From Sipunculus nudus (Eukaryota; Annelida; Sipuncula; Golfingiida; Sipunculidae), in NCBI GenBank assembly GCA_026874595.1, contig CM049314.1, forward strand, positions 77,204,300-77,268,299: a DNA stretch of 64,000 bases, in the 5' to 3' direction. The notes under the pieces were generated by a model that did no database searches, had not been told where the DNA came from, and saw only the letters and a program-made list of their open reading frames with translations. Below are positions 1 to 64,000 of the stretch, piece by piece. The position numbers and the translations under genes are program-made. Each line of letters starts with the position of its first letter. Position 1 is the first letter of the stretch.

Positions 1-1764
1 TCTTTTCCCAAGCGTTGCAGCACAGTTTGATGGTTCTTTTAGTGGGATTAATTTCGAAGTCTTATCAGCTTAATCGACTTCGCCGGTCTCATGTGGGAGC
101 TACGGTCAAAATACACACAAGGCAATTAGAATAGACAATCAGTAAGGCACTAGGATACAATGAATACACTGTATTATTGGTACCAGTGCAATTTTAAAAC
201 ACCCACCTGCATCGAAATAAAACAAATACTCAAACTAGAGACAAAAAATACTAGTTAGAACAACGTACATGTACTACAATTATTTTTCAATTATGAACTG
301 GTACAGCGTGTAATTGATAGCCTAAGTTGTTTATACCAATCAGTCTTTTATTCGCCCGTAAAATATCAACCATTAATTGAATAAATAAAGTTAAGTGATG
401 TCTATATCTGCTTTGTGGTAAAGACAACGAGAACACGCCCCTTGGCTTTGGTAATAGGTAATCATCATTGAAGAAACAATATAATTTATTGTTTACTCAG
501 TGGAAACAAGATGGCGCTCTGGTGTGGCGTCGCAACGGCCAGTGGTTTGAAACTTTTGATGGTAGATGTCTAAATATATAAACTTCAGAGAAGTATGTAG
601 TGCATGATACAATAAGATGTATCATATAATAATATGTGATAACATTCTATTATAATAAGTTTTGCCTTGTTTTCTTCACTACGGCACGATAGCATCAGGA
701 AAGAATCACGTTTATTGGCTCAGTGTGAATATTATGAATTTACCGCATAAACACTCATGATTTTGTAACAAACCATATAATAATAAAAAAAAGAAAATAT
801 AATGAATAAAAAAGTTTAGAAGGAATGATTCATTGTTGGCTTTGGTTATCGGGTTATCGATGTCTCAATACCAATGTTGATGACATTTAAGCATTTAATG
901 ATACTTGATATACATGTATATGTATGTTTGTGTACATGTGTGAAGTACATTAACTAGGATCCTTCATTCAGAACCGAATACCTTTTTTAAAAAAATGTTT
1001 TCAAGAGATGTTCACTTCAAGTAACTGCATGGAGCAAAGTTATCCAGAAAAATTTCCCCAAGCCTTAGTTATTTTTATTACTTTGTTTAAAATATAGGGG
1101 TATTTGTAGAAGCGCCACAGTATGACTCTTCAAGTAGCTAGACGTCTAATGGTCGTTGTGGTTTCATGTAGCCTCGCCAGATGGCGGAACCTTAAGAAGG
1201 CCAATACTTCGCTTTTGATTCAGAGGTGTGAGGGAGATTTACAAGTTTGTAAAGACCGCAAAAAGTCTGAAGGGACAGTCCGCTTCGGCCAAGACATTCG
1301 ACAGTCGCACTATAATCTGTATACGCCCCCCCCCCTCCACCGGATGTTAAATTGTTCCTAACTACAGAGACACAATTTCTACTGGTCTACATAGAGTTGG
1401 GCCTACTTCGCGTCAGAGATGACAGTCACCAAAGATTGGTGATGTGTCTATTTGATCAAATTATTAAGATTAATACCTCAAAAAAATTTTGAGCAGAAAG
1501 GATAAATTTCATTCGAATTTGTTTGGAGATAATATGTTAACTCTTTGAATGAGACTAAGCAGGGCCTGCATGAGAAACATATCGAGGCGGTACAGAAGGT
1601 TTTCCGGCCTCCTCCTTTTTCTTCGTTATAATAAACATTCAGTTTAACGGATGTAATAAACTCTTTATTCGATTTAAATCCAAGGCTATACTTATTGAAG
1701 CAGTTTACTAAAGAATGGACTGTAACAGAGGTATACCTATTTTTCAATATTTAATGCTACGTAT
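1..1764. other. AT-rich non-coding DNA
   Basis: No recognisable gene or repeat. One short frame begins at an ATG in good context at 511 (AAGATGGCG, like the motif at many animal promoters and start sites) and runs 20 codons to a TAA at 571-573. It could be a first exon or chance. The frame at 1122-1361 resembles no family I know. Confidence 0.5.
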
Positions 1765-2620
1765 TGTTACGGAACCTAATATCAACAGATCACGTATGCG
1801 TGACGAAAATAAACTTTCTCATAGAGATAAAAATCAGATTCTGTAACACTAGTGAGCGTGAAATGTCCAGGGGAATGAATAAAGAAGTCAGTGTTTTTTT
1901 TTAACAAATAACTATAATTTATTCTTAAAACAACTGTAACATTACAATACACTAAATCAATACAATCACACAGTACAACAACAGTATAACAGCAAATCAG
2001 TATAATCACACAGCATAATAAACAAAGTGCACAGTACCTGGATACCACCACTGTCACAGCGACAAGTCCTTTTAAATGTATAAACCGGACGAACAGTTCA
2101 CACAAATCTTCTCAGAGAATAACAGTCCAATGTAATCACAAAATCATTCTACTGTAATCCAAAGTGAAATCCTGGCAGTGATCCGTTAGGCAAACTGAAG
2201 ACTATATAAAATCCGTCACAAATTTAGAAGAAAATCTATAATTGCCGCACTTATCGGAAAAGGTCCACAACTAACTTGCACGCTTCTATGTCCGCTAGAA
2301 TATTTCTCTCCTCTTCCCGGCTCTAAAACACAGCCCCTATTTATAGCTTCTCATCTCAAGCCGAGAACTTTCCATTTCCCGAACAATCTAGAGAACATTA
2401 CATAAAACACAGTACACACGCGTTACAGGAAACATCTAGAACAAGAATGCTGTGTTTCTACATGTCAGGGTTCAAACGTGAGCCGGCCCGGCTCGGCCAG
2501 GCGAGAAAGCCCAAGACTAGCATGACCGCTGTTTACACGTCAGACCCCACGCGAGGGCCGGGCTATGCCATCATAGCAACAGACATTGCTAGGGATGCAC
2601 ACAAAGAGACATCTGTAACA
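1765..2620 (-). mobile_element. Solo LTR of the Gmr1-like Ty3/gypsy family
   Basis: An 856-bp block begins TGTTACGG and ends CTGTAACA, the TG...CA inverted ends of an LTR. Both ends match the shorter LTR at 14566-14906 beside the Gmr1-like relic, including the ATCAACAGATCACGTATGCG stretch near one end and the GAGCCGGCCCGG stretch near the other. Read on the minus strand it has a TATAAATA box at 2338-2345 and an AATAAA signal near 1918-1923, so U3, R and U5 can be placed approximately. No polypurine tract or internal coding sequence touches either edge, so it is a solo LTR. The flanking 5-mers do not match, so no target-site duplication is visible. Confidence 0.82.
2338..2345 (-). promoter_or_regulatory. 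TATA box of the solo LTR
   Basis: TATAAATA on the minus strand lies about 275 bp inside the U3 edge of the LTR, followed by a GGGG-rich stretch. It is the expected core promoter of the retroelement. The equivalent region is deleted from the second LTR at 14566-14906. Confidence 0.55.
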
Positions 2621-3580
2621 GTGCATGTATTAAATATATACTTTATCCACATGCTAACTTAAATAAAAATCATATGGAGGTCTTAGCAGGACCCCTATAA
2701 CCCCTGGCTTAGGCAGGCAACCTGCTGTATGAGATTATTCACACTACAGTATGTGCTATTCATGCTATATGTGCTATCAACAACAAAACTATCACATAAC
2801 GAACAAACCAATTGAAAATTGAAAGAATAAAAAAATATTTACAGTAACAAAATAAGAGGTTAAAATATTTTAATAAATCGTCAGTAGCCGCCGCAGCCAA
2901 GTCGCGTGCATATACGCCAGCTTGTGACATACTTTGACGAGTGTTAGATTAGCAGTGGAAGCTGTATCCATGACGACTGTGATTCAGCATCCATACCTAA
3001 TCTTTCACAATAATAGGAAGCTATATTGGTTCCTGATAAGTTGATAATCGACAAGATTTATATATAGCATACATATCTTGGGAGCCTGGGATTTATAAAA
3101 AATTGAAAGCGACCAACCCCCAACAACCCACATACAAAAAAAAAAAACAACCAGATAAATAGGAAAAGAATGAAACAGGCCTCTTCACTGAATCGTTTTA
3201 TATTCGGCATGAATCAATAAATAGATTTGGTTCCTTGAATAGTTAAATTTAAGAACACTTTGCAAAAGCAACTTACCTACATTTAATACCTGATTTAGAC
3301 TTGAAACAGGGTAAACTTCCGGAAGGAAAGTTTACGCTTTTCATAGGCATCTAGACCATGTAGAATGAATGCAAATAAATTTGATTTTGGTTATTTTTCC
3401 ATGTACGGATCAGTTGTACCCAATATAAAAATTGTCATTATGTTATATACCGTGACTGTTGTGCCCCAATAGTCAGTATATTCTACATTTCCATGCATTC
3501 AAATGGGTCTTAAGGGTTCCTGGCCCATCTTGGACTATTTCGACAGGTCAAAACATATATAAACTAGCTAATGCTATTTA
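2621..3580. other. AT-rich non-coding DNA
   Basis: Nothing recognisable beyond short poly-A runs. No coding signal. Confidence 0.5.
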
Positions 3581-4220
3581 AGACAAATGAGATACTTAAA
3601 TTTGAAACTTCATTGTCAAGCCTGTTCCTTTGCCCTTGAAAACTCCAGGGTCCGAGTCCCGTCCAATCACTTCCGATTTTAAAATATATAAATATAAGTT
3701 AACAACAAAGAAAAAAAATACAGTTCCTACCATACAAGCATTTAGCCGGGCTCCTTTGAGTCGTGGTGATGACAGCTTTATAAATGCAAGTTAACATAAA
3801 AGCAAAAGAGATTTTCTGGTGTTCATTACATAGAAAACTTCAGACGGGCCTGGGCCCCTTTGGTCACTCAGTATTAGAAACTCTTTTTTTTCACTTCGTA
3901 AAACACCATTTTGAGCTCATTGGAAATTCCTGGGAAAAATAAAATCAAGAGAGACTTCTACATTTTAAAATATTTCGTTGGACCCTATAGGAAATTCTTG
4001 GCTGGTACTGGTCCCTTAATTAAGTCACCTCAATTATGATTATAAACTCCATATACATGTTTCTCAATGTTTCAATGCGTATTTCTGTCGCCCTATATCG
4101 GACGCTTGCTGGGTCTCCTTACTAAAATTTATGTAAGCTAAAATAAAAACCAATGAGACTTGTACATATTCAAACATATTTTTCTACTCTATAGGAAATT
4201 CCTGGTTGATCGTGCACCCC
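3580..4220. repeat. Degraded tandem repeat, roughly 140-220 bp period
   Basis: An A-rich block ending near GAGACTT, then a TATAGGAAATTCCTGG-like block, then GGCCC/TGGTCCC-type sequence recurs. The GAGAC/GAGAT element lies near 3595, 3810, 3948 and 4155, and GGAAATTC(C/T)TGG near 3931, 3990 and 4194. The units are too diverged to set exact boundaries by eye. Confidence 0.45.
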
Positions 4221-5330
4221 TTGGGCCCGTCAAGGCCCGGTCACGGTGTACCTGCTGACTTCACCGCCCATAGGGCCTGCTTTAAATCAGACAAATACCG
4301 GTGGAGACTGAATAAGAGACACTGACGTTACCTGAAACATTCACAGAACCGGTTTAAACGGGCCCAATCACCTAAAAAAACATGTTGCATTAACACGAAA
4401 AATAGCTTCTTCCCTTTACAATACAGTTTTAACTGTCAAAATATTTCCCTGAAACCGTTTGCTTAAGTACTCTGTAAACGAGTATAATAAACAATGGACC
4501 GGGCGCGACCAAAGATGTCAACATAAACAGAGCGCGCGAGACTCTATACAACACCTGCCCATCATGAGGTGCCCTGACTGACTTGGTCCCAAAATGTATT
4601 ATATGTTCCCGCTGGCTGAAACTGCGTGTGTTGCGGTTCACAATCGGATCTCCGGTCACGCGGCCTTGTTAGGTAAACAGACACACGTGGACTGTGTTTA
4701 CAAACACGCAGAGCCAATAACAAGGTGTAAAAAGCCGTACGCGAAGTACTGAGACTGTGTGGTGGGATGGTATTGCTGGGAAACTTTGCATAAAGCAAAA
4801 CTGAACGTGTAAAAAGAATTAGCAAATATTGCTCCTGTTGATGTCCCTTTTATGGCTATCCGCCAGGACTGTCATGCTCAATGACCTATGCATGAGCAGC
4901 TTCCAAGGAGGATTTTGCGTGGTCCGCCATAGCTATGAGAGGGTGTCATCCTATACTTTTACACGATCGAAACAGTTAAAATTATGCCCTAGCCTTTCAA
5001 ATACAACTTAGTGAGCTTATTTGCAAACTGTTTAGGCACGCCCTGACAATTTAAAAAATCAGGTGCCCCCTAAGAATTTATTGAACAAATTTAAGGAAAG
5101 GGCGGGGGAACAAATTAAAGGAAAGGGCAGGGGGGGGGGGCTGCCTATTGCGCCCCCTCTAAACACGCCAATGATTTATCCTCGACGGCCCATTGCTTAA
5201 ATTAAAAAAAATAAGAGAAAATTGATAAATGACCTTATAATAATAAAAAAAGGATTATCAGTTGCCAATAGCTAATGAAATATTTTATAAATAGGTTGAA
5301 CCTCAACAAAAATAAGCCAAGTATAATTTA
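4221..5330. other. Non-coding DNA, slightly GC-richer
   Basis: No protein family recognised in the overlapping frames at 4429-5011. A run of about ten G residues lies near 5130-5140. Confidence 0.45.
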
Positions 5331-6430
5331 GGAAAACTTTAAAACTGCACGTACATATATAATCACTCTAAGGACAACGAAAAAATGAAGCCTAAAGGTC
5401 AAACCTTATCCGTCGTTGTTGGCCAAGGACAAGGGTCATCTGGAGCAAATATCTTTGTGTCGATATCGAGTTCGGTTTATGAGTCGATATCGAGTTTTTA
5501 GATTGCTCAATTCTAGATTGAGTCAATAGTAAGTTTGTGAATAGATATCGAGTTTTGGAGAAGATATGGAGTTTTTTAGTAAAAAAAAGCAAGGTTTATT
5601 TTAGGAAACCTATGCAACTCCATAAACTTATAGATAATCATTCCAAGGACAGCGTATAATGGAGCCTAAAAAGGTCAAGGCTAAAACGACCCTGATCGCC
5701 AAGGACAAGAGTCATCTGAAGCAAAGTTCTTGTGCGATATTGAATTTTTGAGTCGAAATCGTGTTTTTGACTCGATATCGAGTTTGTGTATCGAGTTTGT
5801 GAGTCGATATCGAGTTTGTGATTCGAAATTTTGGATCGATATGGATTTCTTTAGTTGATATCAAGTTTTTGAGTCGATAGTAAGTTTTTGAGTTGATATC
5901 GATTTTGTTAGTCGATATCGAGTTTACTAGTCAATATCGAGATTTTGAGTCGATATAAATTTTTTAGTCGATATCGACTTTTTTAAGTAGATATCAGGTT
6001 TTTCAGACAATATCGAGTTTTGAGTTGATATTGATTTTTGAGTCAATAGAAAGTTTGTAAATAGATTTTTTAGCCGATAATGAATTTTGAGTTGAAAAAA
6101 TTAGCCATGTATATTCAAGGAAACCTTTGGAACAAAATTATAGAAAATCAGTCCAAGGACAGCGTATTGTGAAGCTTAAAGGTCAAGGCTAACACGCCGG
6201 TGATCGCCAAGGACAAGAGTCATCAGAGGCAAAAATCTTTGTGTTGATATCGAGGTTTTGAGTCGATATGGAGTTTTGAGTCGATGGTAGGTTTTTTAGT
6301 TATACCGTGGTTTTGGTTCGAATTTATGAGTCAATATCGTTGTTCTGAGTAAAAATCGAGTTTTGGAGACGATATTGATTTTTTGAGTCTACAGTGAGTT
6401 TGTAAGTTTTTGTTGACTCTGTCAATAAAT
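5331..6430. repeat. Nested satellite with GATATC-rich ~20-bp subunits
   Basis: Many imperfect copies of a unit resembling GAGTCGATATCGAGTTTTT fill this block. They are grouped under three longer heads that start near 5331, 5600 and 6118. Each head contains an AGGAAA(A/C)CTTT-like start, CCAAGGACA/TAAGGACAACG, (GAA/GGA)GCCTAAAGGTCAA and a second CCAAGGACAAGRGTCATC stretch, then runs into the short subunits. It is therefore a higher-order repeat: a ~130-bp head plus a variable number of short units. The frames inside it are by-products. Confidence 0.8.
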
Positions 6431-8192
6431 CAAAGAATAATATCAGATGAACATAAAAGAAGACATTTTGCTCTGCTGAAAAAAAATAATTTCTGTAAAT
6501 TTGAGGATACATTTCTAAATTCTTAAGCTGTGTTAATGCTCTCTCCCATTTTCATTGGCAATAATTTTACATTATATTGTCAATGAATAAAATTATGAAA
6601 AATATAATCAATGCAAAAATATAACAGGATATTTGCAAACTCATTCCGGGTTTGTCATATGTTATATAGATTTCATATGAGCAATCATATACTTATTTAC
6701 ATGGTTTAAACAAAACTGTATTTTTTAATACAAATCCTAAAGCACAAATCCATAATTACAACTGCACATTACCATTCACATCTGCACCGATAGGGGTCAA
6801 ATGCCGGTTAAAGTATACCCTTGGTACAAGAAGCAACTGTTGGGATGCCTGTTTTTGACCAGATAAACAAGCCCACCTTCTCAATATCACGCACCATTTC
6901 CATTTAACAGCTTGTTTCTAAATGTAGCGGAGTGGACATTGTGATTTCCCAGGGTTTCGCCTTCGAGCGCGCTATTAACCTCACAGTGACTGTCTTGAAT
7001 GACGTCGCGGGTAAATAACCTCCAGTCCACAGGGAGTGCTAAGTCTGACGGGCCACCGGTCGCATGGCTTCCTTCACAGCGTCATGGACTTCGCTCAGGC
7101 AAGCATCAACACGCATCCTTAGTGCACCCGGTCACCTTAAGCAGCGTTAAAACGTAAGACATGTTTTCGAAAGTGTGTTGGTCTATTTACCCCACCAACT
7201 TTAGCTTCAGGAGTGGGGCTCTTGAGACCTGGGAGGTTATATCAAATTTAGCAGCTTGCCATAATTAAGTTGTTAATGTGCGATATATTTTGATTTGCTT
7301 TGTACATCCGTTAGTTAGAACTAATAAAGATTTCTGTCTCTCTATTTCTTTTATAAAATTTGAAATTAATGCCAAACATTTCAGAGGTAAGGATGCACAT
7401 ATAACGCCTGAATAATCTGGACATAAATAAAGTAAGGGCAATGGCAATCTCCCCCTCGAAAGAAGCCAAAACCTAGCTCCCTTCAGCGAACAACCGTCGT
7501 AAGACGTATAATAGTTTACGTTTTATTCGTCTGCCCACAAGCGGAGTGGTATTACAACGTGATAAATTCGCTCACTCTTTAAAATTGAAGGTTTGAAAAC
7601 ATAGGAGGGACAATCTTACATTATAATTTTGGAGCAAAGCTTTAAGGATTGTATTTAGATTTCGACTGCAAAATATAAGTTATTAAAGAAAATGCCTTTT
7701 ACCTCCGTTATCTATATTTTCGTCCAGTCAGTATAGCATTAGTAGTGATAGCGTCTGTAGCGACATTGTTTAAGGTAATATTCTCACATTGTTAGAGCTA
7801 AAGTGAATTAAAATTGAGTCATTATACGTATTAAGCAGACCATAACAGAACTCAATCTAAGGCGAGATACCCCTCTCGGATTCCTTGAAAAATCGGTCAT
7901 CTAGACATGCAAGGGAAATATGCGATCATAGAAATAAGAAAAAAAAAACACACTTAGATAATTTAAATCATGATCGGTAAATAACAGAATATAAAATAAA
8001 ACTGCAATAAGCCCTGCCAGTTGTTAACTGGATTGCACTATTAGCCGGCGCTCCTGAGAAAATGATGAGTAGGTAGAAAAAGGAGAATATCAAAATACTG
8101 GGGAACTTTCGAACCAAGAATACAGTTAAGGATAACATTGATAGGACTCTCATTTGCACTGATAAATAGAAACATATTTTTTTTCAAATTGT
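6431..8192. other. Non-coding DNA with a GC-richer patch at ~6.90-7.16 kb
   Basis: Mostly AT-rich. On the minus strand a stretch at 7042-7131 is open for about 30 codons with an even, coding-like codon mix between two stops. No family is recognised and no convincing splice sites flank it. Confidence 0.4.
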
Positions 8193-8224
<32 letters not shown>

Positions 8225-8236
8225 TATATATATATA
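8193..8236. repeat. (TA)n microsatellite
   Basis: Near-pure TA run at the left edge of the first copy of the 8.2/14.9 kb direct repeat. Confidence 0.95.
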
Positions 8237-8562
8237 CTACCAAATGAGTCTATATAGTTTTAAATGTGCTTGTATTGTTTATATGATTTACAACATTGCC
8301 CTAGAACCATGACCCTTTTGATAATCAGCTTATCAATTGAATATACCATCCTAGTAAAATTTTGGGATATAAATACACGCGGGCACATCACTGACCTAAA
8401 ATTAATTTATAAAACATATATTTAATATTTAATATAGCTTGCCGTATATCGTACAGTAAACATCGAAAAAAAAATTCACCTTAGTACCTAATATTACACA
8501 AGATCAAAGTAATATAGGTGTGATATCGGAAAAAATGTGTGCTTAGTAAAATAGTATAAAAG

Positions 8563-8619
<57 letters not shown>

Positions 8620-10050
8620 TGTTTATTTTTTATGCAACGTGGATTAAATGTTAACCACTGCATAATTATGGAATAATTCCTTGTGTGAAATGATTGTCAG
8701 GACCGTACAGTATGGTCGAAGTGATTGCCTGGTTAGGAACGGCTTTGGAATTAATTTAGTGAAAAGGAAAGTGCATATGTGAATTGTATTTTATAACGGC
8801 CATTACTGCAACGTAGACATTAGAGAAGTTTATAAGAGCTGTTGGTCTGTATATTTCTAATTCAAGGATCATCTCTGTAGAGAAATTTAATTTAACTTAC
8901 ATTTCCAGTTAGTTCTTTAATTCTACAGTATATCATTCATCATGCTTAAATTCCTTTAACAATTGTTAAAGGAAGCTTAAATAAATAACAGTAATATAAA
9001 AACATTTGAAATTTTTATGTACACTCCCATTAATTCTGTATTGGGAGCAGCAGCTTTTATATCACTAAAGTGTTCTTCGCAGAAGGGTGTATCGAGGTTG
9101 GCTTTCCTTTTAAGTATTAATCTTAGGAGATGTTTAGGATTAAGGTTCTATGTGTCCTGAGTATAAACATCACTCAAACCTTTTTTTCACCAAACGTCCT
9201 TTTGAAGTGAAAACATAATATCTTATTTTAAATGAGTCCATCTTTATTCTTAGCGAGTTCGCTCGCAGTAAAATATCTTCATAAATCTCCTTCCACTTGA
9301 AGTGTACCTTGAAAGAATTCTTGAGCGGTCTTTCACTAAGCAGCTTGCAATGTACACTCTCTACAGCGTATACTGGCCTTAGTTATCCTATAATGTTGAG
9401 TGCGTCCTGTTCATAGGCTTTATTGGAAGGCAAATATTTCCTATAAGCAAAACACTGGTTCGATCCACAAAACAGCCTTACCAGTTATTTCGGGTATTAT
9501 GAGAAGGTCGCACGTGATGTTGCCAAAATCATCGGAGCAATTCAAATCCAGCGTTAAAGTAAATATACAAAACGGTCACAATTGTTCACATGCCGTATTA
9601 AAAGGTTTATCGCCTTTATATACTAGCCTTTATTTGACTGGTCAAATTCTCGATGGCGTTCTGGCACCGCCACTGATCAGAACAAACAGGAATCAGTTGA
9701 CTCCCTACAGAAGTCACTTGATGGTAAACTGACTTGGCAATAGTTCATGAAATAGCGTGCATGGCGAGTTGATAGAGGAAGATGTCTCGCTAAGCTTAGC
9801 GCCGAGCCTTGCTTATAAGATTATGGAACGTATGAGCTGCTGAAAGAAAAAACAAAATAAAACACTAAATCAAGCGACCTTGTTTTGGGTTTACATCCTT
9901 AAGTCCCCTGTGTTTACTTTCTTCTGCCAATTTTTCTTTTAAGCTAGATCTCAATATATGTCAATCTTTCAAAAGTAGAAATTTGGGAACAGTTTCAGGC
10001 CATGGTCACAGATTTGTACCTAGAATATATTTCTGATCATACTCCCAAGG
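8204..10050. repeat. Left copy of a large direct repeat flanking the Gmr1-like relic
   Basis: Aligns along its length with 14942-16540 in the same orientation. Shared stretches include ACCAAATGAGT or GCCAAATGAGT after the TA tract, GAAGGGTGTATCGAGGTTGG, CGCTAAGCTTAGCGCCGAGC and ACTCCCAAGG at the right end. This copy carries an extra insertion near 8565-8765 containing a second TA tract. At about 10050 it passes directly into reverse transcriptase sequence. Several small indels indicate that the two copies are old. No protein is recognised in it. Confidence 0.85.
8565..8617. repeat. (TA)n microsatellite
   Basis: Pure TA run inside the part of the left direct repeat that is absent from the right copy. 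Confidence 0.95.
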
Positions 10051-10055
10051 TCGTA

Positions 10056-10850
10056 CATTTCAGCTACAGCAGAAAAAAATGGACAAAACTTCCTGTAGTA
10101 TCCAACAATACCAAGAAAACGCATTATTTGCTTTTTGTTCTCTGGTCTAGGAAACGCAGAAATAGCACTTATTTTAGCATCAATAGGTTTTACTTGACCC
10201 TGCCCTACAATATGACCCAAAAATGTTACTGGAGCATGACAAAACTCAGATTTTACCAAGTTGACGGTCAGACGTGCTTCACTTAGTCTTTCGAAGAGGT
10301 CGCGAAGAATTTGCAGCTGTTACTCCCTAGGTGTCGCTGTACACGATAAGGTCATCAATATATGCGTCGCAGCCCTGAATGTCCTTGACAACCATTTGGA
10401 TGAGGCGCTCTAACGTGGCTGGCCAGTTCTCCATGCCAAACGTCATAACTTTATGCTGGTACAGTCCTTGCGGCGTCACAAATGCGGACACTTCTTTCGC
10501 TCGTTCTGTCAGCGGAATTTGCTAGAATACTTTTAACAAGTCAAACTTGGAGACATATCTGGAGCTACCGACTCTATCAATGCAATCATCGATCCTCGGA
10601 ATCAGGAACGTGTCAGTCTTGGTGACAGAGTTCAGCTTTCGATAATCGGTGCACATACGGTAACTTCCATCAGATTTTGGCACCAGAATACATGGTGAAC
10701 TCCAGTTACTGTTACTAGGTTCAATAAAATCATTGTCCAGCAAATAAATCTCATCCTGTAGACACTTTTTTCTTTTCTGGATTCAGTCTACCAGGATGGT
10801 GCTTGACTGCGCTTGCTCCGCCAATATCGACGTCATGGCACAATATGTTA
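10056..10850 (-). pseudogene. Reverse transcriptase of the Gmr1-like element, broken
   Basis: Ty3/gypsy-type RT that would copy element RNA into DNA in the cytoplasmic particle. Visible parts, in order: the IEPSNSNWSSPCILVPKSDG block and the MCTDYRKLN motif (10522-10743); an F-T-P-type strand with QGLYQHKVMTFGM; the intact catalytic YIDD at 10351-10362; and the FLGHIV and FLGIVGYYRKFCPFFS connection-region motifs (10020-10259). Lesions are a stop where a Trp is expected just after the DLLKVF stretch (near 10522), a frameshift right after YIDDLIVYSDT, another stop near 10325 and a frame change near 10750. The frame ends in unrelated sequence at the junction with the direct repeat. RNase H is absent. 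It cannot be functional. Confidence 0.9.
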
Positions 10851-11119
10851 GTTCGCGCTGGAATGTCACTAAACAAATGTTCATAATTCGCAGCAGGTTC
10901 TTGAGGTCTTGTTGTTGTTGTGCGGTAAGGTGTGACAGTTTGTCATCCAGGTTGTTAAGCACGTCTGACGTCTTTAGTGGTACTGTACCACACTGAATGT
11001 TTACATTACACTTACAATCAGTATTCACTTTAACTGGGTCAGGGTCAGTTTTTACACAATTAACAGCAGTAACATTTTGTACAACATCTGATGTGCTATT
11101 TCTATCACAATATGGTTTC

Positions 11120-12300
11120 AATAGGTTAACGTGGCACAGTTGTTTCTTCCTACGTCTATCTGGTGTCAACAGCATATAATTTAAATCACTGACTTTCTTG
11201 TCAACAATGTAAGGACCAAAATACCTAGCTTGCAGAGGTCTGCCAGGGATGAGAAGTAAGGCAACGACCTTTTCACCAAGCTCAAACGTCCTACTTACAG
11301 TGTGCTTGTCATACTTTGATTTCATTTTACTTTGTGGTGATTCTAGATTTGACTTTGCAATCTTACAAGCATTGTGTAGTTTAGTGCGAATGCCTGAGAC
11401 ATACTGCAGTAAACTAAGAGAAACAGGATTTTCACACAAGAGATTTTCTTTAAGCAGTTTCAATGGTCGCGAACTGAATGTCCAAAAACTAGTTCAAAGT
11501 GACTGAAACCCTAGGACTCTTGAAAGGATTCTCTGACAGCAAACATCAATAGGTGGATTCCTTCATCCCAGGAGTTTTGTGTGTCATACCAATTGGTCAT
11601 AATCATGATTTTTAATGTCTGGTGAAAACGTTCGAGGGCGCCCTGACTTTCAGGATGGTATGGCGAAGAGCTGTACTGTTTTATACCTAGCTCAAGCATA
11701 ACTTGGTGCAATAAGCCAGACATAAAATAAGACCCTTGGTCAGACTGGACGGATTTTGGTAATGCAAAAGTTGTAAAACACTTGATCAGAGCTTTGACAA
11801 CACTTTTGGCATTAAATTTGCGCAATGGTATTGCCTCAGGGAACCTGTTTTGGGCAATGGTCCGACAACAATAATTTAACTAAAAGGATCCTCGAAAGCA
11901 GATGGGGCCTAGGTGGGGCCTAAGGAGGATTCTGATGGGGCTTGCCTACCATCTGGCATGTATGGCATGATTTTCAATATTGTACAACATCTTTCCTGAA
12001 GTTAGGCCAATAGAAGTGATTTCTGATAAGTTGTATATATACCTAAATTGTCAGACAATAGAGCCTCATGTGCCATGCTTAGAATTTCATTGCAAAAGTT
12101 TTTGGGCATTACTATTTGATGTTTGATGGCCCACTCATAAACAGCACATGCATCAGGTGATCGCCATTTACACATAAGCACTCCATTTTTAACATAGAAA
12201 CATACTGGGTACTGTGACAGTAGACTGTTCATCTTTAGAAACTGCCCTGGGAAACAAACGCGAAATATCAGGGTACTTATGCTGTTCCGCAATAAGTTTT
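11120..12300 (-). pseudogene. Integrase of the Gmr1-like element, broken
   Basis: DDE integrase that would insert the cDNA into host DNA. The N-terminal zinc-binding region is at about 12002-12300; its second His position reads Asn (LLSDNLGIY) and its Cys pair is degraded. In the catalytic core the first Asp is lost: the text runs IIVV-GPLPKT, and about 20 residues between that strand and FPEAIPLRK are deleted. The second Asp (SVQSDQGSYF) and the Glu (GALERFHQ) are present in 11511-11825. A C-terminal GPY/F-type module (FGPYIVDKKVSD) followed by HVNLLKPY lies in 10783-11463. That frame continues past the integrase into a linker leading to RT, which shows directly that integrase sits upstream of RT here. 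Confidence 0.9.
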
Positions 12301-13200
12301 GACCTCGAAAATGCTGTATCCCGTACATGCGAGTCATTAGACGAGTCACTAGTGACTCCAAGAGTGTTATTATCTGGACCATTATCCTCATGTATGTTTT
12401 TCTTGGCCATAGATCTAGTTACAGCACATGAAGGATACAAACCAGGAATTTCCTGAATTTCCGGATCAGTGTCCTGATCAAATGTCGGCTTTTCTGTCAC
12501 TATTGGCACAGGCTGTACTTTGTCACCTGCAACATCATTGCCAAGTAGCAACTGAATTCCTTTAAAGGGTAAAGTAGTTCTAATGCCAACAGTAATATTC
12601 CCAGAAATCAAACCTCACTTTAAATGTATACTGTGAAGCGGACCTGAAGTGTACTTGTCTGAAAACATACCATTAACAAGTGCATGTGCCCAGTAAAGAC
12701 CTATTAGAAAATAGCAGTATTTGCTAGCATGAGAGTCTGGCCTGAACCAGTGGCCTTCAAACCCTAATAGGGGTAGAGTCCGAAAAATCACTTGAGAGTG
12801 ATACAAAACCATTATGTATGAATGCCTCAAATAAATCCATTTCAGAGTCAGGAGAAGAACCTACTACCTCAGTTTCGTCAAACAAAGAACTGACATTGAC
12901 AGTGTCAGTCATAAACTCTTTTTCAGAGTCATTAAAGGAATCAACATCCATTTTACAATCAAACTCCTCATGGGAGTCAACAGAGGAATTTTCCTCAGCA
13001 GAAACATACTTCTGTCTGTCATAAGAGGACCTGCCCTCATTTGAAATACTCTCGCAAGAGTCATAAAAGGACTTAGCCTTATTCAAAGAATACTCCCCGC
13101 AGGCGTCTTGAAAGGACCTAGCCTTGTTCAATTCCTCGCAGGAATCAACTGAGGTCCTTACCCCGCAAGCTACGGATTCTTCTTTGAGTTCAGACGGCAC
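12189..13200 (-). pseudogene. Acidic repeat spacer and aspartic protease remnant
   Basis: Residues encoded at 12757-13200 form about seven imperfect ~15-residue repeats built on S-(F/V/Y)-D-S-x-E, rich in Ser, Asp and Glu. This spacer lies between the zinc knuckle and the protease. The protease starts around the PIRV stretch; its active-site triad position reads Ala-Thr-Gly-Ser (12743-12754) instead of Asp-Thr-Gly, and several frame changes follow. The C-terminal LLLGNDVAGDKV motif, seen in pol proteins of this element group, is encoded near 12510-12545. A linker towards integrase follows. The repeat count is by eye. Confidence 0.72.
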
Positions 13201-13301
13201 GTGGGCCTCCGTAGCATTAAACTCTCTATTACAGTCAATAAAGGAGTTATACCCTTTATTTACATGAAAAGAGCCAGGCTCTTGTACTTTGCTAGTTTCC
13301 A

Positions 13302-14530
13302 GCAGTCAAATTTTAGATGACCTTACTTCTTGCAGTAATTACAGATATTTTTCGCAAATGACTGGTCTTTGTTGGACGTGGACCGAGGTGTAGCAATGGA
13401 CCTTGTTGAACTACCAGGACTACTTGTACTGGGTGACTGCGCTTTAAACTTCTTTTGACCATACATTTTACATTCTTGTTCGTGAATGACTGGTTTGATT
13501 TGCTATTAAAGGACATTTTGTGTGGTAATTAATAATCATCAGCTAATTGAGCAGCAATGTCAAGTGTTTCAGGACTTTTCTCATCAAGAAAAGTTTTAAC
13601 ATCTGCGTTAATGCAGCGCTTGAATTCTTCAAGCAAAATCAACCGGGGCAAATTGTCATAATCTTTCATTACATTTTTAGAACTACACCAGCGATCAAAC
13701 AACTGCTCTTTTGTCCTAGCAAATTCCACGTAGGTCTGTTCTTTGCGCTGTTCCCAATTTCTGAATTTCTGGCGGCAAGCCTCCGGAACTAACTCATAAC
13801 CTTTGAGGATTAACTGTTTAACCTGGTGATAGTCAGCAGCGGCTTCTACTAAGAGCTCTGAATAAATTTCTCTGACCTTGCCAGTCAATACACTTTGTAA
13901 CAGCATAGTCCAATTTTCCTTAGGCCAATTTAAATTTTCAGCTACCTTCTCAAAGTGTAAGAAATATTTATCAACCTCTTTTTCTTGAAAAGGTGGGACA
14001 ATTCTAATGTGTTTAGTGACAACAAAACTGTGAGTTGGGACAACACTTAGACTATATAACTTAGACTTTATAACTCAATTTCTTTTTCTGTTTCTAGTAT
14101 TTTTCTTTCTAATTGTTCTTCCCTCTCTTTTAATGCTAGCTCATGTAGCATTTCCAACTTTTTAAATTCTAATTGCATAGCAAGGCTGTCATTTTTTTTT
14201 ATGTTTCCACTTCACTCTTTTCAATTAAACCTTTGCGAAGTAGATCTTGCATGATTTTAGCAATGATATCAGGCTTTCTCAAAGTTTTTTTTCACACTTA
14301 GCCCTAATTGTTGTCTCAAACGCAACAACTGTTCCTTTATCAACTGTTCAGATTGATCAGGGTCGGAATCGTCAACAAATGTCTCAGGTTTGAAAAGTGC
14401 GATGTTGAAATGTAAAAAAAAAAAAAAAAAAGTGAGATAAATCCTGTAAACAATGCATTGTAAACAACATGTAATCTTGTAAAAATTATGATATAACAAT
14501 GTGTCCAGGTCAAGGCCTAACAAATTTTTA
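13302..14530 (-). pseudogene. gag of the Gmr1-like element with SCAN-like capsid and zinc knuckle
   Basis: Structural protein of the retrotransposon particle. From the N-terminal side: an acidic, Gln/Leu-rich helical start (about 14269-14400); a Glu/Lys coiled coil near 14075-14200; the VVTKHIRIVPPFQEKEVDKY stretch near 13960-14020; and a helical capsid domain (13529-13906) with YELVPEACRQKFRNW and EEFKRC. That pattern matches the vertebrate SCAN domain, known to derive from Gmr1-like gag. At 13302-13343 is a CX2CX4HX4C zinc knuckle (CNYCKK, then GHLKFDC) with TAA replacing one residue at 13323-13325. Other stops and frame shifts, including a poly-A tract near 14415-14431, break the N-terminal part. 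Confidence 0.85.
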
Positions 14531-14541
14531 AAATATTCAGC

Positions 14542-14559
14542 ATCCAAGACAAGCCCCTA
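14542..14559 (-). other. Primer-binding site, tRNA-Pro type
   Basis: Read on the minus strand, TAGGGGCTTGTCTTGGAT starts 6 bp after the LTR edge. By my count it matches the known proline-tRNA primer site (complement of the tRNA 3' end) at 14 of 18 positions, three of the four differences being transitions. Position and sequence both fit the first-strand priming site. Confidence 0.7.
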
Positions 14560-14565
14560 ATTTTA

Positions 14566-14902
14566 TGTAAAGGAACCTAATATCAACAGATCACGTATGC
14601 GTAATAAACATAAATTTTGTAATGGAATAAAAAAAAAAAACAGATTTTACCATTTCTGGAACAATCTAAAGAACCTAACATAATGAACACGCATAAAGAA
14701 CATACTAGAACAAAGAATGCTATGTATCTCCACGCGAGAGTTCATCCGTGAGCCGGCCCGGCCCTGCCAGGCGAGAAAGCCCCAGACTAGCATGACAAAG
14801 AGAGTTCAACCAGTACGGATTAAACTGAGAGTGCAAGACGCGGCAAGGCGAGGCCACTACAACACGAACTACGCCCGTGTCACACATTAAAAAAGACATC
14901 TG

Positions 14903-14906
<4 letters not shown>
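14566..14906 (-). mobile_element. 5' LTR of the Gmr1-like relic, internally deleted
   Basis: About 341 bp, matching both ends of the 856-bp solo LTR at 1765-2620. The central part, equivalent to about 1838-2367 of the solo copy, is missing, and with it the TATA box and polyadenylation signal. The primer-binding site lies just inside it. Its outer end (CTGTAAC) runs directly into a TA tract, so its last base or bases and any target-site duplication cannot be seen. Confidence 0.85.

Positions 14907-14952
<46 letters not shown>
14907..14952. repeat. (TA)n microsatellite
   Basis: Pure TA run that joins the Gmr1-like LTR to the right copy of the flanking direct repeat. Confidence 0.95.
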
Positions 14953-14953
<1 letters not shown>

Positions 14954-16540
14954 TGCCAAATGAGTAATTAAAGTTTTTATGTTATTGTATTGTTTATATA
15001 ATTTACAAGATTCAGCTATAATCAGCTGATCCATTGAATATATCATCCTAGTAAATTTTTTTTGGATATAAATACATGTGGTCACATCACTGACCTTAAA
15101 TTAATTTATAAAACATATATTTAATATAGCCTGCCGTACATCGTACAGTAAACATCGAACAAAATCCCCTTAATGTACCGTATATAACCCAATACAAGAC
15201 CAAACAAATATAGATGTGATATCGGATACAAAAATTGTATGGTTAGTTAAATAGTAAAAAAGGGTAAATGACATAAGGAAAGGGCACAAGTGAATCTTAT
15301 TTTATTACGGCCATTACTGTCACGTAGACATAAGAGAAGTTTATAAGAACTAATGGCCTGTAAATATTTCTAAATCACGGATTATCTCTGTAGAGAAATT
15401 TAATTTAATTTACATTTCCAGTTTGTTCTTTAATTATACAGTATATCATTCATCATGCTTGTTCAAGGAAGCTTAAATAAATAACAGTAATATAAAACCA
15501 CTTGGAATTTTTATGTACAATCCCATCAATTCTGTATGGGGAACAGCAGCTTTTATAACACAAACGTGTTCCTCGCAGAAGGGTGTATCGAGGTTGGCTT
15601 TCCTTTTAAGTATTAATCGTTGGGGATGTTTAGGCTTAAGGTCCTATGTGTCCTGAGTATATAATCACTCAAACCTTTTTTTTTATTTTACCAAACGTCC
15701 TTTTGAAGTGAAAACCATAATCCCTTATTTTAAATGAGTCCATCTTTATTCTGGGCGAGTTCGCTCGTAGTAAGATATCTCCATAAATCCCTTCCACTTG
15801 AAGTGTAACATGAAAGACTTCTTGAGCAGTCTTTCTCTAAGCAGCCTGCAATGTACACTCTCTGCAAGTTATACTGGCCTTTGTTATCCTATAATATTGG
15901 GTGCATCATATTGATAGGCTTTATTGGAAGGCAAACATTACCTAAAAGCAAAACACTGGCTCTATCCACCAAACAGTCTTACCAGTTATTTCGGTAATTA
16001 TGAATAAGGTCGCACGTGATGTGGCCACAGACATCAGGGCAAATCAGTAAATGTACAAAACGGTCACAAATGTCCACATGCCGTATTTAAAGGTTTATCG
16101 CCTTTATATACTATCCTTTATTTGACTGGTCAAATTCTCAATGGCGTTCTGGCACCCCCACTGATCAGAACATAGTGACACATTGTTTTGCTCAGTGAGG
16201 AGAGGATGCGTTCAGGAGTCACTTGATGGTAAACTGACATTAGTTCATGTAATAGTGATGGCGACCTGATAGAGAAAGATGTCTCGCTAAGCTTAGCGCC
16301 GAGCCTTGCTTATAAGATTATGGAACGTATAAGCTGCTGAAAGAAAAAAAAATTAAAACACTAAATCAAGCGACCTTGTTTAGGGTTTTACATCCTTCAT
16401 TCCCATTGTTTTCCTTCTTCTCCATTTTTCTTTTAAGCTTGATCTCCAATATATGCCAACCTTTCAAAAGCAGAGATTTTGGAACAGTATCAGGCGATGG
16501 TCACAGATATGTACCTCGACCATAATTTTGATAACACTCC
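14942..16540. repeat. Right copy of the large direct repeat
   Basis: Collinear with 8204-10050 and in the same orientation. It lacks the ~190-bp insertion seen in the left copy at 8565-8765 and has other small indels. Beyond 16540 the two copies part: this one continues into ordinary AT-rich DNA and the left one enters RT sequence. CGCTAAGCTTAGC near 16288 also occurs at 9790 and 25842. Confidence 0.85.
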
Positions 16541-17265
16541 CAAGGTTCTACATCTGCGTACTCCTCGGACCGTTCAATTATAACATGCTGAGCTTATGCA
16601 GGTCCATAGACTATGGTGATCCAGTAGGACGCAGAATTTATTTATGTAATTTTTGAGTATATGTTGTTTAAATATGCCTTAAACAGTTGTTTCATTCCAA
16701 AATGATACTAGAATGGCACTCAGTGAAGCGCATAAGTCCGCAAATTTGTCATACCCCGATCTGTACCAAATATAGTGGTGTTCTCCCCGACCCACGAAGT
16801 CATATAGAAATAAATTCAGTATTTTCAGTACGAACTAACATGGTTCCAAGCATAAAAAGTTCACGAACGAACTGCTAAGAATGGATATGTAGAGCAGACT
16901 CATTATAAAACATTATCTGATTTCTATGGTTTATTCAAGTGAAACGCTGTTTATTTTTAGCTCCCTGTTTAAAACAAAGAAGGGTCCGAAGAAGCAGTCT
17001 TCTGCAGAGGTTGAATGTCTTTTTACACAACCAGAGGCCGCTGCAGGCCTTTAAACCCCCATAATCGATATACATTGTCACTTTACCTTTCAACTTATTT
17101 ATGATAATTCTGAAAGATAAAATCTAAAATGAATAAATAGTCCAATTAAATTAAAGGTTCATAGTCCCAGAGAACAAAATTGAAGCGGACAAAAATGTTA
17201 TTTGAAAAGAGTATACCGTAGGTGGAATTCAATAAAGCAAACAAGAAAGAATAATCGCTGTTACG
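16541..17265. other. Non-coding DNA
   Basis: No gene or clear repeat recognised. Short frames at 16453-16878 look like chance. Confidence 0.45.
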
Positions 17266-17560
17266 ATGCATGTGACGCGAGGTTGTATTCTGACATACGG
17301 AGGGTCACGGGGTGACCGAGAATCAATGTGCTGGGAGAGATAAGTTCAAGATTAGCGGGACGGATGATAAAGAAAGAGTGCCGACAGTGTAAATGTTGAG
17401 GTAAAAAATACTTTACACATTGTCACACCGGCTTTAACAGATTGCCATGTCAGGCCAGATTAAAGGACAGGGCGTGGCGGTGCCCGAACAAGGTCGGTCT
17501 CCCGCCCAGAGAATCAAATGTCGTCCAGAATATTCATGCATCAATAACCAGGATCTATCT
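17266..17560. repeat. Dispersed repeat family 1, module B only
   Basis: Shares GTAAATGTTGAGGTAAAA, a following TTTACACA..TGTCAC stretch, then GGACAG..GTGCCCGAACAAG..TC and a final TGTCGTCC with 27840-28125, 30345-30650 and 44860-45117. It is diverged from them. Module A is not clear upstream here, apart from the CGCTAAGCTTAGC stretch near 16288 at about the usual 1.1-kb spacing. Confidence 0.65.
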
Positions 17561-17611
17561 TTTTTCCTTGCCTAGAGGTGGTTTTGATTTTGGAATGGAA
17601 CATAACAGGGT

Positions 17612-17623
<12 letters not shown>

Positions 17624-17672
<49 letters not shown>

Positions 17673-17683
17673 TAGATAGATAG
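17624..17683. repeat. (TA)n followed by (GATA)n microsatellite
   Basis: A long TA run ends in three to four GATA units. It follows module B of repeat family 1. Confidence 0.95.
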
Positions 17684-19431
17684 AATCTGAAAACCAGATC
17701 AAACATGGATTATATAAAACATATAGAAAAGTTTCTAAATTATCATGCTAGGTGTCTTATTAGTATTGTTGGAATTTATCTGAAGCTAAGTCATTAGGTC
17801 CAGAGCTACGGTTAAGATAATGGATAAGAAATATGTCATCAGGATTTAATGTTCACTATTAGTTCACTATCAGTTAGAAATGTCCTGTTTGACCGCCTCC
17901 ATAAATTACATACTTGATTAAAATTTGCAAGATTACTGTCAGATTTATAATGATTTATGATTTCAACAAGCTGTGCCTAAAATCCATGAATGATAATTAT
18001 TTGATTATTGCATTAAGAGGTCTGTTATGCTGCTCTGTCTGAATGAAATATGTATAAATCCCTGTTTTGATTGAACGAAAAGTGATAGGGAGTGAAAGAG
18101 GGATTCAGTGCCGGGTTCTATAGGCCAAAAAACGTAATAAGAAAATTATACTTTCTTTTAAAAATAAAATATTTTATGTCGTTTTTTATTGGTATCTATT
18201 TCACATTTCTAACCGTACAATAAGGGGCATTAGACTCTTATGAATCTGAGTAAGACTTCCTTATGAGATAGATTCAAAACAATTATATATTATCTTATTA
18301 GACATTTCCAAGAATATAATTGTTAATGCTCTGGAATATGCTCTGTTTCACAAAGCGGAAATAAAGAAGTGTACGAGGTTTTTTTTTTCTTTGCTCTTGA
18401 TAAGACGCTATTCAGTTTGACAACCCCAGTGCCTCCTTGCCAAAAAAACCTTTATTTCAATTGGTTTTGCAATGCTTGTTGAATTGAAGGGAAAGGCTGC
18501 ATGGAACTGAAAATATAGGGAGCTCCCATTATAAACCAACATTAAAGTGGGTAAAACTATGTTTTTCGTCGGTACGTTGTACTTTATAATGCTTTACACG
18601 TCATATGATGTGGAAGCATTTAACTTTTCAGCAAGGATATCTGCCTGTTTATGTCTGCATTTTTTATTTTCTGCTAAACATTAGGGAATTAATTATCTAA
18701 TTTCACATAATGTACCGTACCCGTATGCTTATCAAATAAGTAATGGAAATATAAATAATGGTAACGCCACACAATATGACAATGTTATATGTAATTCCAT
18801 TACCAGAACACGAGCTACAGTCATTCTAGAGGTTTTTCAAGGAACGATAACGTATTTAACGAGGACACTGCTTTTTACAGAGACGTTTTGTTCCAATGTC
18901 ATGCCTGTTAGTACGATATTTATCAAACTTTACTGTCGGAGATCCTTTGATGAGTAGTGCAGTTGATTTTCATTTATTTGAATTTTCTAATTGTTCTAAA
19001 GAAGGACAAATAATGCGGCGCCATGAAACTGCAATCTGATTAGCTTGATGTAACAACTCCCAGACTTAATTTTCTTAATTTAACTTTTTAAAAAGTATTT
19101 TTTATACATCTAAACATTAGACAGCAGGCTCTTTTTTTAAATGATATTTATTCAGAAAAAAAGGCTCTTCCTTTTATATACTTAGTTACAATTAGTTGAG
19201 ATCTTAAGAACAAATATCATATATTTAGAGAGATATTTGTTTGTACGATCCTCTTCCTGTTTGTCATATTTGTCAAATTATTATTTTACATAGGCCATTT
19301 TGCATCTTGCAAGGTAGCAATAATGAATGTAATACGACAATATAATCTTGCTTTAAGGCAGCCGTCACGCTACAATATATAAATATGCATGAAGTAAATA
19401 ATAGATTATTTGGCTTTTCATTTATAGCATA

Positions 19432-19465
<34 letters not shown>

Positions 19466-19568
19466 TATATATATTCTAACCACAGTCACCTGATGATCGG
19501 AGTTATACCAGAGTTATACCAATCTGGCCTAGTCTGTAGACCATAGAGCACTTTACAACGGAGGATAT

Positions 19569-19605
<37 letters not shown>

Positions 19606-20482
19606 CATTACAGACAAGATCTTTCTAAGTTTTCTCCTTTTCCATATGGGAATAACATAACCATAACCGTGCATAGAGAAACATGAAAATATTTATTTAC
19701 TGAAAACGCCATATTTTATCTATGTGTGTGTATACTCAAATAATCGAACATAAAATAAATTTGAGTAAACAAACATAACAATTGCCAGTAGTTGACTGGT
19801 ATAAGTGTAAGCAGAATATAGGGGGCGCACGCCCCTTTGCATCCCCCTATGAATACGCCCTGCACTGAATTATGTATTCAGGTAGACGACACATGGACTT
19901 CATGTCCTATGATATATCTCTGCTAAACAAATAGTACGGTCCACGGGCCAAATGGAAGTGCATATTGTAGACACTATCGCGAAAATTTTGTACCGACAAG
20001 TCTAGTAAAATTCCCTCTGCCGAGATGACAAGAGCAGCTGGCAGCATTTGTCTGTACCGGTGTCTTAACTGTTATATTGCGACCCGCGAATCGTGATCGC
20101 TTCAGTCAGCCGGTACCTTCTGACTGCGCTCTTCGGTGTGCACCTCAATATCTCGCGCTGATTGGCTGATCCAGAGTTTGTTAGGCCTACTTAATGCTTA
20201 AACAGGCCCACTTTCAAGAGTGGTGGTCCGATAAACGTTAATACTGAGGCTGAAGGTTATAGTGTTTTAAAGTCTCGCTGAAATCAACATAAGCGACGGC
20301 CTTAAAATATTAAGACAAATTTAATTAGAATATTAGTAGCCAATTGGAAGCCCAGAATAGGCGATGACTGAATGAGCCATGTTGGTTTTGAAAAAGATTC
20401 TGGGAAAGACCACTGTTGACGTCACTGGAATAGACCGTAGTTCAGCGAGACGGTGATGTGTGGCGCTGACCGTCCGGGAACC
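17684..20482. other. AT-rich non-coding DNA with two TA tracts
   Basis: No gene recognised. TA runs lie at 19432-19475 and 19571-19602. Around 19510-19520 the GAGTTATACCA stretch is repeated in tandem. From about 20000 the sequence is more GC-rich but holds no convincing frame. Confidence 0.5.
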
Positions 20483-20648
20483 GGCCAAGATTTCCAGTCC
20501 ATGAAATAAGAGGGTCAGATAGTGGCAAATTAGTTATATGAGTTCCCGTAAGATGGCGGTACCGATAATAAGTTCGATACAACACGGGAACGTTTTATTT
20601 CCCTGTCAGAAGCAACAATTAAGTCATAACTATTTCATGGACTTGGCC
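20483..20648. repeat. Small foldback element with nested hairpins
   Basis: Outer arms GGCCAAG...TCCATGAAATA (20483-20506) and TATTTCATGGACTTGGCC (20631-20648) are inverted copies, the left arm carrying an 8-nt insertion. Inside, GTTCCCGT and ACGGGAAC pair as a second hairpin. It is MITE-like, but no target-site duplication is obvious. Confidence 0.6.
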
Positions 20649-21263
20649 AGTCTAGACGTACCATAGCCGGTGTAGAGACAACAGACCCCATCCTGCTACA
20701 GATCTCCCCCTGTTTTCAATGGCCAAGGTACCATCAACCTATGCAACAGAAATTGAAATGTCCTCCAATTTATTTGATTATAAATACAAAGGAAAGGAAC
20801 GTGTATCAATAAAATTGCGAACACGTTAAATTATGTATTCATTTCATTTAATGAATTTGTGGAAAAGAAACCAAACTATCACGATCCATATTAGGAATAA
20901 TAGGCAACCTGTGATAGGACAGATGGTGACATTTGCTGGATAGATCTTAAGGACACTATATGACAATCGGGAATGGAAACTGATCTTATTTCTGGCATCT
21001 CAGTGTCAAAAGGCGTTAATGGAGACCGGCGTGACAAACTGAGAGGACTATAGGGCACATGGTGAAGTATAGTATTATACCTCAGCATTGATTCCCCTGG
21101 CGATCTGTCTGTCTAAGCCCTTGATCTAACACTCCCTTGTCCTCTCGAATGTATTGATTCCGAGTCAACCCCGAACTACGCAGGGGTACAACCTTACATC
21201 CTCAGCATTTTTTTTTTGTCTATTAACTCTATTAAAAGATGATGAAGCTACTCTGCCACATGA
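20649..21263. other. Non-coding DNA upstream of the Penelope-like element
   Basis: No gene or repeat recognised. The minus-strand frame at 20891-21088 resembles nothing known to me. Confidence 0.45.
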
Positions 21264-21280
21264 GATATATATATATATAT

Positions 21281-22435
21281 ATGTTGTCCGACAGCCCATC
21301 AAAGCCTTTAGCGTATATGCGTTACATTGATGACATATTTATTGTATGGCAACACTGTCCAGAATCTCTAAAACTTTTTTTTGCACAAGCGAATAATGTC
21401 AATCCTCATATCAAATTCACAATCGACTCCTCACCGGCACAAATCCCATTCCTTGATGTGTCAGTTGCCATCACTGAAGGACATTTGACTACCACCATAT
21501 ATCATAAACCAACTGACGGTCACAGCTATCTCCACTACAGTAGCTTCCACCCACAACATCTCAAACGAGGGATCGTATTTGCACAGATGCTGCGCTACAG
21601 ACGCATATGCTCAAATGATTCAGATTGTAAATGCAAAGCACTTGAATTAGCCAAACATTTCCTCATTAAAGGGTACCCTTTCAAGTTAATCCTACAAAAT
21701 TTTGAAAAAAAAGTTTGTTATATTAAACGAAACAGCCTCCTCAGTTACAAAGAAAAAGACATAAATTCACGCATCCCTATGATCCAGGAATTTCACCCGC
21801 CCATCATCTCTATCAACAAAAATATACAAAAATGCTGGAATAACTTTAATTTAAATCCCGCTACAGGTTCTCTTTTCTCCACGCCTCCCGTTGCCACTTA
21901 CAGACAGCCTCCCTACCTCAAACGCATGCTTGTGCACTCGAAACTACACAAACATAACAGCCCGTCAGGGAATGTCAAATGCGGTGACCGCCTCTGTGAG
22001 ATTTGCGATATTTTAAACACCAATTCCACATTTCAGTCCCCAGGATCTAACATAACCCTAAGGCCAGGCCCTTTTTCTTGCAATTCCTCAAATGTCATTT
22101 ACTTTATTACTTGTTAAAAATGCCCGAATGGGGAGGGAAATTTTATAGGAGAAACCGGCACCAAATTCAGGCTCAGAATGAACAACCACAAAAAAACATC
22201 CGCGACAACACTCCCCGATTCCCCGTGGCCGCACATTTCAACAAATCCAACCATTCGCTCAGAGATTTAACATGCATCATCCTTTAAATGCAACTTTCCC
22301 TCCAGCAAAGACAGATTCACATCCGAACAAAAGCACATTGATACACTACGTACGCACATAAAAGGATTAAACAAAGATTTGGCTTTTCTCTGTAAATACC
22401 CGGCACTCATCACATACTTTTCCCCTCGAGACTAA
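21281..22435 (+). pseudogene. Penelope-like RT (C-terminal part) plus GIY-YIG endonuclease, broken
   Basis: RT related to telomerase RT, joined to a GIY-YIG nuclease; the protein makes the nick and primes reverse transcription. The frame starts directly after the TA run with MLSDSPSKPLAYMRYIDDIF; the catalytic YIDD is at 21323-21334, so the finger and early palm regions are missing. PFLDV and YHKPTD follow as in the family. The linker has a CGDRLCEICDI Cys cluster. The nuclease begins NVIYFITC, then an in-frame TAA at 22115-22117, then FIGET (standing for YIG), Arg and His-rich helices. Two frame changes near 22220 and 22283 compensate each other, and the original frame ends at TAA 22433-22435. 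Confidence 0.88.
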
Positions 22436-22599
22436 CCCCTCCCTGTCTTTGACACCCAAGCAGCCCTGTTTTCATGTGGATATACACAGGCCAGTCCTGA
22501 CAAGACATCAGATAGATTAATGGGTATAGCTGGCAAGCCAGCCCCGTTGACCTAGCGAAGGGTCACACTATCCGCTTTGTTTACAGTTAGTCACTCGCT

Positions 22600-22627
22600 C
22601 TGACGAAGGCTACAGGAGTAGCTGAAA
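22600..22627 (+). ncRNA. Hammerhead-ribozyme-like core in the Penelope tail
   Basis: CTGACGA (22600-22606) and GAAA (22624-22627), the two conserved strands of a hammerhead core, flank a hairpin. Its stem has GCTAC/GTAGC plus an A-T pair around a bulged G, and the loop is AGGA. Outer pairing is weak: ACAG upstream with CTGT downstream, and GCT with AGC. The expected cleavage triplet is not convincing. Penelope-like elements are known to carry hammerheads, so this is probably a decayed one. Confidence 0.45.
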
Positions 22628-22738
22628 AATAGCAACAATCTGTACATGTTATCCAAATAATATAATTGTTTGATATGTTGGCGTTGATGTCTCTCTTCTT
22701 TTTATTTTCATTGACTGTCTTAAGCCAGAACCCGGAGA

Positions 22739-22741
<3 letters not shown>

Positions 22742-22784
<43 letters not shown>
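22742..22784. repeat. (TA)n microsatellite
   Basis: Pure TA run at the 3' end of the Penelope-like element. Confidence 0.95.
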
Positions 22785-22787
<3 letters not shown>

Positions 22788-24722
22788 ATATTTATTATCA
22801 GTGCTAAAGGTTCCTTTTGACCTTAAGAGAATCTAGATTTGTTGTATTTGTTGAAATTTTGTGAAGAAAGAAACAAAAGCTTAGCGAGATATCGTCTATG
22901 ATGTAAATGTAAAGATTGTCAGACTTTGAAAATTTCTAGTATATATCTAAACAGTAATGGGTTTATATACTTAGACATTTCTCTCATGTTTATTTCTATT
23001 TCTCTCATCTATTTTGTTTGTGTGCAGAAGTGAAGGCTCCAGACCCTATGATTAATCTGTGACATGATGGTAGAAAGCCAAAAATTGTTAAATGATCCAT
23101 GCAAGCTATTTGTACTTCCACTAGACGCTTGCTATGCCTCTTTTTTAAAACTTACCCTGTAATACACCAAGAGACTATATAAAAGCTTCCGGTTTCGTGA
23201 TTCTGGGGTAATTGAAATCACCTCTAAATACCCAGCTACTGTCACTGGAGCTAGATGGCCAGGCTTTATGTCTGAAAGCTGTATTTTCAATAATAATATA
23301 AACCTGAAAATGGTATGTATAAATAACAGTGAATGAGTATTTTTCATTTCTGATATTTCTTATGTTTATGTTCTTTAATTACCTAGGGTCAGACTATCTT
23401 TATAACTTTTTAACTCCAACTGGCTACAGGTCGAACTTAATTGCTGCAAAAATAATTTATCAACGAAACCCATATTATTGAGATGTCTAAGAGCGGAGAA
23501 CAGCCCCCTTTCGCGACTTATGACCTGCGCCCCTCTATTTTCAAATCCTGGATACGACACTGCAGTGGGACCGCTCTTGGCGTTCTCATAGCAACGATAA
23601 CACTCACATGAGGAGTGACGGCCTGATATGGAAATACGGAGGAATCTTCAGGTCCTAAAAGAGCATTGTGACGCCTTATTATGCAAATACCAGGGATTCT
23701 TTATAGGGCTATACTTTATAGGGCTATAGTGATAAGAGCTGGTACTAAGTTAAGTCTATCGGTTCATGGAATCACGTTTTATATTAAGCATTGTATTAGT
23801 AAACGCAAATACTTTCCCACGAAAGCCCCATGCATCTTATGAAACATACTCATTTCATCTTCGGGTGACGGTTAAATTGTTAACATTGATAGCTTATTGC
23901 TTTTTATGTTTTCCTTTTTAGACTCTGACCCATGAAAACGAACCTTTAACAGAAAACTGGCAAGTTTTTTAGGCAGCTTTACGGAAAGTTCATCGTATGA
24001 CATGGTTTCTGTCCGAATATTGATGATGAGTATATGCTTTAAGTTGTGAATGGATGATATGAGTTACTGATAAAATCTTTTTGTTGGGGATGAAAGTAGG
24101 ACAGGTCAAACTACTAGTATTTATTACTGCCTATCTCTACCACTCCGCGGTCTATTATTTATAGGCTAAAGTCGTTATAGTTAACATGAGTAACATTTAT
24201 CAATAAACTAGACTTGACCCTCCTCCTGCTAATTTACAATTCAATGGAATATCAGTAATGGTTGATTTCAGGGTCATTATCCATCAAGTCCATTGTCTTT
24301 GCTGATGTGAAGGTCGCTCCTTATATTCCGTTGTAGGTGACGAATTGACTTTTTTTCTCGTTATTTTATTTGAATACAGAGCATAGGCTGAGGAGATCAA
24401 TTTATAGCTATAACCGTATAAATTGTGAAATGGTAGAAAAGAAATCAAAATAGTTCTTTCCATCACCATACGATGTAAGTCACAATTTACCTCTTGTAAG
24501 AATATTTTTTACCCAAGCAAAAAAAAAAATAAATAAAAAAAATTAGAAAAATGTTTCAGGCGGATTTGGTGGGGTCGTATTAGCAATTATATACTGTGAC
24601 ACAAAAATTAAAAATATCCGTTTTCTGGTCATATACAATAATATTCCCGTTGACAACTTATTTGCACTGATACAGGCAGAAAAAAAAATCAAACTGTGTT
24701 GAACACTTTTTAAAACAACCAG

Positions 24723-24724
<2 letters not shown>
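22785..24724. other. AT-rich non-coding DNA
   Basis: Nothing recognised. Near 23702-23728 a TTATAGGGCTATA stretch is duplicated. Poly-A runs lie near 24520-24545. The short minus-strand frames resemble no family. Confidence 0.45.

Positions 24725-24781
<57 letters not shown>
24725..24781. repeat. (TA)n microsatellite
   Basis: Long TA run about 75 bp left of the foldback element at 24857-25164. Confidence 0.95.
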
Positions 24782-24785
<4 letters not shown>

Positions 24786-24856
24786 GTATTGTACACATAG
24801 CGTGGATTCAATACATCGCGGTGATAGTGCTCTACCGTATGGGAGCGTTTATAAAT

Positions 24857-25157
24857 AATTAAAGTACGTTTAGTTTGACTTCATCAGTTTGTGCGACAGA
24901 TCTGTTTCGTGAGATCTGAGATTTTTCACGTCTTGTGCTAGCATTGGAATTTTATATGGTTGTAATTTTATATTCTATGTTTTGGATTATTTTGAGCCAG
25001 CGGTCTTTAAATTCTTTGGTTTCCCGTACGAAATGTGCCGCTATTGTGCTCCTGAATCCGTATGTTTCTTATTCTTTTACTCAGAGTGAGCCGGCTTGAC
25101 TGCTGCTCTTACGAAACAGATCTGGCGCACAAACTGATGAAGTCAAACTAACATTAC

Positions 25158-25164
<7 letters not shown>
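24857..25164. mobile_element. Foldback element with ~55-bp inverted ends
   Basis: Left arm 24857-24912 and right arm 25109-25164 are inverted copies with only a few differences; both contain AGTTTGACTTCATCAGTTTG or its complement and CAGATCTGTTTCGT. The ~196 bp between them is unique. Read outwards, each arm contains CTGATGA followed by AGTCAAACTAA. TA tracts lie on both sides. It could be a non-autonomous foldback transposon, or two Penelope-type 3' ends joined head to head. No protein is present. Confidence 0.65.

Positions 25165-25215
<51 letters not shown>
25164..25215. repeat. (TA)n microsatellite
   Basis: TA run with one GTA interruption, directly abutting the right arm of the foldback element. 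Confidence 0.95.
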
Positions 25216-25544
25216 GAACATACATGTCGTCAGCATCTGATTTTGGCTCACACCTTAGCTTTTGTCAGTGCCGTTTTGCGTTTATTCACCATGAAAGAAT
25301 GCTATGGGTTTTCATTAGCCTCATACATCTTTACTTATTTTTCATACTTCAATCATATTTGCAGCAAACTATTAATGAGGCCAGAGGTCATAAAATTTGC
25401 AACGAGCGTATTTTGCACCATTGGGGTGCTCTTGTTAGCATTTTTTACTTTTTTTTTATTGGGCAGAATTTCTAAAAAAGAAATAAAACACACGGTAATT
25501 CAATACAATTAACCCTCTTCTATGAACTTTCGCCTTTGGCTAAT
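25216..25544. other. Non-coding DNA; one hydrophobic frame of unclear status
   Basis: A plus-strand frame at 25243-25512 encodes 89 residues with two hydrophobic stretches and a basic C-terminus. No family is recognised, and a T-rich sequence gives such frames by chance. Confidence 0.3.
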
Positions 25545-26237
25545 ATTCCAATAAAATCACTGAATTCGTTCCTTTTTCCGGTATTTTATGTTTGAGAGAA
25601 GAGGGGAGAGAAGTTTCACAGTCCTGTATTTGTTTGGTTTTGTATTCAAGGGGGTTCAGAAAAGTAATCCAGACATACTGGACAAGTGAGACGTAAATAA
25701 TCAGATGTCATTCGAGTTAATGGCGAGGTTCTGCTCAGATAAAAGAAGCCATTATATGACCACCGTCACCTATGGTTTATTTCAATAAAATCTGTTAGCA
25801 GCATAACAAGTGGATGGCCTGAAACTTAACATAAAACTTGTCGCTAAGCTTAGCTCTGGGTAGACAGAAAAAAGCACACGCTTTTCTTCATTGATTTAAT
25901 AGAATATTTGCAGCTCTCCACATCTGTCAGCTCTGATACTTCCTAATTTGAACATATTAAGCGGGATCGGGTTGTAATTTAGGGGAACCAGACAGTGATA
26001 CACCTTTAGTCGTGTAGACATCGCAGGTCGGATAAAATCCATGGGTGGTTTACGAAACAACCACTACTTCTATACGCCGGGTAAGAGAAAAATCGATCAA
26101 TAATGGTAAATTTTATTTTGTTCTTGCTAGTCTCTGTAGCGGGATTATATGTCAACAATAGTATTACTTTGCTTATTTAACCGTTTGCTATTATGATTTT
26201 ATTAACTCAGGAATTTAGTCTGAAACAATTTCTCCTT

Positions 26238-26439
26238 TTCGCATTATTTTTTATCAACAGAAGTTCACAAATAACCCTAAAATTCTTATTTTAATAGGAG
26301 GATGGTTTTAAAACGAATATCCTCAAAAAAGTAGGCTTTGGCGGGTTAAAGGTCATCGGTTTATGAAACGTGTTCGCATTATTTTTTATACACAGAAGTT
26401 CACAGAATAACCTTAAAATTCTTATTAAAATAGGAGGAT
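26238..26439. repeat. Direct repeat of ~67 bp, 135-bp period
   Basis: TTCGCATTATTTTTTAT..ACAGAAGTTCACA..AATAACC(C/T)(T/-)AAAATTCTTATT..AATAGGAGGAT occurs at 26238-26303 and again at 26373-26439 with a few changes. The second copy ends where the tRNA-like SINE head begins. Confidence 0.85.
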
Positions 26440-26444
26440 ATGTT

Positions 26445-26720
26445 GTTCCCAAGTGGTTAAGGCAGCCGCACCGGAAACAGAAGTTCGTGGGTTCGATCCT
26501 CACCGGCAGGGAACCTCCTTTTCTGGGTATAAAATTAACATCTATATACAATGAACCAGCATGGATATTCATACATCTATATATATTTGATATATAGATG
26601 TCGGAAGTAGGCCTCCCGGTCCAGTGCCAACGCTTACCGGGTGATGTGTTCAATAATGAAGCAAATTCAAAGCAATAGTTGGGAAAGTAGTGTGTTGGAA
26701 CAAGGGGTTCCGACAATGAT
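26445..26720 (+). mobile_element. tRNA-derived SINE-like sequence
   Basis: The first 70 nt (26445-26514) contain a pol III A box-like TTCCCAAGTGG and a perfect B box GGTTCGATCC (26490-26499), with a 5-bp T-stem (GTGGG/CTCAC) and GTTCCC/GGGAAC at the outer ends. The spacing does not give a proper acceptor stem or anticodon arm, so it is not a working tRNA gene. The body to about 26720 is unassigned and its end is a guess. Confidence 0.5.
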
Positions 26721-27776
26721 AAAGCCTAAATGGATCACACACCCGACGTTGACAATATTTGCTTAATTGTGAGATTTCTGCCTTTGTGTCTTAAATAGAC
26801 ATCTTTACAAACGTTCTATCTCTTGTATTGAAACCCTTGTGGCCTTTTTTCTGAAATATTTTAAATCACAAACTATTTGAGTGATTAAGTTTAAAGTGGA
26901 CACTTCGCCATTATTTTCAGCAATGACAGTGATGACTGTTACTTAAGAGTTTTGGAATGAGAAATTCATTTTTTATTTTGGCATTTTAATGTTTATTTGC
27001 ATTAGCTGCGGTTATTAAAACGAATAACATATGAAAAGCTTAACAATGCAAACGATGACAAAAAAACCCCAAAATATATTAGTTGTTTTGCTAATTTATT
27101 ACTTTTCTAGAGCTTCGCCTTGGCGGGATTCCTTTAGTAACAAGATTTTCCGTCCATCTGTTTGTTGGTGTGTCTCTCGTGCCTTCTGGCCTTCTTTTAT
27201 GCGGATTTTCTTAAGAATAATTTTACGTGTAAATGTTAATGAAGACTGACGCCTATTCGTGGATGTACGCTAAATTCAGAGCAGCAGGAAGTACAATATG
27301 GCCTCCAATTTACGAAATCGGAATTCCATGTTGCTCATTATCTCAAAATTATAATACTAAAGATAGAAAATTGTTAGAGATGCCCAATTCGATCGATTCA
27401 TCAACAAAATATTGAAGTCATAAAAATAAATACATTATTTTCAGCTAAAGACAATAAATATATGTTAATGGGTTATTCTGATTCTCCTCATTGATCATTT
27501 ATGACCGCTATTTCTCATAATGATCTTTTAATACCTGGAGATAACCCCGTATACCTTGACCAGGATTTTTTTATCAAATATTGAAAATTTCAAAATGTAT
27601 GTTGTTATTAGATTAGAGTTATGGCAATTAATACTGACAAAAAGGCATCACTGAATCCTCGGTGGTCTTTAGACAGAAATGAATATAAGTTGGATCATCA
27701 AAAATAGACATTATCTGACCATAAGAATGGTACTGCAGACAACATATCATTTGGATATGTGTGTCTGAAAAACGAA

Positions 27777-27802
27777 ATATATATATATATATATATATAT
27801 AT
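27777..27802. repeat. (TA)n microsatellite
   Basis: Short TA run just left of module B. Confidence 0.9.
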
Positions 27803-28299
27803 TAAGAAGAATCTTGTAAATTAGAATGAATAGGTCGGTTGACGTTCGTTTGACGCAGGCTATCCCATGACGTGGCAAAGGTCCTGAGCTGATCGAAAAT
27901 AAATGTGCCCTCGGGGATCAGGGGGCATTATATACGGGATGATAAAAAAGGGAGAGTAAATGTTGAGGTAAAACTCTTTACACAGTGTCACGGAACGCCA
28001 GGATTACAGGTAATTATGTCAGTCGGCAATAAGGAAAAAGGACACTAAGGTGTCGGAAACAAGATCGGATGTCCACTCAAAGCATCAAGTGTCGTCCTGT
28101 CTGTTCTCTATTAACTAGCGGAATACCTATAATTTCGATATGAGACCCGTGAAAGTCGGATTTTCGTGTGTCTGTTAGGATTTGATGTGGAAGTCCGGTT
28201 GCGACATGAAGCCCTCCGACACAGCTTCAATGCCTAAAGCTATCTGCAGAGAGAAGGTTTTGGCTAGAGAACGTATATCGGTAAAGTGTGAACGGAAAT

Positions 28300-30650
28300 A
28301 GCATTTTTTGGGGGATCAAGTCGAGATAGTAAAATTATAATAGAATCCTTAACCCAAATGAAAATCAATTCCTAACATATATCGGACGGAGTTGCACGTG
28401 GTCATATTGACAAAGTGATATTATTTGCGAAAATCATAAAACATCCCCGTTTCTAGATCGAAAGCATGGCAAATCATGTGTTAAAATATTCGTAGCCTCA
28501 GCTTTTTGCCCCGAGGCAGACCTAAGCAAACTTTGATAATCTCCTTTTAAAACAACCCGCCGTATATGATAAATGGGTCACACAACCTCTGGATTAGATC
28601 CGACATGTGATCTTGGGCGGACAGCTGATATATGGTGGACATCTGAGCCATTTCCGTGTCGATTTGCATCAATTAAATCAGCCACTGTAAAGTGGTTTGC
28701 CTTGACATTCTCCCGACTCTACCTAATGCTTGTTTGCAGCTCTCATTGCTTACATTGATAGTGAACGAAGTCATGAAGACAGCACCACTGAAGTAAAGCG
28801 TGACATATCAAGCAAATTATTCTTTTCGATATCGATTCTTTTTTTTTTTATTTTTTTTTTTTATATCTCAGAATAAACCACATTAAATAAACCACTGCGA
28901 ACTATATGTCATATAAACAAATATATCATTTCTCCAGAAAGTTCATCATTCGCTACCTTTTAGATAAAATTAGTGATTCCCTGTTCTCTCCTGTATTGTA
29001 TGTTAGAGAGAAGGTGAGGTTTGCCTCTGGAACCTTGTTTATTTTAGTGGAATGAGAAGATCACTGAAATTGTGATATATATTTATGTAATAAGACATTC
29101 GAGTTACTAGGGTATAGATTTATATTTTATCAATGCTTTGCGTTGACGACAGAAGCCAAGATATGATCATGATTTCCTATATTATTTTTGTTAGCTTAAA
29201 AACAATTTGTACCTTTGACATTTTATATATATACCTCACCGCCCAAGAAATAGCTTAGTTGTGAGTAGACAGCAAAGCACAGTTTTGCCAACAATGATTC
29301 TCGTGCGTGATTCAATGGAATATCATCAACTTACCTCAGCTGTGAACCCTGTCGCTTTCAAATCTGATTTTTCTCACATTATTGAGACTCTGCGACGCTG
29401 GATTATATATAAGAATTGGTATAGCCTTTCTCTCATTGTTATTCTGATTTTCCTGCATTAACTCCGGTATTTTATATCTCAATTTCTCCTATGCGCACCA
29501 TATGTTTTAATCGACACTTCATAAAATAACCTGCGCCGTTGGATGCTTAAAATCACCCGTCTGTGAGAGTCTTCACCTTTGTATGTTTCGCGTATTAGCT
29601 GAACATCGAAAAGGTCCCTCTTAGACAGCCCTTTTTACTCGAAGATTTTATGCTTTATTAGAAATTTTTATTCAGTTTATGACTATAAACATTTAAACCG
29701 GGCTGTGTGATTGTACCCATTGATTATTATTTTGTATGCCATACTTTTATTTACAAAATTCCACTTTGTTTCATATTAATTTGCAAAATTTTAAAACTTT
29801 GTTTCTACTTATTTCCTTAAAGTTATTCTTAAAGTTATACAAATATTTGACGACCCTAGATTAGATGGATCAGGATGGAATAACACACCAAAAAAGGATA
29901 TATGCAAAACCTTCCATCTAACCCGTCTCAAACCGTCCCTATGGAGAGGACGTCTTACAAGCCAGACTTCATATGCTTTACACCCTTCACCCACGCTTCA
30001 GTAACGCTTCAACTTTTGAGGTGTGCAACAAAGGAATATCCCTATGTGACAATAGTATTAAATACCTCTGTTTAAATGATAACCTTTGAGTTTTAATGGA
30101 TTCTTCCTTGAGTACTGTTATCCTAAAGCTACTTCCAGTTTAACCAAAACCAGCTCAATAATTTTTATTAGCCGTGTAATGTTACAAACATACAATCCAA
30201 CGAACTAAGCAGGGAGAAAGTATAACATCTGGTGGAAATATCAATATTTCAAACTTAGCAGTATTGAACCATACGAATGTTTGTGGAGGGAAGAGGCCAG
30301 GCTTTCATAGATTACCTTTTCATTTTCGGTATGTGAACGTGAGATTGAAGACGAGGACTACCTTGACGTGGCAACGGTTCATGACAGATTTAGGATTAAA
30401 GTTCCAGGGGAGATCAGGGGGCATTAAGACAAAGGGTAGAAAGAGTGCAGAGAGGGTAAATGTTTAGGTGAAAACTTTATCACGTGTGCCCTTCCAGGTT
30501 GTTATGTGAGTCGACAGTATCCCCAAGCTACACTGAGGTGTCAGTAGGAAAATTAGTTGTCATATGTTGTCACATTAGATCATATGTTGTCCTGGAGATT
30601 GATCAAGAACTTACCGTTTTCAATTTATTACTCTGTTAAAGTATGACCAG
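28300..30650. repeat. Dispersed repeat family 1, second full copy
   Basis: Starts near AGAATCCTTAACCCAAATG (compare GATATCCTAAACCCAAATG near 43530). Module A lies at 29235-29345 (AATAGCTTAGTTGTGAGTAG, then ACAGCAAAGCACAGTTTTG) and module B at 30345-30650 (GATCAGGGGGCATTA, GTAAATGTTTAGGTGAAAA, ending TTGATCAAGAACTTACCGTT). No protein frame is shared between copies, so it is likely non-autonomous or a decayed element. Confidence 0.65.
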
Positions 30651-31010
30651 CTGAATAAGACAATTAAGGAAATTAATTTGTCGTGCCTGCTATTCTTATT
30701 TAAATAAGTGATGTAGTTTTTGTTTCTTAACATATATATACAAAACATAAATACAACATTCACTTAAATACAAAAGATCCAATGAAATTATTCAAGCGAG
30801 TATTATACACTGATGGAGTTCCCATAATAGAACCGTTTGAATTTCTCTTATAATAGCACAATATTCCCGCTAATTATATTATTTCAAGAGCGTGTACCCG
30901 ATTAGAATTTAATAGATACAGTGTGAGAGTGTCCCCATATTACATTTTAAATATTTTCAATATCACATGCTTTTGAAAATGAGTCGCCGTCAAACAGGCC
31001 GCACAAGGTT
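30651..31010. other. AT-rich non-coding DNA
   Basis: Nothing recognised between repeat family 1 and the 3' end of the LINE. Confidence 0.5.
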
Positions 31011-31210
31011 TAAGAATAGAATGGAATTAGTTTATTCAGGAAAAGGCCTCAGGCCCAAAGTTCCAAGAAAAAGAAACATTAACATAGTAATACACTATAA
31101 ATATCAAATTGTCATTTTAACAAAACATGAACAAATAATACAATAAAAATATCCAATTATAAATCAGGCTATCAATCTGCCATCAGTGGTTCAAGTTAAC
31201 ACTTAATACA
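31011..31210 (-). other. 3' UTR of the CR1-like LINE
   Basis: Downstream of the ORF2 TAA (31211-31213). It contains a GGGCCTGAGGCC palindrome-like stretch that could form a small hairpin for RT recognition, then AATAAA and the short CATTCTAT tail. Confidence 0.75.
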
Positions 31211-34200
31211 TTAATTACCCAATGATTGTTCTCTCCTTCTAAATGAATGATATACAAATGCTGCAACACTAGCTATCTCACACGTTTCATTTAAATTAAA
31301 AAGTTTCTTTAAATTGTGTTCATTTAGTTCTATTAAGTCAGCTCTTAAGTACTTAACCCTCAGATCTACATACATAGGACAAGTGCCTGTCTATGATATT
31401 TGTAAGGAACACATGAAATATACTTCTCTACAGTCAGCATTGATTTAAAAGACCCATAGAAATCCAACTTATTACATTAGGTTATATCTTCTTGCCATTC
31501 TTGCATTGCTATATCCTTTAGTCTCTGTTTGAAATTTGTTATTAAAATGTTGCTATTTCCCTCAGACTGTGCTAACCAAACATAACCAAAGCCTGTTTTA
31601 AACAATATTATTCTTATATAAGTTGCCCAAGTTATCTTTCCCTGTTCATCTAACTTTACCATCAAATTATACAGGTGCCTTGGGTATCTTTTGTCTGCCA
31701 TTTGTAATATCTTTAACCAGTAATTTATGCATTTTATTGAATAAGTTACAAATAGAGGATACCGTCCACAGTCTCCTATTGCCGCTGAATTTGCAGTGTT
31801 TATTCCCACATTTAACACATACTTACAAAATTAAATGTGTACTCTTTCAATTGTTTCTATTTTAGTAAACCCCCATAAGTCGCTTACATAAATCAGAATA
31901 GGTACTACCAAGGTATCAAATAGTTAAAACAAGTGATTCATACCTAAATACTTACATTTTGTGTGGAAAATCATTATAACACATACAGCTTTGTTTGCTT
32001 GCATAACCTGTTGTTTCTGTGTTTTAGTCCATGATAACCTGTTAGAAAAAAAACAATACCGAAATATTTGTAATGTGGTACAACATCAAGCTTTTTTCCT
32101 CCGATATACCATCTTTCTACATTTTTCAGTGTACCACCTTTTCTAAAGACCATGATTTTAGATTTATCAAGACTTATCTTTATTCCATATTTATTAGAGA
32201 AATCTTGTAAATGATCAATTTGCTTTCGAAGTCTACCAACTGTATCACTAAAATTTACAAAATCATCTGAAAAAATCAGTGTTATAATATTTGGGAGATG
32301 TTTTCTATATAAATTCCCTTACAATCTGAAGTATGCAAAGTATCAAAATATTCATTTATAAACAGGGAGAATAACAGCGGACTAACCATGCAGCCTTGTC
32401 TTGCTCCCATAGAACAGTTAAAGTATTCAGATAACTCATTTCCTGCTAGCACACATGATTTCATTTTCGAGTACATGGATTTAAAAACTTTAAGCATTTT
32501 ACCATTTATACCAGATTTCATAAGTACATACCATAAAAAGTTGTGTTGTACACTGTCAAAAGCTGTTGAGAAGTCAATATATATGCAGTAAAACCTGCCT
32601 CCCCTTTTTGATATTTTTTGTACTAAAGCTCGCAATACAAAGGCATTATCTATGGTACTATATCCCTTCCTGTAGCCTGCTTGAGATTCACTTATTATAT
32701 TTAAATCTTCTTCATAAGTAACTAGCCTGTTGTACAATATTTTCATGAATATTTTTCAAGAACATCCAATAATGAAATACCCCTATATTTTTTGGGGTCT
32801 GTCACTACCCCTTTCTTATGCAATGGATATATAACAGCTTTGCTCCAAGCTTCTGGAAATATACCTGTTTGTAATAACTTATTATATAGAGTTTCAAGTG
32901 GAAGAAGGAAAAAATCTAAGATACATGTAATAAAATCAACTGTTACACCATCAGGATCTGGTGATTTCCCATTTTTCATCTGGTTTACTGCTTGTCTTAT
33001 TTCATTCTGATCTGTATAAGTACCAAGTTCCCCGCAATCAAGGTTCTCATCAAAATGACTTGAACTGAAATCTTGAATTAGTAATCTGAAATCTTCTTGT
33101 ATGTTATTATCATCTTTGTTAAACAGTTCCTGAAAATAATCATACCACCTAGAAGCTTCTATCTGATTTGGTTTTCTGGATGTCTTAAAGTAACGCACAT
33201 ATTTCCACATTTCTTTAATGTTCTTACCATTAAATATACAATTTATCTCAATATCTTGACATTTTTTCTTATTACCATCACATTCATTCTTAAAAGATTG
33301 TCTTTCTCTCCTGTATGCATTTAAATCATGTAACAATCCTGAACGTCTGTATTTATTGAGTGCTATGTCTTTGGATTTTTTTAGCTGTGTGACACTCTTT
33401 ATCCCACCATTTAGGTTGTGTTTTGATATTTTGCTCATGCTTATGTTTTTTTCTTTACTTTTTCAGCTGCAGTCAATATATAATTGATCAGAAAATTCAA
33501 GGCTTCTTCAACATTATAATTAATACACTGAAAAAAGTATCTAAATGTCTTACTGATATTTCTTGGTTCAAGAGAGTTGTAATTGCATTATAATCATTTG
33601 ACTTCAGTTTATACTTTATCCTTGGTTCTGTCTTAATTATATTTGTTCTAATTTTAACCTCCCTATTTAACTCTAAGGTACATTTAATTGGAAAATGATC
33701 AGAGGCATCAAAATTCAATACAGAGAATGTTTTGATGACATTAAAAAGTTCACTGCTGATAATGATATAGTCAACCACACTTTGTCCTGTACTTGTTACA
33801 CAAGTGTATTCTCCTGATAAATCAGGAGCAGTTCTGCCATTCAAAACATGTATATTAAAACTACAGCACAGATGCTGTAGTGAATAACCAAATTTGTTAA
33901 TTTTGCAATCTTTGGATTCTCTAGAAACATTAAATGTATCATTTGGATAAGCATCCTGTATTCCAACATAATCTAGCTCATCACATTCAATAAAATCATT
34001 CAAGTTTCCAATCCTTGCATTGAAGTCACCCAACAATATGAAACATAACTCATCATAGTGAGATGCAATATCCATCAAAATATTCTCGAGCTTTAATATA
34101 CCATCAGAATCACCAATATCATTGTATAAAGGTGAACTTTCTGGAACCACATAGGTACATAACAATAAAATATCCTTGTGAGAGTTGAAGGGCATCCCAT

Positions 34201-34732
34201 CAACAATGAGTGCAATTATATCAGTGTACTTGTGTATATTTTTAATTCTTATATTACAATCTTTTCTTATACAAACCAGGACTCCCCCTCTAGACATATT
34301 ACCTCTTGAAATCCCATAACAGTTAAAGTCTTGAAAATAATCACAGAACTCAGAAGGATATTTTGCCCAGGTTTCTAATATACAAAGTATATCACACTCT
34401 TCCATTAGCTGTATGAATCCAGGTACATGCAATTTAGATTTTAATCCCCTTGCATTCCAAAAAATAATATGAAAATTATTGTTAGTATTTTCAAAAGTGC
34501 TGTTATTGTTAACTGAAGAAAGAGAATTTGGTGTTAGTGGTGAACTAACCTGTTCCTGTGGTGCAAGTGCAGTTTGAATGTTACTAATCAAAACACATGG
34601 TGCTGTTAGTTGACCATCATCAATATGTTGGATGCAAGTACAATCATCTTCTGCAACAGAACAAAATACATGATTAACAAGACTGTTTTCATATTTTTCT
34701 GAGATTAAAGAAAATTGACCCTGGCCACACCC
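31211..34732 (-). pseudogene. ORF2 of the CR1-like LINE: endonuclease and reverse transcriptase, frameshifted
   Basis: Endonuclease (33497-34480) with WNARG, the catalytic Glu in ETWAKYP, LLGDFNARIG, DYIIISSEL and the final SDH all present. RT follows in 33438-32743 (KNGKSPDPDG, KKYRGISLL) and 32746-32282 (AGYRKGYST, YIDFSTAFD, GARQGCMVSPLLFS). The catalytic box reads FSDD at 32262-32273, both Asp retained. A C-terminal domain (31477-31818) has INYWLKIL and a final block ending EQSLGN at the stop. At least three frame changes lie near 33450, 32745 and 32283, and another near 31385. The frame is open from the ORF1 UAG onward, with no AUG until 34403-34405, inside the endonuclease. Confidence 0.92.
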
Positions 34733-35782
34733 CTATTCACGAGATGCTGAATGTGTAATCATAACCTTCGAGTTAGTTTTTGCATCCCACTTAAACATCT
34801 GCCCTTCAATGTTCAGTTTGTCAAAAGTCGGGTATGCTTCCTTGTTTGCTTCTCTAGCCTGCAGCATAAAAGGAATCAGATTCCTTCTAGCCTCTCTAAC
34901 CAAATCACTATAATCATGGGGGATCTTGATATCACTTTCCTTTAATGACTGCCTAGCCTGTAACATCACTTTTTCTTTGTCTTTAAACTTTGTAAATTTA
35001 ACAATAATAGGCCTAGGTTTACCATTCCTATTTCTAACTGGAAGTCTATGTGCTCTGTCTATACCTAACTCTGCATCTGTATCACAGACAATACCCATTT
35101 TCTCTTTCATTACAGATCTAATTTTCTGTTCACATTCATCCCATGATTCTTTTACCTTACTTTCTGGTACACCATGAAATATTAAATTGTGCCTTCTTGA
35201 TTGGTTTTCTAGTTTTTCACATTTGGTTTTTAGTGCCTCATTTTTAGCTTCAACCGATGTCACTCTCTTTTTCATATCCATTAGTTCCCTTTGCACCGTG
35301 TCCAGTCGCTCTGTCAGTGAAAGTACGTGCTCCCTCAGGTTACCTATGTCGTCACCATCTCCTTGTCTTGCCCCAGCAGTCAAGGGATTGGGTGCACACT
35401 GTTGAGTTTTAGCGATAGGCTGACTATGGTTAAACTCTGTGCCTGATTCGCCCGCTTGGCTCTCATCTCGAATGGTACACATGCTTAGTTTGCCGCTTTC
35501 AGATCTATTTAGTCTAGCTTGAGTTTGCCTGAGTGTTCTATGTTGGTTTTGTGTACCTGTATTACCTTGGTTTGATTTTGGTGCCACTGGTGGGGGTCCG
35601 GGATTCATCTCTACATCACCACTACACAGTAGGAAGAAGGCGATAACTAGGGAAATCACCATGTAAACACGTACCGGTGAGCCGTGGACTGTCAACGTTG
35701 GTACCTTCCACCTTGGTTCCTTCCGTGGACCTGGTCCGTACAGCCCTATACGTGCTCTGTAGGTTTCCAGGCTGACCCCCAT
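34733..35782 (-). CDS. ORF1 protein of the CR1-like LINE with a 2A-like motif
   Basis: An intact 349-residue frame starting at an ATG in strong context (ACAATGG). ORF1 proteins of such LINEs bind element RNA and act as chaperones in the RNP. Residues 41-53 are strongly hydrophobic (MVISLVIAFFLLC) and run straight into GDVEMNPGP, a canonical 2A motif (D56 to P63), where ribosomes are known to skip the Gly-Pro bond. A Gln/Ser-rich linker follows, then a coiled coil (about 144-194), an RRM-like region (HNLIFHGVPE to about 268; RPIIVKFTKFKDK) and a C-terminal domain (to about 335), the layout of L1-type ORF1p. The frame ends at UAG 34733-34735, with ORF2 in the same frame. Confidence 0.9.
   Translation of the reverse strand: MGVSLETYRARIGLYGPGPRKEPRWKVPTLTVHGSPVRVYMVISLVIAFFLLCSGDVEMNPGPPPVAPKSNQGNTGTQNQHRTLRQTQARLNRSESGKLSMCTIRDESQAGESGTEFNHSQPIAKTQQCAPNPLTAGARQGDGDDIGNLREHVLSLTERLDTVQRELMDMKKRVTSVEAKNEALKTKCEKLENQSRRHNLIFHGVPESKVKESWDECEQKIRSVMKEKMGIVCDTDAELGIDRAHRLPVRNRNGKPRPIIVKFTKFKDKEKVMLQARQSLKESDIKIPHDYSDLVREARRNLIPFMLQAREANKEAYPTFDKLNIEGQMFKWDAKTNSKVMITHSASRE
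35594..35617 (-). other. 2A-like motif (DVEMNPGP) in ORF1
   Basis: Eight codons encode D-V-E-M-N-P-G-P, matching the D-(V/I)-E-x-N-P-G-P consensus completely. It lies 15 residues after an internal Met and directly after a hydrophobic stretch, the signal-peptide-like setting known for some 2A sequences of non-LTR elements. Confidence 0.9.
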
Positions 35783-35840
35783 TGTTCACAGTTTCGTTTC
35801 TGACCCAGCAATTCAAAATATTTGGCAACCAAACTAAATT

Positions 35841-36861
35841 TTTTAAACAAACTTTGCCAACTTATTCAGAGCTCAAAAATCACCGTCAAACACCTGTACC
35901 ACCAGATGGTGCTCACAATGTAGCACATTATGCTTAATGCCCCGCAATAGAAATATGTTATAAATCACAAAAATTGACATTTAAACGAACTTCTTCGGAG
36001 AGCAAATACCGTTTCCGGTAACCGTGTACCATTTTGATTAAGTGATTCTGAATGTCACGTTTACTGAGCAAAAAGAAGGTCTGTGACTTGGTGACTTATG
36101 TTACTCTACTGTAGAGTAAGCTTTTATTTTCCACCATCTGATTACTTCAAGCACCCCAAATTTTAAGTTAATCGTCTAATCTGAAAATGATTTTATATTT
36201 ATCTATTGGTTGGTTTGGACTTGTCGTTATATATTATTATATATATATATATTCCATCCTTGCTAATTCAGTTCACTAATTAATGATCATATTACAAATA
36301 TTATGACACTGTATGAAACACATGAAAAATACAAAAAAAAGAATCAATTTACTTGTATAAACAAAAATCGCAAAATTTTAATTATATATACAATGACTCG
36401 TAGACTGTAAAAAGGCTTTGATTCACATGTACAAACTAGTTTCACTTAATACAATTCCGTTTGAATGATATGGGAACAAACCTTAGCGACGTAAGGAAAA
36501 TATGTAAATTAATCGAAATTCTTTGTGTCATGAGCAGTGTAAGTGCCTTTTTACTTCCACTATTTTAAAATAACAGCTAAAAACAACAGGTTTATTAACA
36601 GTTGGATATGGCCTTTTCGCTAAACGAATACGAATGTAGCAAGCTATTCCATGCAATTAAACTCTGTCCAACAAAACGTTTGATTAAAAACACATGAATA
36701 TTATATTGATATCCCAGGTTTAATTTCTTTAATAAGTTAGGTGTGTATGTACTTCCTGCATGGTTCATTACTGAATATCGTGGTCCTTAAATCGTTATTA
36801 AGATATTATTGTTTTAAAAAAAAGTACTATAACTCTTCTGCAATATGATCTGAAATGCTAC
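35841..36861. other. AT-rich non-coding DNA
   Basis: No gene recognised. The left part may hold 5' UTR of the LINE. A short TA tract lies at 36228-36251. Confidence 0.45.
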
Positions 36862-36960
36862 TCGGATAACAATCAATAACCCATTTCTCACAAGCTAAGA
36901 AACCCAGTCATTCGGATAACAATCAATAACCCATTTCTCACAAGCTAAGAAAACCAGTCA
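36862..36960. repeat. Tandem duplication of a 50-bp unit
   Basis: TCGGATAACAATCAATAACC..CACAAGCTAAGAAA(C/A)CCAGTCA occurs twice in a row (36862 and 36912) with one change near the end. The high identity suggests a recent event. Confidence 0.93.
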
Positions 36961-36984
36961 AGGGAAATTTTTCTGCGATCCAGT

Positions 36985-37270
36985 ATTGATTCCCTAAGCA
37001 AAGTGGCCTTGTCGGATAAATTCTGCTAAGAAGAAGCGGAAAGAAAACTGTGGATATATCTTATTTGAGATTGTCCTCGTTTAGACGTAAACCGATTCTG
37101 GACAAAAGGAGGATCAGTGATCTTCCGATCAAAGAGAAATGCTATAAACATTTAATTCAGACAAAAATATAGAAGGACGTCACTAACGTGTCGTATTACG
37201 ATTGGATTATTCCGTCAATCTCCCAGCCTTTATTTGAACGTTAGCCTTGGCTGAGCGGGCGTCTGTTGTT
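36985..37270. repeat. Dispersed repeat family 2, copy 1
   Basis: Aligns with 47590-47920: GAAAGAAAACT(G/A)TGG, AGATTG(T/C)(C/T)CTCGTTTA, GGACGTCAC and ATTCCGTCAATCTC in the same order. The right part also matches 54885-55010 more weakly. No coding frame is shared. Confidence 0.75.
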
Positions 37271-40200
37271 TATGACCTTTTTTCTTCTTATTTTCTTTTT
37301 TTTCTTCTAACATTGTATTGGAAATTGTCCCAATGTGAATCTTTATTTTTATTTATTTATTATTATTAGAAACGGTTACCCTACAAGTACTATTTTTGGG
37401 TCCAAGGCACTGATGAATAAAGTTGTATCAAACTATTCTTAAACAACATAATATTTATATAGGTATCTACAAATAAATGTAATTTCATTGCATTATAATT
37501 CACTTAACATTCTGGGGCTATTAAAACATTTTTTTTTACATGGAGATCTTATATTTCGAGATTTACGTAGTGTTACTTATAAATGTATTAATAACTAAAT
37601 ACTTCATTTATAAACCTCATAATTAATGTTATAAAATTCCAATAATCTGAATTTAATTACTATTGGCAGTGATTTAGACATGCCATCCTGCGTCAAAAGA
37701 GGCAATCTTTGCCGTAATATTCCCTAATAACAAACCATGAAAACCCATCCTGTGCAAAAATATAGCATAATGCCACAACAGGAACAAACCAGTTGTCTCA
37801 AATGTAAATAATCATATGTTTAATCAGCTGCATACGCTAGCAACAAAAGTATATTATTTGCAGTCATTTAACTATATATTTGCTTAGTTAAAATATATAA
37901 TATATAGTCATCCCTCGTATGTGCAATACAACAAATCTAACAACCTTGCCAGCTCGCTGAATTTTTAAATGAATTGATATAATTTACAAGATTAAATGTT
38001 TTACCTTTTTGCTATCATATTTGTTTAACAATTGCTATATACGTGTGTGTTAATATCGGTCACTTTATTAAAGGCCATTTGTTAATGTTTGTTTTTAGAA
38101 AAATGCCATTATGCATACTCTTTATCGATACATTTTGCACTTAATGAAATAAATGGTCATCTACGAATGTATAAATAAATTTTGCGCACTCAGTAAAATA
38201 TTCTTCCGAGGTTATGTCCATGAGGTTTAGTGATGCCTCGCCCTACAGATAACGTCAGCTATAATATAATATTATAATAATAGCAGGATACGATGCATAC
38301 AATTACAAAAAAAAAGTTTAACATTAATAAAAATACGCTCTAAAATTTTTCTTAAGGCATCAGTTTGATTATTAAAATTTAGGTCCTTGACCTTCATTTT
38401 ATGCAGAAAAGCCGAAATCATACGCATTGTCACATATAAGGCCAGAGCGGGGCCTCTCGCTCTCTGATAAGACTTTTCGACAATTACACTCGCATGGGAT
38501 GTAAGAGGACAATTTTACCCCTTTATCAGTATAAGGTCTGTCACTTTTAATTGGAGTACTTTTTCGCTGACCATGGTAGGCTCAAGCATTGAGAAATCTC
38601 TGACATCACATATTTAAAAAAATGCAATCCTTCAACATCCATCAGAATTAATAGTTGAAAAGTTGATGTTTAAATATATCTGATATAGAACATCTGTAAC
38701 ATCTATTTTGCTCACAGCTCCAAATGGGAATTCATTCATCCGTCACCAGAACCTTTAACTTTCTGTTTTCCATGTTAATGATAATATCTACACTTATTTC
38801 CTCTTTTGTTACTTTCTTCTTTATTCCTTTTTAAACTGGAAGTCCCGGATGGCGTAAACTTTTTGCATCACGGTATGAATACATACACTTTACCTACTGT
38901 AGATTCTCATTTTGTATCGCTTAATATGTATGCGTTACTCTTTATTTTGGTACATTTCTCTGTCTCTCCTCTGTCTTTCTCTATGTTTGTCTATCTGTCT
39001 GTCTCTTAATACATATATATATATGCGTTTGTGTATGCGTGTGTCCGACTGTATTCCATTCTCTCTTTGAAGATTTTCTCCCTAAAATGAATTTTGCGAT
39101 AAAGCAAATTTCAGTCTGTTTTACCATTGGTTTGAATAAAAATGGCATAGTATTTATGGTTAAATGTTCGACTGAAATAAGTGGCATTTAATGCGTATTT
39201 ATTAACAAAATAAACGAATACACTCCAACAAACAATGGAAACCTATGAAGTGAAGGGAAACAATAATGTATGTATTTTATTTAAGTAAGAACCTATTCAT
39301 TAGATTATGCTGAAAAAAGTTAGGAACAATTCGGCATGTTCAACTTTTGTTTCACTGGCACAGTTTAACAATATTTTTTTGAAGTCAACCTTTTTCTGAC
39401 CAAACCGCAGAGTAAATCACTCACGTTACCTGTGTCCTATCCATGCTGATGTCTTCCTTTGATTCCAGGATTATAACTTCAAAATAATAAAACCATCTGA
39501 GGTACATTGGAATTTGCGATATCATATGGAAAAAAAATAAAAAAAACAATGTTAATTTGAAATTTAATTTTAAAACACTTAAGTAGGAAGAAAGGTCTTT
39601 TGTTTTATGGTTTGCGGGCAAAACACTCTTGATAGCGTGCGTTGTTAGAATTTCTATTGTGTCCACAGTTTTGAAATATCTTTTCATTTTTTTAATTAAG
39701 GAGGACAAACAATCAAATGGTCTAAAAAAGTATTTAAGCAATAATGGTACAGCTGTGAACGTATAAACTCACACATCCATGTAGAGATAGAAGGTCTGAA
39801 GAACAAGGCATAGAAAAATTAAATCCATAATCCGACACATTTTATTCTATGTTTTATTTAATCTGCGAATGAAAGGTTTGAAAGCCCTTTCATTCTTTCT
39901 GATTTTGATTTCTGATTCTTTGAAATAATATTATATTTCCTGAAGAAACAAATATTATTTATCGATTTAATTAAATTTATATCATTGTTACTTAACTATC
40001 CTACATTTCTTCCACAGATGCGATGCGACACAAAGAATTATACAAAGAACAAACAGCTATCAATTCAGGAACTGTATTTAAACTTTTGATAACTACCGTT
40101 TAACTAATGGGAATTGAGAAAGACCAAGAAAGGAAATCTACAGGATTACAGAAGGTAGGTCAAAATAGATGGCCCCACAAAAATGTTACATTCATGTGGC

Positions 40201-42035
40201 ATTCAAAGGGAAGGCATAAACATACATTACATGCGTATGATTAAAGCATTTAGAATAGGCTATGACTTCCAAACTATTGGTATCTATCATTCAAAGTTTT
40301 TTTTAAACTGTGAAACCCTTTTTGTTTTAATTTTATTTGTGGGGGGGCACATACTAACATATCCATACAAATCCTGTTTTATCTCTTTGTAGAAATAAGC
40401 AAAAGCTGAAGGCAACACTATAGTCCCGTTTTATATGAACAATGATTTAGATATAGATTTATTTCTCAAACCAAAAATAAATTAAATATAGTAAATCCTG
40501 ACACAATTTGAGAAAATATTCAATTAAATATAAAAAAAAATCTCATACCGGAAGAAAAATTTTTAAAATGATGAAAAGGTATGTGTCATTACATGTTTGT
40601 ATTTATCTTGGGGAAATAAAAATTAGTATAGAGGGCTCCAAAATAAAAAAAGTGCTGTCTATAGATTCAGTGATAAAGTGATCAACCACGTTGTTTGTTT
40701 GGATGTTTAGTTTGAGACAGTTTTTCTTGAGACATTTTTACATTCAGATTCAAAATATGAATACGAAATACCAATGCTCCATTTTTGTTAAATACTTATC
40801 TTATTGTGATATGTATATTGAATAAAAAACGTAAGGATACAACATTTAGAGTTCGAATTAATATTTGAAACAAATAAACACCTGCTAAATGTTATTTACC
40901 TTGAATTATAATTTCATCACCTCATACTCATTACCCAAGCACATAGCACATATATATACACAGAATTATAAAACCTGATTCGCATGGTCGGTTCCACAGA
41001 GATCAATGAGCTGCAAGACATATCAAATCTTAGTTTGAAATACACGAGTGGGCTCATTTCATCATTTTATTTTTCTGTAACTAATAAACTCAAACAAAAA
41101 TCCACAATATATGTAAAATATGTAAAACTGGAGTCAAAGGACGATATAGATAGAAATACATGAATTCTTGTGCATGTTTCAGGCTCATTTACTAGACTTT
41201 GGGAACACGATTTGCCTGTAGGCCAATCTAACAGACTAGTCGTAGCTGGACCTTGAATATCTATCATGTTTTTAGTTCCGTTCTGAGCAGACAGCCGGTG
41301 GCCTTGTTGTATAGTTAATGTTGTATGATTTATATCTTTTAGTTTTTTTTGCACTATGCTCGTGGACGATGCTGTGCAATATTTTCAGGCATTGATACTT
41401 AATTCTTTTCAGGGGCGAACAAGTTTTTTATTCTGAAAAGAATGCGGTAAGAAGTGGCTTCATCTATAGGTTTTATTTACTGACCGAGTATAGATCCAAT
41501 AGTTATCTCATAGATTGGCAGGAGTGTACCAGTATTGTGGGTAGATCTTTGTAAGGTTTCATAACTGCCTATAAGTGTTGTTCCCGTTCTTTTAAAAGGT
41601 TATAAACTAATGGTGTAGAAATGTACATACCCTAAAAGCTGGGAATGTGCGCAACATGATGGAGCTAAGAATTTGTTGATTTTTTTAGACTTTAAATATT
41701 TTCATGAATTTCACATGCATCTCTATTTAGCTTAACATTTTTTATTTCAGCACAACTGTAACAGCTAAAGCCTATCTATGGGCATCATGTTACAATACTG
41801 GTATAACGCTGAAAATTAAAAGTTTGATCGAACATATTAAGAACACACTTCGAACAAAATATAATGCCAATAAAATGTTTTGAATCATAAAAGGCTGAGT
41901 AATATTCAGAGTTAAAATTTTTTATAATAAAAAAAAAATAACCAGTTTTGGAAAATTTCAAAGTTTTTACAAACCACATTGCAGAAGATGTAATAAACTT
42001 TTAGAGTAGTTTCATGTAAGTTGGCCATGGAGCAA
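37271..42035. other. AT-rich non-coding DNA
   Basis: No gene, RNA or clear repeat recognised over this stretch. CTGT-rich sequence lies near 38960-39005 and a short poly-G near 40340. The minus-strand frame at 39421-39741 (106 residues) matches no family known to me. Confidence 0.45.
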
Positions 42036-42089
42036 CAGGCTTCTTCGTCAGGTGGTAACTAAGTGGGAACCACCTGACGAAGAAGCCTG
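42036..42089. repeat. Perfect 21-bp inverted repeat with hammerhead-like half
   Basis: CAGGCTTCTTCGTCAGGTGGT (42036-42056) and its exact complement (42069-42089) flank a 12-nt loop. The right arm continues with CTGACGA at 42074-42080 and GAAA at 42098-42101, a spacing that resembles a hammerhead core, though the stem between them is weak here (AAG/CTT). Downstream sequence runs to a TA tract at 42202-42222, as in Penelope-type tails. Confidence 0.7.
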
Positions 42090-42201
42090 TGTACTTTGAA
42101 AGCTCGTGTGTTAATAAACTAGTTAGTCTATCTAAAAGGCGTCACTGTTTATCGTAACCTTCGCTTCAACTACAGACTAACACGGCTATACCACTTATCA
42201 C

Positions 42202-42222
42202 TATATATATATATATATATAT
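42202..42222. repeat. (TA)n microsatellite
   Basis: Short TA run about 110 bp to the right of the palindrome. Confidence 0.9.
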
Positions 42223-43479
42223 TCATTGACTTATATTGACATATATCTAAAAGAAATCATACCGATACATATTTGTATTACATGTACGCATAATTATTTT
42301 TTGTCAATGAATACAAAATACCTCTTTATAAAAATGTAACACCTGTATTAAAATGCGTTCTGTTTACCTGTATTCGTGTTCAGCTTCATGAGAATTATGA
42401 AACTTAGTAATGGTTTACGCCCCATGTCTGTTTAGGGATTTTATAGTACCTGTTGTATGTCCATTTCAAATCTATAACAGATAATCTGGGTAACCTGAAA
42501 CATGGGTGTTCTTAAGTCTCTACAATGGCGATGCAGCTTCAATGGTCTCCTAATAATTAAAAACTATAGTAGATTTTGATTAATAGGTCTAGTATGGAGT
42601 TTTCTAGAAGATGTTATGTCTTGTTGTAGGCGGTTTTTCTTCTTCACACATTTCTAATAATATGTTTTGTTTAGGCGATAGACATAATTCCGTAGCGGGG
42701 ATGAAGGGATGAAATAAAAAACAAAACAAAAATTATTTTTAAACAAAGCCATTTGTTGATTGTGAACACACAACGCAGTCATTTCTGTTTATTTGATTAG
42801 AAAGCTGAGACGTTACCGTCCGCCTAATTAATCTGGAAGAAATGGAGAGGTTTAATACTAGCAATTTTTGTAGATACAAAATACGGGACCCAGTTCTCTC
42901 ATCTCAAGTTTAACTCATTGTTACGGGTTTGGATGTGAGTAAAAATGCCCACGAGTATCTGTGTATCATACCAAAACGGCATGACTAGATTTCCCAGCTT
43001 GCGCCTGCGCCACGATCCCCAGACACAAAAAAATATCGGTTTGACTTTTTAAAAGTGACTTGCGCTTCATTTTTATGATTGCCCAAGCCTTTCAACTCGT
43101 AAACAGGACTAATTATGGCAGATAACATAATAATTAAAAATTTGTATTATTTTTACCCGAATTCGTGTTAACATTCATGGACTTAACGCGTAATGTTAAA
43201 AGCCCCGTGAGTTACTAATTATATTTCTATGGGGGAGGGGGTTTCATATCGGCGAAAGTGAGGCCGATAACACTAATGTCTTATATTATCGCTAGCCTCT
43301 GTGACTTGGTGGTCCTTTATTGATGGAATAAAGCCCCGATAGTCAAGTCGGTAGCGTTCATATCAATAAACGTTATTTGACATTCGCCCCATCACTCATA
43401 TACAATTTGTGACATGAGTAATTTTTAATGTAACCGTTACTACCTACCGGCAAAAATTGACTCATTTGCTTTTTAATAG
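42223..43479. other. AT-rich non-coding DNA
   Basis: Nothing recognised. Confidence 0.45.
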
Positions 43480-45117
43480 AATCCCTTATGTAGTAAAGTT
43501 GATAGGGATATTAAACATTTTATCATGCGATATCCTAAACCCAAATGTAATTTAAACCGGAATTGAGATCAAATAAAGTTTCAGTTGATCATATCGAACC
43601 TTATTAGCTGCAAGTTTGCAAAACATAATGACAATATGCGATGTATGTAATTAGATGCTGTTCGTAAAATTTGGGTATACTCTACATCAGCCTCGTCGAT
43701 CAGGAAATAACTTAGTTCTGGGAAGACAGAAAAAGCACAGTCTTGCCCGCATTGATTCTCGCTTGTTATTTAAGAGAACACCTGAAGCTGTCCACAGCTG
43801 TGATCTCTGAAATTGTGTATTTTATCGGGCTGTAATTTAAGACAGCAGATATTGAGACATCTCTATTCGACTAGATATCGTAGTCGTATAAGTACATTCT
43901 TGGTTTCCAACAGTACCTCACATTACCGCATTAAGTCTGGTTAGTAACATATAGATTCCTTAATTACAGTTGCTATTATCGCCACCTTCTGCCTATAGAC
44001 CTTATATAAAGTTGGTAATGCATTTCAGTGGTTGTTTTCAACATTTTTGAATTCTGGTATTTAGTCTTTTTTAATTTCACCTTGATCACACTTTACTTTT
44101 TTATCCACTGCAGTTATAAAATTACTTTGATTGCATCTGATTAAATATCTTATCTAGATAATTGGTCTATAATGAGGTAATCAGCCAAGTCCACCGGTTA
44201 ATAAAATGTTCCTTTTTGGTAATTTTGCCGTATTACCTGAAGAAAAGATCTCAAGGATTCGGCTCAGTTGCCTCACTATGACATTTGAGAGTTTTTGTGT
44301 ACTTTCGAATTGCAGACCTCCTAAAAATAAAATATGGCCGCCAGACAGTTTTTGGAATTAATTTGTACGTCCTATATCGTGAACTATTGTAGTAATACAA
44401 ATGATGGAAACTCCGAAGACGATGTGCACTTTAATCGATACATTTACATATAAACATTATTTTCATTTTCAAAACAATAAACATACATAATGATCATATA
44501 AGCCAATTTACCACGTATCTCATAATTCATAATAATATGTTAAAAATCCGAACAATAACGCACTATCAAATTTAATATTTTACATTTGATTGATTGTGGT
44601 ATATGTATAGGTTTTAACATTTGTATTATAGCATGACATTCATTAATGATAATAAAAAAATAAACTAAAGGATAATTTAATTATCAGTACTCTTTTTTAA
44701 CTGAATGAACACAGGTGAAATCTTAATTTATTTGAGCAACATAATGGTTGTTGAGACAATTTTTTTTTGCTTCGCTTAATGTTTATATAAATATATGTCC
44801 TCCTGTTTTAGAAGCAGAAACAATATAAAGAAAGAGTTTCCAGTAAATTAGGATGAAAAGTGCGGGTGACGTCAGACACAGGAAGACCTTGGAGTTCGGA
44901 GCATTATCACATCATATGTTTTCAGTAGTAAATGTTGAGATAAAAACACATTACACAGTTGCCATGTATGCCCTTCAAGTTTGTTATTTCAGTCAGCTGT
45001 AACCCTTGGCGACACTGAATTGTCAGAAACAAGACCAGTTGTCTACTCGAAAGATCACTATCGTCCTAGTAATTGATCCAGAACTTACCGTTATTCATTT
45101 ATTACTCTTCAACACCC
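43480..45117. repeat. Dispersed repeat family 1, third full copy
   Basis: Module A at 43690-43860 (AATAACTTAGTTCTGGGAAG, ACAGAAAAAGCACAGTCTTG, CGGGCTGTAATTTAAGACAG) and module B at 44860-45117 (GTAAATGTTGAGATAAAAAC, TTGATCCAGAACTTACCGTT) match the copies at 25.5-30.7 kb. It ends close to a long TA tract. Confidence 0.65.
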
Positions 45118-45119
45118 GA

Positions 45120-45122
<3 letters not shown>

Positions 45123-45194
<72 letters not shown>
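45123..45194. repeat. (TA)n microsatellite, longest in the window
   Basis: 72-bp pure TA run. The frame that reads through it (45006-45212) is an artefact of the repeat. Confidence 0.97.
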
Positions 45195-45196
<2 letters not shown>

Positions 45197-46917
45197 TGTT
45201 TGTCAACATTGACGCCTGTACTCTGCTAGCTAACGGTGTGTAGTTATAAAAACTAACATAGATAGTCTTATAGATATCATATTAACTTCCTACATTTTAT
45301 GAATTTGTATGCAGAGTTATCCAATATTTAACAGGTCTGAAAAAAGATAAGTTGACAGCTCGCTTGAAGTCTCGGAGTATATCACATCAGTCATGATAAC
45401 ATCGGCTATTATTTGTAAATTATTGCTATTTAAAGAAGCAACTAGCCAAGTTGCAGTTCAAATAAAACAAGTTAGACTGATATCTAGCATAAGACATAGT
45501 GAATAGAAATTAGTATATAGGTATACAGTCAACTGCAGTCCAATGAAAGGATCATGTTCTAGTAAATCGTCAATCAAGTTTTCCTGTCTCTTGCACGTCA
45601 GCCATTTAACCAACATTATTTCAGCTATGTCTATTCAACAATAAGTAACTAGAAAGTCCTCATAATAATGGACCCGAGACTAGTGTTAATGTTCTTATTT
45701 CAGAAAAAAGTGTTTTGCTTCATGTTGGAGCCATCTACTGCATATATACACATACCAGGAAGATTGTCCATATTCCTCCAAACTTTGTAGCTGATATCCG
45801 TACCCGTTCCTCAAATATTATGTAGGTGAACATATTATATATTTAATTTTTGATATCAAAGCAAAACCTGAGAAATATAATAATATACGCTTCATCCGAA
45901 ATGATTTTGTTGCTAGTGTCATCTTCTTCTACCTGCTTCTGCATGAGAGAATCGTATAATGTCTACGAGTACACAGAGCCACCCTTTTCTAAGATCCTAA
46001 TCCGACCTGGTTTAGCCTTCCGGTGGTAGTAAGCCAACACCTAAATTGGCACAGTCCCCTGGAACTATCATATATAAATGGACTGTTTTTCATCCTTTTT
46101 TATTTCATGCTGATCTTAGTGTTAAATGATCCGTTTCATCATTACTGAGTGTCAAAACTAGTCGTCAAACATCACCGTTTCTTTTTCTGATGTTCCCAAG
46201 TAAAAAAGGATGGTTTCACTACGGTGGCTTATCTTGTACTCTAATTAATATTGCGAGTGGCATCTTAACGTAACATTATAAATGGAGAGATAATATATTC
46301 ATTATTTTAAGTAAGACGACCCATTTATTTGGTCACAAGTGGATATTGGAATATACGATCCTTCTTAAGAAAGATTATCATTATGCCCTTTGAAATTCTG
46401 CAATTCTGCCAATGTAACTGGTCTTTCATACGAGAAATGTATCTTTATCACTTAACCCAACGTGAACACCGAAGACAAAATATTGTTTTCGATAAGAAAA
46501 AAATAGGGATTATTTAATAAGTCTGCTCATTTTCTATTTTTGTGATATATAAATCAATATCTTAGATTTTTTTCAATTTAAAAAAGAATGTCATGATCAT
46601 CAATTTGTCCTTAGACATTTATATAAGGTATAGGTCGATATCGGCCGCCGACAATATCTGCCGGCGCACAATGTACTGATTGACGTACTTTTTAACATAC
46701 AATATAATCATGCTATATATTATGATCAATGTATTTCATATAACATTAGGATTAGAGTGAAAAGTGAAAAAAATTATAACATGATCAAACCTTATTAATC
46801 TTATATATCAGAGGATATCTTAAAATGTTTATATACTCATACACCTCTACACACGTCATAAAAATGCAGCAATTATATACACAAACACAAACATATAAAT
46901 GTATATAAAGTATGGAA

Positions 46918-46918
<1 letters not shown>
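45195..46918. other. AT-rich non-coding DNA
   Basis: No gene recognised. The short stretch TATCGGCCGCCGACAATATC near 46638-46657 is GC-rich and partly palindromic. Confidence 0.45.
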
Positions 46919-46996
<78 letters not shown>

Positions 46997-47018
46997 GAGA
47001 GAGAGAGAGGGGGGGGGG
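46919..47018. repeat. Compound (TA)n-(GA)n-(G)n microsatellite
   Basis: TA run to 46955, GA run with one AAGCGA interruption to about 47008, then about ten G residues. Confidence 0.95.
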
Positions 47019-47329
47019 TTAATAATTTTTTCGGTAGTGCCTGTTATTACTTGATACAATTTGCTTTAAATACGTCACAAAAATTGAAACCCTGTTTGCT
47101 ATCCTTTCATTTATATAGGCCCTACTTTTGTTAACGAAGTCAGAGGACAAAGTAATGATCTATATTATTCAATGCAATTACGTGTTTTGTAATTCGAGAT
47201 TATTACTAACGCATGTTTGTTTCCTTTATGCCAGATCATATTTTTAATAAATATATATTTTTATTGAGTCCATCATATTTCTGATTGAATGAATTAGTCC
47301 TAATTATGTTTTAACCGTGTTTTTGGTAA

Positions 47330-47495
47330 TGAGGTAGCCCGGCGGCCGAAATGGTGGCCCGCAGCCCCAGTCGCAGCCGATATGAATGACTGGCTAGAGT
47401 CGGGGCCCAGCAGTGGCTCTGTTTGGGTAGTGGCCGAAATGGTTTTCCTCTTAGGCAGGCGGCCCATATCGTCGGCGGCCGAAATCAACCTAATT
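47330..47495. repeat. GC-rich patch with repeated GGCCGAAAT
   Basis: GGCCGAAAT occurs three times and GCGGCC/GGCGGCC several times in ~165 bp, in clear contrast to the AT-rich surroundings. A minus-strand frame covers it, but no family is recognised. Confidence 0.5.
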
Positions 47496-47589
47496 CATAT
47501 CAATGATATTAAAACAATCTTACTGATCTATTGTAATTTTATCTGGACATTTTACACGCATTAACAATTAATAACATATTAACATCGAA

Positions 47590-47920
47590 CTAGGAAAACA
47601 AGTCGAGGTGTACTCTACTACCAGTATTAATTTCCTTAAAACGGAGTTACCATTGAGGATTAATCCTGCTTAGATGGAGCTGAAAGAAAACTATGGCTAT
47701 ATCCTGTATCAGATTGCTCTCGTTTAAAACCAACCCATAAAAAGAACGTAGCACTGATATTCTGATCAATAAGAAGTGCAATACACAATTAATGCAAACG
47801 AAAATATACAAGGACGTCACAAAGGTGTATTGAGTTGAATTGGTTATTCCGTCAATCTCGTTGCATTTCTTTAATTCCCCCTGACTGGCGTTTGTTCTTC
47901 CATCAATATTACATTATCTT
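47590..47920. repeat. Dispersed repeat family 2, copy 2
   Basis: Matches 36985-37270 along most of its length. Its left end (AACAAGTCGAGGTGTAC) and its right end (CTGACTGGCGTTTGTT, CATCAATAT) also match 54885-55010, which lacks the middle. Confidence 0.75.
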
Positions 47921-48600
47921 CTTAACTTTCGTGTCAGAGAACGTCATCATGATGATAGTGTCTTTCATATTTGTTGATAAATTGTTAAAGAATATATTTT
48001 CCAATTTAATAAGTTTATCTTTCAACGTTCTCTGGCAAGTCAAGTAAAAAAATTAACAATAAATCTAAAGAACGTAAAGTATTATATTCTTAAAGAAGCC
48101 ATATTAACTCATAGAATCTAATTATTTGTTAAATACCTAGGGTCATTTACAGTGTAAGTAGTGATGCAATAATCTGGACGCATAATCATTTAAATGTTTC
48201 GCAAAGTAAAAGATGGAGATAAATAAAAACTGCATGTCCATATGCTATGAGTGTAATCGAAAGGCGAATGTATTATACGAGTATGCGTTAAGTACTTCCT
48301 TACAAGAACGGAAATATGTCAGCTTTTTAGATCTAGAAGTTTAACAAGATTTAGCTTGTATAAATCAAAAAGTTAACTTAGCTCGTCAATTGCTTGTAAT
48401 TTTTCTGCAATTCGCGTAGACATATTTTTCATACCTTCTTACACATAACTTTATGTATTTTCATGCATTACATCCATCTCATCTGTATACCGTCTGTGAG
48501 CAACAAGATTGTGTTAATGATTTCATTGCTTTGCATGTTCCCCTTTCAAACACCGTCTCCATATCAAAAGTATGATATCCCATCCATAATGTTACACTCA
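47921..48600. other. AT-rich non-coding DNA
   Basis: Nothing recognised. Confidence 0.45.
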
Positions 48601-48607
48601 AAACATA

Positions 48608-48752
48608 GTGTTGTCAAATCAACAACTTTAGGGTTGTCAAATGGGTGTACCTAAAACAACAACCCAGGTTGTCAAAATTTCAATTTGACAACTCTCTAGG
48701 GTTGTAAAAAGGGTTGTCAAATGTTTGCTATGACACCCTATGGGTTGTCATG
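48608..48752. repeat. Cluster of GGTTGTCAAA motifs
   Basis: GTTGTCAAA or close variants occur near 48610, 48632, 48667, 48712 and 48741, with a diverged copy near 48698 and an inverted TTTGACAAC near 48683. Spacing is irregular, so it is a motif cluster and not a regular tandem array. Confidence 0.7.
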
Positions 48753-48786
48753 GACCTGTCTGATTCATCCGTATTCACTCTTTTTT

Positions 48787-48801
48787 TCTCTCTCTCTCTC
48801 T

Positions 48802-48832
<31 letters not shown>
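48787..48832. repeat. (CT)n-(TA)n microsatellite
   Basis: CT run followed directly by a TA run. Confidence 0.95.
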
Positions 48833-48835
<3 letters not shown>

Positions 48836-50815
48836 CAATAATAATAACAACAAACATTTTAAAGTAGAATGTATATTTATTAAAACCAAGTGGTCGTGTA
48901 ATTTCTGATACGTGTATTTTTCTGCAACAGTTTTACGACTGATTATTCCTTACAATGTGGACAGGGTTCTGTCTGAGTGTGTTTCAGTGTTCATATTAAG
49001 AGTAAACGTGTAGCTTTATTATATCGTCATCCATCTCGGTTTCCTCTCTAGCAAGTAGTTTACCACTCCAAATTTGGGTTCACGGCTCTCCGCGTGACGA
49101 GCACATAGCTCTCTCTTCATTTTCTGTTTCTGTACATGAACAATAGACTTGCCATGGTCCCTCCTTCTACTCGGGGTTACAAATCTTAAACGAAAATGTT
49201 TTCTCCAGAGTTAGAGTGTCTGAAAATACAAAAGAAAATGTAAAATTCCATGAAAAACACATCTTATATGACAGAGTTGTGTGCAGGATTTTGTGAACAT
49301 TGAATCACAGCTTATATGACTGAATATGTCATCCTGATAATTTTAATTGTGGATGGTACATCGGAGGTGTACTTTATACAATATTCATATTGGAGGGTTA
49401 GTTCCTGAGATTAAGGAGTCCAACTCCCATTCATCTCCCAAAATGTGTGCCTTCAGTATTGCAAAATAAAAAACTTAAGCAAGCACAGTGCCATGTGAAA
49501 TGTTATCTGAAAATGTTCATCATACATGTATTTATAAATAGGACTCATTGTTATAGAGTCACTTACCATAAGTTCATTTGCAAACAATCCATCCACATGG
49601 CTCAACAGGGCCTGAGGTACGTCTGTGTACTAGTTCTCAAGCGTGGGGTAGCTGCAGGAGTAAAAGGATGTATTGACAACTTGTATAATCATGTTCACAC
49701 ACAAACACACACATATATATATATATAATATTACAAATTGGTTGTACTGTGTTTAGGTCTAGTAGAAAACCAAAGTCATTTATCAATCAGTGACTTGAAG
49801 TAAATCCATGTGTTGGGCACATAATTGCAATAATATTAGTACTATACCAAACATTTACAACATATGAAATAAGGTCTTCATTGAATTTAAATTTAGTTTA
49901 TTTGTTTATATACTTGTCATATCCATAAATGTTCTACATACATTATATATAAATTTATGTTTATACATATGTATATATTTATTTCACACAACGTGTTCAG
50001 CAAAATTAATTAATAGTTACCTGGCAGGATGGGCGATTCTCCAATGTCAGCTAGCTGTATTCTCCTTCTCCAGGCTCATTGGTCCAGGAATAGACTCTTC
50101 AAAATATTTGAAAAATACTTTTACTACACAGATGACCATGACCATTGGGAATGTAATTATTATATATGAAATTAAACCTTGCACATTATATTTATATGTG
50201 TGTGTGTGTGTACTGAACCTGCTGTATTATGTTACAGTCACACTGTAAAGACTCAGGAGAACACATTACACTAAATTTTGTTAGTTTCTTAATATTACAT
50301 TTAGCATACATTTAGCTTTACTAATAGGTGATTTTTCGGGTACTTGGTTACATTATAGTTACATACAGATATATCATAATACATAGACCCCCCTACTATA
50401 CAACATTCAACTTACCGAACATGACTGTCACTCAGAAGACATACACTATGTGGTTCATTGTTTGGCAATTTTGACACAGCTAAAGTATTAAAATTAGTGC
50501 GTGTTCTTAACAAATTACTCACTTTTCAGAAACAGCAATTTAAACAATTCACCTACTCACCGGCCGACTTGACTGGCTATCACTCGACAGTACTTTGTAT
50601 ACGATGCACTGCAATCGCTTGGTCAGGGACGACGACGATGATTGTTGTGAAGACTGCAAAACGATCCGTACTAACTTATACTTTTACATGCTGAATTAAT
50701 GTAACACCGATTCTGCTAGTATCAGTACCTTCCGGGCAAAAATGTTGCAAAGACACATGTTGTAAATGTTGTGTACACCATAGACTTGTATACATTAACA
50801 TGGAACGTTTACATA
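48833..50815. other. Non-coding DNA, no clear gene
   Basis: On the minus strand a stretch near 49025-49150 is open for ~40 basic codons, but without a start, splice sites or a recognised family. Plus-strand frames at 49447-49728 and 50458-50694 are also unassigned. CA/TA runs lie near 49695-49727. Confidence 0.35.
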
Positions 50816-51065
50816 GAGCGCAGCACTTTGTGTACGTGCACGCAACTGTGACCTAGTTCCGGCCCATGCAGACCGCGAGGTATCCCGTGTCCGGCCCGGC
50901 TCACGCGTGGTCAGCGTGCGCCCTTGTCCAAGCTGGCTGCCGCGCTGCCAGGGAGCTGCTCAAGGCCTGACACTTCGTAGGGTCAGCATGCACTCCCCTG
51001 GGCAGTTCAGTGCTGTGTTATGACAACCAAAGCCAAATCCATCCTACGACTCCCCGTTGGGGGGT
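50816..51065. promoter_or_regulatory. GC- and CpG-rich patch
   Basis: About 250 bp dense in GC and CpG (GTGTACGTGCACGC, GTGTCCGGCCCGGCTCACGC, GCTGCCGCGCTGCC) in AT-rich surroundings. It could be a CpG-type promoter or a GC-rich repeat edge; CCGGCCCGGCTC also resembles the GAGCCGGCCCGG stretch of the Gmr1-like LTRs. No gene is seen next to it. Confidence 0.3.
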
Positions 51066-51763
51066 CATAATTGGGTGATTCAACTCCCCTACGTTTTAAG
51101 TGTAGAAACTTAAAAGTTTAAGATATTATTTAGATTTCTGATACAAATCCTAATTGAAACGAGAGGGACAAATATGCATCCGTGATACGGGTTTGGCAAA
51201 ATTATGAATCACATCAGTCATATTATTCATTAAATTAATTTGTATTGAAACATCATTGATTCTTTTAATCAAGAGTATAGAAACGTTAACCTAGCATCTC
51301 CATGGGAACGGGAGGTTTATAAAGAATGATGAGTTTATTTCTATAACAATATTTGGATAGATTAATTTTGTATGTTTGCTTGAGTGCTTTTCCATCGATT
51401 TCTATTTTTCTTGTATTTAATATTGTGTTAGAGCAATATTTTCAGAAGCTCAAATTTGGGTAGAATAATATATATGCTTGGTCACATACTTTTTATCTTA
51501 ACCTTATTCTCAAGGTCCTGCACTCTGTAGGTTTGTAACATGTATGCTCAGTTACGAGCCTCGAGGGTAGGTGATCGCTCTGACCGCTCGACGGTAGTAT
51601 TTATCTACTTGATTACTTTTTGTTTTAAATTCGTCACATATTTAAATACCTAAATATCACAATGAGATTAAAGAAATCGATACCACAAACCACACTAATA
51701 CTTATTCGCTTGATTAAGTATCTAGTTAAAATTGATAATGACCTTACAGTATGTGCGCCGATA

Positions 51764-51765
<2 letters not shown>
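51066..51765. other. AT-rich non-coding DNA
   Basis: Nothing recognised. Confidence 0.45.

Positions 51766-51820
<55 letters not shown>
51766..51820. repeat. (TA)n microsatellite
   Basis: Pure TA run. The frame reading through it (51662-51919) is an artefact. Confidence 0.97.
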
Positions 51821-51829
<9 letters not shown>

Positions 51830-53039
51830 CAGACAGAAGTTTGGACGAAATCTATTAATCAAGCATTACATTTTATTTTATGTACTTGTTATGTAGTTCT
51901 TATACGTGCCCATGCTTAAATGCAGTTTTAAGTGCATTACTTATTATAACAGCAGAAAATCAAATCAAATGAACTGATTTTCACCCATAAATGTGTGTTG
52001 TAATTCAACAGTAAATACATAACAACAGGAAATTAGGCATTTAGTGAAATTTTCAGTTGTTTCTTGTAATGCCTGATTACGCAGTCAGCCTGTAACACGC
52101 ACACACACACACACACGCACACACATATATTACCTCAGCTGAAGAAAATACTATAAAGCGGCTAAAGGGTTTCTGAGCCCTGTTAGGGAGTCTTAACCAT
52201 ACAAGACTGTGAATACTAACATTGGCATGTTCTTTTTATATAGAAGCTTTATATTATGTAATATTCACGGTCTCGCCATGTGCAGTGTCAACTTGTATAA
52301 CCGTTCCAAGTACTTATTTTTTATTAAGGTAACATGTGAAGGAATAAACAAATATATTACCAAATGGCAATAAATCATCCAATTTTTGTATTATAATAGA
52401 ATATTAAATTATTACTTAGAAAACGGACGGAAATGTTATTGGAACAAAATTTCAACGTGTTTTCCAGCAGCATTGTTACCAATGCCTTCATTAAGTAAAC
52501 ATTTCCTTTCCAGGCCACAGGGAAACATCCACGTTCCCATTATCTTATCTTTGTGAAATATTCTCTGATTACAACTTTCATTAAATCATCGCACACCTGT
52601 CTTGTTGTAAGCCATATCCGGGGTTTATTCCTTTCAAGATATTATCTAGTATGAGATCAAATGATCATGTTAAAATAAAATAAAATTTCAAAATAAATAT
52701 ATAAGATGAAACGTCATTTGCATGATGATTTGTTGTGAATAACAAATATTTATCGTGCGTTATGGATTTTTTGGTGGGTTCGGAGTGTTCTTCTCTCATT
52801 TCAAATTACATTTCGGAAGAAATAGAATATAAATTGTTTGAAATATATAATGTTTCTGTAGCTTAGTAGATTTTATTCAGAAACTTCATGTTAACCCACG
52901 CCAAACTTTTGTTCAAGGGGTAATCATCATATGCTCAAATTGTTTTTGAGGAAAAAAAAGTAGTCTTCGAAACACCGCATGTGGAACAACGTAGTATGCT
53001 GAAATAAAACAAAACTCATTAGTGTCCAGATCATGCTGC
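51821..53039. other. AT-rich non-coding DNA
   Basis: A CA run lies near 52098-52124. Nothing else is recognised. Confidence 0.45.
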
Positions 53040-53340
53040 AATTTATTCATTCAAATAGTTTTTTTTCCAGTTATCTTTAGACAGTTATCGCAAGAATTTC
53101 GAAACATTTTTATTGACTTTAGCCCTTGTTTTCTCTTTCAGATAAGATATTTAAAATCAAAGACGGGGAACGAACAACATATAGATCTTTTCTGCTTTTT
53201 GAGAGATCGCCTTGAAAGTCCAAAGAACAGTCTTAATGTTGTCTGCCACAAGATGTGTTTAACATAAGATTTTGCTGAAGACAAGAGATAATGCGATTCA
53301 GGAGACCTTTAAGGTAGAATTAATGCCTGATATATAATGC
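53040..53340. repeat. Dispersed repeat family 3, copy 1
   Basis: Matches 62465-62745: TTTCTCTTT..CAGATA, AAATCAAAGAC or AAATTCAAAGAC, GAGAGATC(G/A)CCT, GAAGACAAGA or GGAGACAAGA, ATAATGCGATTC or TTATGCTATCATGG, and TGATATATAA at the end. The right part also matches 55885-55995. Confidence 0.7.
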
Positions 53341-54884
53341 TTCGAATGTATTTTGTGCTTTATGTCTCAGTAAACATTGAAAATTGAATGCCAGTTTTTC
53401 TACCCAGAACGGTTTGTTTAATAGCTGTGTTACATTGTATAATTATCGATTTGACCACGTGAAACACACTTGACTTATATTCAAGTTTTTGTAACATTTG
53501 GGTTGAGGATATCATATATACAAACATACAAAAATCATATAGAATGTAAGTGAACAGCTGACTTTAGGGATAAGAAGTGCCTCTTTTAACAGGGTTTCAT
53601 TTTAACTTTATTATTAGTGATTATATTTTGTTTGCTGATATGTTCATGTTCTTAGAGCTGAAATAGTATCTGTTATATGGTATATGATAAAGATAACACT
53701 GACATTAAAAAAAATAATAATAAAGGTTTCAAATGAATACATGTTAGTTTTATTTTAAGTTTTAACAGATTTGACTGAGCAATAAATATTATATCATAAA
53801 AAGGCAGAGTTTTATTAAAAATATTAAGAAGGAGGGAGAACCTTTTCACAGATAAACAATGTTTTATATATACTAAAATCAATCCATGTAAACTCCCTAA
53901 TTTAATAAAGTGAAGCATATTTACAGATTAAAGAGTATGAATAGTTCAAGATCAAACCCTGTTTTTTTTTTAAATTTAAGGAAAATTTAATACACTGAAT
54001 AACTTCATATAATTATTGTCCCGCAATAAATTGTTAAGAAAATCAATGCGGTTACAAAATATTATATCTGACAGGCTCACAACAAAAGCGCGTGAACGTT
54101 GATCCTTAAAAAAATATACCTGCGACCCTATTTTCCGACAGCGGGATATAACGTCAACGTAAAGGCTGGCCATTTTGATTAAGTTTTACTAAATGGGGCG
54201 TCTACTGGACAATCAGAGGCTCTGAGGCTCGGTGTCTTCTTGACTCTACTCGAGCGCATTGGTTAATCCTTCTCAGAGCTCCCCAATTTCAGTGTAACCC
54301 TTTAAACTGGAACTGGTTTCATATTTCCCTGACGGTATTTTAAGTTTGACTCAACAGTAGCATAACACCATTTCGTTTGCATCCTCGCTAATATAATAGG
54401 TAAAAATATGTTTTTAGATAATCTTAATTATGATCATTATGAGACAAGTATCAATAATGTGATTTCCTGTCATGAGGTGATGGGAAAATATAGAAAAAAA
54501 ATTGTAATTTCAAATCGCTATACCTGGCCTGTCTGACCCTCGCCCTAACCGTCTATATTACTTGAATAAAAGGGCGCAATAAACTGACTAATATTTGATA
54601 ATTTGCTATTTAATCTAACTCAAACAAGATTTTAAAATGAACACATACTGAGTTAAATTCATATTAAAGAAATACTAGTAATTTTGATTATATTGTGTAA
54701 ATTATGAGATTGGTCATATAAATGACCTCAGTGTTAATTGTCGCACAATGTTTCAGTTTAAATAAGAATTATGTGATCATCATATCTCTTTCCCTGTGCG
54801 CTTTAAATATTATAGATTCAAATAAGTGCTATTCCCACCTTTCCGTTTGTTCTGAAACCTCTACTCTCATTGACAATCATAACC
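53341..54884. other. AT-rich non-coding DNA
   Basis: Nothing recognised. The frames at 53673-54173 (minus) and 54722-54937 (plus) match no family. Confidence 0.45.
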
Positions 54885-55010
54885 ACGGAAGGCTACGAAA
54901 ACAAGTCGAGGTGTACACTACTGCGGTTCAGTATTAAGTATCTAAAAAAAGTTAGCTTTGCCTGAACTGGAGTTTGTTGCTTTTCCTTTCATCAATATGA
55001 CACTTTTCTT
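54885..55010. repeat. Dispersed repeat family 2, copy 3 (internally deleted)
   Basis: GAAAACAAGTCGAGGTGTAC and TGAACTGGAGTTTGTTGC..CATCAATATGAC match the two ends of the copy at 47590-47920. The ~200-bp middle is missing. Confidence 0.65.
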
Positions 55011-55884
55011 TTTATTTTGTTCTCCTTATTCTTCTAGTATTTCATCAGAAAACTATCAGAAAGTTAATAATTCCTTTTATATTCATAAATGAACGTAACG
55101 CTTCAAGCTTAATCAAACAATTTCTATTTTTGAAATACCATTCGTAAATTTACGTAATCCTAAGACAGATTATCATGTTTATTTCAAATAGAACTTAAAT
55201 TAATTAAGTACGATAAAAAGCCTTTTGTTAAATGATATTTGATCCATAAACATATTTTTTTAGCTTTGTTAGGAATTCAATTGTTTCTTCGGCTTGGGAA
55301 TTTTGTTTTAATTTAAAACGACGTAAACAGCAATTAGTTTAAGTGTGCATTGTCTCTGCGGTTGTATCGATTAATTTAGGAATATCATGCTGTAGGAAAA
55401 CGTCTGTAAAAACGGTATATTTGTCATATATTTTTTAAAGTATTGAATACATATTATGAAACAATTTGCTTCTTAGACCTGCATTGGGAAAGGCGCGGCA
55501 TGCTGAAATATATTTATTTGTCATATGTCCTTTTATCAAACAATTGAAATCCTTTCAAGAAAATACGTACATGTCCAGACACTGCACCTTAAAAGGCATT
55601 TTATGTTGAAATAAAAATGATTTCCCGAAAAGTTATTATAATTTTTCCATATTTTCCCGTTACGTTTGGCATGAATTACTGATAATTAGCCATCTGCTCC
55701 ATCATGGAATTTCTCTTTCTCCGTTTCTTTTATTAACACTTTAAAACTTTGAAAGCCTCGCAATGAGAGAAGCCATTGGATTATATATAAGATAATATAT
55801 TTAACAATATTAGACATTAAGTAAATTACAAACAGATTGGTTTTGCTTTGTGAAGGATAATGCTGAAATGTGTTAGGACAGGTA
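55011..55884. other. AT-rich non-coding DNA
   Basis: Nothing recognised. The left part of repeat family 3 may extend into 55700-55884 but is too diverged to call. Confidence 0.4.
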
Positions 55885-55995
55885 AAATTTCATCTGTGAC
55901 AAAATGCGGGTAATATAAGGTTTCTCTGGGGAAAAAAGAGAATATGCTATCAAGGAACTCTTTTTTGAATAATTAATGTTTGGCATGTGATGCTT
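55885..55995. repeat. Dispersed repeat family 3, copy 2 (partial)
   Basis: CATCTGTGACAAAATG, TAATATAAGGTTTCTCTGGGG, GAATATGCTATCAAGGA and TTAATGTTTGGCATGTGATGCT follow the same order as the copies at 53.2 and 62.65 kb. Confidence 0.65.
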
Positions 55996-56195
55996 CCCGT
56001 AAAAACAATCTATCAAGTGTAAAACACATAATGCCAATACACCTCGACATTTAATTAAAACACGTAATGATTACGCACTTTATATAACTACATTAATGGT
56101 TTTGCCAGATAATGTTTTATGATAGGCAAGTATCCATAATTCACAATGTTTATTTTTTTCTAGAAACACATTTACTCTAATAAATAACTTCAGAA

Positions 56196-57350
56196 AATAT
56201 TATTGTCCCCCAGTCCGCGAATGCAGGGGACATTATTTTGGGTTTGTCTGTCTGTCTTTCCGTCTGTCAGTCCGTCAGGTTTCGTTTCCGTGCGATAACT
56301 TTCCTAAATATTATCCGATTTCATCAAAATATGGGTCAGTGATTGCTCTCATGCATACATTGGTAGGGATTTGTTTTGGAGTGTCTGGCTTCTGTCTGTC
56401 TGTCACTTTGTCTGTCCGTCTGTCTGGTTTTCATTTCCATGCGATAACTTGCCTAAATATTAATCGATTTCATTCCGATTTTGGTCAGTGATTGCTCTCA
56501 TGCATACCTTGGTTGGGATAAGTTTTGGATTGTCTGGCTTTTCTCTGTCTGTCTGTCACTTTGTCTGTCCGCTTGTCTGGTTTTCATTTCCCTGCTATAA
56601 TTTTCCTAAATATTATCCGATGTCATTCAAATTTTGGTCAGTGATTGCTCTCATGCATACCCTGGTTGGGATTTGTTTTGGAGTGTCCGGCTTCTGTTTG
56701 TCTGTCTGTCTGTCACTCTGTCTGTCCGTCCTTTATCAAGCATGAAAAACAACAAGATCCCAAAGCGGGGGACATTATTTCCACGAATTTGCTTGTTTTA
56801 GTTATAGCCCTGGATATATATACATGTCTGCTGTTGAAATATATCTAATCAGATTTTGACAATTTTTCTAACGTATTAACCCTGAATTGTATTAATAATC
56901 AAATTCCATAAATTAAGAAAATATCAGGAAAACTTATTCTCTGTTCAATGACTAATCAAGCAACATCCTATAATCAATTCTGGTTCAAGTATGCATTGAA
57001 ACAGTGAGCTGCTCTGGTGCCTATGTCATGAATTGTGAACAAAGAAGTAAGAATTTGGGCAGGGGGGCACAAATGTCAATGATGCCAAAATAATTAAAAT
57101 AAAAAAAAATACCTTGGTTGGGATTAGTTTTGGAGTGTCTGGCTTCTGTATGTCTGTCTATCACTTTGTCTGTCCATCCGTCAAGTTTTCATTTCCGTGC
57201 CATTACTTTCCTAAATATTATCTGATTTCATTCAAATTTTGGTCAGTGATTGCTCTCATGCATAGCTCGGTTGGGATTGGTTTGGAATGTATTGCTTTTC
57301 TCTGTCTGTCTGTCACTTTGTCTGTCCGTCTGTCTGGTTTTCATTTCCCA
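56196..57350. repeat. CTGT-rich tandem repeat, ~150-bp period, interrupted
   Basis: Units contain CAGTGATTGCTCTCATGCAT, TTGGTTGGGATTTGTTTTGG, a (CTGT)-rich run, then TTTCATTTCC..GATAACTTTCC and AAATATTATCCGATTTCATTC. Unit starts (CAGTGATTGC) are at 56337, 56486, 56639 and 57244. The first block starts near GGGGACATTATTTTGGG and ends near GGGGGACATTATTTCCACG; about 350 bp of other DNA (56760-57110) then separates it from the last unit. All frames inside it are by-products of the repeat. Confidence 0.88.
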
Positions 57351-60300
57351 AAGATACAAAGATACGCTAGCGGTTGTGTCCACTACTTTCGGCAGCAAAT
57401 TTTATTCATTATTTTTACCCAAAGACGGCACATTGCGAACGAGGATTGGATAATAAATATCCATTTTATGCACCACAGGATGTCATCTAGCATGACACGT
57501 ATACAATTAAGATATTTTCCAAACAGGTTACTAAAAGAAATACAGGTAAAACAACGCGAGATAAACGTGCACGCGTGAATTCTTTTCACGGCTTAAATAT
57601 TATAAATATTACCGTCGGGCGGGCAATAACACTTTACAGACATTTGCCGGGCGGCACGAAAACCTGCCGGGCGCGCCCGCCCAGCGCCTTCCGGCAGCAA
57701 ACCCCTGCTTTCTTGTAAACTACAGTGGTCTATAATGTTAGAATCTAAACTTGTATTAAAGTTTTCATGTTTCCAGTTGTATAAAATTGGAGGCCCTGCT
57801 AAAATTGTCAGAATAACTGGCATGGTTTTCGTATTTGTATACTCTTAATTAGCGTCGTTAGGCCAAGACCAATTAACAGATATAAGCCTATTCCAGTCGG
57901 TAAGCTCTTTCCTACGAAGGTAGGCGCTTCATTGGTTACACATCTATCAATCTCGGGAGGGCGTGTTGGAGTCACTACACACTGCCGCTTAGTACACAGC
58001 CTCCTCGGACCTGTGTTGTTTTGATGATTAGTTTATCAATGTTATGTTGATAATTCGCAATGTAACCGGTTCCAAATTTTTCACAAGTTGAAAAGTGAAT
58101 GAACTTTTAGTACCCCAATTTCCACAAAACTGATTAGGGTTTACAAACGACATTTTACCTCAAATGTTCTCTTATTCATGAACAGCTGGTAATAGAGCGT
58201 TTACTTATAAACAAACTAATTTAATTTTCACGACGGCTGCTACACATTAATATTTACTTAAATAAACGTGGTGAGATATAATATTAAGTAAGAAACCTGA
58301 ATTACAAACACAAGATGATTAATAACATTATCGATACTAACGGTGGAAGTAAGCATGTACAGTATGACTGATTGCATTTTAAAAAATAAACCTCATTCTT
58401 AAAATATAACTTACAATAAATGAACTTTATTTCCCTCTGTATAAAAGATTCATAGTATTTTTGCACCTAGGGTGAAATTTATTTTATCTAATCAGCCTAA
58501 GTCATGTTATTTGACCTTAGGTCGCATTTTATCCATACACAGGTAACCAAAACCACCGATGCAGAGACTTCCGATAACCAACGAAACTAAATGATTTCTT
58601 ATTAATTCCTGACTGATTTAGCCAAAGGATAAATTCTTATGATATAACTCGCTGTTATGCACGTGAAATATACGAGGTCCGAATGGTAATCAAACATTTT
58701 TGTTAAATGATTATCTTATTGTGTATTCAATTTATATTGACCTATACGTTTTCACACTTATACCAAACCTTTGCACATCACATGCAATCATAAGATATTA
58801 ATTGATCCATGTTATTTTAGGAAATCCAGAGGAAATAACTTATAAGAATTTTCCTGTAAATAATAAAAGAAACAACTATTCTCATTGCATTCCGAGATTA
58901 AGCATCGGATGAACTATCAAAACATGTCCCTTTGGAATAGAGTGCGTATATTTATTATGTATTACTAATATCCACATTGGATTGTTTTTTTATCATTTGA
59001 GACTATCGTACCTGGAATGCTATGTCTGACAATAATAGAACTGGGCCTTAGTGACATAAAATAATTGAAATCCGTGCTTTATCATAAATAGTTAGTGGTT
59101 AATTTGCAGTTTATTTTACAGGAGAGAAATCACTAGCATCAGCCTTTAACTTTTGGACATTTGTACCACGCAGCCTTTAACAAGTGCTTCATCTCATTAG
59201 TGAATGCGTTTTTCAACATATTCACCTAGATTCTCTTTGTCTCTATCTATCTGTACATCTATCTAAGAAAGATATCCGGTTCTGTACATGGCAAGTAGAC
59301 CACTGTGTTACCAGTTCCACGTTTCTTAAATTAGGGCCTTAAATGTAGTTAACTACTCGTATATGGAAGATACATTTAATTTTAATTAAAACTTATTCAG
59401 AGAAATTGTTTCTTTAATTTTTCGGTCAATTGTTATCAAACGGAAACTAGGGGGCTATACCACGTACCTATTTTGACGAGTAGAGATTAAAAGTCTGTCA
59501 CAATGTATGGGGAACACACTTGGAATACTGAAATCCTAAATCAAGGCCAGGTAAGTGTAATTTGGTAGTCGGGACAGGTCTGACACACCACCTGATTAAC
59601 AGTATACAATGCAATCAATTTCGTTTTGGAATATTGAGAGTCGATTGGTTAGCATTTTTAAACGTTTCTGGTATTGTCGCTTGGAATAGGTCACACTCAA
59701 GTCTTTAATGTAATTAAAACCCGTATTGCGCAGGCAAGAACGTTGATACAAAAAGAGAGAATAGGTTAGGTTGGTTATAAACTTCTTAAATTTCACATCC
59801 AGTGCTCGAACATATATTAACGATGTGCTGTACCTAAAAGCATTTAACGCATTAAAAAGAACGAGGAAGAAAATTTGATTGCAGTAAGATGTAAAGTAGC
59901 TGAGAGACGTTTTAACCATCAAAGGACCAAGTGGCTTCATGTATGATCCCAGCTATGTACTTATATATGCCGTTGAAAAAGAATTATTCCCAAACAATTT
60001 CTTAAACTGGCAATTTGTCAATTTAGACCTTTAACTTTTCATCATTTCTTAGCAGAGATTTGGCTATTGGTATCGAAAATATTATGAGTGTTATATGGGC
60101 CATTTATGACCCCAGAGGGACATATCTTTCATATTGTAACTGTATTTTATATTTAATTGTAATGTTCCATTTATTATCCACACATTGCATTTTTATCCAC
60201 AACACAGTGGCTAAGACACTTCGACCAAGCAAAGAACACTGCTTCAGGAGTTTTTAACCAAGGTATTCCATTAGCATTATAAACTCTTAATTTCATGGTA

Positions 60301-62464
60301 AATTTCCATTTATTAATCAGGCAATTTTTTTTCACTGCACAAAGAGGAAGACACCTGGTCTAAGCACAATTTATTGCATCGGATGTCTTTTGACAAAGAT
60401 ATAGGGACATCATCCGATATCCTCAGGACAAACCCAATAATTACGATGTAACAACATTAGTGTTTTCAATGTTTGTTACACCAGGGGAGTAGAACTGATA
60501 CAGTTGTTGTCTCCCAAATAAAAGAGAAATAAGGCGAAACTTAGTGAGTTGAATAACGATCAATGTAAGAATCAAATACAAGATGGAAACTTGCTGGTGA
60601 TCCTTAGATCAAAGCTATATTTTATACAATTTATGTGTTGTATGGTGCTCTAAAATCACCCATGGATCAGAACACCCTTTTAGCCTAACACAGATGAATG
60701 ACTAGTTTTCACAGAAATAATGACCAGGATATCCAGAGGGTTCCGGTATATGCTGCAATACATGCGATTGACAACCGAAATATCACAGCAGATAGACAGA
60801 CTTCGGGCAAACTTGCTTTCAGAGCTATGTGGACATTGTTTTAGAGAGGGGGTGCTCATGTTACCTTAACCTAAATTAACCTATTTTCAGGGTATTGATC
60901 TCTAAGAAAATGATCAACTGGGAGCTTTCAGAGGCGGATAAAGTTTTAGCCAGTTTGCTTCTCAATTAAACAATCGATTATGGCAAATAGATCTGAGCTG
61001 TAATACGGGAACACATTATCCCTCTTAACTGTGGAGTAACTTCTTCATATATGTTTAATGATTTTATATAGAACCAATTTTTAATAGGTAATTAACTTTA
61101 ACAAACCTTGTTTTTAATCCTTTTAGCTTAAAAATGAATGCTATCATAATTAAGTGTCATAAAAGCAATTTTAAATATGTATTGTAAAGAATAAAAGGAG
61201 CATAGGTACGATCATCACAGAAAGAACCGATAAAATATTTTAATTTGTAAAAAAAAGAGGGGCTTAAATGACCCCACTGGGTCACTGTAGTTCCTAAAAT
61301 AGCTATGTATCTTTAGGAATAAACGGCCATTATTAGTACACGTATGCAGTTATGAATTCTATCATACGAGTTTGCAAAACATTTATACGGAATAGAATGA
61401 TATCCCATCCGAAACTTTTGAGTAGAGATAATTGCCCATGATCTTTAATATCGGTATATTTACCACCTGCCTTAAGGTATATGTAAATTTAACGTTCCAG
61501 GTCTAAATCTATCTAATGTGTATTCGAAAAGACATGTTTCCATTTGAATGGGCAGAAGAGAGAATATGGAATTTGTTCTGCATTCTCGCAATATTCTGCA
61601 TTGTATATTTTTTCAATTGTTAATGTTTTAATCTAACTGGGACCATATATTAAATATAAAATAATGAAGAAATATTGAAACCGAAGGTACCGCTTTAAGT
61701 TGCAATAAATTCTGTCTAAATAAAAAAGAACCTCATTCATAAAAACAATTATGTCTCATGTCCTTTTTTTGTATGTTATTTTATTCTAGATGTAAGCTCC
61801 TTTTTCCATCCATCTGCTCCAATATTCTTGCACTTATTTATGCAATTGCTTAATACTAAAGAAACCGCTCTCTCAGGTTTAAGACTTGATAATTATAGAA
61901 AATTAGTTTAAAATATTTTGGCCAATTTTACCTTTATTGCTAATATCATCAGTGGAAATTTGTGACTAATACACAGCTGGAGAAAACCTTTGCAGGGTGT
62001 GAAGGGCCATTGAGAATACTTCATCATCACAGGGGTACAGCTATTTCCACTATACCTGCCTAAACTAAGGCGACAAGAAAAAATTATATTCAATTGTCTC
62101 TTCCCAGTAGCATCTGTTACAAATGCATGTTTTGTGACTCTTGCGGCCCTAAAGGAAAATATAGCCCTCTTTAAATTACATCTCTTGACATGACTGTTAT
62201 TTCTCTTTTTCTTAACTGATGACAAAGCCCAATTTTTCCCTTTTTCCCCCTTTCTTATTTATTTCTTTCTAATCGTCTGTCTCCGTGCCTAACGTGGTAC
62301 AATACAGCGAAAGATATGTAGTATATAGCTATTATTTCGCTCTGTCGCCCGTTGTGTGTTTTATGTCCCCCTTGGGCTCACTATTTGTGTCTTCCTGTCT
62401 GTAGACTCTATTTGTTTTCTTTATACGCTTTTCTAACGTAATTATTCTAATTTTAACGTCACTC
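57351..62464. other. AT-rich non-coding DNA
   Basis: No gene recognised. A GC-rich stretch with repeated CCGGGCGG-like sequence lies near 57615-57705, and a mildly GC-richer patch near 57890-58015. Two diverged copies of a ~100-bp sequence (CCATTTATTA..AAGACAC) lie near 60165 and 60308. The minus-strand frame at 59596-59940 (114 residues) and that at 61908-62225 (105 residues) match no family known to me. Confidence 0.4.
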
Positions 62465-62745
62465 TAATAACAGCCATTCTCCCTCTCTTTTTTAAGGTCT
62501 TATCTCACTGTAACCTTTGAACATTTACATCGACGAAACCTTTTGTTTCTCTTTAGTTTCAGATATTTATATATTTAAATTCAAAGACAATGTGAATTAC
62601 AAACTTAATGCTTTGTGAGAGATCACCTGAGTTCAATTTCATCTGTCACATGATGTTATTCATATAAGATATCTTTGGAGACAAGATTATGCTATCATGG
62701 AGATATTTCGAATATTAGTAATGTTTGATATATAAATAAATCTAC
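62465..62745. repeat. Dispersed repeat family 3, copy 3
   Basis: Collinear with 53040-53340 and, in its right half, with 55885-55995. It ends with AATGTTTGATATATAAAT. Confidence 0.7.
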
Positions 62746-63830
62746 TTTAAAGCAAAATAGATATTTTGAGATTCATAACAAGTTAAGAACAATATACCGA
62801 CAACCGACAACCATCATTAGATCATTGCATAAAAAATATATCATTTAAAGTACTTTTAACAGAAAAATTGATTGTTTAAAAAACAACGCAAGAAAAAATT
62901 TTATAACGTGTTAGAATACCTGCATGGATCAGGTTACATCAACCGTTAAAGAGATATAGATTTGGTGATATCTTAAGAGTCACAATATTTTTACGCTTTT
63001 TAAAAAAAACATCTTATAATCCATAGATACTTGAATAGACAAAACAAGTAAATATTAGGTCAGGAAGCGTTCTTCATGCGTTTTAACCGCTATTATTATG
63101 GTTATTATCTTCATAATGTAAAGTCTGTGACCGCTCCACTTTCATTAACATTGATTCAGCGAGCCTCTCTCGTGTCTATTTTCATGAATAATGAACAAGC
63201 TGCAAGTGTTCTGACCGAAATTCCAACGAAATACAAATCAAATCCAACTAAGAAAATATTACACTGTTCATACGCCGTCTGATCTGGGAAACACAATCCA
63301 GGAGCGAAACGGGTTTACATGGTTTTATTTGACTGGACAAAACCGACATGCCTTCCCGGCAATGCCAAACGTTTGGATAAGAACCCGCAAGAGAAGTGCC
63401 CCGGGCACCCGGAGAACAAATGAGGTAAAAGCATTTGAGTGGTTCAATTGTCTTGTTTATTTTTCATGAAATAGACACAAGTACGGCTCGGTAAACTCAA
63501 GCTTTATGACACTGTAATGACATATCCTTGAAAGTTGAACGTTTCTTTGAAGAAATATCTAAACCATGATGACAACACCAAAGTTCACATGGTTTACACA
63601 TGGATTCATGTTGATAATATAGTTTTAAGAAACAAGGGCTTGGTTCTAGGTTTTAATTATAGCTGTGTCATGAACAGGTGGCAATAGATTATTTTCCGTT
63701 TTTTTATTAAGTGATTAAGTTTTTGCATTGGCTTCTTCCAATTAATCGCGGTTTGTCAATATACTGACAAGTGGGCATGCATTGGCTAGTGATAGAAGAG
63801 GGGAGGGAATATACAAGGCAAATCTAGTGT

Positions 63831-63833
<3 letters not shown>
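62746..63833. other. AT-rich non-coding DNA
   Basis: Nothing recognised. The plus-strand frame at 63076-63282 matches no family. Confidence 0.45.

Positions 63834-63885
<52 letters not shown>
63834..63885. repeat. (TA)n microsatellite
   Basis: Pure TA run near the right edge of the window. The frame at 63782-63979 is an artefact of it. Confidence 0.96.
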
Positions 63886-63887
<2 letters not shown>

Positions 63888-64000
63888 TACACATAAGTGG
63901 TATATGGAAACCAAATATTAATATTGCCTGTACAGCTCTGCTTAGATACCCACAAATCTTACAATCTATTACTACTTAAGTCCATTAGCTCTTTCACACG

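Follow-up and report, generated by a model that had tools for sequence, protein, structure and literature searches.

How ORF2 is translated from the bicistronic RNA of a LINE is a long-standing puzzle, and unusual ORF1-ORF2 junctions have been a topic of discussion for turtle CR1 and other LINEs. The question arises again from a LINE copy in the 64,000-nucleotide stretch of Sipunculus nudus DNA analysed here (the window). In this copy ORF1 and the endonuclease share one reading frame, split by a single UAG, and no AUG lies between that stop and the first endonuclease motif.

The window element is an APE-type LINE (non-LTR retrotransposon). It encodes an APE endonuclease and a LINE reverse transcriptase and occurs as dispersed copies with a common 5' end (Table 1). 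Among PDB structures, the reverse transcriptase piece is matched best by LINE-1 ORF2p, and also by R2. The 5' base (35913/35914) is common to copies L037, L038, L046, and L047, and several copies have their 3' end at or near 31013. About 140 bp at 31380/31381 are missing from the window copy and present in at least 9 of the 15 fetched family copies. A search for further copies of the element inside the window gave nothing. From its N terminus, ORF1 carries the hydrophobic segment with the 2A motif, a coiled-coil-like stretch (a label that we assume from L1-type ORF1), and the L1-type RNA-binding domain, and then ends at the UAG. Elsewhere in the window there are remains of a Gypsy-like element on the minus strand (10783-14074, with a SCAN domain at 13529-14074 and integrase pieces at 10783-11879), a dispersed repeat pair with 80-85% identity (8194-10058 and 14910-16553), and tandem minisatellite-like copies with ~83-88% identity (56239-57349). 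An open frame of 293 aa on the plus strand (21236-22117) has no Pfam match; we presume that it resembles a Penelope-like element.

Table 1. Features of the LINE copy in the window
Feature	Coordinates	Strand	Remarks
LINE copy	31013..35913	-	full length at both ends, judged against other copies
ORF1	34733..35782	-	349 codons; AUG at 35782, UAG at 34735-34733
Hydrophobic segment and 2A/StopGo motif GDVEMNPGP	35594..35671	-	N terminus of ORF1
L1-type RBD-like domain (Transposase_22)	34949..35194	-	Pfam match, E 5e-7
UAG between ORF1 and ORF2	34733..34735	-	GAA before, GGG after; kept in 17/17 readable family sequences
Conserved RNA motif GGCCAGGGTC	34717..34726	-	begins six bases past the stop
N-terminal linker of ORF2	34460..34732	-	91 codons without AUG; contains the LTAP...QVS block
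APE-type endonuclease domain	33695..34459	-	Exo_endo_phos, Pfam E 7e-9; in the post-UAG frame
First in-frame AUG past the UAG	34403..34405	-	codon 110; 18 codons beyond the W of WNARG
Reverse transcriptase fragment	32282..32755	-	RVT_1, E 2e-19; frame-shifted in the window copy

An earlier note on this DNA had described ORF1 as ending at the UAG with the same frame open into the endonuclease, and had placed the first in-frame AUG beyond WNARG. Both descriptions hold on the minus strand. The frame past the UAG is open from 34732 to 33497 (411 codons), and the endonuclease W of WNARG is codon 92 (34459-34457). The note's figure of 47 open codons, to 34592, was right about openness and understated the length, since the frame runs unbroken into the endonuclease. 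Decay of the copy shows in ORF2, which is broken at 33497 and again downstream. The 276 nt past the UAG are open in only 0.64% of 5000 dinucleotide shuffles, and both open and AUG-free in 0.08%. The in-frame codon score of the post-UAG stretch, for which other parts of this ORF2 served as training data, was matched by 0.5% of 3000 control segments, and the other two frames scored about zero.

We then identified family copies in the window's own genome (1.43 Gb, 153 contigs), using the junction at window positions 34300-34900 as the query. There were 32 matches, of which 16 (the window included) span at least 437 of the 601 bases. Twenty loci were fetched; four of these (L032-L035) do not reach the stop, and the other 16 together with the window give 17 readable sequences. 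All 17 have TAG at the stop position and lack an in-register ATG from there to the endonuclease W; 11 of the 17 have no indel across this interval. The triplet past the stop is GGG in 15/17, with AGG and GTG in the rest. In one copy (L036), ORF1 is intact and, past the UAG, another 550 codons are open. The longest open ORF2 is that of L037, within an open frame of 1229 codons in which Met first appears at codon 118, beyond WNARG; this copy has a private one-base insertion just past the UAG. Because the family copies show this arrangement, L036 and L037 included, the elements that spread most likely already carried the UAG and lacked an ORF2 AUG. The collection of family copies proposed in the earlier note thus found UAG and the absence of an ORF2 AUG to be conserved, and revealed neither a family sense codon at the stop position nor a conserved AUG ahead of the endonuclease. 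On contig C8 (1577544-1590530; L032 and L051), a tandem array repeats a fragment of the family LINE every ~6.0 kb, at least three times; L051 lacks ~225 bp surrounding the stop region.

Relatives of the element extend beyond the family. A protein search returned 102 matches, including many relatives that are ~40-60% identical and several with open frames of 1208-1286 codons. We read 44 sister stretches (4 of 6 from one set and 20 + 20 from two others); L056 and L057 were omitted as they overlap loci already fetched (L031 and L033). Reading frame was scored over 45 loci, the window plus the 44 stretches, of which 32 were scorable, meaning that 20 or more open codons precede a stop-plus-motif and that an endonuclease can be recognised. 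In 26 of the 32, the ORF1 stop and ORF2 share a frame. The six off-frame copies are L071 and L086 (L062 lineage), L079 and L080 (L066/L084 lineage), L085, and L088. Other copies of the L062 and L066/L084 lineages are in frame; L085 and L088 are single copies with an indel, and in these two lineages the shared frame was not seen. At the level of lineages, ORF1 and ORF2 lie in one frame split by one stop in 13/15 (the window's included), counts that are not independent trials given that lineages and copies share ancestry. Thirteen loci were left unscored. Among them, L065, L077, L083, and L094 failed the filter though a stop-motif is visible in the endonuclease frame, and L052 and L055 belong to the L053 lineage as additional copies. 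The stop-motif junction was not found in sister stretches L075, L078, L087, L089, L092, L096, and L097.

No start codon is conserved in place of the missing AUG. Met is absent between the stop and the endonuclease in 13 of the 26 in-frame loci, and elsewhere its position differs between lineages; AUGs occur inside the linker in some (L058, L074, L083, L084, and L094). The linker itself varies from 84 to 222 codons across lineages. A variant form of an LT(S/T/A)P...QVS-like block recurs ahead of the endonuclease, in several lineages before any AUG. Five of the 66 pairs compared share 38% or more of their amino acids (one pair involves the frame-broken L088), and in these the linker dN/dS is ~0.34 to 0.82. 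These values suggest weak to moderate purifying selection on the linker.

The junction also carries a nucleotide signal that was not part of the earlier note. With 15 lineage representatives aligned at the stop, the stop is TAG in 8, TAA in 5, and TGA in 2. A occupies -1 in 12/15 and -2 in 12/15, T occupies +7 in 14/15, and A occupies +9 in 12/15. GGC follows at +10 to +12, six bases past the stop, in all 15, then CAG in 12/15 and GGT or GGC in 15/15. The GGC thus belongs to a near-invariant GGCCAGGGYC (GGCCAGGG), often preceded by UYA, and AA often stands before the stop. The motif, ~19 nt, is found with every stop codon. It is conserved at the base level, because third positions are fixed against a background of low GGC use in the flanking ORF stretches. 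Specifically, the Gly codon at the motif is GGC in 13/13 in-frame lineages, versus 2/64 Gly codons in the downstream ORF2 stretches and 10/58 in the upstream ORF1 stretches; GC3 of the downstream ORF2 stretches is 432/1961 (0.22).

The pattern TRRNRGTYAGGCCAGGGTC has 52 matches in the whole genome and none when reversed as a control. These matches include related copies, so that they are not independent of one another, and do not include the window family (UGU at +7); those that overlap fetched loci were read as LINE junctions. By stop they divide into TAA 26, TAG 20, and TGA 6, with no TGG though TGG was permitted, and when one mismatch to the TGG form was allowed, 29 matches came up, none of them an exact TGG form. 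The statement that only stops occupy this position is based on TGG (0/52, and 0 exact among the 29) and on the loci read. All four bases occur at +4 among the 52 matches, and the type I context UAG_CAR_YYA fits nine of them; the UAG-GGG-UGU of the window does not fit. A looser pattern gave 61 matches against 4 in the control, some of which (e.g., TAGGGGTGGGGCCAGGGTC) may be unrelated repeats, and with a broad pattern, matches to an unrelated TGGGCAAAAGGCCAAGGTC repeat drowned out the rest.

The earlier note had proposed folding the region past the UAG, and no conserved RNA structure was found there: z-scores ranged from about -1.5 to +1.7, with one exception of -2.4 (window, 100 nt, 60 shuffles) among 45 tests. 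No downstream pairing partner for GGCCAGGG consistently beat shuffled controls, and the best partner often lay on the conserved ETW codons of the endonuclease. A local hairpin or simple pseudoknot past the stop was rejected, since nothing consistent beyond shuffles emerged from the folding tests and from the simple scan that was used to list stems.

The second feature beyond the earlier note lies at the other end of ORF1. In the window GDVEMNPGP stands behind a hydrophobic run at the ORF1 N terminus, and the 2A is also present in family copies. Related motifs occur in four of five sister stretches fetched for the 2A (L098, GDVEVNPGP; L099 and L101, GGVELNPGP; L102, GDVELNPGP); in the fifth, L100, no ORF1 N terminus was seen. 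The D(V/I)ExNPGP at the ORF N terminus marks the window element as a 2A-bearing LINE, with a putative recoding role for the motif. Similar sequences in sea urchin LINEs are described, in the available text, as acting as both signal sequence and recoding site (PMC4981915).

A scan of genome contigs for the 2A pattern identified six loci (L001-L006). Three of these (L001, L003, and L004) look like chance matches in bacteria. The others encode LINE proteins in records assigned to a Bathymodiolus symbiont (L002), an archaeon MAG (L005), and a Poribacteria MAG (L006, JAAXHI010000280.1); animal-type 2A LINEs in such prokaryote records presumably reflect host contamination. L002 and L005 each have a single ORF in which the 2A immediately precedes the endonuclease. 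In L006, an ORF1 with 2A and an ORF2 form one frame of 1455 codons, interrupted by one stop, UGA-CUA, immediately ahead of the endonuclease; AUG is absent between codons 208 and 765. UGA CUA is given as the human high-readthrough consensus in the accessible part of PMC4359377. Since the reverse transcriptases of L006 and the window are 31% identical, the layout of this single sequence looks either independently derived or very ancient. Scans of viral contigs for relatives or motifs gave none, save one distant reverse transcriptase (L007), and a search of phages for relatives found nothing.

Taken together, the lineages examined combine a single frame with a stop whose position is constant, a constant nucleotide motif, and the lack of a conserved AUG for ORF2. 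We infer from this that the UAG is probably a programmed readthrough stop, yielding an ORF1-ORF2 fusion in a clade of 2A-bearing LINEs. Most ribosomes would terminate ORF1 at the UAG, and a minority would insert an amino acid and carry on in the same frame, producing a fusion with RNA-binding, endonuclease, and reverse transcriptase activities. The low dose of ORF2 could then be set by a predicted low rate of readthrough, which the motif would promote. The signal would consist of any of the three stops, often with AA just before, and NRR-UYA-GGCCAGGGYC just after. Two recoding events on one mRNA appear probable for the clade, because ORF1 opens with a 2A motif. The junction resembles those of programmed readthrough in having a downstream ORF in frame without a conserved start and a conserved stop with a flanking signal. 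Readthrough, which the earlier note had listed as a candidate mechanism, is now the best reading and the simplest account, and it alone demands one frame. It is favoured because the stop lies exactly six bases before GGC in 15/15 lineages despite linkers of 84 to 222 codons. The aids to readthrough named in the portion of PMC3542737 available include adenosines that precede the stop (in yeast) and CARYYA-like bases that follow it. Counting against readthrough are the lack of conserved structure, the weak to moderate linker selection, and the UAG-GGG of the window, which is a type III kind of context; such contexts generally involve 3' structure, according to the same partial source (PMC3542737). 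The AUGs inside the linker of some lineages, the one-base insertion of L037, and the negative reporter test of the similarly arranged LTR element Tca2 (PMC7175516) count on that side too.

Several other explanations were weighed. In termination-reinitiation, ribosomes would stop at the end of ORF1 and restart nearby at a non-AUG codon, with GGCCAGGGYC as a tether (e.g., by rRNA pairing). Such coupling is also compatible with a fixed stop beside a fixed RNA motif. The text available describes termination-reinitiation for SART1 and L1 (PMC5972666), and L1 ORF2 initiation as independent of any AUG present (PMC5009743, likewise in part). Reinitiation needs no common frame, yet ORF2 is in frame in 13/15 lineages, the remaining two being indel-bearing single copies; this argument is weakened by the fact that a shared frame could be inherited. 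A conserved near-cognate codon near the stop is absent, the codons past it being NRR-UYA-GGC-CAG-GGY, and the motif sits past the stop and not ahead of it. We regard non-AUG reinitiation as possible and rather unlikely. Internal ribosome entry or a non-AUG start of ORF2 at the motif, independent of ORF1 translation, would make the shared frame a functionless relic of common descent and would agree with the lack of a conserved ORF2 AUG. We consider it improbable, as it leaves unexplained a stop kept exactly six bases before the motif, in three identities and with TGG in 0 of 52.

Changes to the RNA could also join the two ORFs, either by removal of an intron or by A-to-I change of the stop, and a splice-acceptor-like tgttctgttgcag string does lie near 34652. 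Against this, the 16 retrocopies readable at the stop retain the region, private indels aside, although unspliced RNA could still have been the template; splicing was rejected as the main route on these grounds. UAA lineages would require two A-to-I edits, and overall a spliced or edited source for ORF2 seems very improbable. A one-off nonsense mutation, or decay and fusion artefact, had been the main alternative in the earlier note, and the window copy is indeed decayed elsewhere. It is refuted by the sister lineages and by the UAG and missing AUG of 17/17 family sequences, and its probability is negligible. An ancestral fusion with a new stop, also raised previously, is unlikely given that the stop and the fixed downstream RNA motif are common to the lineages examined, with all three stop codons represented.

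Returning to readthrough, we lean toward a broader proposal: an animal LINE clade would make its reverse transcriptase as a Gag-Pol-like fusion by readthrough, using a new, largely unstructured signal that is independent of stop identity (stop-NRR-UYA-GGCCAGGGYC), plus an N-terminal 2A, and distant 2A-LINEs (L006) may have reached the same layout with a different signal. If true, LINEs use the retroviral dosage trick, and the motif could be a new portable readthrough element. A clade with a conserved stop and RNA motif in place of a start codon offers a short, direct, and testable signal. Annotation that seeks an AUG will truncate such ORF2 proteins. No description of same-frame readthrough in a LINE was found in the literature, a statement that applies to the partial coverage available and not to priority.

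Among known systems, the sea urchin SpNLR2A and other 2A-bearing APE-type LINEs share the 2A, a signal-like hydrophobic N terminus, an APE endonuclease, and a reverse transcriptase; unlike the clade described here, they are not mentioned in the available text as having an in-frame recoding stop between ORF1 and ORF2 (PMC4981915). SART1 and mammalian L1 are alike in translating ORF2 by unconventional means from the bicistronic RNA of a LINE (PMC5972666). SART1, however, uses an overlapping stop-restart and L1 has a 63-nt spacer, and neither is described as same-frame readthrough in the accessible portion of that paper (PMC5972666); the stop-AUG overlap of the SART1 type is absent from the junction sequences. 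The Candida element Tca2 has gag and pol split by a UGA stop, as described in part in PMC2194720, but it is an LTR element, and its predicted readthrough signal was negative in a reporter test according to the available text of PMC7175516.

Classified readthrough contexts offer sequence parallels, as given in the text available for PMC3542737. Some lineages match type I UAG_CAR_YYA (tobamoviruses) exactly (TAG-CAG-TCA/TTA), most have YYA at +7 to +9, and L006 has the UGA-CUA of type II (UGA-CUA/CGG). The clade differs from both types in that the GGCCAGGGYC that comes next is better conserved than the hexanucleotide, and in that +4 may be any base. The gammaretroviral gag-pol of murine leukaemia virus is read through at 5-10%, and an 8-nt spacer separates its UAG from a compact pseudoknot, according to the accessible part of PMC4178896. 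The LINE clade, which is neither an LTR element nor a virus and in which no pseudoknot was found, has instead three stops, a six-base spacer, and a conserved primary-sequence motif. Its layout is nonetheless that of the virus: two ORFs in one frame with a stop between them, the downstream one carrying the reverse transcriptase.
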